Under the pieces are notes generated by a model. It did not search any database. It saw nothing but the letters and a program-made list of their open reading frames with translations, and was not told the origin of the DNA. The translations under genes and the position numbers were made by a program. Below are positions 1 to 64,000 of a DNA stretch of 64,000 nucleotides, piece by piece. Position 1 is the first letter of the stretch, and each line of letters begins with the position of its first letter. The stretch lies in contig NC_015703.1 in the NCBI RefSeq assembly GCF_000218895.1, positions 247,501-311,500 of the forward strand, written 5' to 3'. The stretch is from Runella slithyformis DSM 19594. GTDB lineage: Bacteria > Bacteroidota > Bacteroidia > Cytophagales > Spirosomataceae.

Positions 1-89
1 CGTTTAAATAACCCCTTTTCCTGTGCCTGCAAGCCTGAAAAGCAACTAATGGAAAGGAGGACAAACAAGTAAGCAAATTTGGCTTTCAT
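1..89 (-). CDS. N-terminus of a secreted protein, cut by the window edge
   Basis: An open frame starts at the ATG at 89-87 and runs off the left edge (29 full codons). It encodes a typical Bacteroidota signal peptide: MKAK, then the hydrophobic stretch FAYLFVLLSISCF, then SGLQAQ with predicted cleavage around residue 22 or 23. An in-frame ATG at 134-132 would add 15 residues before the hydrophobic core, so the inner start is preferred. The mature part is outside the window and the function cannot be assigned. It lies upstream-to-downstream on the same strand after trxB. Confidence 0.6.
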   Translation of the reverse strand, partial: MKAKFAYLFVLLSISCFSGLQAQEKGLFK

Positions 90-161
90 CAGCGATTGGT
101 TTAGCCGACCTTTGAGCAGGGGGAACGCATCCATGCCTGCTCAAACAACGGGAGTTAAACA

Positions 162-1103
162 TTAGTGTAAGCCTTTCTCCGCCAAATAACGTTCTGCATC
201 CAACGCAGCCATGCAACCGGTGCCCGCAGCCGTTATGGCCTGGCGATAAATATTATCCTGTGCATCGCCGCAGGCAAATACACCTTCAATATTTGTCTTA
301 GTACTTCCTTTGATGGTTTGGATATATCCCGCTCCATCCATCTCAATGTATTCTTTAAAAATATCGGTGTTGGGCTGATGCCCGATGGCAACAAAAAATC
401 CGGTCACCTCCAGTACAGTTGACTCCCCTGTTTTGATATTACGAATCCTCGCGCCCGTCACTTCGCCGTTGCCAATGATCTCTTCGGTTTCAGTATTCCA
501 AAGTATTTCGATGTTAGGCAATGATTTCACGCGATCCTGCATGATCTGCGAAGCACGAAGTTCATCCCGCCGAACAATCATGTAGACTTTTTTACAAAGC
601 TTTGACAGATAACTGGCTTCTTCACACGCAGTATCTCCTCCTCCAACAATGGCCACCACCTGATTACGAAAGAAGAACCCGTCACAAACGGCACAGGCTG
701 ATACCCCATGACCGTTGAGGCGCTGCTCTGACTCTAAGCCTAACCATTTAGCCGAGGCTCCGGTGGCAATAATGACAGCCGAAGATTCAATAAGGTGATC
801 ATTATCGATCCAAACTTTATGAAGCGTTGGGTCTGAAAAATCTACTTTAGTAGCAAGCCCGTATCGAATATCACTTCCAAAACGACGCGCCTGCGCTTCA
901 AAATCCATCATCATTTGAGGGCCCTGCACTCCTTCAGGATACCCCGGATAATTATCCACCTCCGTAGTGATGGTCAATTGTCCGCCAGGTTGCCCCCCTG
1001 TGTATAAGACCGGTTTTAACCCGGCACGAGATGCATAAATGGCTGCTGTATACCCTGCAGGGCCTGAACCTACTATTAAACAGGAAACTTTTTCTGAAGA
1101 CAT
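162..1103 (-). CDS. trxB: Thioredoxin-disulfide reductase
   Basis: This cytoplasmic flavoenzyme passes electrons from NADPH through FAD and a redox-active disulfide to thioredoxin. The 313-residue product has the normal length of bacterial low-molecular-weight TrxB. Visible motifs are the FAD-binding GSGPAG at residues 12-17, the catalytic CAVC at 137-140, the NADPH-binding GGGDTA at 154-159, and the second FAD motif around GVFACGDAQ near residue 280. The gene stands alone on the minus strand, with a good promoter about 110 bases upstream. The thioredoxin gene is not in the window. The assignment is secure. Confidence 0.96.
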   Translation of the reverse strand: MSSEKVSCLIVGSGPAGYTAAIYASRAGLKPVLYTGGQPGGQLTITTEVDNYPGYPEGVQGPQMMMDFEAQARRFGSDIRYGLATKVDFSDPTLHKVWIDNDHLIESSAVIIATGASAKWLGLESEQRLNGHGVSACAVCDGFFFRNQVVAIVGGGDTACEEASYLSKLCKKVYMIVRRDELRASQIMQDRVKSLPNIEILWNTETEEIIGNGEVTGARIRNIKTGESTVLEVTGFFVAIGHQPNTDIFKEYIEMDGAGYIQTIKGSTKTNIEGVFACGDAQDNIYRQAITAAGTGCMAALDAERYLAEKGLH

Positions 1104-1213
1104 TACGAATGTACGATTACGATTAACGATTTCTCATTGGTTTTATACTGAATGTTACAACCCATTTCCTAAAATCGTTCATTTATTAAATGCACTTTTT
1201 TGCAAAAGCGTTG

Positions 1214-1245
1214 CAAAATTAAGCAAAAAAGGACCGGATAACAAA
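1214..1245 (-). promoter_or_regulatory. Bacteroidota-type promoter of trxB
   Basis: On the minus strand the -7 box TAATTTTG (1214-1221) fits the Bacteroidota consensus TAnnTTTG, and TTTG (1242-1245) lies 20 bases upstream as the -33 element. Transcription would start near 1207, giving a leader of about 100 bases before trxB. Confidence 0.6.
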
Positions 1246-1271
1246 ATGGCAAACCGCTGCTTTGGTAAAAC

Positions 1272-3200
1272 TTACCAAATGCGCCATTCGATGCGGCGGT
1301 TCAATTGCCGATTCTCTTCCGAGGTATTGGGAGCAATCGGTTTGGACTCGCCAAAGCCGATGGCTCGGATACGCTCGCGAGGCACACCGGCACTGATCAA
1401 ATAATCGACCACGCTTTGCGCACGCTTCTGGGAAAGGATCTGATTTTGTTTTGAATCACCTACATCGTCGGTATGGCCTGCAATTTCGATTCGGAGTGTA
1501 GGCTGAAGTTTTAATTCATCAATCAATTTATTGAGTTCCGTACGGGATTTATCCTGAAGATCCGCTTTGCCGGTCTCAAAATAAATATTGCTCAGGACTC
1601 CAAAGGAATTAATGTTCATCGGCTCCAGCTTAATATCCAACTGAAGCCCTTCGGCTTTGTTTTTTTGGGTGTAGTCAAACGATAAACTTTTGTAAAAATA
1701 GCCCGCGGCGTTCACATAAAGGCCCCATTCACTTCCATTGGGTAAAGTGGTCAGATAGTTGCCGCTTTCGGTGTCGGTTGAAAAGCGTTGGACTACTTTA
1801 CCCGTTTTCAAATCAATCAATTCAATATTGGCTTTAACGGATTTTCCCGAACGGGCATCCGTAACCAGTCCTTTTAAATAATTGGCCGCGTTGAATTTTT
1901 GCTGTAATTCGGTTGGTAATCGAAAACGGTATAATCTCGATACCCGCTGATTTCCTACCCGCTTGGTATCCAATGAATAATAACCGTATTGGCTGTCGGA
2001 GGTAATGACCAAGGCCACCTGATTGTCGGAGGTATTAATGGGATAGCCTAAGTTTTCGGGCTTTTGCCAACCCGCAGCGGTGCTGTCGGAGAAAAACAGA
2101 TCATACCCTCCAAACCCTTCGTGGCCTTCAGAGGCAAAAAAGAGGGTGTGTCCGTTGGCGTGTAAATAAGGAGAGGCTTCGTCGTCGGGCGTATTGACCG
2201 GGCCGCCGATATTTTTGGCAGGGCTCCATTCTCCATTTTTTTGAAGGGAAGTGTACCAAACGTCCCGCCCGCCAAGGCCCCCTTTTCGGTCAGATATAAA
2301 ATATAAGGTACGCCCGTCGGGTGATAACGTAGGTTGTGATTCCCAAAAGGGGGTATTTACATTGATTCCTATATTTTTGGGCGTATCCCAATCTTTGCCG
2401 TTTTTACGGCTGATGTACAAATCACAACTACCGTAGCCATCCCGACGATTACAGGCCGTGAACACCAGCGTTCGGCCGTCGGCCGATAACGTTCCGGTAC
2501 CTTCATTTTCGGCCGTATTTATTTTATCTGAAATCGAAGTCGGGGTTGTCCAATGTCCGTCTTTAAAATGAGTAACGTAAAGATCTTCATCATTTTCGGG
2601 TCGTAAGGCCGTAAACAGTAAGGTTTCTCCGTCGGCGGTCAGGGCGGGAAAGTACTGAAGAATGAATTGGTTGACGGTGTCAGATAATTCTTCCGGAGTG
2701 ATAACCAGCGGATTTTCAATGGCCTTTGCGCCAAATGTACAGGTAAGCAGTTGACGCTGTGCGCGCTTTTGTGCCAGGCTGTTCGGTCGGAGAAACGGAA
2801 TATAATGCTCCAAATCCCTTTTTGCCTGTGCATAATCTCCGGCGCGCAAATGGTACTCAATGAGTTTTTGGTACGCAGCTACAAATTGGGGAGCATCGGG
2901 TTGGAGAGTAACCGCCTTTCGATACGATTGCAGTGCCAGATCAGGCTGCGTAAACACTTCATACAGTTGCGCTTTTCGATAATGCGCTTCGGCAAAAGCG
3001 GAATCATATTTCAGGCTTTCGTCGGTCCAGCGATTGGCCTGTTCGTAATTTTTCTCATTGAAAAACTTGGTACTTCGTTCAAAAGCCTCCATCGCTTTTT
3101 TATTGCCCGAAGCATTGGGGAGAAAGGATTGAGGAGATTGGGCCATTGAACAGAAAGAGACTATTCCGAAAAAGAAGAGATAGATACTGTTGATTTTCAA
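1272..3200 (-). CDS. OmpA-family outer-membrane protein with TPR and PD40 repeats
   Basis: This is a cell-envelope protein that probably links the outer membrane to peptidoglycan. The frame is open up to an ATG at 3278, but that start would lie inside queE and put 45 residues before the hydrophobic core. A TTG at 3200-3198 with AAGAAGAG just upstream gives a normal signal peptide (KINSIYLFFFGIVSF, cleavage after MA or AQ), so 642 residues are proposed. After it come TPR helices (roughly 40-150), a WD40-like PD40 propeller with repeated LSPDGRTLYFISDR-type motifs (about 165-420), a carboxypeptidase-regulatory-like beta domain (about 430-520), and a C-terminal OmpA peptidoglycan-binding domain with GHTDDVG and NQILSQKRAQSVVDYL. 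The architecture matches OmpA/PorE-like proteins of the phylum. It starts 33 bases after queE and probably shares its transcript. Confidence 0.85.
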   Translation of the reverse strand: MKINSIYLFFFGIVSFCSMAQSPQSFLPNASGNKKAMEAFERSTKFFNEKNYEQANRWTDESLKYDSAFAEAHYRKAQLYEVFTQPDLALQSYRKAVTLQPDAPQFVAAYQKLIEYHLRAGDYAQAKRDLEHYIPFLRPNSLAQKRAQRQLLTCTFGAKAIENPLVITPEELSDTVNQFILQYFPALTADGETLLFTALRPENDEDLYVTHFKDGHWTTPTSISDKINTAENEGTGTLSADGRTLVFTACNRRDGYGSCDLYISRKNGKDWDTPKNIGINVNTPFWESQPTLSPDGRTLYFISDRKGGLGGRDVWYTSLQKNGEWSPAKNIGGPVNTPDDEASPYLHANGHTLFFASEGHEGFGGYDLFFSDSTAAGWQKPENLGYPINTSDNQVALVITSDSQYGYYSLDTKRVGNQRVSRLYRFRLPTELQQKFNAANYLKGLVTDARSGKSVKANIELIDLKTGKVVQRFSTDTESGNYLTTLPNGSEWGLYVNAAGYFYKSLSFDYTQKNKAEGLQLDIKLEPMNINSFGVLSNIYFETGKADLQDKSRTELNKLIDELKLQPTLRIEIAGHTDDVGDSKQNQILSQKRAQSVVDYLISAGVPRERIRAIGFGESKPIAPNTSEENRQLNRRIEWRIW

Positions 3201-3232
3201 AAAAATACTCTTCTTATCGACCCTTTGCGGCT

Positions 3233-3835
3233 CTACGGAATATCCATGTATTTGTGAGTCTGTAACGAAACGCGCCATTGCGGATGCTGTTTTACATAAT
3301 CAACGATGAGCGGCGTCATTTCTTGCACGCGACTCCATTCGGGTTGAAGCAGTAAGACACAATTTTCGTTGACCAATGCAGCATGGTGTTCGGCAAATTC
3401 AAAGTCTGTTTTATTATACACGATGACTTTCAACTCATTGGCCTGCGCGTAGACGCTCGAATGAGGTGCTTTGAATTTTTTAGGAGAAAAACACACCCAA
3501 TCCCAACGCCCCGACATCGGATGAGCGCCCGAAGTTTCGATATTGGTATGAAAACCCGAGGCCTGCAAAACTTCCGTAAGTTTATCTAAGTTGTGCATCA
3601 GCGGTTCGCCTCCCGTAACTACCGCCATACGGGCCGGATAGCGAAGGGCTTCGGATACGATGTTTTCGACACTTACCTTCGGATGCGCATCTGCCTCCCA
3701 CGACTCCTTTACATCGCACCATACACAACCCACGTCACAGCCTCCGAGACGGATAAAATAGGCCGCCTTGCCGCTGTGATAGCCTTCTCCCTGAAGGGTA
3801 TAGAAAGCTTCCATTAAAGGGAGTACTTCGTTCAT
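3233..3835 (-). CDS. queE: 7-carboxy-7-deazaguanine synthase (QueE-like radical SAM enzyme)
   Basis: QueE rearranges 6-carboxytetrahydropterin to 7-carboxy-7-deazaguanine, a step towards queuosine in tRNA. The 200-residue protein has the substrate-binding start EAFYTLQGEGYHSGKAA and the radical SAM cluster motif C33-x3-C37-x2-C40, then VVTGGEPL, which binds S-adenosylmethionine. The length suits the short QueE class. No other queuosine genes are in the window. A strong terminator-like hairpin just upstream separates it from the transaldolase gene, and the OmpA-family gene follows closely. Confidence 0.92.
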   Translation of the reverse strand: MNEVLPLMEAFYTLQGEGYHSGKAAYFIRLGGCDVGCVWCDVKESWEADAHPKVSVENIVSEALRYPARMAVVTGGEPLMHNLDKLTEVLQASGFHTNIETSGAHPMSGRWDWVCFSPKKFKAPHSSVYAQANELKVIVYNKTDFEFAEHHAALVNENCVLLLQPEWSRVQEMTPLIVDYVKQHPQWRVSLQTHKYMDIP

Positions 3836-3850
3836 AGCTTAAAACTAAAA

Positions 3851-3877
3851 TGTGGCCGGCGCAAAACACCGGCCACA
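3851..3877 (-). terminator. Terminator of the transaldolase-CBS gene
   Basis: A perfect inverted repeat, TGTGGCCGG (3851-3859) with CCGGCCACA (3869-3877) and a 9-base loop, is followed on the minus strand by the T-rich stretch TTTTAGTTTT. It lies just after the transaldolase stop and before queE. Confidence 0.7.
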
Positions 3878-3923
3878 GAATCTCTATTTGTTTTTCGTTA
3901 CGGTAACTTACCGCTCACGGGCA

Positions 3924-4931
3924 TTATTTTAAATCCTGAATATCTAACATTCCGATGGCTTTGCCGCCTTCGGTCACCAAAATGGTATCTACGCTGGTCT
4001 TTTTGAACAAAGCGGCAGCGGCATCCAATAAAGCATCCGCTTCGATGGAAACGGGCATTTTATAGTCGAAATCACCGATTTTTTTGCTTAATACATCACG
4101 ACCTTCCGAAGAAAGATAACGACGAAGGTCACCGTCGGTAAATACACCTTTCACGCTTCCGTCGGCATTTACTACGGTTACGCAGCCGAAACCGTACTCG
4201 GTCATTTTAACGATGGCATCGGCCAGGGCCGTATCCGTTGAAACGGTAGGATTGACACCATTGATGGCCTCTCCGACTTTCACTGTGATCAGACGCGTAT
4301 GTTCCACAAATTGCTGTGTACCTAATGCGGTAAAGCTGTTTTCGGTCAATACTTTCATGATCTTCCAAGGCACCGTGATGGTGTGGCAACCGAGGTCGAG
4401 CGCATTACGTACGTGCTCGGCATTGCGCACTGATGAAAACATCACTTTGGCATCTGATCCGTAAAAGTTGACCATTTCTACGCATTCGCCGATCAATTTG
4501 ATGGCGTCGTATCCCTGATCCTGCATGCGGCCCGCCAATACGCAGATATAGCTTGCTCCCGCTGCCATGGCCATATACGCCTGTTGGATGGTATACACAA
4601 GGTGCACATTGACCATCATGCCGCGATCACGCAGCAATTTACACGCCCGGACGCCTTCCAGCGAAACGGGAATTTTAAAAACGGTTTTGGCGGGGTCAAG
4701 GCCCAATGCCAATTGACGTTCTGCATCTTTCAGAATATCTTCGGCGGTATCGCCCAAAGCTTCTATTTGAAGTACGGGAACAATCTTCGAAAGTTTGACA
4801 ATCATGGCGTCAAGGTCAGTGACCCCTTCGCGGTGCATAAACGTTGGCGTAGTGGTAAGACCTGCTAAAAATCCGAGTTGAAATGCATTTTCGATTTCTT
4901 TTAGGTCGGCTGAATCAAGGTATAATTCCAT
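3924..4931 (-). CDS. FSA/transaldolase-type aldolase fused to a CBS-domain pair
   Basis: The N-terminal half (about 1-215) is a small transaldolase-fold aldolase of the fructose-6-phosphate-aldolase type: MELYLDSADLKEIE, the TTTPT loop, the Schiff-base lysine K86 in FKIPVS, and MVNVHLVYTIQQA followed by AGASYICVLAGRMQDQG. The C-terminal part (about 220-335) is a CBS pair with GVFTDGDLRRYL, which closely resembles the CBS region of arabinose-5-phosphate isomerases (KdsD/GutQ). Ordinary FSA and TalC proteins end near 215-220 residues, so this is a real fusion in one uninterrupted frame. The aldolase activity and the idea that CBS domains sense a nucleotide or sugar ligand are inferences from the families. 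No other pentose phosphate gene is adjacent. Confidence 0.85.
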   Translation of the reverse strand: MELYLDSADLKEIENAFQLGFLAGLTTTPTFMHREGVTDLDAMIVKLSKIVPVLQIEALGDTAEDILKDAERQLALGLDPAKTVFKIPVSLEGVRACKLLRDRGMMVNVHLVYTIQQAYMAMAAGASYICVLAGRMQDQGYDAIKLIGECVEMVNFYGSDAKVMFSSVRNAEHVRNALDLGCHTITVPWKIMKVLTENSFTALGTQQFVEHTRLITVKVGEAINGVNPTVSTDTALADAIVKMTEYGFGCVTVVNADGSVKGVFTDGDLRRYLSSEGRDVLSKKIGDFDYKMPVSIEADALLDAAAALFKKTSVDTILVTEGGKAIGMLDIQDLK

Positions 4932-5035
4932 TTTGGGAAGAATTGTTAATCGTTGGCGGTTAACTGTCTCCGGTATTTCGTAATGTGCAGATTACGATCG
5001 TCGATCAACAGGTAACTATTTTTAGGATGGTTTTT

Positions 5036-7009
5036 CTAAACAGGCAGCAAAGGTACAGCAAATATTTCGGTTTTGATATAACGCATTGAAGTTGAAAAGA
5101 CAAGTCGTTTGACCGACTCTTTCCGACCATACAGTTCGGAGTACCATCCCTCGGTTTCTTCCGCAACCATCGGGCGGTTATTTCGGTCAACGGCTTTTAG
5201 GGAAAAGCCCTTCAAAAAAGCGTCTGAAGGATGCCAAATTTGGTGCATAGGAAGCTTATCGGGGGCGTTTTCGAGCCAATCTTCCACCAACCACCGGTAT
5301 TCACCTTCATATTTTGTCACTCGACGGCGGTGAATAATATTCTTCCCCACCTGCGCAAACGCCCGAATCCGGCCTTCAAAAACGTAGGTTTTCGGATGTT
5401 GGGCCATTGATTGTTCGGGGGTGCTTTGTATTGATTTCGATGGCCACTGCCCGCTTGCCTTTTTTACCCAATGATACCACACAAAACGCGGACCTTTCAG
5501 CATTTGGTCATATTCACCGAGCATTACCGTATTGTGCGAAGCACTGCCTGCAAAGTAAGTCGTCCATTTTTCATCCGTATTATATAGATAAGAACCGGCA
5601 TCGCGCAGAAGGTTCTCCCCATTGATCCATACATCCAAATGCAGATTATCTGCCTGAAACGGTCGGTCTTTATAGGCTCCGCAACGTATAAAAGTCAGGG
5701 AATCGGCCTCACGCAGGGTGTAGTAACCGCCGGCATTGAATTGACGATTTTCGATTTTCGATTTTTGATCTTGTGCGTCAGGAAGTTTATGTTTTGTAGC
5801 GGCATCAGCCGTCAACCCATACCAAAAACTGTCTTCAAAATTTCCTTCTTCCATTTTCAGGGCTGCCGCCAGTGCATTCAGTTGAGGGCGATAATCACGA
5901 AAACGGGCAGTACTCAGCGGAAAAAATAAGGCCCCGTCGTTGTTGCCGTAATTGGGCAACCGGCCCGTTTTTTCGTCCTGACACGCCCGCAAAAATTCCA
6001 CTGATTTTTGGGCACGTTCATACACCTCGTTTTCAAATCGTTCTCCGTTAAGCTCAGCCAGGCGGATTCCCCACGTAAGCAATTGGACGACCACCCGATG
6101 ATAATTCATTGAAAACTGTAAAAAAGTGCCGTCTTCATAGATTTGATAGGTGATTTCTTCCTCAAACCATTTTTTTCCAAGGACTTTCCATTTTGTTGAT
6201 TCAGGAAAGAACGGATACAGGAGCCCGGTCAGATACAGCGTGAGCGTTTCGGTGATGGCGTGGTTATTACGAACGGCAATACGCGAGAAATCAATATTTG
6301 CCTCCACATGACGCATTTGCCAATACATAACGTGCATGATCCGCTGAAAACGCGCTTCCGTCAAAGCGGGCGAGTTTTTGTAATAATGTAAAGCAAACGT
6401 CCAGTTAAGTACCCGTAAAGAAATTTCCTGACTGCATCGCCAATTGGGTCCGCCATTGATCGGATTGGCGGTTATCCAACTGTCCAGTTCATTAAAAACA
6501 GTTTCCGAAAGATCTTCTTTTTCGTGAAAATCATACCGGATCAGGGGATAGATAAACGCAAATCGGGATTTTTCCCACACGTATTTTATATCGCCTGCCG
6601 TTGGTGAAAAGTCCGGGATCTGGGTCCAATGGGCGGTTGCATCGTAACGATATCCATTCAGTGGATTGGTCAGCCAATCGGTGACAGGATAATAGGATGC
6701 GCTGAAAAACAGCAGATTTCCTTTTTGGAATTCGGCTATTTGCGCTTTTAAACTATCTGACGCTTCATCATTCCATCCGTCTGACGGTTCCAAGCCGTCG
6801 GACCCTTTTTTGATGAGTTCTTCCTTATTTTTAAAGAAAAACGTTCTCGGTAATTCTTTCCATTGCCGCAACGTAACAAACTCCTTTGCCGAAGGATTCA
6901 TGGGGTATTGGGCTTTCAGCAGACCGGTTCGGCGGCGCAGTTCGTAGCGCAGGCGAAACCACACATAACGCGGCCCCATATTGACCAACAGATTGAACAA
7001 AAACACCAT
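5036..7009 (-). CDS. Heparinase II/III family polysaccharide lyase
   Basis: The 657-residue protein has the N-terminal alpha/alpha-toroid and C-terminal beta-sandwich layout of heparinase II/III proteins. Recognisable parts are the PRYVWFRLRYELRRRTG start, YNDHEKED-like helices, the AVRNNHAITET segment (NNH is typical of the active site), the FSMNYHRVV segment, and the C-terminal DSLTFIRCGAYKDRPFQADNLHLDVWINGENLLRDAG. Such enzymes eliminate uronic-acid-containing polysaccharides. No signal peptide is seen, so it may act in the cytoplasm or in exopolysaccharide turnover. The second Met (6979) is an equally good start. The substrate is unknown. Confidence 0.82.
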   Translation of the reverse strand: MVFLFNLLVNMGPRYVWFRLRYELRRRTGLLKAQYPMNPSAKEFVTLRQWKELPRTFFFKNKEELIKKGSDGLEPSDGWNDEASDSLKAQIAEFQKGNLLFFSASYYPVTDWLTNPLNGYRYDATAHWTQIPDFSPTAGDIKYVWEKSRFAFIYPLIRYDFHEKEDLSETVFNELDSWITANPINGGPNWRCSQEISLRVLNWTFALHYYKNSPALTEARFQRIMHVMYWQMRHVEANIDFSRIAVRNNHAITETLTLYLTGLLYPFFPESTKWKVLGKKWFEEEITYQIYEDGTFLQFSMNYHRVVVQLLTWGIRLAELNGERFENEVYERAQKSVEFLRACQDEKTGRLPNYGNNDGALFFPLSTARFRDYRPQLNALAAALKMEEGNFEDSFWYGLTADAATKHKLPDAQDQKSKIENRQFNAGGYYTLREADSLTFIRCGAYKDRPFQADNLHLDVWINGENLLRDAGSYLYNTDEKWTTYFAGSASHNTVMLGEYDQMLKGPRFVWYHWVKKASGQWPSKSIQSTPEQSMAQHPKTYVFEGRIRAFAQVGKNIIHRRRVTKYEGEYRWLVEDWLENAPDKLPMHQIWHPSDAFLKGFSLKAVDRNNRPMVAEETEGWYSELYGRKESVKRLVFSTSMRYIKTEIFAVPLLPV

Positions 7010-7025
7010 GTGTTAAAAAGAGAAA

Positions 7026-7050
7026 AAGCCGTGATCTTACATCACGGCTT
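7026..7050 (-). terminator. Terminator after the DUF5606 gene
   Basis: The arms AAGCCGTGAT and ATCACGGCTT pair perfectly around a 5-base loop. On the minus strand they are followed by TTTCTCTTTTT. This ends the DUF5606 transcript just before the heparinase gene begins. Confidence 0.8.
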
Positions 7051-7072
7051 CGTACAAAATGTTTCGAAAGGA

Positions 7073-7537
7073 CTACTTACTTTCTTCGGCGGGCTGTTCG
7101 CTGCTTTCTGTAGCAGGCTGCTCTTCCGAAGACTTTTCAAATACTTCCGGGGCGTATTTTGTCAGGATGTTGTACCAGTTAATAATTTTACGAATATCGG
7201 AGAGATACACTTTTTCGGTATCATACCCGGGCAGAACACCCGACATAAAATCTACCAATTGATAGTCTGACAATGTTTTGGCATCCGGCTTATTATCTTG
7301 GTATTTTTCATGAATACTCGCAAAAACATCGCCCAGCGGAGTGGCTTTTTCTTCATCCTGCATGAAGATGGAGATATCTTTCAACACCGATACCCGCGCC
7401 GAAGCACCAATCATTTGTTTTTCACGTTTTTCGTCCAAACTCTCGACAATAACTCCCCCGCGTCCGGGTTTCAAAATACGATACAACCCACTTTTACCTG
7501 AAAAATTGGCAATTTCTTTCAACAATTCCATATCCAA
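7073..7537 (-). CDS. DUF5606 family conserved protein
   Basis: This 154-residue cytoplasmic protein is recognisable as the DUF5606 family, common in Bacteroidota. It starts ELLKEIANFSGKSGLYRILKPGRGGVIVESLDE, which fits a small beta-barrel-like N-terminal domain. A helical part follows, and then an acidic low-complexity tail from about residue 133 (SSEEQPATESSEQPAEESK). The function is not known. It has its own terminator and no obvious operon partner. The start could be the first or third codon (MDMELL). Confidence 0.85.
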   Translation of the reverse strand: MDMELLKEIANFSGKSGLYRILKPGRGGVIVESLDEKREKQMIGASARVSVLKDISIFMQDEEKATPLGDVFASIHEKYQDNKPDAKTLSDYQLVDFMSGVLPGYDTEKVYLSDIRKIINWYNILTKYAPEVFEKSSEEQPATESSEQPAEESK

Positions 7538-7656
7538 TGGTTATAGTAATACGTTTTAATCCATTTATTGAGCGGCAAAAATAAAGGAATTTCGCGAATA
7601 CGTCGCATTTTCCCGAGGTCACGTTCCATTAACGTTCAAAACAGGCGGAAATAGGT

Positions 7657-7664
7657 TATTTTTG
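7657..7664 (+). promoter_or_regulatory. Probable promoter of the cupredoxin operon
   Basis: TATTTTTG fits the -7 consensus TAnnTTTG. It lies about 60 bases before the chosen ATG at 7725 and after the divergent DUF5606 start. No clear -33 box was seen. Confidence 0.45.
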
Positions 7665-7724
7665 TCATTAAAATTTCTAAACCGCTCTTGGCTGCCGGGA
7701 GTTATATTCAAAACCCACTGTTTC

Positions 7725-8810
7725 ATGCGTCCATTCTTCATTGTTTTCAGTCTTTTCATTGCTGTACAGGGCTTTTCTCAATCTGATACCACCATTACCC
7801 TAAGCGCCATCACGGGGCTGCAATATGACTTAGTGAGAGTTGCCGTGAAACCATCGCAAAAGGTCACCGTCATTCTCAAAAACACCGACGATATGGCGCA
7901 TAATCTGGTCATTACCCAACCCGGAAAACGCTTGTCCGTTGTGGAGGCAGCCATTAAAATGGGCGATAAAGGGCAAGCGTCCAATTATGTCCCCCCATCG
8001 GAAGAGGTAGTGGCAGCGAGCAGAATTCTGATTCCCAACACCACCGAAACATTTACGTTTACGGCGCCTGTCACGGAAGGCACCTATCCTTATGTGTGTA
8101 CTTATCCCGGGCACGGCTATGTCATGTACGGTGTGCTGTACGTGACCACCAAGCCCTTGCCTCCTTTAGCCACCGACCCCAACGTTCCGCCTTCCCGCCA
8201 AACGACCGAGCTCATTGTCAGCTCACCGCATCCGTTTGCGTTGGAATACCCGCTTATGTACCGTACCTTCATGCCCGATTGCAGCCCGGCCGCCATTGCG
8301 GTGGCATTGACATCGACACATTCGTATTGTTTTGATGCGGGCAAATGTTATTTACGCTATGCCTGGACGGGCGGGTTTGTGGATAATACCGCTCATTGGA
8401 AAGGCAATGGCAATGCGTTTGCTGCAATTCAGGGGTCCATTTATTTTAAAGATAACGTCACGTATCCGCTGCGCGCAGGCAAAGCCGATAAGCTGCCCGA
8501 GGTGAGTTTCAAAGGCTATACTTTAACCGATCGACTACCGACATTCAGGTATTCGATTGACGGAGTTGACGTCAAAGAAACCCTGAAAAGCTTAGCCAAT
8601 GAGGAGGGTCTGACCCGGGTCATTACGTTTCTGAAACCTACCGCTCAAACGATCTATTTTGTTACTGAAACAAACGACGGCGTCACGTACCGATCGTCCG
8701 TCGGTAAATGGCAGAACGGTACGCTGACGATTCCCAAGGGAACGTCAAGCGTAACGTTGACCATGAAAAGAAATGCTGTCCGGGCATCTCACACCGCGCA
8801 CAGTCATTAA
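7725..8810 (+). CDS. Secreted cupredoxin (azurin/plastocyanin-like) with a C-terminal beta domain
   Basis: The frame is open upstream, but the ATG at 7725 gives a clean signal peptide (MRPFFIVFSLFIAVQGFSQ). The first domain (about 20-145) has the type 1 copper ligands: His in DDMAHNLVIT and the Cys/His/Met set in VCTYPGHGYVM. The second half (about 160-361) contains YRTFMPDCSPAAIAVAL, YCFDAGKCYLRYAWTGGF and AHWKGNG. It resembles a C-terminal domain found with periplasmic dehydrogenases and haem proteins in other phyla, but I cannot name it. The next gene follows after 47 bases and encodes a sorbosone-dehydrogenase-like propeller, so the cupredoxin may accept its electrons. That link is inference. 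Confidence 0.8.
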   Translation: MRPFFIVFSLFIAVQGFSQSDTTITLSAITGLQYDLVRVAVKPSQKVTVILKNTDDMAHNLVITQPGKRLSVVEAAIKMGDKGQASNYVPPSEEVVAASRILIPNTTETFTFTAPVTEGTYPYVCTYPGHGYVMYGVLYVTTKPLPPLATDPNVPPSRQTTELIVSSPHPFALEYPLMYRTFMPDCSPAAIAVALTSTHSYCFDAGKCYLRYAWTGGFVDNTAHWKGNGNAFAAIQGSIYFKDNVTYPLRAGKADKLPEVSFKGYTLTDRLPTFRYSIDGVDVKETLKSLANEEGLTRVITFLKPTAQTIYFVTETNDGVTYRSSVGKWQNGTLTIPKGTSSVTLTMKRNAVRASHTAHSH

Positions 8811-8857
8811 TGCTTTGCTTCAGACATACTCCATTCATTCATAAATGCTTATCCGGC

Positions 8858-10360
8858 ATGAAAAAACAGGTTTTCTTCTTTCGTTCATTATCATTTTGTT
8901 TCATCACCTATTTGTTTTTCGGTTCATCTGCGAATTGTTTTGCCCAACGGGATACCATCACCAATTACTACGAAACGGAGCAGATCAAACTCCCCAAAGG
9001 ATTGCGGGCTGAGACGGGCGGGATGGATTTTATGCCTGATGGCCGCCTGGTGGTATGTTTTCACTTAGGCGAAGTTATGACGTATCATCCCAAGACAAAA
9101 GTATGGAAGAAATTTGCCGAAGGACTGCATGACCCGTTGGGCGTAGTGGCAGTAAGCAACTCGGAGATTTTGGTCATGCAGCGCCCCGAACTGACCCGCG
9201 TCAAAGATACCAACGCCGACGGTGTAGCCGATGTCTACGAGACCGTTACCGACGATTTTGGCATGTCGGGCAACTACCACGAATTTGCATTTGGTCCCCT
9301 GAAAGACAAGGAAGGCAATCTATTCATCGCGCTCAATGTTGCCTCCAACGGAGCGGGCATCCGCCCCGAAATCCGCGGACGGTACGATTCACTCAGTCGC
9401 GAAGGGCGCATGTATTCGTGCGTGCCGTATCGCGGGTGGGTGATGAAATACAATGTCAAGACCCAAAAGCTGGAGCCCTTCGCTTCGGGGTTCCGTTCGC
9501 CCAACGGGTTAGGGTTCGATGCCAAAGGACGGCTGTTTGTCTCTGATAATCAGGGCGATTGGCGTGGCACCAGCCCTCTGTACCACGTCGAGAAAGGCAA
9601 GTTTTATGGGCACGCAGCGAGTTTGATCTGGCAGGAAGGGTTTCCGAGAGTAAAGCCTTTGTCATTGCCCGTGGCTCAACTCGACAGTATGCGTACGCGG
9701 GAAGTCATTGCCTTTCCGCATACCGAAATCGCTCACTCTCCTACCCAACCTTTATTGGACCATACGGGCGGAAAATTCGGGCCGTTTGCAGGCCAGTTAT
9801 TCATCGGCGAAATGGATTATCCCCGATTGGTCCGGCTGTTGATGGAAGAAGTAAACGGACAGTTACAGGGAGCCTGCGTGGCATTCGGCGATGGCACAGG
9901 CTTGTTGAAAGGAAACAACCGATTGGTCTTTGATAAAAACGGTGACCTGTGGGTGGGCCATAACGACCACGGATGGGTGGGTGATGAAGGTCTTTCACGG
10001 ATTCATTGGAAGGGGCGCGTTCCGTTGGATATTATGGCCATGAACCTGACAACGGAGGGTTTTGAATTGACCTTTTCGTTACCCGTTGACCCTACAATTG
10101 CCTCAAATCCAAACCTCTACACATTTCAGCGGTACTACTATAAATACCACCAGCCCTACGGTTCACCTAAAACCGACGTAGCCGATGTCGCCATCAAAGA
10201 ACTGAAAGTCTCCCCCGACGGCCGTAAGGTTTCCTTCAAGCTGGCCGAATTGAAGGCCGGTTATGTCTACGATCTTAAAATGGGCGAATTAAAAACCCCG
10301 GACGGGAAATTACTTATGAACCGGGCAGTGTTTTATACGTTGAATCAGTTAAAGAAATAA
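8858..10360 (+). CDS. Secreted glucose/sorbosone-dehydrogenase-like beta-propeller protein
   Basis: The ATG at 8858 starts a signal peptide (MKKQVFFFRSLSFCFITYLFF, ending SANCFAQ) and gives 500 residues. The body is a six-bladed propeller of the quinoprotein glucose/sorbosone dehydrogenase type: TGGMDFMPDGRLVV, a calcium-loop-like DTNADGVADVYETV, FASGFRSPNGLGFDAKGRLFVSD and LWVGHNDHG. A C-terminal beta domain (about 400-500) follows. Whether it binds PQQ or oxidises a sugar is not shown by the sequence. It forms a probable operon with the upstream cupredoxin gene. Its stop codon touches the stop of the convergent GH16 gene with no base between. Confidence 0.8.
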   Translation: MKKQVFFFRSLSFCFITYLFFGSSANCFAQRDTITNYYETEQIKLPKGLRAETGGMDFMPDGRLVVCFHLGEVMTYHPKTKVWKKFAEGLHDPLGVVAVSNSEILVMQRPELTRVKDTNADGVADVYETVTDDFGMSGNYHEFAFGPLKDKEGNLFIALNVASNGAGIRPEIRGRYDSLSREGRMYSCVPYRGWVMKYNVKTQKLEPFASGFRSPNGLGFDAKGRLFVSDNQGDWRGTSPLYHVEKGKFYGHAASLIWQEGFPRVKPLSLPVAQLDSMRTREVIAFPHTEIAHSPTQPLLDHTGGKFGPFAGQLFIGEMDYPRLVRLLMEEVNGQLQGACVAFGDGTGLLKGNNRLVFDKNGDLWVGHNDHGWVGDEGLSRIHWKGRVPLDIMAMNLTTEGFELTFSLPVDPTIASNPNLYTFQRYYYKYHQPYGSPKTDVADVAIKELKVSPDGRKVSFKLAELKAGYVYDLKMGELKTPDGKLLMNRAVFYTLNQLKK

Positions 10361-11200
10361 TCACCGCTGATACACCCGCACATAATCGATCTCGTACTTT
10401 GAGGGAAACTTTGTACCGGAAGGGTCGCCGCCGTTATCGCCGCCGATGGCAAGGTTGAGCAACAGATAATGGGGCTGCATAAAAGGATTTTTGCCGGAAC
10501 CGTCGCGGTTAACGGTCTGGGCCAGCTCGACAAAGTTCAGGAGTTCATTGTCTACGTACAAACGGATGGCTTTTTCGTCCCAATCCATGCGCCATACGTG
10601 AAATTTTTTGCCCCAACGACGTTCTTCAAAGGTCTCGATGGGTTTTTTCAGGTCTTGCCATACGCCTTTAAAGCGAGTTTCGCTTCCCCAGGCGATGTTG
10701 GCCAACAACATACCCCGATAGAATTCCATGATGTCAATTTCGCCGTTGCGCGGCCATTCCCCTTCCACGCCCAACGTCCAGAAAGCAGGCCATAACCCCG
10801 AGCGGGTATCAATGCGGGCCCGCATTTCAAATCGACCGTATTTCCAGCTGTGAAGCCCCTGCGTTTTAAGGCTTGAAGCAGTGTATTCGATCTCTTTTCG
10901 GCTTTTTTTCCAATCCTGACTGTTGGGATCGTAGTTGGGATTAGGCCGTTTTTCCCGGCGACCTTCGATGATGAGTTTACCTTTTTTACAATACGTATTT
11001 TCGGGCTGATACCACTGCAATTCATGATTACGCACAAACCCTTTTTCAAAATTCCAGTTGGCCGGATTGGGAGCGCCGTCAGCATTAAACTCATCAGACC
11101 ACACCAAATTCCACCCAAAATACTCCCGTTTTTTCTGGGCATGAAGAGAGCTATTCAAAAGAAAAAAGAGGCAGAAAAGAAGGCAAACTCGAAGTGTCAT
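10361..11200 (-). CDS. Secreted GH16 family glycoside hydrolase
   Basis: The product is a 279-residue secreted glucanase-type enzyme. The signal peptide is MTLRVCLLFCLFFLLNSSLHAQ. The GH16 catalytic signature EIDIME is at residues 154-159, with nucleophile E154 and acid/base E159; the methionine insertion is typical of laminarinase-like beta-1,3-glucanases. Other family features are LVWSDEFN, YGRFEMRARIDTRSGLWPAFWTLG, the substrate-platform tryptophans, and the final YEIDYVRVYQR. It carries no carbohydrate-binding module and is not next to SusC/SusD genes. The exact glucan is not determined. Confidence 0.9.
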   Translation of the reverse strand: MTLRVCLLFCLFFLLNSSLHAQKKREYFGWNLVWSDEFNADGAPNPANWNFEKGFVRNHELQWYQPENTYCKKGKLIIEGRREKRPNPNYDPNSQDWKKSRKEIEYTASSLKTQGLHSWKYGRFEMRARIDTRSGLWPAFWTLGVEGEWPRNGEIDIMEFYRGMLLANIAWGSETRFKGVWQDLKKPIETFEERRWGKKFHVWRMDWDEKAIRLYVDNELLNFVELAQTVNRDGSGKNPFMQPHYLLLNLAIGGDNGGDPSGTKFPSKYEIDYVRVYQR

Positions 11201-11405
11201 TGTCGTGTATTTTGTAAAGGGAACGGCGGGTTTTATGTGCCAAAGCCACCACCCGCCCTAAAACTACTTGACACGTTTGTATTTTAACTTTGTTTTTCAC
11301 CACCGCCATTCATCGGTAAATTCATGGCAAGACAGCCGTTCATTAACCATTTTTTATCTTACCGGATTGATCGGTCAGCCCAATCTCAGCTCAGGCAGAT
11401 GGTAT

Positions 11406-12485
11406 TTAATAGCAGACCTGCTCTCTGTCCAGTCCTAACCCCGGTTTTCCGTTCAATCGCAGGTACCCGTTTTCGAGGACAAATCCGCCGCTTACTACAT
11501 CTTCTGCGAGGTCAAAGCTGCCGTCCAGGTCAAGGTAACGGGTGTTGGGGCAGGCAAATGCCGCGTGCAGGGCCGCGGTAATACTGACGATGCTTTCGTC
11601 ATTACACCCCCAAAAAAGAGCGATGTTCGCGTGCCGGGCAATGTTGGCAATCTCGAGTGCGCTCATGATGCCTCCGCATTTCATGAGTTTGATGTTAAAA
11701 ATACCGAAGGGCTGCGGTTGCTGCGCCAATTGCAGCGCATACGGAGCATCTTTTAGAGATTCATCGGCTGTCAGGAGTTGTCTTTCTTCTTTTTTCAAAC
11801 TCAGTAATTCACGGTCTTCTCCTACGGGCAACGGCTGTTCAACCAGTTCAATATCAATCTCTTGGGTAGCCTTTAAAAATTGTTTTAATTCGTTCAAAGA
11901 ATACCCTTGATTGGCGTCGACTCTGATCGTAGCCTTATTTTTTAACGTTTCCGACAATTTCAGCATTCGTTCAATGTCCTGTTCAACATCTTCCCCCGTT
12001 TTTACTTTTATGGCTTTAAAGCCAAGTCTAAGGTATTCCGCAGCCTCTTTGAGCGTATCTTCTGCCGACATCAGGCCGATGGTCACCGACGTAGGAAGTG
12101 CCTTTATTTTTTGTCCGTAAAATTCAACCACGGGGAGTCCCAGAAACTGTCCAAAGGCATCGTGCAAAGCAATATCAAGCGCGGCCTGCGTGCCGGGCAA
12201 TTGCGGAAAATGGCTTTTCACTTCATCGATCAACGGCCGAAAATGCCGAATATCCCGCCCGACGAGATGTTGAAAAAAATCAGAGTTGCAGTTTTGTAAC
12301 GTCTGCCCGCAGGTTTCCCCTACGACTTCTTCGGCCGGGCTTGCCGCACCTATGCCCACGATTCCGTTGGCCAACTCCACTTCCAAAAACACATTCTCTA
12401 CCTCTGAAAAGGTATAACCCGCAATGCTGTAGGGCTTGCGTAACGCCAGGTTTCTGAGATACGCGCGAACGGCTTTTATTTTCAT
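11406..12485 (-). CDS. Enolase-superfamily epimerase: dipeptide epimerase or N-acetyl-D-Glu racemase (DgcA-like)
   Basis: This 359-residue protein belongs to the muconate-lactonising subgroup of the enolase superfamily. It has the KxK catalytic lysine (IKVKTG), the metal ligands in RVDANQGY, VEQPLP and TADESL, the second lysine in NIKLMKCGG, and LDLDGSFDL near the end, typical of L-Ala-D/L-Glu epimerases. Its gene follows a DUF1611 gene by 47 bases. That pairing is the same as in the described DgcN-DgcA route, where DgcA racemises N-acetyl-D-glutamate. Epimerisation of murein dipeptides is the alternative. The gene context favours D-glutamate catabolism, by inference. Confidence 0.85.
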   Translation of the reverse strand: MKIKAVRAYLRNLALRKPYSIAGYTFSEVENVFLEVELANGIVGIGAASPAEEVVGETCGQTLQNCNSDFFQHLVGRDIRHFRPLIDEVKSHFPQLPGTQAALDIALHDAFGQFLGLPVVEFYGQKIKALPTSVTIGLMSAEDTLKEAAEYLRLGFKAIKVKTGEDVEQDIERMLKLSETLKNKATIRVDANQGYSLNELKQFLKATQEIDIELVEQPLPVGEDRELLSLKKEERQLLTADESLKDAPYALQLAQQPQPFGIFNIKLMKCGGIMSALEIANIARHANIALFWGCNDESIVSITAALHAAFACPNTRYLDLDGSFDLAEDVVSGGFVLENGYLRLNGKPGLGLDREQVCY

Positions 12486-12532
12486 CTGTTCTCCATCAGG
12501 ATTAACCTTTTTATTTTACTCGCTCCTCCTCG

Positions 12533-13594
12533 TCAATACTCCGTTGTCAACCCGATCAACTCCTTCAGCGCCGGCAGTAACTTCCCAACACCTTCCTCCA
12601 ACGGCAGCAATACCGGAATTTGCAGTTCTTCTTCGTAATAACGCTGATAGTTAAGTGCTTCCTGCGCGGTACACTCTTCGGTATTGAGCGCCAATGCCAT
12701 TACTTTTGCACCAAATTTTTCAATGATCTCCACTTCCGATGCCACGCTCGGGATCTCGCCCCAATGCGGTTCATTGTCGAAGTATCTGCGTTTGGGAGCG
12801 TGTACCAAAATGACGTGTTTGGCATTGCCCGAAATCAAAAACTCCAATCCACAGGGGCCACTGGGGTTGCGCAGCGACGATTGCCCTTCAATCAAAATCA
12901 GGTCGGCACCGGTCTCTTTCCAACACGAAACGATCGCATTTTCAACCTCGCCCGATACAAAATCATTGAGGGTTGAATCAAAAATAAAGCCGTATTTCCC
13001 TCCCTGCAACCAACCCGTTTGTCCGGTATAAATCATTTGAGCGTTGATTCCATCGGCCTCGCACGCCTGACGCACCATTCGTGCCGTGGTACGCTTGCCC
13101 AACGCACAGTCCATACCGATCACCGCAATGATCGGAGCCGTTACGTCATAGATCTCGCCCGTCCAGAAATGCAGGTCTTTACGGGCTTTGGGCTTGCGAA
13201 CATCGATCAATTGTACCGTGTATTCCGTCGCCAAAGCCACGATATCGGGCTTTTCATTCAGGTATTCGTGCAGTCCGTTGACAATGGATATACGAAGCTT
13301 AATGGCGGATATGATCACATCCAACATATCCGTCGGCAGTACACCGCCCACCGTCGCTACACCAATGATCAGATAATCAACTTTTTGTAATTGTTTAACC
13401 GCGATTTGCAGCGAATCAAAGATCGGAATGTCTCTTTTTTTTCCATCCAGAACTTCACCCGCATCGCGGCCGGCGGTGGGAGGGTCAATCACACCGACAA
13501 TTTCATAGCGCTCCGTGCCCCGAATCAGTCCGTGGGCTGTTTTCGCGTCGTTGGTGGTAAGTAATCCGTTGGTTAAAATAAGGGCTTTGTTCAT
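12533..13594 (-). CDS. DUF1611 P-loop protein, DgcN-like D-glutamate N-acetyltransferase candidate
   Basis: The 353-residue protein has the DUF1611 architecture. An N-terminal Rossmann-like domain contains AHGLIRGTERYEIVGVIDPPTAG. A C-terminal P-loop domain has GMDCALGKRTT (about residues 160-170 in this start) and LILIEGQSSLRNPSG. DUF1611 proteins paired with an enolase-superfamily racemase have been described as D-Glu N-acetyltransferases (DgcN). The pairing here is exact in order and spacing, but enzymatic identity is inference. The Met at 13594 was preferred because MNKALILTNGLL fits family starts; the frame continues to 13609. It follows the fusion gene by about 80 bases in a likely three-gene operon. 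Confidence 0.82.
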   Translation of the reverse strand: MNKALILTNGLLTTNDAKTAHGLIRGTERYEIVGVIDPPTAGRDAGEVLDGKKRDIPIFDSLQIAVKQLQKVDYLIIGVATVGGVLPTDMLDVIISAIKLRISIVNGLHEYLNEKPDIVALATEYTVQLIDVRKPKARKDLHFWTGEIYDVTAPIIAVIGMDCALGKRTTARMVRQACEADGINAQMIYTGQTGWLQGGKYGFIFDSTLNDFVSGEVENAIVSCWKETGADLILIEGQSSLRNPSGPCGLEFLISGNAKHVILVHAPKRRYFDNEPHWGEIPSVASEVEIIEKFGAKVMALALNTEECTAQEALNYQRYYEEELQIPVLLPLEEGVGKLLPALKELIGLTTEY

Positions 13595-13677
13595 TGCGTC
13601 AGTAAACACGACGATTCCTCATGGGCATTGGCCGCTCTTTTCAACGCGTTGGTGCCTGATGGACTGCGCGTGTGTTT

Positions 13678-16209
13678 TTAATTTGTTCGTTTGATGAATA
13701 CGCCGGGAAGTTTCCCCGTTGTTTTTTGTGATTGATACACGACTTCGCCATTGACCCATACTTTTTCAATGCCTGACGAAAGCGCTGTGGGATTCTGAAT
13801 GTTGGCGTTGTCTTTGACGGTTTCAGGATCGAACAGCACCAAATCGGCATAGTAGCCCGGCTGCGCAATGCCCCGGTCGGTGAGGCCCAAATGCTCGGCC
13901 GTCAGCCCCGTCATTTTATGAATGGCCGTTTCCAACGGCATGATTTTTTTGTCCCGCACATAGCTGCCCAATATCCGCGTAAAGGTGCCGTGCCCACGGG
14001 GATGCCCGCGCCAGGCCCCATCGGAGCAGATGTTGGTATGCGGCCACCGCAGGAAATCGGCCACATCGGGTTCATCCATGGACTTACCCATGATGGCCTC
14101 AATGCCGCCGTTATACTCGGGATTTTTTTCCTCAAACTCTGCCGCGAGAGCGATCAGCGCCATGAGGGTTTGGGCCGGTGTTTCGCGGCGAACGGCTGCA
14201 ATTTGCGACAGTGTTTTGCCGGCATACTGCGTATTGGGCGCAAATCGTACCACCACTGATTTCTCGGGGTCACAAAGTTGCGTCACGGCCAATTCGGCAC
14301 TTTTGAGATTGGTATAATCACGATTGGGAAACAGCACCCGTAACGTAGAATTCCAAAAATCATACGGATAACAATCGGCGGTGATGTTTACCCCTTCGGC
14401 ACGGGCTTTTTGCAGCTTGGCCAATACCTCGGGGGCTTGCCCCCATTGGTCACGTTTGGCGATTTTAATGTGCGATACCTGCACGGGCATTTTGGTCTGT
14501 TTCCCGATTTCGATGATCTCTTCCAGGGCTTCATCGAAGTTGATATCTTCACTGCGGATGTGGCTCATGTACCGTCCGCCGAATTCCGCCGCCACTTTGG
14601 CCAATTCCAGTACTTCGTCGCGATTGGAGAAAAAGGCTGATTCGTATTCCAATCCCGTTGCCAGGCCCAGCGAGCCTTTTTTCATTTCGTCGCGAAGCAA
14701 AACCTTCATTTTTTCCACTTCCCCGGGCTTGGCGGTTCGGTATAAACTCTTGGCTCCCATCACTTTGGCCCGTAGGGTCGAATGTCCGGTGTAGGTGGCT
14801 ACGTTGATGGCTACGGGACGTTTTTTGAAAAAATGCTGTATCGTATCCATCGGTGTGCTGCCGCCGTCCTGTCCGGTCACAATGGTCGTAATTCCCTGAT
14901 TTAATGCCGCTATGCCCTCAGGATGCTCTTCCAATCCGCCAAAATGATGGCTGTGGCTGTCAATAAACCCGGGAGCGAGCGTCATTCCTCTTCCATCCGT
15001 TACGGCTTCACCGGGAAAGGGTGTTAAGTCCGCTACTTCCCAAATTCGATCGTTTTTAAGGCGTACAGCCGTTTTTTGAGCGGCAGCGCCGGTACCGTCA
15101 ATGAGTATAACATTCGAGATCAATTCCGTTTTGGGCAAATTCGGCACTTTTCCCGCCAACACATCTTTCACCACTTTTCGCACCGTTGCGTCTGAAGAGT
15201 TGGAAAGAATAATGATCGTTTGCTTTTTTTCTACGTTTCTGATGATCTCATTGAAAAAACCTACCCAGCTGCCCGTGTGAGACAAAAGCTTTCCGTCATT
15301 TTCAATAAACCACGCAAATCCATAAGGATAGGTCTTTCCATTGGTCAGTTTAACGGGGGTAATGGCCTCCTGCCACGTGGCAGCACTGACCAATGGACGG
15401 GCATACAACGCCCGGTCCCATTTCAGCAGGTCTTCTGCGGAGGAATAGGCGTTTCCGTCGCCCAACACCCCATCGAGCCGCATCAGGTCATTGGGCATAT
15501 TACGGCCATTTTTACGCTGATAGCCATAGACGCGATTCGCCGGTGACTCTTTCATCCGGAGGCTATACATGTAGGTATCATTCATCCCCAGCGGCTTGGT
15601 GATCTGCTGTCTGAAGAAATCCTCTACCGGCATGCCAGCCGCTTTTTCAATGATCGAAGCCAGCATTACGTAGCCGGTATTATTGTATTCCCATTTTTCT
15701 CCGGGCTCAAAATGTACCTTAGGCCGGTGGATTTTCAATAATTGAAGAAGCTTATCATTGGTGAGCGTATCAAGGGTATTGTTGTATTTGAGGGCCAAAT
15801 CAAAGTATTCGGGCAGCCCGCCCGTATGGGTAAGCAGGTGGCGGATGCTTATGTTGGGATAGGGAAAATCGGGCAAATATTTTTGGACCTTCTCATCAAA
15901 ACGAAGCTTCCCTTTTTCTTTCAGCATCATGACCATCATGGCCACAAACTGTTTTGACACCGAAGCCAGATTAAACGCAGAGGTGGTTTTGAGCGGCTCC
16001 TGCGTGGTGGGATCGGCTATGCCCAACGCTTTGTTATACAAAATCTTTCCATTTTCAGCTACCAGCACCGCCCCGCTGAAAGACGCCCGTTGGTGCATCA
16101 CCGTTAAGGCCGAATCCAGCGTTTTCAACCTTACCGGTGTGTATTGAGCATATCCTGAGGATATACTCAACGGCCCGCAGAATAGCGCTAAAAACCATTT
16201 TGTTCTCAT
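13678..16209 (-). CDS. Secreted fusion: serine beta-lactamase-like domain plus N-acyl-D-amino-acid deacylase
   Basis: One uninterrupted frame joins two enzymes. The chosen start (MRTKWFLALFCGPLSISSGYAQ) gives a signal peptide and 843 residues. Residues about 25-375 form a class C beta-lactamase/DD-peptidase-like domain with S83-x2-K86 (SVSK), the tyrosine motif YNN, and HTG. Residues about 380-843 form a D-aminoacylase-type amidohydrolase: GFIDSHSHH metal site, GLATGLEY, VSHIKIAK, and SDGAWRGHPRGHGTF near the end. The likely roles are cleavage of a D-amino-acid peptide or amide, then hydrolysis of N-acyl-D-amino acids outside the cytoplasm. It heads the probable operon with the DgcN- and DgcA-like genes. 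The coupling of the two activities is inference. Confidence 0.9.
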   Translation of the reverse strand: MRTKWFLALFCGPLSISSGYAQYTPVRLKTLDSALTVMHQRASFSGAVLVAENGKILYNKALGIADPTTQEPLKTTSAFNLASVSKQFVAMMVMMLKEKGKLRFDEKVQKYLPDFPYPNISIRHLLTHTGGLPEYFDLALKYNNTLDTLTNDKLLQLLKIHRPKVHFEPGEKWEYNNTGYVMLASIIEKAAGMPVEDFFRQQITKPLGMNDTYMYSLRMKESPANRVYGYQRKNGRNMPNDLMRLDGVLGDGNAYSSAEDLLKWDRALYARPLVSAATWQEAITPVKLTNGKTYPYGFAWFIENDGKLLSHTGSWVGFFNEIIRNVEKKQTIIILSNSSDATVRKVVKDVLAGKVPNLPKTELISNVILIDGTGAAAQKTAVRLKNDRIWEVADLTPFPGEAVTDGRGMTLAPGFIDSHSHHFGGLEEHPEGIAALNQGITTIVTGQDGGSTPMDTIQHFFKKRPVAINVATYTGHSTLRAKVMGAKSLYRTAKPGEVEKMKVLLRDEMKKGSLGLATGLEYESAFFSNRDEVLELAKVAAEFGGRYMSHIRSEDINFDEALEEIIEIGKQTKMPVQVSHIKIAKRDQWGQAPEVLAKLQKARAEGVNITADCYPYDFWNSTLRVLFPNRDYTNLKSAELAVTQLCDPEKSVVVRFAPNTQYAGKTLSQIAAVRRETPAQTLMALIALAAEFEEKNPEYNGGIEAIMGKSMDEPDVADFLRWPHTNICSDGAWRGHPRGHGTFTRILGSYVRDKKIMPLETAIHKMTGLTAEHLGLTDRGIAQPGYYADLVLFDPETVKDNANIQNPTALSSGIEKVWVNGEVVYQSQKTTGKLPGVFIKRTN

Positions 16210-16366
16210 AAATAGTATGTAAAGATAATGGCAATAGAGAAGAGATTTCAAAGATATCGCTTGCCGTTGGCAGGTATTAACTGTTGATGAAGTGCCGACG
16301 AAAATAGTTGATTATTCTTTAAGTAGGCAATTAATCAGCTTGAAAAAATAATTTTATCAAAAAAAT

Positions 16367-16381
16367 AAGCATATTTTGCTT
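16367..16381. promoter_or_regulatory. Lrp-type operator in the divergent intergenic region
   Basis: AAGCATATTTTGCTT matches 13 of 15 positions of the E. coli Lrp consensus YAGHAWATTWTDCTR and is an AT-centred palindrome (AAGCA/TGCTT). It lies 36 bases before the Lrp/AsnC gene and about 160 bases before the divergent D-amino-acid operon. It is therefore a likely site for autoregulation and control of that operon. Confidence 0.55.
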
Positions 16382-16417
16382 TAAATTTCTTATTATCCCC
16401 AACTCAAACAGCAAATT

Positions 16418-16873
16418 ATGCTTGACGAAACCGACGTTCGTATTTTGGCATCGCTGCAACAAAATGCCAAGCTGACTATCAAAGAATTGGCCGAAGAACT
16501 GCATCTGACCACCTCTCCCGTTTTTGAACGTATGAAACGACTGGAAAAAGACGGCTACATCACCGGTTACGTTGCCTTGGTCAACCCCGAAAAGGTCGGA
16601 CGCGGACAGGTCGTTTTCTGCAATGTCTCCATGCCGGTCTATACCACCGAAAATATCGAAGCTTTTGAAAAGATCGTTCGACAAATGCCGCAGGTGATGG
16701 AATGTTATCATTTGGCAGGTATGGTAGATTACCAACTGAAAGTACTCGTCAAAGACATTAAAGAATACGATACCTTTCTCAAAACTTTTGCCGAAATCCC
16801 CATGGTGAAAGTTCACAGCAGCGTAGTGGTACTCCACGATGTAAAATATTCGACCGAAATCCCCTTAGGATAA
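16418..16873 (+). CDS. Lrp/AsnC family transcriptional regulator
   Basis: The 151-residue protein has an N-terminal winged helix-turn-helix (DETDVRILASLQQNAKLTIKELAEELHLTTSPVFERMKRLEKDGYI) and a C-terminal RAM ligand-binding domain (about 65-145) with CYHLAGMVDYQLKVLVKD. It is the usual length. It is transcribed away from the deacylase-fusion/DgcN/DgcA operon across 208 bases that hold an Lrp-like operator. By analogy with other Lrp family members it probably senses an amino acid and controls the neighbouring D-amino-acid genes. The effector is not known. Confidence 0.93.
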   Translation: MLDETDVRILASLQQNAKLTIKELAEELHLTTSPVFERMKRLEKDGYITGYVALVNPEKVGRGQVVFCNVSMPVYTTENIEAFEKIVRQMPQVMECYHLAGMVDYQLKVLVKDIKEYDTFLKTFAEIPMVKVHSSVVVLHDVKYSTEIPLG

Positions 16874-16995
16874 CTTAGCCCCTCATTATCATCTTCTTTT
16901 CAGTAAAAACCTGTACTTTTTCATGCCTTTCTTTTTTTCACGGAATTTCCCGAGTAGCTTTGGAAACAGTTCTTAATCTAAATCCGTATGTCTTC

Positions 16996-19900
16996 ATGAA
17001 AAAACTGTTTACGCTTCTCATCACCCTATCGGTATGCTCATTTGTCAAGGCCCAAACGCCTACCTTTCCCCGCAACGGCGTCTATGACGAGCGTCCTGAA
17101 ATGTATGCTTTTACCAATGCCACCATCTATGCAGATGCGCGTACGGTCCTCGAAAATGCCACTTTATTGATCAAAAACGGCGTGATCGTCGGTGTGGGGA
17201 AAGACCTTCAGATCCCCAACGGCACCGTCGTGACCGATCTCAAGGGCCGCCGCATTTATCCGGCACTGATCGACATGGAGTCAGACTACGGAATGCCCGA
17301 AGTACGCCGGACCCAAGGTGCCGGACGGGGTGCTCCGCAGCAGATCGAATCCAACAAAAAAGGAGCTTACGGCTGGAATCAGGCGCTGAATCCCGAAACG
17401 GAAGCAGGGAAGCTCTTTACGGTCAACAACACCAATGCCGACGAAATGCGTAAATTGGGTTTTGCCACCGTTCTGACTCACCACCACGACGGTATCATGC
17501 GCGGAAGCGGTGCCCTGGTCACGCTGGCCACCGACAGCGAAAACAGCGTCATTGTCCGCAGCCCGGTATCGGCCCATTTATCTTTCAGCAAAGGCACTTC
17601 CGGCCAGCAATACCCCAACTCCCCCATGGGAGCCATGGCCCTCCTGCGCCAAACGTATTACGATGCCGAATGGTACAAAACCACGGGCAAGAACGTTGAA
17701 TACAACATTTCGTTGGAAGCCGTCTCTACGCTGAGCAGCCTGCCAACTATCTTTGAAGCAACCGATAAATGGAGTTTACTGCGCGCCGACAAGCTCGGTG
17801 ACGAGTTTAAAACCCAGTACATTTTTCGGGGCAACGGCGATGAATACCAGCGCATTGACGAAATCAAAGCCACCGGCGGCTCGCTCATTGTACCGCTCAA
17901 CTTTCCGGCGGCCTTTGATGTGGAAGATGTATGGGATGCCGACAACGTAAGCCTGGCCGAGATGAAACATTGGGAAATGGCCCCCGCCAATGCCGCCGCT
18001 CTCGAAAAAGCAGGGGTTACTTTCGCCCTGACTTCTGCCTTACTGAAAACCAAAACGGACTTTTGGACCAACCTTCGCAAAGCCATTGAGCATGGCCTGT
18101 CAGAAACCAAAGCGCTGGAAGCGCTCACTACTGTGCCGGCGCAATTGCTCCAATGCGGCGATAAAGTAGGCAGCCTCAAAACCGGCGCCTGGGCCAATTT
18201 CATTATTACCTCGGGCAATCTGTTCAGCGCAGATAATGTCATCTTCGAAAACTGGATTCGCGGCAAAAAATACATCATCAATAACCTTAACCAAACCGAT
18301 ATTCGCGGTACATACGCGTTGACGCTTGATACCGAAAAAGGCAAACTCGTCATTACGGGAAAGCCTGAAAAACCTGAATATCAAATCGTATTGAGTGATA
18401 CCGTAAAAATCACCCCCAAAGTAACCTATCTCAACGACGTTATTTCCCTCAACTTTCAGCCCGACCGGAAGTCTCCCAACACTGCCCGTCTGACCGGCTA
18501 CCGTGAAGGGACGGGTTTTAAGGGAACGGGCGAAAACGCCAAAGGGGCCGCCGTTAAGTGGAATGCTGCTTTGCAGGAACCCTTCAAAGTGGCCGAAGCA
18601 CGCCGCGATACCGCCCAAAAGCCCGTACCTAATGTAGGCAAGCCCCTGTTTCCGTTTGTCGGATTCGGCAATCCCGAAAAGCCTAAATCCGAAACATTGC
18701 TCATCAAAAACGCCACCGTTTGGACCAGCGATGAAGCAGGCATACTGCCCAACAGCGATGTGTTGGTCGAAAACGGCAAAATTGCCCGTATCGGCAAAAA
18801 CCTATCGGCGCCCAATGCCCGCGTGATTGACGGAACCGGCAAGCACCTCACGCCCGGCATCATCGACGAGCACTCGCACATTGCGCTGTTTTCCATCAAC
18901 GAAGGCGGGCAATCCAGCTCGGCGGAAGTGCGCATGAGCGATGTGATCAACCCCGACGACATCAACATTTACCGTCAGCTGGCGGGCGGTGTCACCATGT
19001 CGCAGTTATTGCATGGCTCGGCCAATTCTATCGGCGGGCAGTCGGCAGTGGTGAAACTGAAATGGGGCGGCAACGTTTCGGATATGCTGCTGCCCGAAGC
19101 CCGGTTCATTAAATTTGCGCTGGGAGAAAACGTCAAACAGGCCAACAGCGGTAACCCAACGAGCCGTTATCCTCAGACGCGGATGGGAGTTGAGCAGGTA
19201 TTTATGGATCATTTCAACCGTGCGCGCGAGTATGAGCGCGCCTGGGATTCGTACAATTCCATGAAAACCAAGATCGGAATGCCGATGCCGCGCCGTGACC
19301 TTGAGCTTGATGCGCTCGTTGAAATCCTCAACGCCAAACGCTTCATTACGTGCCACTCGTATGTACAATCCGAAATCAACATGCTCCTCAAAGTCGCTGA
19401 TTCGTTAGGCTTCAAAATCAACACATTTACGCACATTCTGGAAGGATACAAAGTGGCCGATAAGATGAAAAAGCACGGAGTGGCAGGCTCGTCTTTTGCC
19501 GACTGGTGGGCGTATAAAATGGAAGTAAAAGATGCCATTCCGTATAATGCCGCCATACTGGCCAAAGTGGGTGTATTGACCAGTATCAATTCAGACGACG
19601 CCGAAATGGCCCGGCGCCTGAATCAGGAAGCAGCCAAAGCGGTGGAATACGGCGGCATTGCCGAAACCGAAGCCCTTAAAATGGTGACCATCAACCCTGC
19701 CAAGATCATGCACTTAGATAAACGTACCGGCAGCATCAAGACCGGCAAAGACGCAGATATGGTACTGTGGAATAACCACCCGCTTTCCATTTACGCCCGC
19801 CCCGATTATACCATCGTGGAAGGAACGATCTACTACTCTACCGAAGGCGATGAAAAACGCCGCGACGAAGTGGAAAAAGAGCGTGCCCGTCTGGTGCAAA

Positions 19901-20031
19901 AAATGGTTTCTGCCAAGACCGGCGGTGCCACCGCTATCCGTCCGCCGTTTCGTCGTCAGCGCATGTGGCATTGTGAAGATGTGGAAGGCGTCATGGCCGA
20001 AGGGGAAGAGCAGAGCGAGAGCAATAAATAA
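16996..20031 (+). CDS. Large secreted amidohydrolase-family protein with two amidohydrolase-like modules
   Basis: The ATG at 16996 starts a signal peptide (MKKLFTLLITLSVCSFVKAQ); the product has 1011 residues. The N-terminal module (about 30-450) has the flanking beta-sandwich and barrel outline, but its metal-site position reads PALIDMESDYG instead of PGxIDxHxH, so it is probably inactive. The C-terminal module (about 550-980) has PGIIDEHSHIALF, later histidines in ITCHSYV and TFTHILEG, and SINSDDAEMARRLNQEAAKAVEYGG. These are the usual ligands and final aspartate of imidazolonepropionase-like enzymes. The substrate is unknown. The next gene, 33 bases downstream, encodes a related protein, and both probably form one periplasmic system. 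Confidence 0.85.
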   Translation: MKKLFTLLITLSVCSFVKAQTPTFPRNGVYDERPEMYAFTNATIYADARTVLENATLLIKNGVIVGVGKDLQIPNGTVVTDLKGRRIYPALIDMESDYGMPEVRRTQGAGRGAPQQIESNKKGAYGWNQALNPETEAGKLFTVNNTNADEMRKLGFATVLTHHHDGIMRGSGALVTLATDSENSVIVRSPVSAHLSFSKGTSGQQYPNSPMGAMALLRQTYYDAEWYKTTGKNVEYNISLEAVSTLSSLPTIFEATDKWSLLRADKLGDEFKTQYIFRGNGDEYQRIDEIKATGGSLIVPLNFPAAFDVEDVWDADNVSLAEMKHWEMAPANAAALEKAGVTFALTSALLKTKTDFWTNLRKAIEHGLSETKALEALTTVPAQLLQCGDKVGSLKTGAWANFIITSGNLFSADNVIFENWIRGKKYIINNLNQTDIRGTYALTLDTEKGKLVITGKPEKPEYQIVLSDTVKITPKVTYLNDVISLNFQPDRKSPNTARLTGYREGTGFKGTGENAKGAAVKWNAALQEPFKVAEARRDTAQKPVPNVGKPLFPFVGFGNPEKPKSETLLIKNATVWTSDEAGILPNSDVLVENGKIARIGKNLSAPNARVIDGTGKHLTPGIIDEHSHIALFSINEGGQSSSAEVRMSDVINPDDINIYRQLAGGVTMSQLLHGSANSIGGQSAVVKLKWGGNVSDMLLPEARFIKFALGENVKQANSGNPTSRYPQTRMGVEQVFMDHFNRAREYERAWDSYNSMKTKIGMPMPRRDLELDALVEILNAKRFITCHSYVQSEINMLLKVADSLGFKINTFTHILEGYKVADKMKKHGVAGSSFADWWAYKMEVKDAIPYNAAILAKVGVLTSINSDDAEMARRLNQEAAKAVEYGGIAETEALKMVTINPAKIMHLDKRTGSIKTGKDADMVLWNNHPLSIYARPDYTIVEGTIYYSTEGDEKRRDEVEKERARLVQKMVSAKTGGATAIRPPFRRQRMWHCEDVEGVMAEGEEQSESNK

Positions 20032-20064
20032 TCAGTCAAGAATCATACAATGAATTAACTGCCG

Positions 20065-21465
20065 ATGCTGAATACCTCGGTGCTAAACTTTCGAAATTAC
20101 ATGAGAATCCGAAGACTTTCTCACTATCAAATAAAAGGCGGTAAGTCATCTGTTGCTCCGGCAGCTTATTTCTTATTTCTTATTTCCTGCCTCTTATTTC
20201 AACCCGCATCCGCCCAGAACCCCGCCCCGGGCAAGCCCCAGGCCAAACCTATCGCGCTGGTGGGGGGGACCATCCACGTAGGCAACGGGACAGTCATTGA
20301 CAAAGGAACCCTGGTGTTTGACAAAGGAATCCTCACCGCCGTAGGCGATGCAGGTACGAGTTTTGACCGCAGCGCCACCGAAGTGATTGACGTGACCGGC
20401 AAGCACGTTTATCCGGGCCTGATCGCCATGGGCGCTACGACCGGCTTAGTGGAAATCAGCTCCGTTAGGGCCACGGCCGATAATCAGGAAATCGGGGCGC
20501 TGAATCCCAACGTGCGGGCACTGGTGGCCTATAATACTGATTCTGAGGTCATTCCTACACTGCGCAATAACGGTTTGCTGCTTACGCAAGCTACTCCGCA
20601 GGGCGGTACGATTTCGGGTTCGTCGTCGGTGATGGAACTGGACGGATGGAACTGGGAAGATGCCGTTTTGAAAAAAGACGACGGTATCTGGCTCACCTGG
20701 CCGCCCTTTTTTGCGCGCGAATTCAACTTCGATGACTTTTCGGTCAATCTCCGAAAAAACAGTCGACGCCAGGAAGTCATCAACAGTCTGGTGCAGTTAT
20801 TCTCAGATGCCCGCGCATACAGCCAAATTAAAAACCCGAGCATTACCAACCTTAAATTAGAGGCCTTGCGGGGGCTGTTCAGCGGCGGCCAAAACCTGTA
20901 CATCCGCGCTGACAACAGCAAAGACATCGTGGAAGCCGTGCAGTTTGCCAAACTCCAAGGAGTTCAGAAACCGGTCATCGTCGGGGCAGAAGATGCGCTG
21001 CGCGTGGTGGATTTCCTGAGAGAGAACAATGTTCCGGTGGTGCTGGGTGAAACCCACCGCCTGCCGGGCCGTCAGGATGAACCGGTGTATCAGCCTTATC
21101 AACTGCCGTCGCTGTTACAAAAAGCGGGTATCACAGTCGCACTAAGCTACGGCGAGGCCTACTGGCGTACGCGCAACTTGCCTTTTGTAGCCGGTACCGC
21201 CGCCGGGTTTGGCAACCTTGACCGCGAAGAAGCATTAAAAATGATCACCTCTACGCCTGCTAAAATTTTAGGCATTGATAAACAGGTAGGGACGCTGGAA
21301 AAAGGAAAATCAGCCACGCTCGTAGTCTGCAAAGGCGATATTCTGGACATGCGCTCCAACGGCATCGAGCATGCGTTCATCCGAGGCCGTAAAACGGATC
21401 TGGACGACCGCCATAAGCGTCAGTACAAAAAATACAACGATAAGTACGAGATCGGAAATAAATAA
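20065..21465 (+). CDS. Secreted amidohydrolase-like protein lacking the HxH metal motif
   Basis: The 466-residue protein follows the larger amidohydrolase by 33 bases. A basic N-terminal region precedes a signal core (AAYFLFLISCLLFQPASAQ); the ATG at 20101 is an alternative start. The fold is amidohydrolase-like: ALVGGTIHVGNGTVIDKGTLVF, ATEVIDVTGKHVYPGLI, and a C-terminal NLDREEALKMITSTPAKILGIDKQVGTLEKGKSATLVV. The expected HxH after PGLI is replaced by AMGATTG, and no compensating histidine pair is evident. It may be a non-catalytic partner of the upstream enzyme. That role is inference. Confidence 0.82.
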   Translation: MLNTSVLNFRNYMRIRRLSHYQIKGGKSSVAPAAYFLFLISCLLFQPASAQNPAPGKPQAKPIALVGGTIHVGNGTVIDKGTLVFDKGILTAVGDAGTSFDRSATEVIDVTGKHVYPGLIAMGATTGLVEISSVRATADNQEIGALNPNVRALVAYNTDSEVIPTLRNNGLLLTQATPQGGTISGSSSVMELDGWNWEDAVLKKDDGIWLTWPPFFAREFNFDDFSVNLRKNSRRQEVINSLVQLFSDARAYSQIKNPSITNLKLEALRGLFSGGQNLYIRADNSKDIVEAVQFAKLQGVQKPVIVGAEDALRVVDFLRENNVPVVLGETHRLPGRQDEPVYQPYQLPSLLQKAGITVALSYGEAYWRTRNLPFVAGTAAGFGNLDREEALKMITSTPAKILGIDKQVGTLEKGKSATLVVCKGDILDMRSNGIEHAFIRGRKTDLDDRHKRQYKKYNDKYEIGNK

Positions 21466-21480
21466 CAAAGGTTAGCTATA

Positions 21481-21536
21481 GACCTGCCAAGACTGGGCGT
21501 CCCCGTTTTTTAAACTTGGCAGGTCTTTGCTTTTTT
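21481..21536 (+). terminator. Terminator after the amidohydrolase pair
   Basis: An 11-base perfect inverted repeat, GACCTGCCAAG (21481-21491) with CTTGGCAGGTC (21515-21525), has a 23-base loop and is followed by TTTGCTTTTTT. The long loop is unusual, but the position between convergent genes suits a terminator. Confidence 0.55.
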
Positions 21537-21548
21537 ACTGCCCACTGC

Positions 21549-22277
21549 CTACTGCTTCCCTCCGTATTGCTTCATCATCTGTTCCATCGCCTTGCGCCGT
21601 TCGGCGGGTGTCATATTTTTAATCTTTTCGGGATCAAAGGAAACGCCTTTTTTATAATCTGAAGGAATCGTAAAAACGGCCGCTGAAACGGGTTTGGTGT
21701 CGTATTTGACCAAGTCCATCGTCATGCCACCTTCGGGATTTTTCAGTTGTGTTTTGACCACAAACCCTTCCGCACCCGCTTTTTTCAGCTCGTTGTACAT
21801 TTGGTCATTACCGCCGCTCATGCTTGATTTCCAATAACCCATCATTCCCTCGTAGCCGGCAATGTCTTTGGTGGTCCACATGTCCATAGGGCGATTGCTC
21901 ATCGTCACCACAATATGAGTACAATTGAGGTTTTGAAGCTTCTCTTTTCCCACCACTTTTACCGTGACTTTGGCCGCATTGGGATCGTTCGCGGCGGATT
22001 TTGTCGTTACTTCCGTGTAGGTTTTAGAGGCTTCATTCAGCATGACCATGGTATTGGGCTTATCTGGCAACATCAGCATTACCTGCTTATGCGATATGCC
22101 CGGCATCGCCAGGTTGGTTTCCAGACGTACTTTTCCGCTTGCAAACTGCATTTTGCTCGTCGATACATTGCTTTGGCCCTGCCCCGACATCGTCATTTTG
22201 TATTCAATGGTTCCCTGTTGAGCCTGTGCAGAAATGACACCCAAAAGAACTGCTATGGTGATAAGCAACTGTTTCAT
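21549..22277 (-). CDS. DUF4412 family periplasmic protein
   Basis: The 242-residue product has a signal peptide (MKQLLITIAVLLGVISAQAQ) and the DUF4412 pattern. An antiparallel beta stretch begins QGTIEYKMTMSGQG, followed by KVRLETNLAMPG, LQNLNCTHIVVTMSNRPMDMWTTKDIAGY and VFTIPSDYKKG. The C-terminus is helical and charged (MTPAERRKAMEQMMKQYGGKQ). The family is thought to be lipoprotein-carrier-like in fold, but no activity is known. The insertion sequence lies 226 bases upstream of its start, so its promoter region may have been affected. Confidence 0.85.
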   Translation of the reverse strand: MKQLLITIAVLLGVISAQAQQGTIEYKMTMSGQGQSNVSTSKMQFASGKVRLETNLAMPGISHKQVMLMLPDKPNTMVMLNEASKTYTEVTTKSAANDPNAAKVTVKVVGKEKLQNLNCTHIVVTMSNRPMDMWTTKDIAGYEGMMGYWKSSMSGGNDQMYNELKKAGAEGFVVKTQLKNPEGGMTMDLVKYDTKPVSAAVFTIPSDYKKGVSFDPEKIKNMTPAERRKAMEQMMKQYGGKQ

Positions 22278-22503
22278 TCGTAGTTATTTTTGTGAGAAAA
22301 GATATAAAACGCTGATGTTAAGAATGAAGTATACAGAATCGCAAATCACATTCCGCGTTTCATTTTGGCAGACTGTATGCGCGACATACCCATGATTTTG
22401 CGAAGTTATTGATTAAAGAAAAGCCTATCTGTTATTTCTTTCATAAAATCAATTTCACTTGAACAATAAAGATTATAAAACAGGGTCCACCTAAACACAA
22501 AAA

Positions 22504-23944
22504 CATGAGTCATCCCGAAGTTTGGCAAGCGCAACAAGCAGTGTAAAGCACGTGGGAGATGGCGAGTCTTAATCTGTAAATCGGTATCGAAGCGTTTCGG
22601 TACCGATTTCCTGTTCTATGGCACCAATGTCTGAGAAAAAGCGGAATCCAATGGCTCCAATTTCTCAATAACATCAGCAGAAAATCATAGACTAATGCTA
22701 CAATAGCAAGTAATTTGAGTCTATTTTCCCAGAACCAAAGCCTGGGTGACTCCATACCCAATTCGGCTTTACTACATCTAAAGGTTTGCTCTATATTCCA
22801 GCGATGCATATAAGAATGACACATCTCCCAAGCCAATCGAGTATTGGTAATGGCAATGGAGGTTAGCAGATACATAGGGGGCTGTAAACTTTTTTTGTCA
22901 CGTACGATAATGAGCCATAGGGATTTATCTTTGAAATCAGCGTGAGTGACCTGTGTGTAAGCGATCGTGACATACTTACTGATTTTGCGTTGGTTATCAC
23001 GAAGCATTTTACGCCCCACTGCTTTGAAAGAGCGAGCTAATAAATGAGTCTGTTTGGTTCCTTTTTCAGAATGGCATAATAGATGTGTTTTCTTCCAACG
23101 AACTAAAAAGTCCTGTTTAAACTCATTCATCCATTCAATCGTCCAGGCATTGGCATAACCTCGGTCTAACACATGCAGAACGCTGCTTCCAATGGTTTTA
23201 TGGAGCTTTTTTGAGCATCCGAAAGATAATGTTGGTCCCTACTTCCTGATATTTACCCCTTGATGTCCACCAACTCATCTGACATACACTTGGAGTTTGT
23301 CCCAAAGCTGACAAAAGGGTAGCTGTCCAATGAAAGCCGGGCACACAAATGCGTTGAGTAGGTGGCTTATAAAAGCCTTTTCTTATTTTGGTCAATCTTT
23401 TGCCTTTACTGCTTTCCACACTGCATAAGCCTTCCAAAAACCATGATTCACTCTTTTCAATCTTACTCTCATCCCACAGCAGTAAAGGACGTTGACCATT
23501 GGATTGTAAGGACTTAATTCGCTCACGGCTACGTTCAAAGAAAAAGTCATCAATCAATGTGGAAGACCATTTTTTACATCGAAGTAAATTGCTGATACGC
23601 TTCGTACCCGCCGGGGCGTGCGATAATCCACAAATATACCCGCCTAACTCGCTCAATAACAGCCCCATCCTGTTGTGACGAAACACCAATATCGCCATAA
23701 ATAAGTCATAGAATGTACTCACCAAACGAGTATCAATCAGGGCATCTAAGCGAAGTTGAAGTGGGTGAAGATACCGATGCCCCCGTTCTAAAATGAAGTC
23801 TGAAGCTCTTGACTTTGAAGCGTTTTTATCCTTGTTTTGCAGTATTGTTCTGAACATAAAAAGACCTCCCTGTTTTTGAGTTTGTAGTGACTCTCAAAAT
23901 TACAAGGAGGTTCTTTTTTACCCTAAACTTCGGGATGACTCATG
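22504..23944 (-). mobile_element. IS4-family insertion sequence with 20-bp perfect terminal inverted repeats
   Basis: The element is bounded by 20-base perfect inverted repeats: CATGAGTCATCCCGAAGTTT at 22504-22523 and its complement at 23925-23944. It spans about 1.44 kb and carries one transposase region on the minus strand. The transposase stop lies inside the left repeat. No target-site duplication was seen next to the ends as drawn. The outer CATG is itself palindromic, so the exact ends could be up to four bases further in. It sits between the DUF4412 and NmrA genes. Confidence 0.9.
22510..23857 (-). pseudogene. IS4-family transposase with a frameshift at an A6 run
   Basis: Two frames together encode a full IS4-type DDE transposase. 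The first (23857-23198) carries LLWDESKIEKSE with the first catalytic aspartate. The second, ending at 22510, carries LDRGYA with the second aspartate and the YREK signature Y-x2-R-x3-E-x6-K in YMHRWNIEQTFRCSK. The frames meet at six adenines (minus strand, 23212-23207). One adenine fewer would give a continuous reading ...MLKKLHKTIGSSVLHVLDRGYA. It is therefore either a recent one-base insertion or a copy rescued by slippage on the A-run. A promoter-like TAATTTTG (23895-23902, minus) lies upstream of its ATG. Confidence 0.88.
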
Positions 23945-23965
23945 TTCATTTTCATGGCCATTTCC

Positions 23966-24850
23966 CTACGCCTTAAACGCCGGGGCAAATTCATTTTTGG
24001 CAAATTCTTCCAACGTGGTTGGGGTCGTATTGTCGGCATTCCGCTCGTAGCCCTTGAGGTATTCACCGGAATTCAGGCCGTCAAAGAGTTCATTGTATCC
24101 ATCGGCAATGGTTTCGGGGATTCCCGCACCGAGCATTCCTGCCCGAGCATCCGCCGGCGAAAATTGTACATAGTAAAACGGTTGACCGACCGCTGCGCTC
24201 AGTACGGCCGTTGCTTCAGGCATGGTATAATCGGCGGCACCCGCAACAAATACATGCGAATGCCCTTCAAAGTCAAGCGCCAGCAAGTGCCTAATAGCCA
24301 ATGCTGCAATGTCGCGGGTGTGCACGAGCGGCATCTTCAAATCAGACCGCAGCGCATATCCCTGAATACCGGCCGCTTTGATCATACCGATATTTCCGTA
24401 AAAATTCTCCATAAAATAAGCCGCCCTTAAGTTCAGAACGTTAAGCCCTCCGACGGTTTTCAGCGCCTGTTCCAACTCATAAAGACCGCTCACCGGCCCT
24501 GCTCCCGTTGGCATGTGGGCACCCATTGAACTCAACACAACAGCGTACTTTACTCCCGAATCCTGCAAGGCTTCCACAAAATTTTGAATAATTTCGCGCT
24601 GATAGGCCCGCCAATCCTTCACGTCCCATTTTGGGGGAATCAACAAATAGACAGCATCCGCTCCATTGAATGTTTCTTTCAAAAAAGCAGCATCTTCTAA
24701 CGTCCCAATGGCTAATTGTGCCCCTTTTTCGGCAAGCCTGGCTCCTTTAGCGGCATTACGAACAACGGCTTTTACTTCTTTTCCTGCGGCAAGCAGCGCT
24801 TCGGCGATGGCATGCCCTGTGTTTCCGGTGGCTCCTGTAATAACGTACAT
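23966..24850 (-). CDS. NmrA-type NAD(P)H-binding reductase
   Basis: This 294-residue atypical short-chain dehydrogenase begins MYVITGATGNTGHAIAEALLAAGKEVKAVVRN, the Rossmann GxxGxxG of NmrA/QorB-like proteins. AVVLSSMGAHMPTGAGPVSGLYELEQAL and LRAAYFMENFY are typical of the group, which includes NAD(P)H-quinone oxidoreductases and redox sensors. The Met at 24850 was chosen because the Rossmann motif follows at once; the frame continues to 24895. The gene lies downstream of a TetR regulator, with a matching operator between them. The substrate is unknown. Confidence 0.87.
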   Translation of the reverse strand: MYVITGATGNTGHAIAEALLAAGKEVKAVVRNAAKGARLAEKGAQLAIGTLEDAAFLKETFNGADAVYLLIPPKWDVKDWRAYQREIIQNFVEALQDSGVKYAVVLSSMGAHMPTGAGPVSGLYELEQALKTVGGLNVLNLRAAYFMENFYGNIGMIKAAGIQGYALRSDLKMPLVHTRDIAALAIRHLLALDFEGHSHVFVAGAADYTMPEATAVLSAAVGQPFYYVQFSPADARAGMLGAGIPETIADGYNELFDGLNSGEYLKGYERNADNTTPTTLEEFAKNEFAPAFKA

Positions 24851-24896
24851 GATTTGGGTGTTTATTGAATTAAGTAATCGTTTAAAACTATACATA

Positions 24897-24912
24897 CATA
24901 CTTGTTGGTATG
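24897..24912. promoter_or_regulatory. TetR operator copy before the NmrA-type gene
   Basis: CATAC-N6-GTATG is a perfect 5+5 palindrome located 47 bases before the reductase start. It shares half-sites and spacer length with the palindrome upstream of the tetR gene. Confidence 0.65.
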
Positions 24913-24929
24913 CATGTGTGCAAAAAAAA

Positions 24930-25517
24930 TCAGCCTTTGAGGCTTTCGGTAAATTGCTTTAACTGGACAATGACCATTTCAAATATGGCGCGGCTTTGCA
25001 TAGCTTTGGCTACGCTAAACCCTCCTTCAATGGACGACAGATAAAAGAAGGCGGTTTGGGTTGGGTTAAAATCAAGCTTAAATTCTCCCGCTAATTGGGC
25101 ATTTTTCAACCCTGTCTCTATTTGTTGCTGCATTTGATGGGTGATTCGATAGAGTCTTTTACGAAAACCTTCATCTAAAGGCGGCATTTCCTGCGTAAGG
25201 TTCGTCAACGGGCAGCCAAGTTTAATTTGCTCATCCGTTTGGGCAAAACTGCGGTAAAAATCCAAGGTTGTGAGCAATACCGATTCAAAGTTCTTGTCCG
25301 ACTGCTCAAAGGGTTTCCAGATAGAAAGATAGCGCGGAGCTACCAATTCATCCAAAATAGCGTAGCCCAAGTCAAATTTATTGGGAAAATAATGATACAA
25401 AGCTCCTTTAGTAATGCCCATTTCGACCACCACCTTATCCGCACGAACTCCCTGAAAGCCGTTTCGATGAATTGCCTCGAAGTTTTTTTGCAATATTTCG
25501 GTACGTGTATCGGTCAT
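24930..25517 (-). CDS. TetR/AcrR family transcriptional regulator
   Basis: The 195-residue protein has the N-terminal TetR helix-turn-helix (TEILQKNFEAIHRNGFQGVRADKVVVEMGITKGALYHYFPNKFDL) and a helical ligand domain with a C-terminal dimerisation part. It is transcribed in the same direction as the NmrA-type gene, 79 bases apart. Identical-spacing palindromes stand in front of both genes, so it probably represses itself and the reductase. The inducer is not predictable from the sequence. Confidence 0.93.
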   Translation of the reverse strand: MTDTRTEILQKNFEAIHRNGFQGVRADKVVVEMGITKGALYHYFPNKFDLGYAILDELVAPRYLSIWKPFEQSDKNFESVLLTTLDFYRSFAQTDEQIKLGCPLTNLTQEMPPLDEGFRKRLYRITHQMQQQIETGLKNAQLAGEFKLDFNPTQTAFFYLSSIEGGFSVAKAMQSRAIFEMVIVQLKQFTESLKG

Positions 25518-25533
25518 GATGGCACAAAGGTAA

Positions 25534-25551
25534 ACATACCAATCAGTATGT
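25534..25551. promoter_or_regulatory. TetR autoregulatory operator
   Basis: ACATAC-N6-GTATGT is a perfect 6+6 palindrome centred about 25 bases upstream of the tetR start codon, where a bound repressor would block transcription. It is the better of two copies in this locus. Confidence 0.7.
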
Positions 25552-25571
25552 CAAGTTTTTTTAGATTTATT

Positions 25572-25608
25572 TTAAAAAATAAGCCCCTTCGTCAAGAAAG
25601 GGCTTATT
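25572..25608 (-). terminator. Terminator after the ATP-grasp gene
   Basis: The arms AATAAGCCC and GGGCTTATT (25578-25586 and 25600-25608) form a hairpin. On the minus strand it is followed by TTTTTTAAAAT. It lies 20 bases after the ATP-grasp stop. Confidence 0.75.
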
Positions 25609-25627
25609 GATGAGCTTCCTGAAATGC

Positions 25628-27058
25628 CTAATAGGTCACCCACGTATCTTTGCCACCACCACCCTGCGAAGAGTTTACCACCAACGACCCCTTGCGCAAT
25701 GCTACGCGGGTCAATCCGCCCGGGATCACGTTGATGCCGTCGCCGTAAAGAATGTAAGGGCGCAGATCGACATGACGCCCTTCGGCGTGGTCATCTACGA
25801 TACAAGGCACGCGTGAGAGTGATATCACCGGTTGGGCAATGTAATTACGCGGATTATCCTTGATTTTCTGACGGAATATTTCGTGTTCTTCTTTCGTTGC
25901 TTTAGGACCGATCAGCATTCCGTAGCCTCCGGCCTCATTAGCTTCTTTGATGACCAGATTTTCGACATTTTCAAGCACGTATTTCAAATCGTCGTCTTCG
26001 CGGCAGATGTACGTTTTTACGTTAGGAATCAAGGCTTCCTGATCAAGATAGTATTTAATGATTCTCGGTACGTACGCATAGATCACTTTATCATCGGCCA
26101 CCCCCGTTCCGGGGGCATTGGCCAAAGCAACGCGGCCTTTTTTGTACACATCAAATATCCCCGGGATTCCGATCAGTGAATGCGGATTGAAGGCCTGCGG
26201 GTCCAAAAAAGTATCATCCAGGCGGCGATAGATCACATCTACAATCTCAAATCCACGGGTTGTGCGCATTTTTACGTAGCCTCCCGAAACCACCAGATCG
26301 CGGGCATCCACGAGCTCCACTCCCATTTGCTGTGCTAAATAAGAATGTTCAAAATAAGCCGAGTTATAAATTCCCGGGGTCAGGACGACGATGTTGGGAT
26401 CCGGGCGGTCGGCAATAAATTTGAGCATTTCAAACAAGCGTGCGGGATAATCCGATACCGGACGCACGCCCGTTCGGGCCAATACTTCAGGGAATATTTG
26501 CTTGGACAACTCGCGGTTTTCGAGCATGTAGGATACTCCCGACGGGCATCGGAGATTATCTTCCAACACCATAAAAGTACCGTCATCGCCCCGGATCAAA
26601 TCCGTACCGGTAATGTGGCACCAAATTCCTTTGGGTGGTTTCAACCCTTTGCAGGCTTCCAGATAACATTTGGAGGTTTCAATCAGATCGCGCGGCACTA
26701 CACCATCATCGAGAATTCGCTGGTCGTTATAAATATCGTCAATAAACATATTGAGGGCCGTAATACGCTGAATAAGGCCCTTTTCCAGTCGATTCCAATC
26801 GTCGCCGGCCACTACCCTCGGGATGATATCCAGCGGCATGATACGCTCGGTCCCCTCTCCTTCCGAATACACATTGAACGTAATCCCCATCGACATCAGC
26901 GCCCGCTCGGCGGTATGCTGACGATTCATCAATTCGTTTTGTGTCAGTTGTTCTACGCGTTGTTTAAAAGCCTCACAGCCCGGCCTGATCCTGCCATCTG
27001 ATGAAAACATTTCATCATAAAACTTTTCAGTGTCATAATTTTTAAAAGAAAATTGCAT
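25628..27058 (-). CDS. Circularly permuted type 2 ATP-grasp protein
   Basis: The 476-residue protein matches the circularly permuted ATP-grasp family (formerly DUF404/DUF407). Visible features are FYDEMFSSDGRIRPG, MPLDIIPRVVAGDDW, DGVVPRDLIETSKCYLEACKG, FMVLEDNLRCPSGVSYMLENR and VIKEANEAGGYGMLIGPKA. The last two are likely ATP- and metal-binding segments. Family members probably ligate an amino group to a carboxylate, but their product is not established. They usually sit beside alpha-E and transglutaminase-like genes; none is adjacent here. The protein is cytoplasmic with no signal. Confidence 0.9.
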   Translation of the reverse strand: MQFSFKNYDTEKFYDEMFSSDGRIRPGCEAFKQRVEQLTQNELMNRQHTAERALMSMGITFNVYSEGEGTERIMPLDIIPRVVAGDDWNRLEKGLIQRITALNMFIDDIYNDQRILDDGVVPRDLIETSKCYLEACKGLKPPKGIWCHITGTDLIRGDDGTFMVLEDNLRCPSGVSYMLENRELSKQIFPEVLARTGVRPVSDYPARLFEMLKFIADRPDPNIVVLTPGIYNSAYFEHSYLAQQMGVELVDARDLVVSGGYVKMRTTRGFEIVDVIYRRLDDTFLDPQAFNPHSLIGIPGIFDVYKKGRVALANAPGTGVADDKVIYAYVPRIIKYYLDQEALIPNVKTYICREDDDLKYVLENVENLVIKEANEAGGYGMLIGPKATKEEHEIFRQKIKDNPRNYIAQPVISLSRVPCIVDDHAEGRHVDLRPYILYGDGINVIPGGLTRVALRKGSLVVNSSQGGGGKDTWVTY

Positions 27059-27292
27059 AATGGCAAAAAAGTAGGTGAGTTATTTGTTTTGCCGAACAAG
27101 ATATGTACAAAATAATCATTTAGCCAAATTTTCTACCTCAATTTATCATATTACTGTTACATTTCTTATTTTGTATGATTATATCGTACTTTGCATCACC
27201 TTTTTACGTTTCCTAAAGTGGAGGTTAAGTGATTTCCAACCAATACCGATAATCTCCCTTTTGAATACAGACTAACACTTTACTCTTTTGGA

Positions 27293-28834
27293 ATGATACG
27301 TCGACTTTTAGTCATTATTATTGGACTTTCAGTGTCCGGTTTGGGATATACACAGCATTGGCTGGGATTATCTTCGAGCAATTATGCCGGCACCAATGCT
27401 CTTTTTCTTAACCCTGCGCACGCGGCCGACTCTCGCCATAAACTCTACCTGAATCTGATAGGAAACGATTTATTTTTAGTCAATAATTACCTTCGATTTG
27501 ATGCTCCCTATTCCTTTCTGGGATTGGTTACCAACAGTGTTCCTAAAAAATACCGCAGCGAACGGGGTCTGATCATCTGGAAAGAAAGCTATTACGCTGA
27601 ACGTCTCAACGGAAAACCGAAACATTTTCACGCAGGGGGCGATGTGCGCGGCCCTTCGGCCTTATTCTCTTTCAAAAACAATCGTTTTGCGGTGGCGCTC
27701 ACCACCCGAGGGCGTTATTCGCTCAGTTTGACAGATGCGTCTGAAGAAACCGCACGGGTGATTCGGTACGGAACCAATTTGGTGGAATTACAAAAAAAAC
27801 AATTCACTGATCAAACGGCCAAGCTATCGACCAATGGATTTGTAGAGTTGGGAGCTACTTTTGGAGGGGTGTTACTCGACGATGAAACAGATTTTTTCAA
27901 GTTTGGCGTTACAGTCAAACGAATGGTGGGGGTGTATAATGTTCATGCCGACATGAAAAAAGCCAACTACATTATCAATGTTGAAAGCCTTAATCCCGAA
28001 CGTGAATTCATTTCTGCCAGTAAATTAGCAGCCACTTATGGCTATACCACCGAAGAGGCCTTTTCCAACCTTAGTCTTAACCCTCAATTTTTGTTTGGCA
28101 ATCGGTCGGCCGGGGGCGGTTGGGGATTTGATGTAGGGATGGTTTATGAATACCGTCCCGATGCGCAACAGCTCAAAATCGGAGGACCCCGGGGCGGGCG
28201 TCATCATGACCCCAACAAAAATAAATACAAATACCGAATCTCCGCCGCGTTGACCGATGTAGGAGCCATTAAGTATAACAATTTGAATTATGTTCGGGAT
28301 ATAGATATTGATCTGCCGTCGGCCCAGTTTTCATATATTTATTTCAACAGTCTGCCCAGTACCGGTGCGGCGGTGAATGCCGTCAACGAAAGCATTAATG
28401 TGTACCCGGCCGCTGATCCTCGCGGTTGGACCGTTGGTTTGCCTACTTCATTTAATACAAGTTTTGATTACCATTATAAAGACAATTGGTACGTAAATAC
28501 CCTTTGGGTACAGGGCCTGCGCGGCAAAAACTATCTGGATATACGACCGCAATCCGTTCTTGCCATTACGCCCCGCTACGAAACTAAATGGTTTGAGGTG
28601 TCAACCCCGGTAGCCATAATCGACAATTACCGCGTATTTACCATGGGTTTGGCCGCCCGAATAGGCCCGGTCATTATCGGAACCGATCACTTAGGCGGCC
28701 TTTTAGACATTGGCAAACCACAGGGATTGGACTTTTACTTTGGATTATATGCCCCATTCTTTCACCGTAAGCCTGAAGGACCCAACAAATGTTGGTATCA
28801 ACCTTACGAAAGGTCATCGCGCCGCAAACGATAA
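27293..28834 (+). CDS. DUF5723 family outer-membrane-associated protein
   Basis: The 513-residue product has a signal peptide (MIRRLLVIIIGLSVSGLGYTQ) and then beta-rich sequence of the DUF5723 type: LFLNPAHAADSRHKLYLNLIGNDLF at the start, repeated amphipathic strands such as FFKFGVTVKRMVGVYNVHADMKKANY, and MGLAARIGPVIIGTDHLGGLL near the end. It resembles a PorV/OmpP1-like beta-barrel, but the function is unknown. The basic tail (RSSRRKR) is outside the barrel. It is followed after 7 bases by an unrelated enoyl-CoA hydratase-like gene. Confidence 0.82.
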   Translation: MIRRLLVIIIGLSVSGLGYTQHWLGLSSSNYAGTNALFLNPAHAADSRHKLYLNLIGNDLFLVNNYLRFDAPYSFLGLVTNSVPKKYRSERGLIIWKESYYAERLNGKPKHFHAGGDVRGPSALFSFKNNRFAVALTTRGRYSLSLTDASEETARVIRYGTNLVELQKKQFTDQTAKLSTNGFVELGATFGGVLLDDETDFFKFGVTVKRMVGVYNVHADMKKANYIINVESLNPEREFISASKLAATYGYTTEEAFSNLSLNPQFLFGNRSAGGGWGFDVGMVYEYRPDAQQLKIGGPRGGRHHDPNKNKYKYRISAALTDVGAIKYNNLNYVRDIDIDLPSAQFSYIYFNSLPSTGAAVNAVNESINVYPAADPRGWTVGLPTSFNTSFDYHYKDNWYVNTLWVQGLRGKNYLDIRPQSVLAITPRYETKWFEVSTPVAIIDNYRVFTMGLAARIGPVIIGTDHLGGLLDIGKPQGLDFYFGLYAPFFHRKPEGPNKCWYQPYERSSRRKR

Positions 28835-28841
28835 TCCACCC

Positions 28842-29606
28842 ATGGACCCTTACGTTACTTCCGAACTTACCCCTGAAGGGATCGCGACCGTTACTTTTTT
28901 TCATCCCGCTCAAAACGCAATGCCCGGATTCCTGCTGCGGCAGTTGGCTGAAACCATTGAAGAAACGGGGCATAACCCTGCCGTCAAAGTCCTGATTTTA
29001 CAAAGCAGCGGCGACCGTACGTTTTGCGCCGGCGCAAGTTTTGACGAATTGGCCGCCATTCAAAACGAAGAAGAAGGAAAAACGTTTTTTTCGGGCTTTG
29101 CCAACGTCATCAATGCCTGTCGTAAAAGTCCTCTTATCATTTTGGGAAAAGTGCAGGGAAAAGCCGTAGGCGGCGGCGTAGGTTTAGCAGCGGCCACTGA
29201 CTATTGTTTTGCCACCCAACACGCTGCCATTCGACTGAGTGAATTAGGGATCGGGATCGGTCCTTTTGTGGTGGGTCCGGCCATTGAGCGAAAGATCGGG
29301 CTTTCGGCCTTTTCACAGCTTACCCTCAATGCTTCCACTTTTTATGATGCTTTCTGGGCCAAAGAAAAAGGGCTTTATGCCGAAGTTTTTGACACCGTCG
29401 CCGAGATGGATGCCGCCATCGGTCGGTTTGCTCAATCCTTTACGCAGCATTCCCCGGTGGCCTTGCAACAGGTAAAAAAAATATTTTGGGAAGGTACCGA
29501 GCATTGGGAAACGCTTCTGGCTGAGCGCGCCGCCATGAGCGGCCGCCTCGTGCTGTCGGATTTTACACGTTCGGCCGTCGCCCAAATAAAAGCCGCAAAG
29601 CCCTGA
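28842..29606 (+). CDS. Enoyl-CoA hydratase/isomerase family protein
   Basis: This is a crotonase-fold protein of 254 residues with both oxyanion-hole elements: FCAGASFDELAAIQ and KVQGKAVGGGVGLAAATDYCFA. The segment FATQHAAIRLSELGIG suggests that the first catalytic glutamate of classical hydratases is glutamine here, while the second glutamate (SE) is kept. The protein may therefore be an isomerase, a lyase or a hydratase with altered chemistry. The start at 28842 (MDPYVTSEL) was chosen because the upstream extension overlaps the preceding gene. The acyl-CoA substrate is unknown. Confidence 0.85.
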   Translation: MDPYVTSELTPEGIATVTFFHPAQNAMPGFLLRQLAETIEETGHNPAVKVLILQSSGDRTFCAGASFDELAAIQNEEEGKTFFSGFANVINACRKSPLIILGKVQGKAVGGGVGLAAATDYCFATQHAAIRLSELGIGIGPFVVGPAIERKIGLSAFSQLTLNASTFYDAFWAKEKGLYAEVFDTVAEMDAAIGRFAQSFTQHSPVALQQVKKIFWEGTEHWETLLAERAAMSGRLVLSDFTRSAVAQIKAAKP

Positions 29607-29607
29607 C

Positions 29608-30552
29608 TCATTTTCGGAAACGTAAGTGAATAATCAGGGGATAATGGTCTGACTTGTTGTGCTTTCCCCTTTCAAACCCCACCGCTTCCAATTGACGGTT
29701 GATCAGGCAATGGTCGATCGGAATCAGCAAAAAAGGCATCCACGCCGGCCAACTTGGCTTCAGGCCAAATCCTTGGCGAGCATTTTTCAGATAGGATTCT
29801 GCAATGGTTTTTTGATAAATCACCGACCAAGGCGTAATGTTCAGGTCACCGATGACGAGCGTGGGATTACGTTCCTTTTTTACCAATGCCGCAATGTGTC
29901 TCAATTCCTGATTGCGGGTCAGAAAATCAATTTGCTTAAGCGGATTATAGGCATGACACGCAATGATCGTCAGCGGTTTGCCATGTATCTTGGCAGTAAA
30001 CCGTATCAATCCTTTGACCGCAAAAGTAGCCGCCGAATCTATCTCGATCGGTGTTCGGCTTGCCACAAACACTTTGGTATCGTTTTTAGCACTGACAAAA
30101 AAAGTATAAGGGTACTCCGCGGCAAACGACTTTTTTAAATGGGCAATGAGCGGCGGAGTGGCTTCATTGATGGAAATAAAATCGGGTTTTTCTTCGATTA
30201 TCTGCTGCGTTACAGGTAAATAATCAAGATTCTTAAACAGAACATTGGCATGATACACTTTGAAATCAGCCTGTTTGACAGAAATCGTTTTGTTTATAAG
30301 CAACCAGGGCGCTACCAACCACCCATTGAACAGAAAAAGCAGCCCGGTCAGTACGCCCAAACGCCATTGTTTTTGATAGAACTGATATACCGACAACAGT
30401 AAGCTCAGAAAGCAGTACTGCACCCGAAAAGCGGAAAAATGATCAAACCACCGGCTATACTCGCCCAAAAAGCCAATCAGCGAAGCAAAAAGCACCAACC
30501 CGGGCGCATACTTTACGGCTTGAGTCAATAGTCGTACCATTCGTTCCACCAT
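29608..30552 (-). CDS. Membrane-anchored endonuclease/exonuclease/phosphatase family protein
   Basis: The first 90 residues hold about three transmembrane segments (APGLVLFASLIGFLG, YCFLSLLLSVYQFY, LGVLTGLLFLFNGWLV). The EEP catalytic domain follows (about 95-314), with YHANVLFKN, FISINEAT, VIGDLNITPWS, IDHCLIN and the final SDHYPLI. The catalytic domain probably faces the periplasm. Substrates in this family range from nucleic acids to phospholipids and none can be chosen. Its start overlaps the end of rarA by 28 bases, so the two are probably co-transcribed. Confidence 0.87.
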   Translation of the reverse strand: MVERMVRLLTQAVKYAPGLVLFASLIGFLGEYSRWFDHFSAFRVQYCFLSLLLSVYQFYQKQWRLGVLTGLLFLFNGWLVAPWLLINKTISVKQADFKVYHANVLFKNLDYLPVTQQIIEEKPDFISINEATPPLIAHLKKSFAAEYPYTFFVSAKNDTKVFVASRTPIEIDSAATFAVKGLIRFTAKIHGKPLTIIACHAYNPLKQIDFLTRNQELRHIAALVKKERNPTLVIGDLNITPWSVIYQKTIAESYLKNARQGFGLKPSWPAWMPFLLIPIDHCLINRQLEAVGFERGKHNKSDHYPLIIHLRFRK

Positions 30553-31787
30553 TTTTGCAATTGTTTACGAATCTCATTTTCACGGGTATTTTGGCCGGGC
30601 TGATACAGAACGGTGCCTTTCAACTCATCAGGCATAAAGTTTTGAGCCGCAAAATTTCCCGGATAGGAATGTGAGTATTGATAGTTTTTGCCGTAACCGA
30701 TCTCTTTCATCAACTTCGTCGGGGCGTTGCGCAGGTGAAGGGGCACGGGCAGATGCGCCGTTTGTTCGGCCAAAGCCAAGGCTTCATCAATGGCCAAATA
30801 ACTCGCATTACTCTTGGGAGAAGTAGCCAAATACACCGCCACCTGCGACATGATGATGCGCGATTCGGGATAGCCGATGGCCTTCACAGCCTGCAAACAC
30901 GCATTGGCCATGATCATAGCCGTCGGATTGGCATTGCCGATATCTTCAGAAGCCATGATTAACATCCTTCGGGCAATAAATTCAGGCTCTTCGCCCGCTT
31001 TGATCATACGGGCCATCCAATAAAGGGCGGCATTGGGGTCACTACCGCGCAGGGATTTAATGAAGGCCGAAATAATATCATAATGCTGTTCTCCGGATTT
31101 ATCATACCGCGCTATATTTTGTTGGGCCACTTCCGTCACCATCTCGTCGGTAATGCCAATGGGCGATTCGTGAAAATGCGCATTGACCACCAGTTCCAAT
31201 AAATTTAATAATTTGCGCCCATCTCCTCCCGACAGCCGCAACAGGGCATCGTACGACTCAAACTGAATGGTTTTGGCCTTCAGAACTTCGTCTTTTTCCA
31301 CCGCCTGATGCAGCATTTTGATGAGTTCTTCTTTTCCAAGCCCTTCTAAAATATACACCTGACAACGCGACAACAACGCCGAGTTGATCTCAAACGACGG
31401 ATTTTCGGTGGTGGCCCCGATCAGCGTAACCTGCCCTTTTTCGACCGCACTCAGCAACGCATCCTGCTGACTTTTATTATAACGGTGAATTTCGTCAATG
31501 AACACGATCGGAGAAAAAAGGCCCGACGGACGCGCCAATACTTCTCGCAGTTCTTTGACGCCCGAGCTTATCGCACTCAAACTGTACAGCGTACGTTTGG
31601 TGGATTCGGCAATGAGCAGCGCCAGAGTGGTTTTGCCTACGCCCGGCGGCCCCCATAAGATCATGGAAGGAACCAAATTATTCTGAATGGCACGCCGCAG
31701 GGCACCGTTGGCACCCAGCAGTTTCGGTTGGCCGATAAAATCATTCAGCGTGCGCGGGCGCATGCGTTCGGGCAGAGGAGCAGACAT
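30525..31787 (-). CDS. rarA: Replication-associated recombination protein A (AAA+ ATPase)
   Basis: RarA (MgsA) is an AAA+ clamp-loader-like ATPase that acts at stalled replication forks. The 420-residue protein has the family start PLPERMRPRTLNDFIGQ, Walker A GPPGVGKTT, Walker B VFIDEIHR, sensor 1 IGATTENPSFE, and the C-terminal region with YWMARMIKAGEEPEFIARRM and the SNASYLAIDEAL segment. It is transcribed alone or with the overlapping EEP gene, from a promoter 50 bases upstream. Confidence 0.95.
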   Translation of the reverse strand: MSAPLPERMRPRTLNDFIGQPKLLGANGALRRAIQNNLVPSMILWGPPGVGKTTLALLIAESTKRTLYSLSAISSGVKELREVLARPSGLFSPIVFIDEIHRYNKSQQDALLSAVEKGQVTLIGATTENPSFEINSALLSRCQVYILEGLGKEELIKMLHQAVEKDEVLKAKTIQFESYDALLRLSGGDGRKLLNLLELVVNAHFHESPIGITDEMVTEVAQQNIARYDKSGEQHYDIISAFIKSLRGSDPNAALYWMARMIKAGEEPEFIARRMLIMASEDIGNANPTAMIMANACLQAVKAIGYPESRIIMSQVAVYLATSPKSNASYLAIDEALALAEQTAHLPVPLHLRNAPTKLMKEIGYGKNYQYSHSYPGNFAAQNFMPDELKGTVLYQPGQNTRENEIRKQLQKWWNEWYDY

Positions 31788-31838
31788 CGTTTTGATTGTT
31801 GAGTCCGAAAATCATTCGGGGGCTGTTAACCGTTAGCA

Positions 31839-31846
31839 CAAAAATA
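31839..31846 (-). promoter_or_regulatory. Probable rarA promoter
   Basis: On the minus strand TATTTTTG fits TAnnTTTG, 52 bases before the rarA ATG. It partly doubles as the T-rich tail of the terminator just upstream. Confidence 0.45.
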
Positions 31847-31880
31847 CCAACGCCCGTAGAAATTCATCTACGGGCGTTGG
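31847..31880 (-). terminator. Terminator after the ECF sigma gene
   Basis: A 14-base perfect inverted repeat (CCAACGCCCGTAGA with its complement at 31867-31880) has a 6-base loop and is followed on the minus strand by TATTTTTG. It lies 35 bases after the sigma factor stop. Confidence 0.8.
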
Positions 31881-31915
31881 CCTAAATATCAATTACAATA
31901 AAATTATTTTTTGTC

Positions 31916-32497
31916 CTACACAATTACGCACTCCATTGACAATTGTTTTTTCAAGCTTGTCAACGCTCCAAACACAAGGTTATATACCGATTGGATGTTG
32001 ATTTTCATGAAGTTTGAAATTTCTTCGTTGGTCATGTTTACATAGAATTTCAGAAAAATCGCTTCGCGCTGACGGCGGGGCAGTTTTTCGAGCGCTTCAT
32101 TCAGGTTACGATTGGTTTGCAAATATTCTTCCTGAGCGATCACATACGACTCTGCCGAGGCAGTATACAAGTGATGGTACTCCAAAGGAATCTCTTCGCT
32201 GCTGGTGTTTTTTTGCTGTGCATTGAGGTGTCGAACCAACTTACGTTTGATCGAAGCCATCAAATAATAGCGTACCGAAGTGGTATCGCCGAGCGTATGG
32301 CGATGTTGCCAAAGTTCCACAAACAAGTCATGGATACAGTCCTTTATCAATGCCTTATCCGCACTGAATTGTGTACAATAATTGTACAGAAGCTGAACGT
32401 AACATTGATACAAACGGGCAAAAGATGACTCATCGTCCTGGCGAAACTGATTCCAGAGAGTTACCTCTTCTTGGGTTGTAAGGTGAAAACGCGGCAT
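31916..32497 (-). CDS. ECF-type RNA polymerase sigma-70 factor
   Basis: The 193-residue protein has the sigma region 2 pattern (FARLYQCYVQLLYNYCTQF, IKDCIHDLFVELWQHRHTL) and region 4 (EALEKLPRRQREAIFLKFYVNMTNEEISNFMKINIQSVYNLVFGALTSLKKQL). This places it among the Bacteroidota ECF factors. Unlike most of these, it is not followed by a FecR-type anti-sigma gene or SusC/SusD genes. How it is controlled is therefore unknown. Its own terminator follows. Confidence 0.92.
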   Translation of the reverse strand: MPRFHLTTQEEVTLWNQFRQDDESSFARLYQCYVQLLYNYCTQFSADKALIKDCIHDLFVELWQHRHTLGDTTSVRYYLMASIKRKLVRHLNAQQKNTSSEEIPLEYHHLYTASAESYVIAQEEYLQTNRNLNEALEKLPRRQREAIFLKFYVNMTNEEISNFMKINIQSVYNLVFGALTSLKKQLSMECVIV

Positions 32498-32597
32498 TGG
32501 GGTGGAGGGGTTTGGGGTTTAGAAACAATCACGCCTCAAATGTAATTTTCTTTATAATAAGTTGCAAAATAAAAAGTGTTTTTTTAACAATTAATTT

Positions 32598-34241
32598 TTA
32601 AAAATATAATTTGGTAAAATGGAAGCTTTGCCCATTAAATAAACCTAAATCACTCATTTTCAACGAAGGAATTACTAAAAGCCCCATAAATGACAGAGTC
32701 ATAAAGGGCGAATTTAATTTTGATCCGAGCTCTGATTTAACAAAAAAATCTATTTGTGTATACCGTTCTGCTACTTTATATCCGTCAACGTCCGACATCA
32801 AACCCGCGATAGGGAGCGGTAGAAGATGTACCTCTTCTGCTTTGGGGCCTACAGCACTTACTCCCCCCTGAGCTTCAATCACTGAATTGATGGCTCGTAC
32901 CAGGCTCTCATCATCGCAACCTACCGCTATGATATTGTGCGAATCATGCGCGACCGAAGAAGCAATTGCCCCTTCTCTCAAGCCTATGTTTTTAATAAAC
33001 CCTTTCGCAACAGGCGCTGAATGATAACGGTTTACCACCACTATTTTCAATATGTCGCGTTCCACATCCGCCACAATGCAGCCATTTTCTATCAACGCGG
33101 GCACTTCCAGCAGATTGGTGATCAATTGTCCGTCGAGCGCTTCAATGACTTTCAGGGTTAATGCTGCCTCAGGTGCCGCGATTTCCAGATCAGCCGCCTC
33201 AATGAATTTGCAATCAAATTGATTCACCGTCGGGCTTCGCAAATCAGGGATATTTGAAACACCATTTTGGGATACCCTCTCCCCTTCTACGTAGGTTTCC
33301 AAAACGGTAAAATCCTGTAGATTATCCACCAAAATAAAGTCAGCCGGGTCACCTTCACGGAGCAAACCGACATTAAGGCGATAATGCAGCACCGGATTAA
33401 GACAGGCTGCCCGCAAAACACTGAAAAGCGGATAGCCTTTGGCCAGCGCCCGCTTTACCAATTGGTTGATGTGACCTTCGACCAAATTATCGGGATGCTT
33501 GTCGTCAGAGCAAAACATCAGGCGATTGGGGTAATCGGCCATAAGCGGGATCAACGCCTCAAAATTTTTGGCGGCACTCCCTTCCCGTATCAGAATGTAG
33601 TCCAGTCCCAATTGAAGTTTATCCAGTGCTTCGTCGTAGGTGAAGCACTCGTGGTCAGTGGAAATGCCTGCACTAATGTATTTTTTGGCATCCGTTCCCT
33701 GCAAGCCCGGTGCATGTCCATCAACGGGCTTATTAAATGCCTGCGCCAACCGGATTTTCATCATTACCTCCGTATCTTCGTACAACACACCGGGGAAATT
33801 CATCATCTCCGCCAGATAGCCAACCTCTTTCATGGCCAGCAACCGACGAATATCCTTGGTGGAAATCACGGCACCGGCCGTTTCAAATGTAGTGGCCGGA
33901 ACGCACGAAGGTGCCCCAAAACAAAACTTAAAAGGCACACGCCTGCTGTCGTCGATCATATACTCTACCCCCGCTACTCCCAATACATTCCCGATCTCGT
34001 GCGGGTCTGACACCGTCGCGACCGTTCCGTGTACTACCGCAAGCCGGGCAAATTGCGCCGGAGTCAACATGGAGCTTTCTATATGCACGTGGGCATCTAC
34101 AAACCCCGGCATAACGTAGGGCACTCCTTGGGCTTCAGTGCCAATGACTTTGATACTGATGATCCGTTTTTCTACAACTTCAATTTCGGCATGGGCAATG
34201 GTGTGGTCAAAAAGGTTGAGTAAATTGGCGGTAAAAAGCAT
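32598..34241 (-). CDS. ade: Adenine deaminase
   Basis: This metal-dependent amidohydrolase converts adenine to hypoxanthine in purine salvage. The 547-residue product has PGFVDAHVHIESSML (HxH site), TVSDPHEIGNVLG, GHAPGL, STDHECFTYDEAL, FCSDDKHPDNL, and the C-terminal Ade-specific domain with HDSHNIIAVGCDD and DVDGYKVAERYTQIDFFVK. These are characteristic of bacterial Ade. The gene is monocistronic on the minus strand, with a 100-base gap to the upstream end of the sigma gene. Confidence 0.94.
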   Translation of the reverse strand: MLFTANLLNLFDHTIAHAEIEVVEKRIISIKVIGTEAQGVPYVMPGFVDAHVHIESSMLTPAQFARLAVVHGTVATVSDPHEIGNVLGVAGVEYMIDDSRRVPFKFCFGAPSCVPATTFETAGAVISTKDIRRLLAMKEVGYLAEMMNFPGVLYEDTEVMMKIRLAQAFNKPVDGHAPGLQGTDAKKYISAGISTDHECFTYDEALDKLQLGLDYILIREGSAAKNFEALIPLMADYPNRLMFCSDDKHPDNLVEGHINQLVKRALAKGYPLFSVLRAACLNPVLHYRLNVGLLREGDPADFILVDNLQDFTVLETYVEGERVSQNGVSNIPDLRSPTVNQFDCKFIEAADLEIAAPEAALTLKVIEALDGQLITNLLEVPALIENGCIVADVERDILKIVVVNRYHSAPVAKGFIKNIGLREGAIASSVAHDSHNIIAVGCDDESLVRAINSVIEAQGGVSAVGPKAEEVHLLPLPIAGLMSDVDGYKVAERYTQIDFFVKSELGSKLNSPFMTLSFMGLLVIPSLKMSDLGLFNGQSFHFTKLYF

Positions 34242-34407
34242 ATTTCACGAAGGGATTAAGATTTGATTAATAAGAAGTTACGCGCAAATAAACTATCTGA
34301 AAATGCCCCGATGCCATTGGACAATCCACTTTTCGCCTCTAACCCGTTGAGAAAGTTACTTAAAATTAGTTCTTTCGCAAAAAGTTGTCAAACCTTTAAC
34401 TAAAACC

Positions 34408-34743
34408 ATGCCAAAACAATTTCGTCTACCCATGATCCTGGTGCATACGCCTTTTCTTTGGGTGGAGGGATTGACCCTGTTTCCGTGGGTGTTTTGCAAA
34501 GAAGCCCACCCGCCCAAGTGGCTGCTCAATCACGAGCGCATTCACCTCTGCCAACAACTCGAATTAGGCATCTTTCTTTTCTACTTTTGGTACCTGACGG
34601 AATACCTCATCCGCCTTGTTCAGTACCGTCGTCGCTATCTTGCCTACCGAAACATCAGTTTTGAACGGGAAGCCTACCGTAATGACAGGGATTTAACGTA
34701 TTTAAAGACCCGCAGAATATGGTCTTTCCTCAAATATTTATGA
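34408..34743 (+). CDS. Small HExxH-motif protein, conserved but unnamed
   Basis: The 111-residue protein contains HERIH at residues 42-46 in LNHERIHLCQQLELGIF, a zincin-type HExxH motif. A hydrophobic stretch follows (IFLFYFWYLTEYLI), and then YRNISFEREAYRND, whose glutamates could supply a third ligand. No signal peptide is seen. I recognise the pattern from Bacteroidota hypothetical proteins but know no function. It could be a minimal membrane-associated metallopeptidase or a metal-binding protein. It precedes the DUF5916 gene by 86 bases in the same direction. Confidence 0.75.
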   Translation: MPKQFRLPMILVHTPFLWVEGLTLFPWVFCKEAHPPKWLLNHERIHLCQQLELGIFLFYFWYLTEYLIRLVQYRRRYLAYRNISFEREAYRNDRDLTYLKTRRIWSFLKYL

Positions 34744-34781
34744 GTTAAGAGAGAATACGCGGCGGTTGGAAAACAAAATTA

Positions 34782-34789
34782 TAAATTTG
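34782..34789 (+). promoter_or_regulatory. Possible promoter of the DUF5916 gene
   Basis: TAAATTTG fits the TAnnTTTG -7 box, 41 bases before the ATG. A TTG lies upstream but at short spacing (13 bases). Confidence 0.35.
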
Positions 34790-34829
34790 CTGTTTCCTAA
34801 TCTATTTGTCGTAAGCAACTCCCTTCTTG

Positions 34830-37064
34830 ATGAGAATACTACTTTTACTCCTCCTCTCCCTGTCGGCCTTTTCGCAAACCACTGCTCCTTACAAGATTAA
34901 TTTTATCACCGAAAAAATCAAAGTGGACGGCGTTTTGGACGAACAGATTTGGCAGACAGCCCCCAACGTAGGTGATTTCTGGCAATATTTCCCTTCCGAT
35001 ACCCTGAAAGCCATCTACCAAACCGAAGTAAAAATCGCCTACGACGATAAAAATATCTACCTCAGTGCCAAGTGTTATGCCAAAAGCAAAAAGTATGTAA
35101 CTTTCTCATACCGAAGAGATTATCGAGGAGGGAGCAATGATAACATCAGTTTTATCTTTGATACGTTCAACGACCGTACCAATGCCTTTTTGTTTGGCAC
35201 CAATCCGTTCGGCGTGATGCGCGAAGCCCTGCTGTACAACGGCGGTACCGACAACTCTTTCTTCAGTGAATTCTGGGACAATAAATGGGTAGGAGAATCT
35301 AAAATCTATGACAACTATTGGACCACTGAAGTGGCTATTCCTTTTACTACGCTGCGTTTTAAGGACGGCACGCAGCAATGGTTGTTTAAGAGTTACCGTT
35401 TTGATACTCAAATCAACGAAAACAGCACGCTGAACAAAATACCCCAAAACCAGATCATCATGAATTTGGGGTATTCAACTCCCATTGAATTTGAAAAACC
35501 ATTGAAGAAACCGGGGCCTAATATTTCGCTCATTCCGTACATCGCAACCGGCAATTCGACCGATTTTGTTAATCCCAAAAACCCCAACAACGGCACCCGG
35601 ATCAACGTAGGCGGCGATGCCAAGATTGCCGTCACGTCAGGCCTGAACCTGGACCTGACCATCAATCCCGATTTTTCCAACGTCGAAGCCGACCGACAGG
35701 TCATCAACCTCTCGCGGTTTGACATTAACTTCCCCGAGCAACGGCAGTTCTTTCTCGAAAACTCCGATCTCTTTTCGGGCTTCGGGAGTTACGTCATCAA
35801 TCCGTTTTTGCCTCCGCAGGGCAATTTAGGCGGCGCAGGCAACCAAATCATCAGTCCGTTTTTTTCCCGACAGATCGGCATTGCCAAAGATTCAACCACA
35901 GGCCTGGGCGTTCCCAACCGTATTTTGTACGGGGCACGTCTGAGCGGGAAACTGGACGATAACTGGCGCATCGGATTATTGAACGCCCAAACCGCCGATG
36001 ACGAATTCAAGGGGATCTCAGGGGCCAATTTCGGCGTATTGGCGGTGCAGCGGAAGATCTTCAGCCGGTCGAATATTGCGGGTATCTTTGTCAATAAACA
36101 GACCCTTCACCCCGAACTCAGCCCCAAACTGACGAATTTCAACCGCGTGGGAGGTCTGGAATACAATTTTACTTCCAAAGACAGTCGTTGGCAGGGCAAG
36201 GCCTATTACCATCAGTCATTCAGCGAAACCAAACAAAAAGAAGCGTTTTCCAACGGTTTTTCCCTCATGTACAGCGTGCAGCGGTATACGTTCCGCTGGG
36301 CGCACGATTGGGTCGGCAAAGGCTACGATGCTGAAGTGGGCTTTGTGCCGCGCAAAGATTTTCTGCGCATCAATCCAACGCTCGGTTTTTCGTTTTACCC
36401 GCGCACCAAGCTCGTCAATCGGTACAGCGTCGGGGTATCGCTTGAGCAGTATACCATGCCCAATGTAGGTACAACCGACCGCACCGCCGGGCCTTTTCTG
36501 TCGATGTATTTTAACAATTCGGCCCGTATGTTGCTTTCCTTAAACCAAAATTACACCTATCTCTTTTCTAATTTTGACGCTTTGCGAAGCAACGGCAAGC
36601 TCCCGGCGCTGGAACGAGGGCAGGGATTTACGTATTATAACGCTTCACTGAACTTTTTTTCCGACCAACGTAAAAAATGGTGGATTTTTGCTCAACCGCT
36701 TATCGGGCAATATTACAACGGCAATATCGTCAGCCTGACGGGCTCACTGAATTATCGCTATCAGCCGTACATTGCCCTGGCGATGAACTTCACCTATAAC
36801 CACATTGAGTTACCCATCGCAACAAACAACGTTTTTCTGATCGGCCCGCGCCTTGACTGGACCTTTTCCAAAAAAGTTTTCCTGACCACGTATTTGCAAT
36901 ACAACAGTCAGTTTGAAAACATGAACGTCAACACACGTTTACAGTGGCGTTTTGCGCCCGTATCGGATTTCTTTTTGGTGTATATCGACAATTACAACAC
37001 GGCCAACGGTGAATCCCGCAACCGTTCCATTCAGGCCAAACTGACGTATTGGTTTAATCTGTAA
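34830..37064 (+). CDS. DUF5916 outer-membrane protein with a CBM9-like N-terminal domain
   Basis: The 744-residue secreted protein starts at the ATG at 34830 (MRILLLLLLSLSAFSQ). Residues about 20-200 form a family 9 carbohydrate-binding-like domain (KIKVDGVLDEQIWQTAPNVGDFWQYFP, VKIAYDDKNIYLSAKCY). The rest is the DUF5916 region with SNVEADRQVINLSRFDINFPEQRQFFLENSDLF, then repeated amphipathic strands ending NYNTANGESRNRSIQAKLTYWFNL, consistent with an outer-membrane beta-barrel. The function is unknown. A broken small gene follows immediately. Confidence 0.87.
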   Translation: MRILLLLLLSLSAFSQTTAPYKINFITEKIKVDGVLDEQIWQTAPNVGDFWQYFPSDTLKAIYQTEVKIAYDDKNIYLSAKCYAKSKKYVTFSYRRDYRGGSNDNISFIFDTFNDRTNAFLFGTNPFGVMREALLYNGGTDNSFFSEFWDNKWVGESKIYDNYWTTEVAIPFTTLRFKDGTQQWLFKSYRFDTQINENSTLNKIPQNQIIMNLGYSTPIEFEKPLKKPGPNISLIPYIATGNSTDFVNPKNPNNGTRINVGGDAKIAVTSGLNLDLTINPDFSNVEADRQVINLSRFDINFPEQRQFFLENSDLFSGFGSYVINPFLPPQGNLGGAGNQIISPFFSRQIGIAKDSTTGLGVPNRILYGARLSGKLDDNWRIGLLNAQTADDEFKGISGANFGVLAVQRKIFSRSNIAGIFVNKQTLHPELSPKLTNFNRVGGLEYNFTSKDSRWQGKAYYHQSFSETKQKEAFSNGFSLMYSVQRYTFRWAHDWVGKGYDAEVGFVPRKDFLRINPTLGFSFYPRTKLVNRYSVGVSLEQYTMPNVGTTDRTAGPFLSMYFNNSARMLLSLNQNYTYLFSNFDALRSNGKLPALERGQGFTYYNASLNFFSDQRKKWWIFAQPLIGQYYNGNIVSLTGSLNYRYQPYIALAMNFTYNHIELPIATNNVFLIGPRLDWTFSKKVFLTTYLQYNSQFENMNVNTRLQWRFAPVSDFFLVYIDNYNTANGESRNRSIQAKLTYWFNL

Positions 37065-37070
37065 TGGTTT

Positions 37071-37319
37071 ATGCTTCTTCGCTACATCGACAATCTCCCC
37101 GAAGGCTATTCGGAAGGCCTGTACCAAAGAGCCAAATACGGCATTACCAAAACCACTTTTACCCATGGTCGTTCGTTTAATATCTATGCAAAGGAGTGAG
37201 GAGGTAGTGATTTTATCAGTTTGAACTACTATATTACCTCCCAAAACGAATTACTGAAGCCCTGCGAAATGCCCGAAGCAAAGGTGATTGACTTCCTGAA
37301 AAAAGTGGTACTGCTCTAA
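37071..37319 (+). pseudogene. Small conserved gene broken by an in-frame TGA
   Basis: Starting at the ATG at 37071 the frame reads MLLRYIDNLPEGYSEGLYQ, then YGITKTTFTHGRSFNIYAKE, a TGA at 37197-37199, and continues in the same frame as GGSDFISLNYYITSQNELL and KPCEMPEAKVIDFLKKVVLL to TAA at 37317-37319. Both halves look like one 82-codon protein. The part after the TGA has protein-like composition and no good start codon of its own. The stop has probably replaced one sense codon. I recall similar small proteins in related genomes but know no function. Confidence 0.6.
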
Positions 37320-37406
37320 AACATACTGCCGGGGAGGTCGAGACGTCTAAAATGCGTTCCGAACAAACAATCCCGCCAAACCCGCTGTTATTCGGCTAAT
37401 CTGACG

Positions 37407-37414
37407 TAATTTTG
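37407..37414 (+). promoter_or_regulatory. Possible lepA promoter
   Basis: TAATTTTG fits TAnnTTTG and lies 101 bases before the lepA ATG, leaving a leader that contains an inverted repeat. Confidence 0.4.
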
Positions 37415-37425
37415 CAACCTACTTT

Positions 37426-37491
37426 GGTATTGAGTAGTTAGTAATGAGTGTTGTGTACAGTTTTGTTCCAATCCACCCACTACTCAATACC
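37426..37491 (+). repeat. Inverted repeat in the lepA leader
   Basis: GGTATTGAGTAGT (37426-37438) and ACTACTCAATACC (37479-37491) are perfect complements separated by 40 bases. They are embedded in degenerate copies of the unit ACTCATTAC/ACTTAATAC. The hairpin would lie in the untranslated leader, 23 bases before lepA. Confidence 0.55.
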
Positions 37492-37514
37492 CATTACTTA
37501 ATACTGATTTTTTA

Positions 37515-39302
37515 ATGAAACACATTCGTAATTTCTGCATTATTGCCCATATTGACCACGGCAAAAGTACGCTGGCCGACCGCTTATTGGAGTTTACCAA
37601 AACGGTTACTGACCGTCAAATGCAAGCCCAGCTGCTGGATGACATGGATCTGGAACGGGAGCGCGGCATCACCATCAAGAGCCACGCTATCCAGATGGAT
37701 TACTTTTATAAAGGCGAAAAATATACCCTCAACCTCATTGATACTCCGGGCCACGTTGACTTTAGCTATGAAGTATCTCGCTCCATTGCTGCCTGTGAAG
37801 GCGCTCTGCTGCTGGTAGATGCATCGCAGGGAGTGGAAGCGCAGACCATTTCCAACCTCTATTTGGCCATGAATCAGGGCTTGGTCATTATTCCTGTTTT
37901 GAATAAAATTGACCTTCCGGGCGCCATGCCCGAAGAGGTCAAAGACGAAATGGAAGACCTCCTCGGCTGCGACCGCGACGACATCATTCCCGCTTCGGGC
38001 AAAGCCGGCATTGGCATTGAGGATATCTTAGGGGCTATTGTAGAGCGCATACCTGCCCCAAAGGGCAACCCTGACATTGAACTTCAGGCCCTGATCTTCG
38101 ACTCTGTGTTTAACTCTTACCGAGGCATTGAAGTAATCTTCCGCGTTCAAAACGGCAGCATTCGTAAGGGTGATAAAGTAAAGTTTGTGGCCACCGGCAA
38201 AGAATACATTGCCGATGAGATCGGAACGCTTCGCCTCGAAAAACAACCCAAAGACGTGATCGAATGCGGTGACGTAGGCTACCTGATCTCGGGGATCAAA
38301 GTAGCGCGGGAAGTAAAGGTCGGTGATACCATCACCCACGTTGAGAAACCTTCCAAAGAGCCGATCAAAGGGTTTGAAGAAGTAAAACCCATGGTATTTG
38401 CAGGGCTTTATCCCGTCGAAACCAGTGAATTTGAAGAAATGCGCGAAGCCATGGAAAAGCTTCAGCTCAATGATGCCTCTCTCGTTTGGGAGCCGGAAAC
38501 ATCAGCGGCGCTGGGCTTTGGATTCCGTTGCGGTTTTCTGGGTATGTTGCACATGGAGATCGTGCAGGAGCGTTTGGAACGGGAGTTTGACATGACGGTG
38601 ATCACGACCGTACCTTCGGTAAAATTCAACGTCATCACCACCAAAGGAGCCGTACTGGAAGTAAGTGCCCCTTCTGAAATGCCCGAGCCCAACTATATTG
38701 AGTGGATCGAAGAGCCATTCATCAAAGCACAGATCATCACAAAATCTGAATACATCGGCCCTATTCTCAAACTGTGTATGGATAAGCGCGGCCTGCTTAA
38801 AAACCAAAATTACCTTACCGCCGAACGCGTAGAATTGGTTTTTGAAATGCCGTTGGCCGAAGTGGTATTTGACTTTTTTGATAAACTGAAGACCATTTCC
38901 CGTGGGTATGCTTCGTTGGATTATGAACTGTTGGACTACCGCGAATCAGACATGATCAAGCTCGACGTGATGCTCAACGGTGATGGCGTTGACGCCCTTT
39001 CTGCGATTGTGCACCGTACCAAAGCCTATGAGTGGGGTAAGAAACTCTGTGAAAAACTGCGCGAACTCATTCCCCGCCAAATGTTTGAGATCGCGATTCA
39101 GGCTGCTATCGGCCAGAAGATCATTGCCCGTGAAACCGTCAAAGCCATGCGTAAAGACGTATTGGCCAAGTGTTATGGAGGGGATATTTCCCGGAAGCGC
39201 AAACTGTTGGAAAAACAGAAAAAAGGAAAGAAACGCATGCGTCAGGTGGGGAGTGTAGAAATCCCGCAGGAGGCATTCATGGCGGTGTTGAAGATTAATT
39301 AA
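37515..39302 (+). CDS. lepA: Elongation factor 4 (LepA)
   Basis: LepA is a ribosome-associated GTPase that back-translocates or assists initiation. The 595-residue protein has the complete G-domain set (AHIDHGKST, switch [21 protein letters not shown]), EF-G-like domains, and the LepA-specific C-terminus ([39 protein letters not shown]). The length is normal. A Uma2 gene starts 12 bases downstream. Confidence 0.97.
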
Positions 39303-39314
39303 TGTAAAATAATT

Positions 39315-39905
39315 ATGGGATTGCCTGAACATAATCATCAATTCTATACCATTGCCGAATACCTCGAACTGGAACGTCAAACAGGTATCAAATACCAATA
39401 TGATAGAGGCGAAGTATTTGCAATGGCAGGAGGAACGGTTGCACACAGTCTCATTGGGAATAATATAGGCGGAGAACTCCGCCGCATTCTCAAAAATCGC
39501 TCCTGCAATGCCTACAACAGTGACCTGAAAATCGCCATTAGCGACGAAAAGTATCGCTACGCTGATGCTTCGGTGATTTGCGGCCCGGTAGAATACTACG
39601 ATGAGAATCCTGAAGCAGCCAAAAATCCCGTATTGATTGTAGAAGTATTGTCAGAAAGTTCGGAGCCTTACGATCGCGGCGAGAAATTCAAGACGTATCG
39701 TCAGATTCCGAGCTTTCGGGAATATGTGTTGGTTGAACAACGCTTTCCATTGGTAGAAGTATTTTTTAAAATAGACGAAAAAACCTGGCAATACCGGGTG
39801 TATGAGCAATTGGACCAAATAGTTCAGTTACATTCCATCGAAGCTGAAATTCCGCTTGCCGAGTTATACAGCGGAGTGATTTTTAATGAACAAACATCGA
39901 ACTAA
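39315..39905 (+). CDS. Uma2 family PD-(D/E)xK-like protein
   Basis: The 196-residue protein is of the Uma2 (DUF820) family: YTIAEYLELERQTGIKYQYDRGEVFAMAGGTVAHSLI, CNAYNSDLKIAISDEKYRYADASVIC and NPVLIVEVLSESSEPYDRGEKFKTYRQIPSFREYVLV. The aspartate of SDLKI, the aspartate of YRYADASV and the VEVLS glutamate fit a restriction-endonuclease-like active site. Such proteins are abundant in cyanobacteria and Cytophagales and have no settled function. It lies 12 bases after lepA. Confidence 0.87.
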   Translation: MGLPEHNHQFYTIAEYLELERQTGIKYQYDRGEVFAMAGGTVAHSLIGNNIGGELRRILKNRSCNAYNSDLKIAISDEKYRYADASVICGPVEYYDENPEAAKNPVLIVEVLSESSEPYDRGEKFKTYRQIPSFREYVLVEQRFPLVEVFFKIDEKTWQYRVYEQLDQIVQLHSIEAEIPLAELYSGVIFNEQTSN

Positions 39906-39930
39906 TTTCTGAAAGAAATAAACGATTTTT

Positions 39931-39962
39931 GAGCGTTTCTACTAATTTTGACGCTCGAAACG
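39931..39962 (+). promoter_or_regulatory. Promoter and overlapping inverted repeats before the E2 gene
   Basis: TAATTTTG (39943-39950) is a good -7 box 46 bases before the ATG. It lies between GAGCGT (39931-39936) and its complement ACGCTC (39951-39956). The pair CGTTTC (39934-39939) and GAAACG (39957-39962) is also complementary. A protein bound here would cover the promoter, so this may be an operator. Confidence 0.45.
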
Positions 39963-39995
39963 TAATGAAACCATTCCCTATTCATACACAATCAT

Positions 39996-41621
39996 ATGGC
40001 AGAAGTAATCCGAATGCCCAAGATGTCCGATACCATGACCGAAGGCGTCATCGCAGCTTGGAACAAAAAAGTAGGAGATGTAATTAAATCAGGCGATATC
40101 ATCGCTGAAGTAGAAACCGATAAAGCCACCATGGACCTTGAGTCGTACCAGGAAGGTACACTTTTGTACATTGGCGTAGAAAAAGGCGCGGCAGTACCCG
40201 TAGATGGTATTATGGCCATTGTAGGGGCTCCCGGCGAAGATTATAAAGCACTTCTTGATGGAGGCGCACCGGCTCAGGCAGCTCCTGCCCCGGCAGAACA
40301 ACCGGCCCCTGCCCCGGCTCCCGCGCCGGCAGCCACTCCCGCTCCGGCCGCGAATGTCAATGCGACCATCGTCCGGATGCCTAAAATGAGCGATACCATG
40401 ACCGAAGGGGTACTGGTAGCATGGCTGAAAAAAGTAGGCGATAAAGTAAAATCAGGCGATATTCTGGCCGAAGTCGAAACCGACAAAGCTACCATGGAGC
40501 TTGAAAATTATGAAGACGGTACCTTGCTGTATGTCGGCGCCAAAGAAGGAGAAGCGGTCGCCGTTGATGGCGTCATTGCCATCATTGGTGAAGAAGGAGC
40601 CGATTACCAAGCCTTACTGAACAGCGACGGACAGCCTGCTCCCGCCGCCGCCCCTGCTCCCGCCGCCGCCGACACTCCGACACCGGCCGCTCAGGCACCG
40701 CAGGCATCCGGCAACGGAACCGACTCCCGCATCAAAGCATCGCCGCTGGCAAAAGCTCTGGCAAAAGATAAAAACGTTGACCTGACCAAGATCACAGGTT
40801 CCGGCGAAGGTGGACGTATCATAAAGAAAGACATTGATGCCGCTCAACCGGCTTCTGCCGCTTCTCAATCCTCCGCGCAACCCGCACCGGCACCACAGGC
40901 CGAAAAACCTGCGCCGGCGCCCGCAACTGCACTGGCCGGCGAATACGAAGACGTGCCGGTATCGCAAATGCGCAAAACCATTGCCCGTCGTTTGAGTGAA
41001 AGCCTGTTTACCGCCCCGCATTTCTACTTAACCATGGAAATCACCATGGACAAAGCCATGGAATTGCGCGGCAAGATCAACGAAGTGAGCCCGGTCAAAA
41101 TATCATTCAACGACATGGTCATTAAGGCAGCGGCACTGGCGCTGAAACAACACCCTGCCGTTAACTCTGCCTGGTTGGGCGACAAGATCCGTAAATACCA
41201 CTACGTTAACATTGGGGTTGCCGTAGCCGTTGACGAGGGCTTGCTGGTTCCTGTGGTACGTGATGCCGACAAGAAAGTACTTTCCCTCATCGCCGGTGAA
41301 GTAAAGGAAATGGCGGCCAAAGCCAAAGATAAAAAACTCCAACCGAAAGATTGGGAAGGCAACACCTTCTCCATTTCTAACCTAGGTATGTTTGGCATCG
41401 ACGAATTTACGGCCATTATCAATCCGCCGGATTCGTGCATCATGGCCGTGGGAGGCATCAAAAAAGTGGCCGCATTCAAAGAAGACGGCACGATCTATCC
41501 GACCAATATCATGAAAGTAACGCTCTCGTGCGACCACCGCGTCGTGGATGGTGCCACAGGCTCAGCCTTCCTGCAAACCTTCAAGAAATTGTTGGAAAAC
41601 CCGCTCGGAATGCTGGTTTAG
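39996..41621 (+). CDS. Pyruvate dehydrogenase complex dihydrolipoamide acetyltransferase (E2)
   Basis: E2 transfers acetyl groups to CoA at the core of the pyruvate dehydrogenase complex. The 541-residue protein has two lipoyl domains with lipoyl lysines K43 and K164 in identical ETDKATM motifs. It also has long Ala/Pro linkers, a peripheral subunit-binding domain at about 245-281 (ASPLAKALAKDKNVDLTKITGSGEGGRI), and a catalytic domain from about 320 with the active histidine H514 in DHRVVDG. The two lipoyl domains are near-copies of each other. E1 and E3 genes are not adjacent, and a branched-chain complex cannot be fully excluded. Confidence 0.92.
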   Translation: MAEVIRMPKMSDTMTEGVIAAWNKKVGDVIKSGDIIAEVETDKATMDLESYQEGTLLYIGVEKGAAVPVDGIMAIVGAPGEDYKALLDGGAPAQAAPAPAEQPAPAPAPAPAATPAPAANVNATIVRMPKMSDTMTEGVLVAWLKKVGDKVKSGDILAEVETDKATMELENYEDGTLLYVGAKEGEAVAVDGVIAIIGEEGADYQALLNSDGQPAPAAAPAPAAADTPTPAAQAPQASGNGTDSRIKASPLAKALAKDKNVDLTKITGSGEGGRIIKKDIDAAQPASAASQSSAQPAPAPQAEKPAPAPATALAGEYEDVPVSQMRKTIARRLSESLFTAPHFYLTMEITMDKAMELRGKINEVSPVKISFNDMVIKAAALALKQHPAVNSAWLGDKIRKYHYVNIGVAVAVDEGLLVPVVRDADKKVLSLIAGEVKEMAAKAKDKKLQPKDWEGNTFSISNLGMFGIDEFTAIINPPDSCIMAVGGIKKVAAFKEDGTIYPTNIMKVTLSCDHRVVDGATGSAFLQTFKKLLENPLGMLV

Positions 41622-41643
41622 TACATACATTGCCCAATTGTAT

Positions 41644-41678
41644 AAAGAGATGGCTCATGGGTCATCTCTTTGTTATTT
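41644..41678 (+). terminator. Terminator after the E2 gene
   Basis: The arms AAAGAGATG and CATCTCTTT (41644-41652, 41663-41671) are followed by GTTATTTT. The hairpin is 22 bases after the E2 stop. Confidence 0.7.
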
Positions 41679-41858
41679 TAGGGTAATCCACCCGGCACAT
41701 CCTCCATCAGTGACTCGGCTTTTTTTCCGTTCAAAACCCTTTGCTGAAAAAGGGCCTTTTTTTATCTATAAATACCCATTAACATTACTGATTATAAAAT
41801 GTAGCGGTCAGTTATTTCAGATTCCCTTTATTATTTTCGGCAAGACCGACACACTTGC

Positions 41859-41866
41859 TACCTTTG
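41859..41866 (+). promoter_or_regulatory. Probable hslV promoter
   Basis: TACCTTTG is an exact TAnnTTTG -7 box, 25 bases before the hslV start. The -33 region reads TTTTCG, a partial match. Confidence 0.5.
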
Positions 41867-41891
41867 CAGTTCATTCAAACGAAATCAACCA

Positions 41892-42440
41892 ATGAGTATT
41901 CCAACCATACATGCCACGACCGTCGTAGGCATTATTCATAACGGAGAAGTAGTGGTGGGAGCCGACGGGCAAGCCACCATGGGAAATACCGTTGCCAAAA
42001 GCAACGTTCGGAAAGTAAGAAGTTTGGCCGGCGGAAAAGTAATCGCCGGTTTTGCGGGCTCTACCGCCGATGCCTTCACGCTCATTGAGCGCTTTGAAGA
42101 AAAACTCAATGCCTACGGCGGAAACCTCAAACGGGCCGCCATCGAGCTCGCCAAAGACTGGCGCACCGACCGCTACCTTCGCAAACTGGAAGCGATGATG
42201 ATCGTAGCGGGCAAAAATGAACTGCTTGTCATTTCGGGCACGGGCGATGTGCTTGAACCCGACAATCAGGTAGCTGCTATCGGCTCAGGTGCCATGTATG
42301 CACAGAGTGCGGCATTGGCCCTGAAAAAACACGCGCAAAATCTCTCGGCCGAAGAAATGGTACGCGAAAGCCTCCATATTGCGGCCGATATCTGCATTTA
42401 TACCAATCATAATCTGGTCGTAGAAAAGGTCAAAGAGTAG
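41892..42440 (+). CDS. hslV: ATP-dependent protease subunit HslV
   Basis: HslV is the proteasome-like peptidase of the HslUV complex. The 182-residue precursor starts [13 protein letters not shown], so an eight-residue propeptide would be removed to expose the catalytic threonine T9, as in ClpQ-type enzymes. [45 protein letters not shown] and [16 protein letters not shown] are diagnostic. No hslU is adjacent; it must be elsewhere. The terminator hairpin overlaps the stop codon, and pth follows. Confidence 0.95.
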
Positions 42441-42458
42441 TTGACCTTCTACTTTTTT
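42420..42458 (+). terminator. Terminator overlapping the end of hslV
   Basis: GTAG plus AAGGTCAA before the stop pair with TTGACCTT plus CTAC after it (42420-42452, two unpaired bases in the left arm). Six T residues follow. The left arm is coding sequence. Confidence 0.7.
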
Positions 42459-42481
42459 GTTTTTATACAATTACATTTTCT

Positions 42482-43042
42482 ATGAAATACCTCATCGTAG
42501 GTCTCGGCAACATTGGACCCGAGTATGCTTTTACACGCCATAATGTAGGCTTTATGGTGCTTGATCGGTTGGCTGCCCAACATGGCTTTACCTTTTCGAT
42601 GCAAAAACTCGCTTATACCGCTGAGTTCAAACACAAAGGCCGGCAGATTTACTTCATCAAACCAACCACCTACATGAACCTCAGCGGCAAAGCCGTTCGC
42701 TATTATATGGACGCCTGGAAAATTCCCGTTGAAAACATTTTGGTCATAACGGATGAAATTCAACTTCCGCAGGGAAAAATCAGAATTAAACCCAAGGGCT
42801 CCAATGGAGGCCACAACGGTTTGCGAAATATTGAAGAATTATTGGGTACTCAGGAATATTGCCGATTACGGTTTGGAGTCGGCAGTGATTTTCCGCGCGG
42901 TCAGCAGGTAAAATATGTATTGAGTAATTTCCCCGAAAAAGAGTTTGAAGAATTACTTATTGATTTGGACCGTGCCGGGGATGCAATACTTAGTTTTTGT
43001 ACTTTAGGATTACAAAACGCTATGAATAATTTCAATCAATGA
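42482..43042 (+). CDS. pth: Peptidyl-tRNA hydrolase
   Basis: Pth frees tRNA from prematurely released peptidyl-tRNA. The 186-residue protein has the family start KYLIVGLGNIGPEYAFTRHNVGFMVLDRL with the catalytic histidine in TRHNVG, the conserved FIKPTTYMNLSGKAV, the catalytic aspartate in VITDEIQLP, and KGSNGGHNGLRNIEELLGT. The length is normal. Confidence 0.96.
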   Translation: MKYLIVGLGNIGPEYAFTRHNVGFMVLDRLAAQHGFTFSMQKLAYTAEFKHKGRQIYFIKPTTYMNLSGKAVRYYMDAWKIPVENILVITDEIQLPQGKIRIKPKGSNGGHNGLRNIEELLGTQEYCRLRFGVGSDFPRGQQVKYVLSNFPEKEFEELLIDLDRAGDAILSFCTLGLQNAMNNFNQ

Positions 43043-43111
43043 TTGTACTATTTAAAGAATTTTACTTTTTTACAAATAAGAATTTTATTAAAGTTGTATT
43101 ATTTTAATCAA

Positions 43112-43194
43112 AATAATATTCTGTTTAGTTCGAAAATACATTTTGATATTTTCTAAAAATCAGGGATTTATAGAACATTAAACAGAATATTATT
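43112..43194. repeat. 16-bp perfect inverted repeat upstream of the small secreted protein gene
   Basis: AATAATATTCTGTTTA (43112-43127) and TAAACAGAATATTATT (43179-43194) are exact complements separated by 51 bases. The right arm ends 22 bases before the -33 box of the next promoter. Both arms contain a variant of the TAAACAAAAT motif found near the rhodopsin gene. Confidence 0.75.
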
Positions 43195-43215
43195 CCGATT
43201 AATAAAAATTTCAAA

Positions 43216-43246
43216 TTTGCACTTATAAAATCTTGCCGTACCTTTG
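43216..43246 (+). promoter_or_regulatory. Canonical Bacteroidota promoter
   Basis: TTTG (43216-43219) and TACCTTTG (43239-43246) are separated by 19 bases, matching the -33/-7 consensus. It drives the small secreted protein gene at 43283. Confidence 0.7.
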
Positions 43247-43282
43247 TATCGTTCAATCAGCAAAAGGGAATTGAACTTTATT

Positions 43283-43747
43283 ATGAAATACCCGGTTAGG
43301 TTAATTATATTTGTAATAGGATTAGGATTGAGTTTCATTTCATTCGAAGCAAACGCAAAAGAAGATAAAAGGACCGTCAATACGGCGGGATTGTCAAAAG
43401 GAAGAGATAAGGCATTTGAGCAGTATATTACCGACAATTTCACCCCCTTTATTGAGCAGGACGAGTGGAAAGTTTTTACCGAGGTTGTGACTTTATACAA
43501 CCAAAGTCCGTCTAAGTTATTAGACGTAAACGCTGAAAAGAAACAGCAATTTAAGAATGCAGTGAAGTTGTTGAATCATGCCATGAACAGCATTAACGAC
43601 GAAAATGCCAAAAATTGGAACGAAAGCATCCGTAAAACGGTACACAATATAGAGTTTCTGTGGATTGTAAACTGGGAAACATTAACTCCCGCCCACGACA
43701 CAGAAAAAATAATCGGAGAACCGATCAGCATGCTCAACGGTTTTTAA
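43283..43747 (+). CDS. Small secreted protein of unknown function
   Basis: The 154-residue product has a signal peptide (MKYPVRLIIFVIGLGLSFISFEANA, cleavage after ANA). The mature part of about 130 residues is mostly helical and charged (FEQYITDNFTPFIEQDEWKVFTEVVTLYN, KKQQFKNAVKLLNHAMNSINDENAKNWNESI). It contains no cysteine and no motif I recognise. It has a strong promoter, a flanking 16-bp inverted repeat and a terminator of its own, so it is expressed as a single-gene unit. No function is proposed. Confidence 0.75.
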   Translation: MKYPVRLIIFVIGLGLSFISFEANAKEDKRTVNTAGLSKGRDKAFEQYITDNFTPFIEQDEWKVFTEVVTLYNQSPSKLLDVNAEKKQQFKNAVKLLNHAMNSINDENAKNWNESIRKTVHNIEFLWIVNWETLTPAHDTEKIIGEPISMLNGF

Positions 43748-43826
43748 AAACTATTGAAGAAGCTGCAAAGAATTTAAAGTTAGTTTTTTCATGTAGAAAA
43801 GGTTAAGGGTTTAGGAATAGTCAGTA

Positions 43827-43862
43827 TAAAGCCCCGCTCTCGATAGCGGGGCTTTATCTTTT
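43827..43862. terminator. Bidirectional terminator between convergent genes
   Basis: A 12-base perfect inverted repeat (TAAAGCCCCGCT with its complement) has a 6-base loop and is followed by TCTTTTTT on the plus strand. It separates the small secreted protein gene from the convergent GH109 gene. Confidence 0.85.
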
Positions 43863-45266
43863 TTATACATTGACCAACATTCCCAACTTACGCTCTTCTT
43901 TCCAACGTCCCCGGGTAAAATCAGGGAACTTCACCGGAGCGTTACCCCCCTGAATCGAAAGCGCCGAAAGCGGCGTAACCGATGACCAGGAAGCCGCATC
44001 ATACACATCCATATCCAGCGATGTGCCGCGATTGAAACAATCGATCAAACGGTAGATCAACACAAAGTCCATGCCTCCGTGCCCGCCGTTCTTCTCAATT
44101 TCGTCTTTCATTTTAGCCCAGATCGGGTGTTTATACTGCTCTCTGAGGGCTTTGTATTCTTCGTCTTTCAAAAATCCGTGCCCCTGTCCTTTTCGAGAAA
44201 AATGGCTTGGATAGCCCATGTGAAACGCTTTGGTCCCGGCCAGCATGTTGATACGGCTGTAAGGACGTGCCGTCACAATGTCGTGCTGCACCAGGATCGA
44301 ACGTCCTAAGTGCGTTTTGATCAGCGTATTGTTCATATCCCCTTTCTTAAAGCCTTTACGGCCGTGAAATTCATTGGTAGGATCGGTCATGACGGTCGAG
44401 TCTTCGCTGAGGCTCGCCTCCAAACTGCTCATTGAAACAAGATGGTTGAAGCGGTCGCCGCGGTCGATGTTCATGTACTGCGCTACCGGGCCCAGGCCGT
44501 GCATTGGATAGAGGTTTCCGTCGCGGGCATAATTATGGCGAATACGCCACATGTTGTAATAATCCGTTTTCGAGAAAAGCATCTCACGCAGGTCGTGGAT
44601 ATAGCCGCACTCGGCGTAGGTAAGGGTACCGAACAGCCCTTCGTTAGCCATATTGAGCAACCACAGTTCCTCGTCGCCGTAGCATACATTTTCGAGCATC
44701 ATGCAGTTGCGCTGGGTTTGTTCGGCGGTATTGACCAATTTCCAGCAATCTTCCAATGTATACGCCGCCGGTACTTCCGTGGCTGCGTGTTTGCCCTGTT
44801 GCATGGCATAGACGCACATGGGTACGTGGTCTTCCCAGGGCGTGGCAATGATCACCAGATCAATATCATCGCGGCGGCACATTTCTTTCCACGCATCCAC
44901 TTTGGTATGGTAATAGGCTACGTCATTGACGCCCTGCTTTTCCAGCCATTCCTTCGTGCGCTTGGTGTAGCGCTCCTGAATATCGCAAACGGCTACAATT
45001 TTAGCTTTGGCTCCGCAGGCATGAACGAGCTTGACGTGTCCCGAGCCACGGTTTCCTACGCCGATAAAGGCCACTCGGACTTGGGCAATGGGGGCCGTTT
45101 TGAGACCGATAACCGATTTGCCGACGGGTTTGGGCGCAAAGTCAGCGCGTTCGATCTGCGCCTGCACGGAGTTGTTATTAGCTTTGGAGATATACGGCAG
45201 CCCTAAAGCGGAGCCGATAGCCGCCGTTGCTTTCAAAAATGAACGGCGTCCCGGAATGTTTTTCAT
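43863..45266 (-). CDS. GH109 family (Gfo/Idh/MocA-type) glycosidase
   Basis: The 467-residue protein has a Tat-type start (GRRSFLKATAAIGSALGLPYISKA), an NAD-binding Rossmann domain (VRVAFIGVGNRGSGHVKLV, IVAVCDIQ) and the MocA-like C-terminal domain. HPIWAKM, GGHGGMDFVLIYRLIDCFNRGTSLDMDVYDAASWSSVTPLSALS and PVKFPDFTRGRW match GH109, the NAD-dependent alpha-N-acetylgalactosaminidases. It would be exported folded with its cofactor. Family membership is firm; the exact sugar is inference. The gene is monocistronic. Confidence 0.9.
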   Translation of the reverse strand: MKNIPGRRSFLKATAAIGSALGLPYISKANNNSVQAQIERADFAPKPVGKSVIGLKTAPIAQVRVAFIGVGNRGSGHVKLVHACGAKAKIVAVCDIQERYTKRTKEWLEKQGVNDVAYYHTKVDAWKEMCRRDDIDLVIIATPWEDHVPMCVYAMQQGKHAATEVPAAYTLEDCWKLVNTAEQTQRNCMMLENVCYGDEELWLLNMANEGLFGTLTYAECGYIHDLREMLFSKTDYYNMWRIRHNYARDGNLYPMHGLGPVAQYMNIDRGDRFNHLVSMSSLEASLSEDSTVMTDPTNEFHGRKGFKKGDMNNTLIKTHLGRSILVQHDIVTARPYSRINMLAGTKAFHMGYPSHFSRKGQGHGFLKDEEYKALREQYKHPIWAKMKDEIEKNGGHGGMDFVLIYRLIDCFNRGTSLDMDVYDAASWSSVTPLSALSIQGGNAPVKFPDFTRGRWKEERKLGMLVNV

Positions 45267-45563
45267 GAAATGGGAGGGGTTTGAAGGTTTAGTAAAAATT
45301 GTCGATTGGGAATTTTTGACTGTCGATTTAACAAAATCCTAATTATCAACCAAAAAACAATCGGGAAGCAAATTAATAAATTAATTTAAGAAATGAAATA
45401 CGAATGAATCGGATTTAAACAAGTACTGCGGCCTGTCAATGTTTTGCCGTACCGAAAACAATGTCAAATAACATAATGTTGTGTGTTTTGAGGTAAAGAC
45501 CTCTAAACGTATTTCTGCCGCTATGTTTTTTTGGACCAAAAACTAACTTACCGAGATTATCAA

Positions 45564-46796
45564 ATGACCCTCTCCCCCCTTGCTGCAACAAACACTTTGT
45601 CTTTTTTTGATTATACGATCGTGGGGGCGGGAGCGTCAGGACTCTGGTTGGCATTGTACCTCTACAAATACGGATTGCTGGAAACCCGGCAATTGTGCAT
45701 TGTAGAAAGTGATTCAACAAAACAAAATGATCGAACCTGGTGCTATTGGTCAACGTCGCCATTAGCTCCCGATGAAATGGTCAGTAAGTCATGGTCTTCC
45801 ATTTTCAATCCGCACAACCCCTCTCTTCGTAATGATCTATCCCCATATTCATATCATCACGTACGGAGTGCAGATTTTTACGTCTCCATGAAGCAACAAT
45901 TGGCAGGCTGCCCCAACATTACGTGGCGCATCATGAGTGTGGTAAAAATAGAAGAGACAGAGACAAACGTTTTGGTAAAAACGACCGATGATGCCTGGTG
46001 GAGCAGTCGGGTATTTATGTCGGCAATACCCGATCAAACAAACAGTGAACTTGGTTCTTCCAATGCACTCACTGTATTTTTGGGTAATCAAAAAAGAAAA
46101 AAAGACACCCTCCTTCTATGGCAGACCTTTGTGGGCTGGCGTGTACGGACCGATGAGGCGGTATTTGATACTACCTGCGCCACCCTTATGCGATTTGACA
46201 TCGCCCAAAACGGCAGTACACAATTCATCTATGAGCTGCCTTTTTCGAGTACAGAAGCGATGGTCGAAATCACCCGATTCGGTGAGTATCGACTCACCAG
46301 AGACGAAGCCGATGCGGCATTGACTGATTATATGCTCAAAAAAAACAGTTCTTATCAAATTTTGGAGGAAGAAGAAGGAGCGATCCCAATGACACCCCAA
46401 TTTGATATGCAACGAAAATACTTAAACACCGAGACCCGCCTCATTTACCTCGGCACGTTGGGCGGAGCCATCAAGCCCACCACCGGGTACGGATTCAGGC
46501 GAATGCAAGCCTATGGCAAAGCCCTTGCGTCTGCCCTCAAACACCAAAAACCTCTCCCTACGATGCGCCGACTACGGCGATTTCAATTTTATGACCACTT
46601 GCTTTTAGAAATTTTAGCCCGGCATCCCAACCGGGGCAAAGCCGTATTTCAACGCCTGTTTGAAACCCAGCCCGTGCCTCGTATTTTACGATTTTTGGAT
46701 GAAGAAACAAGCCTTTGGGAAGAAGTACTGATCTTTATACGCTTGCCTATCCGGTTATTTCTTCGCAGTTTAACCTCCTATTATTTCAATCTATGA
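45564..46796 (+). CDS. crtY: Lycopene beta-cyclase
   Basis: CrtY closes both ends of lycopene to form beta-carotene. The 410-residue product has the FAD-binding start FDYTIVGAGASGLWLALYL, DRTWCYWS, and the TRLIYLGTLGGAIKPTTGYGFRRMQAYGKALA segment typical of CrtY/CrtL-type cyclases. The ATG at 45564 was chosen; the frame could begin at a TTG at 45531. Its stop overlaps the start of blh as ATGA, so translation is probably coupled. No other carotenoid gene is in the window. Confidence 0.9.
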   Translation: MTLSPLAATNTLSFFDYTIVGAGASGLWLALYLYKYGLLETRQLCIVESDSTKQNDRTWCYWSTSPLAPDEMVSKSWSSIFNPHNPSLRNDLSPYSYHHVRSADFYVSMKQQLAGCPNITWRIMSVVKIEETETNVLVKTTDDAWWSSRVFMSAIPDQTNSELGSSNALTVFLGNQKRKKDTLLLWQTFVGWRVRTDEAVFDTTCATLMRFDIAQNGSTQFIYELPFSSTEAMVEITRFGEYRLTRDEADAALTDYMLKKNSSYQILEEEEGAIPMTPQFDMQRKYLNTETRLIYLGTLGGAIKPTTGYGFRRMQAYGKALASALKHQKPLPTMRRLRRFQFYDHLLLEILARHPNRGKAVFQRLFETQPVPRILRFLDEETSLWEEVLIFIRLPIRLFLRSLTSYYFNL

Positions 46797-47653
46797 AATA
46801 CGTTCACTCCCCTTTGTTTACGTTCCAGTGCCTGGTGCAGGGGTTGCTTATCGCGTTGTTTGGATTGTGGGAACGAACCGCTGTCGAGCAGGCAATCCTC
46901 TGCGGTGTGCTGTTATGCAGCGTCGGGATTCCTCACGGCGCCAACGACCATTTGTACCGTCAAAGTACCACATTTTTAGGTCTGTTGGCGTTTATCGGTA
47001 TTTATTTAGGCTCTATGGGTGTCTACCTGAGCATTTGGTGGATAGCACCGGCTGCAGCTCTGCTGATTTTCTTTGCAATTTCTCTTCATCATTTCGGACA
47101 ATCAAACTTTGAAAATCCTTCGGTTTGGTATTTGCCTTCTTTGCTTTGGGGTACATGGCTGCTGGCTTTTCCGGTGATGCTGCATTGGGAAGAAGCGCTT
47201 GACATTTTTGGGACGATGGTGGGCCGCAAAAGCGTGCATTTCCCCATTCCGCAAATAGTGCGTCTGGGTGTGGCAGCCGCCCTGACGGTCTGTTATTTCG
47301 GGGCTTTACTGCGTTACGAACGTCAAAACACAGCCAGATACGTCCTGCAATGGATGGTAGTAACAGCCTGGTATTGGCTTACTCCTCTGCTCTTTGGCTT
47401 TATCATGGTATTTTGCCTTTGGCATTCTCTCCAATCGCTCCAACACCAGTTGACGTATTATAAAGCAACAAAAAAAGGGACATTCAGGCAATTCACTTTT
47501 GCGTTGCTTCCCTTTGGTCTTTTGGCTTTGACAGGCTTTGGACTGTATGTGTATTTTCGGGGTTTTGCGGTTGGGGAAGCTTTCATTCTTTTATCGCTCA
47601 TCACGTTGCCTCATATCGTGGTCATGCACCGACTCTACGGGGCATTTCACTGA
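46793..47653 (+). CDS. blh: Beta-carotene 15,15'-dioxygenase (Brp/Blh family)
   Basis: Blh cleaves beta-carotene to two retinal molecules, the chromophore of rhodopsins. The 286-residue integral membrane protein shows the iron-ligand histidine motifs in order: GIPHGANDHLY, ISLHHFGQSNF, CLWHSLQSLQHQ, and PHIVVMHRLYGAF at the end, separated by about seven hydrophobic helices. The ATG at 46793 overlaps the crtY stop. The rhodopsin gene lies 3 kb downstream, beyond metG, and supplies the expected use for its product. Confidence 0.93.
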   Translation: MKYVHSPLFTFQCLVQGLLIALFGLWERTAVEQAILCGVLLCSVGIPHGANDHLYRQSTTFLGLLAFIGIYLGSMGVYLSIWWIAPAAALLIFFAISLHHFGQSNFENPSVWYLPSLLWGTWLLAFPVMLHWEEALDIFGTMVGRKSVHFPIPQIVRLGVAAALTVCYFGALLRYERQNTARYVLQWMVVTAWYWLTPLLFGFIMVFCLWHSLQSLQHQLTYYKATKKGTFRQFTFALLPFGLLALTGFGLYVYFRGFAVGEAFILLSLITLPHIVVMHRLYGAFH

Positions 47654-47704
47654 AAAAGGGCAATCGGCTTCCAAAAAACCTACTGCCCTTTTTCAGTGAA
47701 ATGC
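47642..47704. terminator. 21-bp perfect inverted repeat between blh and metG
   Basis: The arms at 47642-47662 and 47684-47704 are perfectly complementary over 21 bases with a 21-base loop. The left arm includes the blh stop codon. It lies between convergent genes, and each arm contains a run of five A or T, so it probably ends transcripts from both sides. Confidence 0.7.
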
Positions 47705-47722
47705 GTTTGCAACAACAACTCT

Positions 47723-49786
47723 TTATGAAATTGACGCGCCCGCCCACACCTCTTTGTGCGGTTGAATCAGCGAAAGGCTGCCGTCACGGTCTTCGGCCAT
47801 GAGGATCATACCGTTGGATTCCTGCCCCATGATCTTGCGCGGAGCGAGATTGGCAATGAAGGTCACTTGCCGCCCTACCATTTCTTCGGGGGTAAAGTGC
47901 TTGGCAATACCGCTCAAAATCGTGCGTTTTTCAAAACCGTCGTCAACCAAGAATTTCAATAATTTATCGCTCTTCGGTACACGCTCGGCTTCCAGGATGG
48001 TACCGATGCGGAGATCCAATTTAGCAAAATCGTCAAATTGTACCGTCGGTTTCAACTCGGGCACCGATTTAGTTTCTAACTCATTCATTTTCTTTGCGTC
48101 GTGTAATTTTTGAATTTGTTTTTCAATGACGGCATCTTCGATTTTCTCAAATAACAGGAATGCATCTTCGATGGTCTCTCCTACTGTCAACAGGTCCGCA
48201 CTGCCTGCCTCTTCCCATTTCCACTGACCGTTCCCCAACTGCTGACGCAGTTTATTTCCCGTAAAAGGCAAAAACGGCTCACTCACAATGGCCAGATTAG
48301 CGGCAATTTGCAGCGCAATATTCATGATCGTATTGACCCGTTCAGCATCCGTTTTGATGACCTGCCAAGGCTGCGTTTCGGCCAGGTATTTATTCCCCAA
48401 CCGCGCCAGATCCATCAAAAACGATAAACCTTCACGGAAACGATACGTTTCGATAGCCTCGGCAATCCGCGCCGGAAAAGCCGCCAGCGTTTCCAGCGTT
48501 TCTTTGTCAAAATCGGTCAATTCACCGCGTGCGGGCACCTTTCCGTCACAATATTTGTGGGTCAGCACCACGGCACGATTCACGAAATTGCCGTAAATGG
48601 CGACCAATTCACTGTTGTTACGGGTCTGAAAATCTTTCCACGTAAATTCGCTGTCTTTGGTTTCGGGGGCATTGGCCGTCAGCACATAGCGCAGCACATC
48701 CTGTTTGTCGGGCATTTCTTCCAGAAACTCATGCAGCCATACGGCCCAGTTGCGCGATGTCGATATCTTATCGCCTTCCAGATTCATGAATTCGTTGGCG
48801 GGCACATTGTCGGGCAAAATATAGTCATCGCCCATCGCCATCAGGGTAGCCGGAAAGATGATGCAATGGAATACAATGTTGTCTTTACCGATAAAATGGA
48901 CCAATTTGGTATCTTGGTCTTCAGGTGACGACCGCCGCCACCAGGTTTCCCAACCCGCATCGGTGCCGTTTTTCTGAATCAACCAATCTTTGGTGGCCGA
49001 AATGTACCCGATCGGCGCTTCAAACCACACGTAGAGTACTTTGCCGTCGGTATCCGGCAGCGGCACTTTAATGCCCCAATCCAAGTCACGGGTCATGGCG
49101 CGCGGACGCAGCCCTTCCTTCAGCCAAGACTGGCACTGACCGGCCACGTTGGTCTTCCATTCGGTATGGCCGGTGACGTATTTTTCAACGTCAGGCTGCA
49201 TTTTATCCAGCGGCAGAAACCAGTTCTTAGTGGCCCTCAATACGGGTTTTGAACCCGACAGCGTAGAATGCGGATTTTTTAATTCCAGCGGACTCAACGC
49301 CGTGCCGCAACGCTCGCACTGATCGCCGTAGGCGTTAGGATTGGCACACACGGGGCACGTACCCACAATGTAGCGATCGGCCAGAAACTGCTGCGCCACT
49401 TCGTCGTAATATTGCTCGCTAACTTCCTCAATGAAACCGTCTTTCTCGTAAATGGTCTTGAAAAACTCCTGCGAAGTTTCGTGGTGAATGGGCAGGCTGG
49501 TGCGGGAATACACATCGAACGAGATTCCAAAATCTTCAAACGATTGCCTGATTTGGGTATAATATTTATCAACGACCGCCTGAGGCGTCAGACCTTCTTT
49601 TTTAGCTCGAATGGTAATGGGTACGCCGTGCTCGTCGGTACCGCTCACAAAGGTTACGTCAGCGCCTTTGGCCCGTAAATAGCGCACATAAATATCCGCC
49701 GGTACATAACAGCCCGCCAGGTGCCCGATGTGGATGGGCCCATTGGCATAAATGAGGGCGGCTGTGACGGTGTATCTTTTACTCAT
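47723..49786 (-). CDS. metG: Methionyl-tRNA synthetase
   Basis: MetG charges tRNA-Met. The 687-residue protein has HIGH in [12 protein letters not shown], the zinc knuckle CPVC-x9-CERC (one of four cysteine pairs), the KMSKS equivalent [10 protein letters not shown], the helical anticodon-binding domain, and a C-terminal tRNA-binding domain ([34 protein letters not shown]) from about residue 580. A Met two codons earlier is also possible. It divides the carotenoid genes from the rhodopsin gene on the opposite strand. Confidence 0.97.
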
Positions 49787-49812
49787 AATCATAGAATGTC
49801 AAATTTGAGGGG

Positions 49813-49820
49813 CAAAATTA
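49813..49820 (-). promoter_or_regulatory. Probable metG promoter
   Basis: On the minus strand TAATTTTG fits the -7 consensus, 27 bases before the metG start. No clear -33 box is seen. Confidence 0.4.
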
Positions 49821-50016
49821 GTAAAATTAGTTGGTGCCGGTTCACGTTTTTGCAGTAAACAAATTAATGCTTAGTACAGTCTTTATAATACACTTCCCTC
49901 GCAAAACATTTTTCCTGACCGGCTCGACTCTTTGTATAAAGGACAAGATACGCCTTTTTCCGTCGTCCAAATCTACCCAAGGAGCCTCTTCATGTTTAAC
50001 TAAATTGAAAATAAAT

Positions 50017-50026
50017 TAAACAAAAT
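50017..50026 (+). promoter_or_regulatory. Copy of the repeated motif TAAACAAAAT
   Basis: This exact 10-base motif lies 47 bases before the small membrane protein gene. It recurs exactly at 50556-50565, inverted at 50527-50536, and as a one-base variant in the inverted repeat at 43112-43194. Confidence 0.45.
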
Positions 50027-50072
50027 ATAAAAACCAACGTTTTGTCATAGTACTAATATAAAAAGAAATAAT

Positions 50073-50264
50073 ATGACATTTTTAAAAACAATATCGCCCT
50101 ACCTATACGTCATGATGGTATCATTTGTGGTTTTTCACAATACAGGCTACCAAATCGAACGCATGATTCAAATTCCGTATGTATTATATATCATCTTGGC
50201 ATTAGTAAGCTTTTTTGTCATTCGATCGGTCATCCAACAATCTGCCAAGTCCGACCGACCCTAA
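50073..50264 (+). CDS. Small membrane protein, 63 residues, unknown function
   Basis: The product has two hydrophobic segments (SPYLYVMMVSFVVFHNTGY and IPYVLYIILALVSFFVI) and a polar tail (RSVIQQSAKSDRP), consistent with a two-helix membrane protein. The ATG at 50073 follows an AT-rich leader. It lies in the same direction as the rhodopsin gene and shares an upstream motif with it. I recognise no family. It could be a rhodopsin-associated protein or a chance frame; the hydrophobic pattern and the motif favour a real gene. Confidence 0.5.
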   Translation: MTFLKTISPYLYVMMVSFVVFHNTGYQIERMIQIPYVLYIILALVSFFVIRSVIQQSAKSDRP

Positions 50265-50640
50265 GTATCCCTCCGAACGTATTACACCATAAGTTACTCA
50301 TTCTATTTACTTTGTAAGTCAAAAGGCTTTTGTCTTTCCAAACAACAAAGTAAACAAGACCATTCAAAAAACAGACCCAACCACTTTCCTGCAAAAACCT
50401 GTAGAGGCTGCAATGTTTAACAAAGCCGAAGGCGAAACAACAATTTACCCCCTTTCCGAAAAAGTATTTTCGCAGAGAAATGCCTTCAAAAAGCTCATAT
50501 TGGGGCTATACGTCAGAAAAGATTAAATTTTGTTTAATATTTTCTAAAAAAAAACTAAACAAAATAACTCAACATTTTCTTTAATCATACGAGAGTCAAA
50601 CGTTCTCAACCAATATCATCATCTAAACCTTTTTATTACA
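50265..50640 (+). promoter_or_regulatory. Long regulatory region upstream of the rhodopsin gene
   Basis: These 376 bases hold no convincing gene. They contain two inverted repeats. TTTACTTTGT (50306-50315) pairs with ACAAAGTAAA (50345-50354), and ATTTTGTTTA (50527-50536) pairs with TAAACAAAAT (50556-50565). The second pair ends 75 bases before the rhodopsin start and repeats the motif found before the small membrane protein gene. No exact TAnnTTTG promoter box was seen. Confidence 0.5.
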
Positions 50641-51405
50641 ATGCAAATGTTAAACATTCTCTTAGACGGTGCACTCGCCGCAGGTGACTACATCGGTTTT
50701 ACTTTTTTCACCGGCTACATGTCAATGTTGGCCGCTTCCATCTTTTTTATCGTTGAGCGCGGCACGGTAGCCGACAAGTGGAAAACCTCCCTGTTGGTAT
50801 CCGCTTTGATCACGTTCATTGCCGCAGTACATTATTTTTACATGAGGGGTGTATGGCTGGAAACCCACACCTCGCCCACGCAATTCAGATACATCGACTG
50901 GACCCTGACCGTGCCATTGATGTGTATTGAGTACTACCTGATCCTGCGTCCTGCCGGCGCCAAAAGCGGTATGCTCGTCAGACTGTTGCTGGGTTCGATT
51001 GTCATGCTGGTTGCGGGCTACATCGGTGAAGCCGTAAGTCCCGAATCCAATGTACTTTGGGGGATCATTTCTACCCTTGGCTGGGCCGCGATCATCTATG
51101 AAATCTACATGGGTGAGGCTTCCAAGGTAGCCGCCGCTTCCGATAGTCAAGCGGTAAAAGACGGTTACAATGTACTGCGTTGGTTTACCTTCGTAGGATG
51201 GGCCATTTATCCGATTGGTTACATGTTGCTTCCGGGAAATCTTCTGAGCGGCCTCGTTGAGGGCGTAGATCTCACCAAGAGTTCTCCGGTCGACTTAGCC
51301 TACAACATTGCCGATGCCGTCAATAAGATCGGCTTTGGTTTGGTAGTGTACAGTATTGCTAAGAATGCTACCGAATCCGCCAAAGTGAAGAGCGCAGTTG
51401 CTTAG
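50641..51405 (+). CDS. Light-driven proton pump (proteorhodopsin-type)
   Basis: The 254-residue seven-helix protein has the outward proton-pump triad in helix C: proton acceptor D86, T90 and proton donor E97 (the DTE set of proteorhodopsin). H64 matches the histidine that pairs with the acceptor aspartate. The retinal Schiff-base lysine is K229 in DAVNKIGFG. M94 occupies the spectral tuning position (Leu in green, Gln in blue forms), so green absorption is expected. The pump would build proton-motive force in light. Retinal can be supplied by the nearby crtY-blh pair. A strong terminator follows. Confidence 0.96.
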   Translation: MQMLNILLDGALAAGDYIGFTFFTGYMSMLAASIFFIVERGTVADKWKTSLLVSALITFIAAVHYFYMRGVWLETHTSPTQFRYIDWTLTVPLMCIEYYLILRPAGAKSGMLVRLLLGSIVMLVAGYIGEAVSPESNVLWGIISTLGWAAIIYEIYMGEASKVAAASDSQAVKDGYNVLRWFTFVGWAIYPIGYMLLPGNLLSGLVEGVDLTKSSPVDLAYNIADAVNKIGFGLVVYSIAKNATESAKVKSAVA

Positions 51406-51440
51406 TTGTAGTTTTTAAAGTAGGAGTTAGGGTTTAAGGT

Positions 51441-51477
51441 AAAAAAGTGCAGCCTTGTATAAGGCTGCACTTTTTTT
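51441..51477 (+). terminator. Terminator after the rhodopsin gene
   Basis: A 16-base perfect inverted repeat (AAAAAAGTGCAGCCTT with its complement, 51441-51456 and 51461-51476) has a 4-base loop and ends in a T run. This is a textbook intrinsic terminator. Confidence 0.92.
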
Positions 51478-51576
51478 GTTTTCAAAAACGCGGGATTTAC
51501 TCCCACAACAGGGGTAAAATAGTACGGGAAAGAAGAATTGTTTAACTTTGACCCTGCCGTTATTGCTTATACACGT

Positions 51577-52575
51577 ATGGATAATTTCATCAAAAACCTC
51601 GAAATCAAGAATTTCAAGTCCATCAAACATCTCTCTCTCGACTGCAAACGGGTGAATGTGTTCATCGGCAAGCCCAATGTAGGCAAGTCAAATATTTTGG
51701 AGGCATTGGGATTGTTTTCGTCCGAATTCATGATGGAAAATTTGAATGAATTCATACGGATGAAAAAATTAGACGATTTATTTTTTGATTTTTTTCTGTC
51801 AGATAAAATCAGCATTAAGCTTGATAATAAGTTTCATTTAACATTCTCATTAGAAAATGAAAAGAATGGCCTTGCGGTCTTTTTATTGAATATCTATGAA
51901 AACAATACTATTATTGAGTCAATTCCTCTGGTACGAGATGGATTGATAAAATGGAGTGAAAGCCATTACACAAAAAACGTTTTTACGAAATATTATAGAT
52001 TTAATGCTTTTGATCCTACGGACACACATTTAAAAACTTATTTATACCCACCATTTGGAGAAAATCTTTTTGAGATAGTTACAAATTACCCTGAAATACG
52101 TTCCAGAATTGTATCAATGTTGAAAGAGCAAAATTTAGAATTTGTCAGTTTAATTAATGAAAGAGATTTCAAACTACAAAAAAACATAGATGGCTTCGTT
52201 ACACAGTATCCCTACTCAAGCATTCCGGATACCTTTCAGCGTTTCATCTTCTATTTAGCCGCCATTGAATCCAACACCCACTCCGTGCTGATTTTCGAAG
52301 AACCGGAGGTGCATTCGTTTCCGCCCTACGTAAAGGAATTGGCCGAACGGATGATTTTGAAGGATGATAACCAATACTTTGTCTCCACGCACAGCCCTTA
52401 TCTGCTGCAAACATTTATTGACAGTTTGGACGATACACAACTCAACGTTTATTTGACGTATTACAAAGATTACCAAACGCACGTCAAAGCGCTGACGCCT
52501 GATGATCTGAGTGACATTCAACGTTTTGGGTATGATGTATTTTTCAACTTGAAAAAGTTTGAGCCAAATGATTGA
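51577..52575 (+). CDS. ABC-type (OLD/AAA15-like) ATPase of a two-gene ATPase-TOPRIM module
   Basis: The 332-residue protein begins IKNLEIKNFKSIKHLSLD, the typical first strand of SMC/OLD-like ATPases. It has Walker A GKPNVGKS (residues 31-38), Walker B LIFEEPEVH (E241-E244), and the switch-histidine motif STHSPYLL. The middle (about 50-215) is more AT-rich and not recognisable, with no coiled coil long enough for an SMC arm. The start at 51577 puts the family motif at the N-terminus; the frame extends to 51538. The partner gene overlaps by 8 bases. The pairing of such an ATPase with a TOPRIM-like protein recalls PARIS, RloA/RloB-like and OLD systems. A defence role is inference. Confidence 0.85.
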   Translation: MDNFIKNLEIKNFKSIKHLSLDCKRVNVFIGKPNVGKSNILEALGLFSSEFMMENLNEFIRMKKLDDLFFDFFLSDKISIKLDNKFHLTFSLENEKNGLAVFLLNIYENNTIIESIPLVRDGLIKWSESHYTKNVFTKYYRFNAFDPTDTHLKTYLYPPFGENLFEIVTNYPEIRSRIVSMLKEQNLEFVSLINERDFKLQKNIDGFVTQYPYSSIPDTFQRFIFYLAAIESNTHSVLIFEEPEVHSFPPYVKELAERMILKDDNQYFVSTHSPYLLQTFIDSLDDTQLNVYLTYYKDYQTHVKALTPDDLSDIQRFGYDVFFNLKKFEPND

Positions 52576-53071
52576 ACGTGAAGTTCGTATTATTCCGGAG
52601 TGTTATGCAGACACGGTTTTAGCTAAATTTCTTTTTTCAAAACCTGAGTTTGTCAACCACGCCCTAAGTATTGGGCAAGTTGCCGTTGAAATGGAAGCAC
52701 AACGAAATGACGCAGTCATTTTGATAGGATTTGTCGATAATGACAAACGAATTCCGCCCTATTTTAGAGATTTCGAAGAAATTGAACGGGGTGAACGGGT
52801 GCTTTTTAAACAAAAAGATGACTATCGTGTACAGCATTTTCTTGTTGTGTTAGACAAAGCCATTGAGACGTTCCTCCTCTATAATGCTGCCGCTGTCGGC
52901 ATCCAAGTGGCCGATTTCGGTTTTTCAGAGATACCAAAGGAATTTCAAAAAAGCCTCAAAAGCCAACAGATTGAAGATGATGAGAAGCATCATTCGCTCT
53001 TGAAGGCACTTCGTACCGGACAAGCCCCTGATTTTGTGAAGATTAATACCTTCTTGAGTCAGTTTCTTTAA
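52568..53071 (+). CDS. Small TOPRIM-like protein, partner of the upstream ATPase
   Basis: The 167-residue product shows the outline of a minimal TOPRIM domain. A first acidic motif is in IIPECYADTVLAKFL (E with a following D). A DxD-type motif is in DAVILIGFVDNDKR. A C-terminal segment, FLVVLDKAIETFLL, resembles the helix after the third strand. A charged helical tail follows. It lacks the extra domains of DUF4435 or OLD nucleases and is shorter than AriB. The start overlaps the ATPase stop by 8 bases, so the two are translationally coupled. Nuclease activity is a hypothesis from the motif only. Confidence 0.7.
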   Translation: MIEREVRIIPECYADTVLAKFLFSKPEFVNHALSIGQVAVEMEAQRNDAVILIGFVDNDKRIPPYFRDFEEIERGERVLFKQKDDYRVQHFLVVLDKAIETFLLYNAAAVGIQVADFGFSEIPKEFQKSLKSQQIEDDEKHHSLLKALRTGQAPDFVKINTFLSQFL

Positions 53072-53149
53072 TTGTGAGAATCTGTGGGCTATTCAGTCTG
53101 CGAAAATCTGCGACCTTCCGGGGCTGCGGGAAATCGTATTCTTGGTTTT

Positions 53150-53280
53150 CGGGCAGATGCAGAGAAGGCAGACATAATACATGGGCAGACGCAAGGCCTG
53201 CCCCTACGATTACGTTTTACATTTGTAATTTTTCTGTTTGGCGGTTTTTCGGTTAACAAGAAGGCAACGGGTCTGCCCCT
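53150..53280. repeat. Cluster of GGGCAG / CTGCCCCTAC palindromic repeats
   Basis: The region holds a direct repeat of CTGCCCCTAC (first near 53199, second near 53272). GGGCAG occurs as a palindromic partner at 53183-53188, and further GGCAGA copies are present. The pattern resembles a short interspersed palindromic element. It fills the gap between the TOPRIM gene and smpB and touches the smpB stop codon. Confidence 0.45.
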
Positions 53281-53716
53281 ACTCGTCATGACCGCGTTTA
53301 AGATCGCGCTCTTTGATGGTTTCGCGTTTGTCGTAGAGCTTCTTGCCTTTGGCGAGGGCCACGTCCACTTTCGCCAAGCCTTTTTCATTGATAAAGATGC
53401 GCGTCGGTACCACCGTCAGCCCCTGGTCTTTCAGTTTCAGCTGCAACTTTTTCAGTTCCCGCTTTTTCAGCAGCAGTTTACGGTCACGCGTGGGATTATG
53501 ATTGGCGTAGGTGCCTTTTTCATAAGGAGAAATGTGCAAATGATGCACGAGCAACTCGCCGTCCTGAAAAATACAGTAGGCATCGGTCAGGTTGACTTTT
53601 CCCTCCCTAATGGATTTTATTTCGGTGCCCGTCAGCACTACTCCGGCCGTGTAGGTCTCCAAAAAGAAGTACTCAAACGAGGCGCGGCGGTTACTTATAT
53701 TAATGGTTCTGCTCAT
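53279..53716 (-). CDS. smpB: SsrA-binding protein SmpB
   Basis: SmpB delivers tmRNA to stalled ribosomes. The 145-residue protein has [58 protein letters not shown] and the C-terminal [30 protein letters not shown]. These are diagnostic, including the basic tail that enters the decoding centre. The length is slightly below the usual 150-160. tmRNA itself was not found in the window. Confidence 0.96.
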
Positions 53717-53894
53717 TTCTATACAATCAACGAAGAATATCTCGAAGGAGATGAATCGAACATTCTCGCTTCTCCCACCTCATTTCTCACTTCTGTTTTA
53801 TTTTTTTAAGGCTGCGAAGATAGCAATTTCCGCACTTTAAATCTTTCTTCGATGGGTAACAAACATTTGCGTTACAAAGTTGACCGCGCTTGAG

Positions 53895-53902
53895 TACTTT
53901 TG
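53895..53902 (+). promoter_or_regulatory. Probable promoter of the S9 peptidase gene
   Basis: TACTTTTG fits TAnnTTTG and lies 42 bases before the ATG at 53944. A TTTG at 53866-53869 is present but 25 bases away, longer than usual. Confidence 0.45.
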
Positions 53903-53943
53903 CCATGAATTCATTGTTCATCCTTTCTAACATCCAAATTCCT

Positions 53944-56931
53944 ATGAAAAAACTCTTTGTGCTATTAGGGTTCATCCTCAGCACAGCCGCACTTGCTCAA
54001 CCTAAGCCCAAGCCGACGATGGCGTGGAAAGACGTGTTGACGTGGAAATCCATTCCCGGTTTTGGCGGTACGCAACTTTCTCCCGACGGGCAGTGGTACG
54101 CTTACGTACTCAGCACCTACGAAAGTGATGCTGAACTCATCATTCAAAAAACGACCGACTCCACCAAATACGTGTACCCTATTGGTGCGCCGTCGTTTGT
54201 GCAAATGAGTTTTTCGGACAACAGCAAATGGATTGCATTCAAAGTTTTTGCCAAAGACAAAGACAAAAAAGCCGCTGCAAAGCCCGGCGGCAAGCCGGTG
54301 CCGGACAAAGTATTTTTGGTGGAATTGGCGTCCAACAAAAAAACGGAGTTTGACCGCGTCAAGTCCTTTGCCTTCAACGGCGAAAAAGTATCGCATTTGG
54401 CGGTATTGCTCACGGCGGCAGGTGCAGGTCCTTCCGGCCCTCCAAGCGGCGGCGCTTCTGACGCAGCCAAAGGTTCCGATCTGTTACTGTTTGACTTAGC
54501 CACGAGCAAAACCCAAAACGTAGGCAATGTATCGGAAATGGCCTTTGACAAGTCGGGTAATTGGCTGGCATTGACGATTGATGCCAACGAAAAAGCAGGT
54601 AACGGCGTGCAGCTGCGCAACATGACCACGGGCATTATGCTCACCATGGACAACGACAAGGCCCGTTACCAATCGCTCAACTGGACCGAAAAAGGCGATG
54701 GCCTGGCGTTGCTCAAAAGTACAAAGGACGAAAAATACAAAAACGAACGCGTGGGCGTATTGGGCATTAAAAACTTCGGTACTATGCCCGAGTTGACCGC
54801 GTATGAACCTAAAACTGACAGCGTCAACTTCCCGAAAGACATGACAGTCAGTCCCAACCGGGCGCCGTATTGGTCAGAAGATCTGACGCGTTTGTTTTTT
54901 GGCATCCATAAATTGGAATTGGCGAAGAAAGACGATAAAAAGCCTGCTGAAGCCAAGAAAGACAGTACCAAGAAACTTTCGGACGTGGAGAAATTAGCCA
55001 AAATCAAGGCCGATACCACGCTCAAAACCATTGAGGATTTACAAAAAGCGTTGGCAAAAATCAAAGCCGATACGACCAAATCGGCCGTTGCCGCCAAACC
55101 GGACGATACCGAAAAACCCGAAGTGACCGTGTGGCATTGGCAGGACAAACGCCTGCAATCCCGGCAGCAGGTTCAGGAACCGCAGGACAAAAACCGCAGC
55201 TTCCTGTCGATGTATGACGTAGCCGCCAAAAAATTTGTGCAATTGGCCGACAGCATGCTTAAAAACGTATCGGTTGCCCCTAAGCAGTTGTACGCTTTGG
55301 GCACTGAGGATTCCAAGTATGAGTTAGAGACCAGTCTCGACGGTCAAAATTACCAGGATGTATATCTGGTAGACTTGAAAACGGGCAAGCGCGAGAAAAT
55401 CCGTGAGAAACATTATTTACCTAATTTTTGGGCCGGTCCTCAACCCTCACCCGACGGAACCAAGTTTCTGTATTGGGAAGGAACGCAGTATTTTGTGTAT
55501 GACATGGTCAACAAAACCTCCCGCAACATTACCCAAGAAATAAAAACGTCGTTTGTCGATAAGGACGATGACCGCAACCAAAAAACGCCTCCCGTAGGAA
55601 TGATCGGCTGGAGCAGCGACAGCAAATCAGTTCTGTTGAGCGACGGATGGGATATTTGGCAGGTACCGACTGACCCGAAAGATGCCAAAGGGAAAGCGTT
55701 GACCGCTCTCAATTTAACCCAAAACGGCAAACGCGACAAGATACGCTATGAGCAGCGCTACCAGCTCGACCCCGAAGAAAAAGGAATTGATCTGAAAAAA
55801 CCGATCTATGTACGTATGTACGGCGAATGGACCAAAAAGAGCGGTTTGGCACGCATTGAAAATGGCAAAACATTAGTTGTAAAACCTTTGATTTGGGAAG
55901 ATGCTGCCATCGGAAGCTTGACCAAGGCCAAAAAAGCCGATGTATTTGTGTTTGCCAAAGAAACCTTCACGAAGCCCCGTCAGTATTTTGTGAGCAATAA
56001 CGCAGAATTAACTTCCGAAAAACAACTCACCAAAAACGCGCCGATGTTTGATAAATACGCCTGGTCGGCGGGTACACGTTTGGTAGATTATGTGAGCGAT
56101 AAAGGGGATACATTGCAGGGAGCGTTGTTTCTGCCGGCCGGCTATGAGCAGGGCAAAAAATACCCGACCATCATTTATTACTACGAAAAACTTTCGCAAA
56201 CGCTGCATAACTTCTCTAACCCGGGCTATTCGGGCACGGGCTGGAATCCCGCCATTTATACCTCCAACGGCTACGCGGTCTTTATACCGGACATTGTCTA
56301 CAAATTCAACGATCCGGGCATGTCGGCCGTGTGGTGTATATTGCCGGGCGTAAAAGCAGCCCTCAAAACGGGTGTGATCGACGAAGCCCGCATGGGTATT
56401 CACGGGCATTCATGGGGTGGTTATCAAACCAGTTTCCTCATTACCCAGACCAATATGTTTAAAGCCGCCGCCGCGGGAGCACCGCTGACCGACATGATCT
56501 CAATGTACAATTTGATCTATAAAAACAGCGGTACCAGCAACGGTCAGATCTTTGAAGGCTCGCAGGGACGGTTGGTGGCTCCGTGGGAAAACTGGGATGC
56601 CTATCACCGCAACTCCCCTATTTATCACGTCACCAAAGTACAAACGCCTCTGTTGCTCCTGCACAATGATGCCGACGGTGCCGTGGATTTTACGCAGGGA
56701 GTGGAATTTTACACGGCCCTGCGTCGGTTGAAAAAGCCCGTGGTGATGATGCAGTACAAAGGCGAAAATCACGGCTTGGCCAAGCAACCCAACCGTAAAG
56801 ATTATTCGGTACGAATGATGGAGTTTTTTGATGCTCATCTGAAAGGCAAGCCTGCCCCCGAATGGTGGTCAAAAGGAATTCCCCGCCTTGACCTGGACAA
56901 ACACCTGGAAAATCGCATTTTTGAAAACTAA
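53944..56931 (+). CDS. Secreted S9 family (prolyl-oligopeptidase-like) peptidase
   Basis: The 995-residue protein has a signal peptide (MKKLFVLLGFILSTAALAQ). A long N-terminal beta-propeller follows with LSPDGQWYAYV-type repeats and a Lys/Ala/Asp-rich insertion at about 320-385 (ADTTLKTIEDLQKALAKIKADTT). The C-terminal hydrolase domain has the triad S823 in GHSWGG, an aspartate in HNDADGAVDF (D909 or D911), and H943 in GENHGL. It would degrade peptides in the periplasm or outside the cell. The substrate specificity is not known. The start was chosen for the signal peptide; the frame continues to 53890. Confidence 0.92.
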   Translation: MKKLFVLLGFILSTAALAQPKPKPTMAWKDVLTWKSIPGFGGTQLSPDGQWYAYVLSTYESDAELIIQKTTDSTKYVYPIGAPSFVQMSFSDNSKWIAFKVFAKDKDKKAAAKPGGKPVPDKVFLVELASNKKTEFDRVKSFAFNGEKVSHLAVLLTAAGAGPSGPPSGGASDAAKGSDLLLFDLATSKTQNVGNVSEMAFDKSGNWLALTIDANEKAGNGVQLRNMTTGIMLTMDNDKARYQSLNWTEKGDGLALLKSTKDEKYKNERVGVLGIKNFGTMPELTAYEPKTDSVNFPKDMTVSPNRAPYWSEDLTRLFFGIHKLELAKKDDKKPAEAKKDSTKKLSDVEKLAKIKADTTLKTIEDLQKALAKIKADTTKSAVAAKPDDTEKPEVTVWHWQDKRLQSRQQVQEPQDKNRSFLSMYDVAAKKFVQLADSMLKNVSVAPKQLYALGTEDSKYELETSLDGQNYQDVYLVDLKTGKREKIREKHYLPNFWAGPQPSPDGTKFLYWEGTQYFVYDMVNKTSRNITQEIKTSFVDKDDDRNQKTPPVGMIGWSSDSKSVLLSDGWDIWQVPTDPKDAKGKALTALNLTQNGKRDKIRYEQRYQLDPEEKGIDLKKPIYVRMYGEWTKKSGLARIENGKTLVVKPLIWEDAAIGSLTKAKKADVFVFAKETFTKPRQYFVSNNAELTSEKQLTKNAPMFDKYAWSAGTRLVDYVSDKGDTLQGALFLPAGYEQGKKYPTIIYYYEKLSQTLHNFSNPGYSGTGWNPAIYTSNGYAVFIPDIVYKFNDPGMSAVWCILPGVKAALKTGVIDEARMGIHGHSWGGYQTSFLITQTNMFKAAAAGAPLTDMISMYNLIYKNSGTSNGQIFEGSQGRLVAPWENWDAYHRNSPIYHVTKVQTPLLLLHNDADGAVDFTQGVEFYTALRRLKKPVVMMQYKGENHGLAKQPNRKDYSVRMMEFFDAHLKGKPAPEWWSKGIPRLDLDKHLENRIFEN

Positions 56932-56984
56932 GCACCGTAACGGTAAATCGTTGCCGGTGCCTCTCTGCTTCTTTTTGTGACAAT

Positions 56985-57024
56985 AGCCCTGATGAGGTTT
57001 ACCCCTTATCAGGGCTGTTTTTTT
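56985..57024 (+). terminator. Terminator after the S9 peptidase gene, overlapping the GNAT gene end
   Basis: The arms AGCCCTGAT and ATCAGGGCT (56985-56993, 57008-57016) are followed by GTTTTTTTC. The right arm lies inside the last codons of the convergent GNAT gene. Confidence 0.7.
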
Positions 57025-57526
57025 CTTCTCTGAATTTTACATAAACGTGCTCATTCCACAATTTTTCTTCTTTGAAAACGGACTTGCGTAAAATAGCTTC
57101 AAACGCATATCCTGCCTTTTCCAACACGCGCATCGACGCGGAATTGTACTCAAACACGCCTGCGTATATACGGTGTATTTCAAAGTGCCTAAAGGCATAT
57201 TCGGTCATTTCTTTCACCGCTTCCGCCATGATTCCCCTTCCCCAAAAAGGCTCGGCCAGCCAATAGCCAATCTCGGCATTTTTACGAAAAACATCTTTTT
57301 GAAGAATAATGCCTACCCCACCCACAGCTTCCCCATCGACGTCGATGGCAAATACGGTGGGTTGTTTTTCGGCTTCACACAGTTGAATCCATTGATAAGC
57401 ATCATCGAGGGTATACGGATGCGGAAAAGAGTCGCGCACATTTCGCCAAATGCGGTCATTGTTGGCATATTTGGCCAGGGCCGGTTCGTCGCCCGGCTGC
57501 CAACGGCGCAGATGATAAGGCATCAT
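56999..57526 (-). CDS. GNAT family N-acetyltransferase (RimJ/RimL-like)
   Basis: The 175-residue protein has the RimJ/RimL-type GNAT layout: YHLRRWQPGDEPALAKYANNDRIWRNVRDSFPHPYTLDDAY, GEAVGGVGIILQKDVFRKNAEIGYWLAEPFWGRGIMAEAV (acetyl-CoA-binding loop WGRGIM) and IYAGVFEYNSASMRVLEKAGYAFE. It acetylates an amino group on a protein or a small molecule; the target is unknown. It is a single gene between two plus-strand units. Confidence 0.92.
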   Translation of the reverse strand: MMPYHLRRWQPGDEPALAKYANNDRIWRNVRDSFPHPYTLDDAYQWIQLCEAEKQPTVFAIDVDGEAVGGVGIILQKDVFRKNAEIGYWLAEPFWGRGIMAEAVKEMTEYAFRHFEIHRIYAGVFEYNSASMRVLEKAGYAFEAILRKSVFKEEKLWNEHVYVKFREEKNSPDKG

Positions 57527-57679
57527 TGTTATGAATTTGTTCAGACAAAATTAAGAAAACAAATGACTCACGCACTACCATTTGACGCTCATCTGTTTAT
57601 CTTGCCTTTAATCCTAAAATTAACCTGAAAGTCTATGTCTTTTTACTATTTTCGTAAAAACAACCCTTACAGATAGCTT

Positions 57680-58561
57680 ATGAAACTAACCATCCAACAT
57701 CTCTCCAAAACCTATTCCAACGGAGTCCAGGCACTCAAAGAGGTATCGCTTACCATTCATCAGGGCATGTTCGGTCTCCTGGGCCCCAACGGTGCGGGTA
57801 AATCGTCGCTGATGCGTACCATTGCCACGTTGCAGGAAGCCGACAGCGGCAGCATCACCCTCGACGATGTCGATGTGCTGCACCAAAAAGAAGAAGTCCG
57901 CAAAGTACTGGGTTATTTACCGCAGGAATTCGGCGTGTATCCCCGCGTCAGTGCGGAAACCATGCTCGACCACATTGCCGATCTAAAGGGAATTGCCAAC
58001 GGTCGCGAGCGCAAAGAAATCGTCACGGGGCTGTTGCAGAAGGTCAACCTGTATGAGGCACGTAAAAAGAATTTGGGAACCTATTCGGGAGGAATGAAAC
58101 AGCGGTTTGGGATTGCCCAGGCCCTGATCGGAAACCCTAAGCTCATTATTGTTGACGAACCTACCGCCGGCCTCGACCCGGCCGAGCGCAACCGTTTTCA
58201 TAATTTATTGTCGGAGATCGGTGAAAACACCATTGTGATTCTATCCACCCACATCGTAGAAGACGTCACCAACCTGTGTGCCGACATGGCCATCATTTGC
58301 CTGGGCGAGGTCGTTGCCAAAGGCAACCCCAACGATCTGGTGGCGGCTCTCAACGGCAAAGTGTTTAAAAAGCTCATCGAAAAATCAGAACTGGGCCACT
58401 ACCGGGAAGCCTATCAGGTGATCTCGACTTCTTTGAAAATGGGCAAGACCCAGATTCGCGTCATTTCGGAAGAGCCGCTCACCGACTTCGAGCTTGCCAC
58501 GCCCGATCTGGAAGATGTTTATTTCTCCGAAATCACAGCCCGTCAGGGATTAGCGGTCTAA
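57680..58561 (+). CDS. ABC transporter ATP-binding protein
   Basis: The 293-residue protein has Walker A GPNGAGKSS, Q-loop LPQEFG, the signature YSGGMKQR, Walker B LIIVDEPTAGLDP and the H-loop STHIVED. It is of the CcmA/ABC-2 exporter type. A C-terminal extension of about 75 residues is regulatory-like. The permease/M1 fusion gene starts 21 bases later, and the two form one exporter or membrane-peptidase complex. Confidence 0.95.
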   Translation: MKLTIQHLSKTYSNGVQALKEVSLTIHQGMFGLLGPNGAGKSSLMRTIATLQEADSGSITLDDVDVLHQKEEVRKVLGYLPQEFGVYPRVSAETMLDHIADLKGIANGRERKEIVTGLLQKVNLYEARKKNLGTYSGGMKQRFGIAQALIGNPKLIIVDEPTAGLDPAERNRFHNLLSEIGENTIVILSTHIVEDVTNLCADMAIICLGEVVAKGNPNDLVAALNGKVFKKLIEKSELGHYREAYQVISTSLKMGKTQIRVISEEPLTDFELATPDLEDVYFSEITARQGLAV

Positions 58562-58582
58562 TCATTACTACTACGAAAAACT

Positions 58583-61500
58583 ATGTTCTCAAAAATACTT
58601 AAGTTCGAACTCAGCTACCGGTTCAAGCGTCCCGCTACGTGGGGATATTGGCTGGTCATGTTGTTATTCTCGCTGCTGTTGGCCCTGTTCGGCTCCGTCG
58701 GCATTGGCGGCGGCTCTTCCGAAAAAGTGTTTATCAACGGCCCTGCACAGGCCAGTGTTTTCATTGCGGTGCTGTGCGTCTTCGGGGTGTTGCTCGCTAC
58801 GGCGGTAATGGGCGTACCCGTTTATCGCGACATTGAGCACAAAACCCAATCGTATTATTTCAGTTATCCCATCAGCGAAAAAGGCTACCTCATGGGCCGC
58901 TTTATGGGCTCCTTCCTGACGCTGCTGTTCATCGGCTCGGGCATGATCGTCGGCCACCTGTTGGGGTGCTTTATCGGCAAAACCTTTGACGTCGGCGATA
59001 ATGCTGAGCGCGTAGGTCCGTTCAGTCTCATTAATTACCTCTGGCCTTACCTCATCGTTGGCATTCCCAACCTGTTCTTTGCGGGAAGCCTGTTTTTCAG
59101 TTTGGTGGCCCTTACACGGCGGGTTTTTGTGACCTATGCGGGCGGCGTCATTCTGCTGGTCGGCTACCTTGTGGCGACCTCGCTGATGTCAGACCTGGAC
59201 AACAAACAACTGGCGTCACTGCTTGACCCGTTTGGCCTGAATGCCTTGGATGATCTGATGCGCTACTGGACCGTTTCCGAACAGAACAGCCGTTTGATCC
59301 CATTGACCGACAACTTTCTGTACAATCGTCTGATCTGGACTGCGGTAGGTTTATTACCGCTCCTTTATCTGTTATGGCGTTTTGACTTCCGGCGTTTTTT
59401 GGCACCCGCACCGCAGAAAAAGCTCAAAAAGGAAGCAAAAAGCCGGGCCGCAACCTCTTCCGTGTCGTTGGCGCAATTGCCCGTCGCTCAGAAAATGTAC
59501 TCGACCGGCCGTTTTATGGGGCAAATGTTCAGCATGGCCAAAATTGAGTTCCGAAACATCATCCGTGACCCGTTCTTTATTGCTATTCTGTTGGCAGCGG
59601 CACTGTTTTTGTTTCTCGACAGTCAATACAACGGGATGATGTACGGCACTGATTCACTGCCGACTACGTATTTAATGCTGGAATCCAAAGACGGCACCTT
59701 TTACTTCATCGTCATCATTCTCATCATATTCATTACGGGCGAGGTGGTCCACCGCGACCGAACCGTTAATTTTCACCTCATCGCCGATGCCCTGCCATTG
59801 CCCAATTGGCTGGTGTACGGTTCTAAATTTTTAGCCATGTTGGGCGTCATGCTGCTGATTCCGGTCATCGGCATCTTATGCGGTATGATCTGGCAAACCT
59901 TAAAAGGCTATTTTGATTATCAATTGGGCCTTTACCTGCAAGGGTATGCCGTTCCCATTCTGCAATGGACCTTTCTGACCATGATCACGTTTTTAATCCA
60001 TACATTGGTCAATAATAAAATGACGGGCCACGTGGTCAACATCGCGTTTTGGGCCATTTTATATGGCACGCGGGCTTTTTCCGAATACAAATACGCGTTG
60101 CTTTATTTTAACGCCGTGCCGACGGGGACGTATTCCGACATGAACGGTTTTGGATTTACCGAAAACACCGTTTGGTACGTACTGTGCTGGGGCGGGTTAG
60201 CCGCCGTATTTTTGGTGATCGGAAACCTGTTTTGGTCGCGCGGGACGGAAACCAACTTCAAAAACCGCCTGCAATTGATGAAACAGCGTTTTACACCGCT
60301 GACCGGTGCGTTGCTGAGCGTATTTACGTTGGTTTGGTTGGGCTCGGCAGGCTATATTTATTACAACCAAAGTATATTAAATACCTACCGCACCGCCGAA
60401 GAAGGACGTGAGCGTCAGGTAACATACGAGCAAAAATACCGTAAATATTACCTCAAGCCCCAGCCTAAAGTAACGGCCGTGAAGGTGGCGGTAGACCTGT
60501 ACCCCAAACAACGTATGGCCGACGCGCGCGGACGCTTTGTCATTAAAAACAAACACAGCAAACCGCTGGACTCGCTCATTCTGAACCTCAGCACGGGTTT
60601 TCCTCATTATAGAATGAGCCTCAAAATTGATGGGGTCGAGCCTCAGAAGGTATTGAACGATACCGCCTTGCGGTTCTACATTTATAAATTACCCAAAACC
60701 CTGATGCCCAACGATACAGCAGTGGTTGAAATCGTATCGCACGGAGAGTTCAGGGGATTCAGGCAGAGCGGCGAAGATCAATTTACGGTTACCGACAACG
60801 GCACTTTTATGAATCAGGGGGATTTATTCCCGAGCATCGGGTACAGCGTACAAGGGGAATTGCAATCGGAACGTTATCGTAAAAAATACAAATTGCCGAT
60901 TCGGGAGTTTGAAATGCCCACCCGTCAAGACTCCGCCGGCTTACAGAACTTTTTGTTTACGCAGGAAGCCGATTGGGTTACTTTTGACGGCACCGTGAGT
61001 ACTGACCCTGACCAACTGGCGGTAATGCCCGGCACGTTACAAAAAGAATGGACCCAAAACGATGCGTCAGGTCGGTCGCGTAAGTATTTTCACTACCTGC
61101 AAAACGAGAGCATGGACATGTTCTTCAACGTTGCTTCGGCCAAGTATGCCGTTCACCGCGAAACCATCAAAAACTCTGACGGACAGGACATCAAAGTGGA
61201 GATATTCCATCACCCCACGCACGGAAAAAACATCAGTCATTTCATGAACGGACTGAAAGACGCGCTGCGCTATTGCTCGTCCAACTTCACCCCATATCAG
61301 TTTAAGCAAATGCGCATCATGGAGTTTCCCCGCTACCAAACCTTTGCGCAGTCGTTTCCGAATACGATCATGTATTCCGAAAACTTTGGGTTTCTGGCTG
61401 ATTTCTCCGACCCCAACAAAACCGATTATGCCTACTACGTCACTGCCCACGAAGTGGCGCATCAGTGGTGGGGACATCAGGTGATGCCGAGCTTTACGCG

Positions 61501-62248
61501 GGGCGGCAACAACATTGCGGAGGCGCTTGCCGAATACAGCTCCCACATGGTGTTGCACCACGCCTACGGCCCCGACGTCATGCAGGATCGCCTGAAATAC
61601 GCCCTTGACCAGTATTTGCGGGGTCGCGGTACGGAAAGCAAAGGCGAACAACCGCTCATGGACAACGAGTCAGGGGCGTACATTTGGTACGGAAAAGGCA
61701 CGCTGACCTTCTACGCCCTACAGGACATGGTAGGTGAACAAAAACTGAACGGCTGGCTGCGTGACTATGCCAAAGCAACGGCTTTCCGCCAAAAAGCACC
61801 GTTTACCACCACCGACGAATGGTACAACAGTATTTATTCCCAAACGCCCGATTCGCTCAAATACTTTGTGGAAGACTGCATTAAGAAAATTGCGCTGTAC
61901 GAAAACAAAGTAACCAAAGTGGAAGCCCAACCGCTCAAAGGCGATCAATACAAAGTGAAGCTGACCGTAGAGACCAAGAAACTCTACTACGACAAAACAG
62001 GTAAAGAAATCGCGCAGGGAAAAACGCCTAATTATATTGACATCGGGGTGTTTGCGGAGGAAACCAAGAACAAGATCGGCATGAAGAAGAAAGTGCCTCT
62101 GTATCTCCACAAACACAAACTCTCGCCCGGCACACACACCATTGAACTGGTAGTCAAGGGCAAACCCGTCAAAGGCGGTATCGACCCGTACAACAAACTC
62201 ATTGATCGGATTTCCGATGACAATGTGACGAAAGTGGAACTATTGTAA
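58583..62248 (+). CDS. ABC-2 type permease fused to an M1 family metallopeptidase
   Basis: One 1221-residue frame. Residues 1 to about 600 hold around 12 hydrophobic segments of two ABC-2 permease halves (WGYWLVMLLFSLLLALFG; LFLDSQYNG, IVIILIIFITGE). The C-terminal part (about 630-1221) is a gluzincin peptidase with H956-E957-x2-H960 in AHEVAHQWWGHQ and E980 as third ligand, 19 residues later (18 is usual). The preceding ATPase gene would power it. The peptidase probably faces the periplasm. Similar fusions exist in Bacteroidota, but their substrate is unknown. Confidence 0.92.
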   Translation: MFSKILKFELSYRFKRPATWGYWLVMLLFSLLLALFGSVGIGGGSSEKVFINGPAQASVFIAVLCVFGVLLATAVMGVPVYRDIEHKTQSYYFSYPISEKGYLMGRFMGSFLTLLFIGSGMIVGHLLGCFIGKTFDVGDNAERVGPFSLINYLWPYLIVGIPNLFFAGSLFFSLVALTRRVFVTYAGGVILLVGYLVATSLMSDLDNKQLASLLDPFGLNALDDLMRYWTVSEQNSRLIPLTDNFLYNRLIWTAVGLLPLLYLLWRFDFRRFLAPAPQKKLKKEAKSRAATSSVSLAQLPVAQKMYSTGRFMGQMFSMAKIEFRNIIRDPFFIAILLAAALFLFLDSQYNGMMYGTDSLPTTYLMLESKDGTFYFIVIILIIFITGEVVHRDRTVNFHLIADALPLPNWLVYGSKFLAMLGVMLLIPVIGILCGMIWQTLKGYFDYQLGLYLQGYAVPILQWTFLTMITFLIHTLVNNKMTGHVVNIAFWAILYGTRAFSEYKYALLYFNAVPTGTYSDMNGFGFTENTVWYVLCWGGLAAVFLVIGNLFWSRGTETNFKNRLQLMKQRFTPLTGALLSVFTLVWLGSAGYIYYNQSILNTYRTAEEGRERQVTYEQKYRKYYLKPQPKVTAVKVAVDLYPKQRMADARGRFVIKNKHSKPLDSLILNLSTGFPHYRMSLKIDGVEPQKVLNDTALRFYIYKLPKTLMPNDTAVVEIVSHGEFRGFRQSGEDQFTVTDNGTFMNQGDLFPSIGYSVQGELQSERYRKKYKLPIREFEMPTRQDSAGLQNFLFTQEADWVTFDGTVSTDPDQLAVMPGTLQKEWTQNDASGRSRKYFHYLQNESMDMFFNVASAKYAVHRETIKNSDGQDIKVEIFHHPTHGKNISHFMNGLKDALRYCSSNFTPYQFKQMRIMEFPRYQTFAQSFPNTIMYSENFGFLADFSDPNKTDYAYYVTAHEVAHQWWGHQVMPSFTRGGNNIAEALAEYSSHMVLHHAYGPDVMQDRLKYALDQYLRGRGTESKGEQPLMDNESGAYIWYGKGTLTFYALQDMVGEQKLNGWLRDYAKATAFRQKAPFTTTDEWYNSIYSQTPDSLKYFVEDCIKKIALYENKVTKVEAQPLKGDQYKVKLTVETKKLYYDKTGKEIAQGKTPNYIDIGVFAEETKNKIGMKKKVPLYLHKHKLSPGTHTIELVVKGKPVKGGIDPYNKLIDRISDDNVTKVELL

Positions 62249-62255
62249 CTCTCCG

Positions 62256-62288
62256 AAGCCGCGTACAGGTATGTACGCGGCTTTTTTG
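62256..62288 (+). terminator. Terminator after the permease-peptidase gene
   Basis: The arms AAGCCGCGTACA and TGTACGCGGCTT (62256-62267, 62272-62283) form a 12-base perfect stem with a 4-base loop, followed by TTTTG. It lies 8 bases after the stop. Confidence 0.9.
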
Positions 62289-62600
62289 TGTTATGAAGTG
62301 TTGCTGAAGAAGCCCCGGATCAAAACTCCTGCTTAAGAGTTCCCCTCCCGAAAAGCCGAACGTATACTAGCCTTTGTTACTCTTTTTATTCGCTAAGAAA
62401 AGAGGTCTATACCCGAACTATGGCTGTATTCGCAGAAGGACATCTAAGTTATTATAATGAGTAAGATCCTCTGCGTAAACATAACTATCGGTTCACCAAA
62501 AGCATACTTTTATGTTTGGTTTGGCACTGTTTTTGAAAGCCAATATGAAACATATTTTTTTATGTGAAAATATCATTAATTACCCTTCACGACATAAAAA
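62289..62600. other. Gene-free stretch with a promoter-like sequence
   Basis: No coding frame of quality is seen. The only signal is TATGTTTG at 62511-62518, an exact TAnnTTTG match without a -33 box. It might once have served the remnant that follows. The stretch is AT-rich. Confidence 0.4.
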
Positions 62601-62790
62601 ATGGCGGTCCCGATATACGTAGCCCAAAAAGACACCGTCATTCTCTCCTCCCCCGCCCGGACACTGTCCGTAGCCGAAGCCGGCAACTATATCGTGGAAA
62701 TTGCGCCCGGACAATGCCCTGCCGGTCATTGCTGTCCGATGGTGGTGGTGGAAGATTGCCAATGTAATGAAGTCTGTATTCCGGTTGTGT
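62601..62790 (+). pseudogene. Possible fragment of a large surface protein
   Basis: The frame from 62601 reads AVPIYVAQKDTVILSSPART, then LSVAEAGNYIVEIAPGQCPA, then GHCCPMVVVEDCQCNEVCIP. This looks like the cysteine-rich C-terminal repeats of large Cytophagales surface proteins. From about 62790 the frame runs into sequence that belongs to the DUF418 remnant on the other strand. It is short, has no clear signal peptide, and is probably a leftover joined by rearrangement. The similarity is from memory of the pattern and is weak. Confidence 0.35.
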
Positions 62791-63659
62791 GGTCAACGCC
62801 AATTTTCCGATGGCGGCAAAATTCTGCAAAGCCCCCTGCCAACTTTGCTTTTGCAACAACAGCGTCACCCCCACAATGTAGAAGAACGTCAAAAACAGGC
62901 AATGAATGTCATACAGGGCGCTCATCAGTAAGTTGAGCCACGGTTTTGGTTCGGCCGCTTCCAAAGACAATGCCCAAAAGGACCACCACTGCAATAATGC
63001 CCAACGTAGCCAAACTACTGATTTTAAGCTGTTTACTAAAGAAACTTCGGCATTCGTGCCATTTGGAAAACCATTGACGACGTCCCGCCAACAACCCCAA
63101 CAGAAAATAGCCGAGCGTAATGTAAATGCGCCCACTGTCAAACTGAAAATCAATTTTATCTACGATACCGGTTATGTTGGCCGTAAGGCGTTCGCCATAA
63201 TTGCCGCGTTTTGCCATCTCCCGGTACTCCTTGGTTTTCAGTTCGTTTTGCTTTTGCTGCTGCACCGTCGGAGTCCGAGGCTTTTCGAAAAAGAACCATG
63301 ACCAAGCCTACCACGAAATAAATACTCAGAATATCGCCTCGCCGGCGCAGGCTATGCGCCAGACCGATCAAGCCCAGAATGAACAGTCGCCACAGGAAAC
63401 GTCCGATGGTAAAACTTCCGCTTTCCATTTGCAGGGCAAAACTCAACCCGAAAAGGAAAGAGAAGAAGGTGTAGAATTTTTCCGAAATAAAGATCCCTTC
63501 AAACGTAGCCGCGATCTGAAAGCCGATATCGCCGTATTTCTGAAAAACAGCGTCGGGCCGGCGTTGAACCAATACGTAATGTGAGGAATGAGAACTCCCG
63601 GAAGGGCGACCGTCAATGAGCAAAATCCGCTCTTTGGGAGCGCTGGCCGGTATTTTCAT
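62790..63659 (-). pseudogene. DUF418 family membrane protein, decayed
   Basis: Read on the minus strand, pieces of one DUF418 protein lie in different frames. These are MKIPASAPKERILLIDG from 63659; PHITYWFNAGP in another frame; FQKYGDIGFQIAATFEGIFI to VVGLVMVLFRK in the first frame; KEYREMAKRGNYGERL to VVVLLGIVFGSGR in another; and LMSALYDIHCLFLTFFYIV to GKLALT in another. At least four frameshifts are needed (near 63617, 63563, 63280 and 62930), and the normal C-terminal end is missing beyond about 62790. The gene is dead. Confidence 0.7.
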
Positions 63660-63728
63660 AAAGTTTGTTTTAAATGGCTTGTACGTTAGGCAAAAGATAA
63701 TCAAACCGGACTTTTCCCCTATGCCTTC

Positions 63729-63769
63729 GGGGAATAATTACCGGGCCTTTTTTTAGGGAATAATTCCCT
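63729..63769 (+). promoter_or_regulatory. Tandem GGGAATAATT sites, one fully palindromic
   Basis: GGGAATAATT occurs at 63730-63739 and again at 63756-63765, where it is part of the 15-base palindrome AGGGAATAATTCCCT (63755-63769). The two lie 26 bases apart, about 56-95 bases before the sugar isomerase gene, and may be an operator pair. Confidence 0.4.
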
Positions 63770-63824
63770 CCCGTCAACGGCTTTTTAGTAAGTTGCAGGC
63801 AAATTAGACCAACTATTTTTAAAC

Positions 63825-64000
63825 ATGTTAAAACTCGGATTTGTAAGCGCCATTCTGGCTGATTTTGGCTACGAACACGTGATAGATTTTGCGGCAAATC
63901 ACGGATTTTCCTGCGTTGAAATAATGTGCTGGCCCTCCAACAACGCCGATGCCCGCCGCTACGCCGGCGTAACGCACATCGACGCCGATCGCGTCCTGAC
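63825..64000 (+). CDS. Sugar phosphate isomerase/epimerase family protein, cut by the window edge
   Basis: The first 58 codons read [20 protein letters not shown], then [20 protein letters not shown], with AGVTHID a few residues later. This is the start of a xylose-isomerase-like TIM-barrel protein. Homologues in this phylum occur in sugar oxidation and isomerisation clusters. The rest lies beyond the window. The ATG at 63825 has TTG-N19-TATTTTTA just upstream, close to a Bacteroidota promoter. Confidence 0.8.

Follow-up and report, generated by a model that had tools for sequence, protein, structure and literature searches.

In the PARIS system, AriB is held by AriA until a phage protein sets it free to cut tRNA (PMC11455837 and PMC12409363). 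PARIS is 'Class 4' among the OLD classes set out in PMC10568477, in which Class 2, Gabija, has a fused GajA with a UvrD-like helicase gene adjacent. A BREX survey names OLD-ABC/TOPRIM operons as conflict modules, citing Aravind and colleagues (PMC12839542); the broad kind of module described here is therefore already known from that source.

Here we analyse one such pair of genes in the window, by which we mean the whole 64,000-nt stretch studied (Runella slithyformis DSM 19594, NC_015703.1, positions 247,501–311,500; genome label G000). A gene for an ATPase and a gene for a small TOPRIM-fold protein overlap by 8 bp (Table 1). The sequence-only reading had proposed a two-gene module of an ATPase and a small TOPRIM protein, and the genes, their overlap and the predicted fold bear it out; its description of the module as uncharacterised, with PARIS/OLD logic, also stands, as no library model names it. 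The 6.9-Mb genome (six contigs) holds one copy each of the ATPase and the small protein, and two extra ATPase matches in it are weak and partial.

Table 1. The pair and its surroundings in the window.
Feature	Position	Strand	Remark
metG, anchor gene of the positional class, outside the system	47723–49792	−	NCBIfam methionine--tRNA ligase, E 8.8e-251
Bacteriorhodopsin-like gene, followed by a terminator-like hairpin	50641–51405		Pfam PF01036, E 6.9e-41
Terminator-like hairpin between rhodopsin gene and pair	51441–51476	+	16 pairs, T tail; consensus match only
Leader of the pair	51514–51568	+	87% over 55 bp in G006; within a longer match in G011
OLD/SMC-type ABC ATPase, first gene of the pair	51577–52575	+	332 aa
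ATPase, conserved N-terminal segment	51577–51726	+	Residues 1–50, with Walker A
ATPase, hypervariable block (proposed sensor)	51727–52191	+	Residues ~51–205; 27.5% GC
ATPase, conserved C-terminal lobe	52192–52572	+	IPDTFQR, EEPE, THSP
TOPRIM-fold protein (proposed nuclease effector)	52568–53071	+	167 aa; E11/D15 and D57-x-D59
Palindromic repeat copy adjoining the pair	53179–53207	.	Genome-wide repeat
smpB, flanking gene	53279–53716	−	NCBIfam, E 6e-57

The first protein falls in the AAA_15/AAA_21 group (Pfam). In PADLOC, 101 models match it with E values of 10 or below, the best being AriA (E 3.4e-20, residues 5–202). It is an ABC/OLD-type ATPase with the Walker A, Walker B EE and H-loop of the OLD-like superfamily. 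Across the homologous loci described below, EEPE and THSP/THNP are present in 55/55 ATPases and the strict P-loop pattern in 53/55, the exceptions being L045, cut by a contig end, and the divergent L028.

For the small protein, we found no Pfam match, two weak NCBIfam matches (E 0.07 and 0.14), nothing significant by Foldseek and no meaningful match in solved-structure sequence searches with P0002 or with profile A1; Pfam searches with 31 members of its family gave scattered weak matches only, which we treat as chance. Structures were predicted for the two window proteins, and the model of the small protein (pLDDT 94) has a TOPRIM fold. Among ranked chains compared with VIA-align, 10 of its 11 best matches were OLD, GajA or PARIS entries. 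The layout of BpOLD, a Glu, an acidic residue four positions on and a DxD, agrees with that of the small protein (PMC6755086), and the loose E...D and D.D sequence pattern recurs in 54/56 loci, the exceptions being L121 and L031, in which the protein is shortened. The model thus presents a predicted TOPRIM fold with the conserved Glu and DxD of the OLD-like superfamily. L121 and L122 (genomes G003 and G044) form a shorter, divergent branch of 151–155 aa with ECxxDE replacing ECxxDT, and in the G003 protein the first Asp of the DxD seems to be Glu. Profile A1 excludes L031 for its shortened TOPRIM, A2 excludes L058 (no ATPase), L045 (truncated) and L028 (divergent), and loci added later are absent from both.

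Like PARIS, the pair places its ATPase and its TOPRIM protein on separate adjacent genes. It differs in that the TOPRIM partner has 167 aa, against 305–306 residues in the matched PARIS chains (which we take to be AriB), in being located among core genes and not in phage satellites, and in having a hypervariable interior. AriB models gave no match at E up to 1 among 31 members or at E up to 10 with the window protein; the pair is PARIS-like in anatomy but, judged by sequence, is not PARIS. The Class 1 OLD of Thermus scotoductus (6p74) is one fused 528-residue protein, whereas the pair consists of two overlapping genes, and from Gabija the pair differs in both fusion and helicase. PDC-M25A/B, a PADLOC candidate pair, is the only library system found to touch both proteins: M25A matches at E 2.1e-14, and the match to M25B, the small protein's one in PADLOC, spans 34 residues against a model of 248 positions (E 0.0065) and is seen in 1/31 members. 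Our searches of open-licence literature turned up neither a description of this subfamily nor one of a pair that stays at a fixed locus while its interior is exchanged.

Membership of other systems was considered and rejected. For Gabija, the TOPRIM protein is encoded by a separate gene and the neighbours in the window are rhodopsin and smpB. For a retron with an OLD effector (Class 3), the ATPases of 29/29 members match the retron model ATPase-Toprim_I-B, but the two RVT_1 matches in the genome are distant, at 2.09 and 3.86 Mb on contig C4 (G000:C4:2087478-2088062 and 3855304-3855645), unlinked to the pair at 0.30 Mb. For AbiL, the AbiLi model matches the ATPase (E 8.9e-18, residues 4–287), yet its partner has no AbiLii match.

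Distribution of the pair and variation of its interior

Homologs of the small protein occur in 24/198 relatives, in 39/222 family genomes (9/36 genera, 44 matches) and in 10/395 genomes sampled across the phylum, with 7 more loci from other Bacteroidota records. The analysed set comprises 56 loci beyond the window's own, 43 from the family, 6 from the order and those 7; six phylum loci (G285, G326, G330, G371, G381 and G575) lie outside it. An ATPase gene stands directly upstream of the small protein in 55 of the 56, the remaining locus beginning at a contig start, and the spacing of the two genes ranges from a 26-bp overlap to a 7-bp gap in 55/55 two-gene loci, with start codons chosen by script. 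Pairing of the ATPase with the TOPRIM protein is obligate across the loci read. Five genomes, G066, G661, G622, G670 and G664, each carry two pairs in different positional classes.

Within the pair, conserved ends enclose a hypervariable interior. In five genomes of genus g17, the flanks share mean nucleotide identities of 80–97% per 150-bp bin; identity drops to 18–65% in the two bins after the Walker A region, partly recovers over the C-lobe (means 69–76%), falls again in the TOPRIM gene (53–66%) and is back to 90% in its last ~60 bp. At the protein level, the 102 same-genus pairs among 23 loci beside metG average 90% identity in MetG, 90% in the ATPase N-terminal segment and 20% in the ATPase middle, with 70% in the C-lobe, 45% in the TOPRIM body, 71% in the TOPRIM tail and 77% in the downstream SDR protein (89 pairs). 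Where MetG is 95% or more identical (12 pairs), the middle ranges over 9–53% and the N-terminal segment over 84–100%, and the TOPRIM body is below 50% in 9 of the 12. Three genome pairs combine 98% in MetG and 98–100% in the N-terminal segment with 10–21% in the middle and 36–39% in the TOPRIM body. For G106 and G098 the values are MetG 98%, N-terminal segment 98%, middle 21%, TOPRIM 36% and SDR 95%; for G661 and G656 they are MetG 98%, N-terminal segment 100%, middle 10% and TOPRIM 39%. In G020 and G066, the TOPRIM bodies are 93% identical and the middles 15%. The window and G006 present a milder case (N-terminal segment 98%, middle 65%, C-lobe 94%, TOPRIM 62%, MetG 87%, SmpB 89%).

Loci at other chromosomal positions vary similarly in part. 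Identity in the middle is 12–48% in the metH class except for one near-identical pair (N-terminal segment 68–95%), 36–47% in the g32 SDR class with one pair at 81%, and 22% in the nuo class; the two purB-class alleles are near-identical, as is purB itself. The carB flank identity of 35% reflects incomplete carB fragments and is left aside. With the motif counts given above, the constant parts of the ATPase are under constraint while its middle varies.

The reading that we consider probable is a split immune receptor of OLD type with its effector, with an interior that has been exchanged at a fixed locus and a record of frequent deletion. Allorecognition loci, too, are typically polymorphic between lineages, and a rival reading is a self/non-self or competition system (anti-plasmid, toxin–antitoxin or kin discrimination) with the same ATPase–TOPRIM switch, in which the variable lobe would recognise DNA or proteins of other bacteria. 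We regard this as unlikely, although the pair is frequently deleted and PARIS is itself classed with toxin–antitoxin systems (PMC11455837); no finding here separates a competition role from an anti-phage role, in either direction.

Chromosomal positions and neighbouring genes

With neighbours mostly named by eye and one locus per named class checked by model, 44 of the 56 loci could be assigned to positional classes. At 23 loci, from genera g3, g5, g9, g17 and g19, the pair is divergent from metG and has an NAD-epimerase (SDR) gene and a TPR gene downstream; in 22/22 metG-class loci with an SDR call, the TOPRIM gene runs 20–26 bp into the start of the SDR gene. G006 has the metG and smpB arrangement of the window, and four g32 loci keep the SDR and TPR genes downstream with a different upstream gene. 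Elsewhere, the pair lies behind metH (8 loci), purB (2), carB (2) or threonine dehydratase (1), between nuoF and nuoG (L030 and L032), or between sucB and lpd (L121, with a 3-bp gap to lpd). The TOPRIM gene overlaps nuoG by 8 bp at both nuo loci, and the chosen ATPase start at L030 is 8 bp past nuoF. Related pairs are thus embedded in operons of the respiratory chain and the TCA cycle, where they overlap nuoG or stop short of lpd by a few bases. A quick tree places the 23 TOPRIMs of the metG class in a single clade (SH-aLRT 95), and the metG position is therefore inherited.

Defence genes were also sought near the pair; for the 12 loci outside the positional classes, this check covered ten neighbours at 8 of them. 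An AbiH gene lies near the pair at L028 (5628-6602; Pfam E 2.1e-51), an AAA_14 gene lies upstream of it at L054 (11140-12336; PADLOC PDC-S01, E 2.8e-29), and an AbiEii-type nucleotidyltransferase gene with a DUF6922 partner is inserted between metG and the pair at L098 (5373-6340). Links to defence genes exist yet look rare among the neighbours checked.

Positions by metG, metH, purB and carB, within nuoF–nuoG and within sucB–lpd would suit a housekeeping nucleic-acid factor, either in RecF-like repair or as a cell-cycle nickase in the manner of Cran1. This OLD relative is reported to be essential and apparently not defensive (PMC12796447), so that an OLD protein is not necessarily a defence protein, and for that reason we infer, rather than assert, a defence function for the pair. 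A housekeeping role is nevertheless improbable: 183/222 family genomes have no match to the small protein, deletion has recurred, and a conserved task would predict neither a middle at 20% identity beside an N-terminus at 90% nor the discordance with MetG described below.

Discordance with MetG and deletion at the metG site

Several lines of evidence bear on how the interior came to vary. First, in Mantel comparisons over 22 loci, MetG was correlated with SDR (rho 0.79), with the ATPase N-terminal segment (0.57) and with the TOPRIM tail (0.50), and weakly with the C-lobe (0.20, P 0.007). The ATPase middle did not follow MetG (0.04, P 0.32), nor did the TOPRIM body (0.03, P 0.37). Within the pair, the middle correlated with the next ATPase segment (0.67) and the C-lobe with the TOPRIM body (0.46), and the middle and TOPRIM were nearly independent (0.12, P 0.08).

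Second, g17 is a clade in the MetG tree (100/99), and the AU test rejects a single g17 clade for the TOPRIM body (p 1e-8) and the C-lobe (p 8e-5). The grouping of G655 with G666, selected for this test once their discordance had been noticed, is likewise a clade in the MetG tree and is rejected for TOPRIM (p 0.0014) and the C-lobe (p 0.0002).

Third, the TOPRIM and C-lobe trees have cross-genus groups in common, for example G666 (g5) with G098 and G080 (g17), and G055 (g19) with G678 (g5). On the other side, both g9 genomes group together in the two trees, and some clustering by genus persists in the TOPRIM tree, on which genus labels change 6 times compared with 8.5 expected by shuffling, a value as low arising in 1/200. 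We read these patterns as exchange, or very old shared polymorphism, atop partial vertical descent, not as drift alone. The best cross-genus identity of the TOPRIM body is 73%, a divergence from which it would follow that the exchanges are old or the donors unsampled.

The same comparisons make it very unlikely that the variable segments belong to an ageing selfish pair and simply drift fast under relaxed constraint, with nothing exchanged from one lineage to another. Drift alone could yield low identity, deletion is common and a partial genus signal is present, but the locus nearest by MetG should then also be nearest in the interior, which many cases contradict and the AU test rejects for g17, and the active-site residues remain.

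Deletion has left traces. Among the metG matches listed, we hand-picked 38 pair-less metG sites, six of them in genomes that hold the pair elsewhere; metG was located at 37, L151 being dropped as its metG motif was not found. In scans spanning ~680 bp from metG, blastn found part of the ATPase start at 22/37 sites. These scars begin at the first bases of the ATPase and end at 37–88 bp in 21 of the 22, whereas that of L155 begins at base 24; in ten g5 genomes the scar ends at base 62. Control queries on the minus strand matched 0 loci, codon-shuffled queries matched 1 locus in 2/20 replicates and 0 otherwise, and queries with the middle, C-lobe and TOPRIM body gave one marginal match at the pair-less sites (21 bp, E 0.008). 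A TOPRIM end of 33 bp or more is kept at 7/37 sites; 3′ TOPRIM matches of 19–24 bp were excluded from the scars because the TOPRIM end overlaps the SDR start. In G011, which belongs to the genus of the window and has its scar farther out, a separate comparison found the same rhodopsin gene, a similar leader and the first 67 bp of the ATPase at 94% identity, followed by the smpB side. Scars including this one total 23 of the 37 hand-picked sites; the other 14 have no scar, and loss and original absence look alike there.

ATPases at other loci open with these same codons, which makes it unlikely that the scars were intergenic DNA all along. The pair has long resided beside metG and has been lost by deletion in the scarred lineages, and its frequent deletion fits a costly, self-harming effector. 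In G000 and G011 the rhodopsin gene separates metG from the pair site; it is absent there in G006, G008 and G005. G011 has a scar together with rhodopsin, and in G006 the pair stands by metG and smpB with no rhodopsin gene there. Rhodopsin is therefore the variable neighbour.

The palindromic repeat that adjoins the pair in the window has 19 matches genome-wide, and the G011 scar ends at a degenerate copy of it. In G008 and G005, related palindromic repeats (L143:400-800) are expanded in the metG–smpB gap, with units ~18 bp apart in G008.

The sequence-only reading had taken the module for an accessory insertion. A low-GC ATPase middle and patchy presence would suit the recent arrival of an accessory defence module between rhodopsin and smpB, but this is highly improbable in view of the G006 pair without rhodopsin and the G011 scar with it, the single clade of metG-class TOPRIMs from five other genera, the conserved position by metG with scars where it was deleted, and the outcome of searches for mobile relatives, in which plasmid and phage collections (tblastn) gave no match to the pair and none of six pattern matches in viral contigs was confirmed as a relative. 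The AT-rich ATPase middle to which that reading pointed is real; it marks the hypervariable, exchanged segment, not a foreign insertion of the whole module. A pair fixed here in every relative and unlinked to mobile or defence genes had been named as telling against a defence role: position is indeed fixed by clade, but occupancy is patchy, as the 39 occupied family genomes illustrate, and a few loci (L098, L028 and L054) do have a defence-type neighbour.

Proposed mechanism and wider meaning

A constant core, a variable lobe and a TOPRIM protein that tracks the adjacent ATPase lobe together suggest a sensor, a switch and a weapon, for which PARIS offers the closest model worked out so far. 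In the split receptor that we favour, the nucleotide-binding core of the ATPase would be constant, and the hypervariable lobe, which separates Walker A from the DT-x-x-R/EEPE part, may serve as a sensor fitted to triggers from phages or mobile elements. In the resting state, the C-lobe of the ATPase would hold the TOPRIM nuclease. A trigger acting on the sensor lobe would change the ATPase, and the TOPRIM protein, freed or activated, would cut nucleic acid, perhaps tRNA as PARIS AriB does or DNA as OLD and Gabija do, and so stop infection. The locus would be old and immobile within its clade and would gain new specificities through interior exchange between the conserved ends, in which the block of C-lobe and TOPRIM would move largely independently of the sensor block.

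More tentatively, we suggest that the pair could be a chromosomally fixed, allelically diversified innate immune receptor of this bacterial group, comparable in function to variable immune loci of plants or animals. In it, the ATPase scaffold would be constant and the sensor lobe and the nuclease would be exchanged separately between conserved ends, with allele groups that cross genera and sister copies in housekeeping operons; the overlaps of TOPRIM with nuoG (8 bp, two loci) and with the SDR gene (20–26 bp, 22 loci) would then tie expression to core genes.

The pair is probably a bacterial immune sensor together with its weapon, and the sensor middle and the nuclease appear to have been exchanged repeatedly at one address across several genera. 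The usual picture of bacterial immune genes is of whole cassettes that move via islands and mobile elements. A conserved address and conserved ends with a replaced interior resemble instead polymorphic immune loci as known from animals and plants, and specialists would find such a mode of evolution surprising should it be confirmed. If this is true, the loci would provide naturally occurring series of alleles with sensor and effector already reshuffled, making the determinant of phage recognition directly testable, and the search for hypervariable interiors at fixed loci would become a method of finding systems that island-based surveys could miss.
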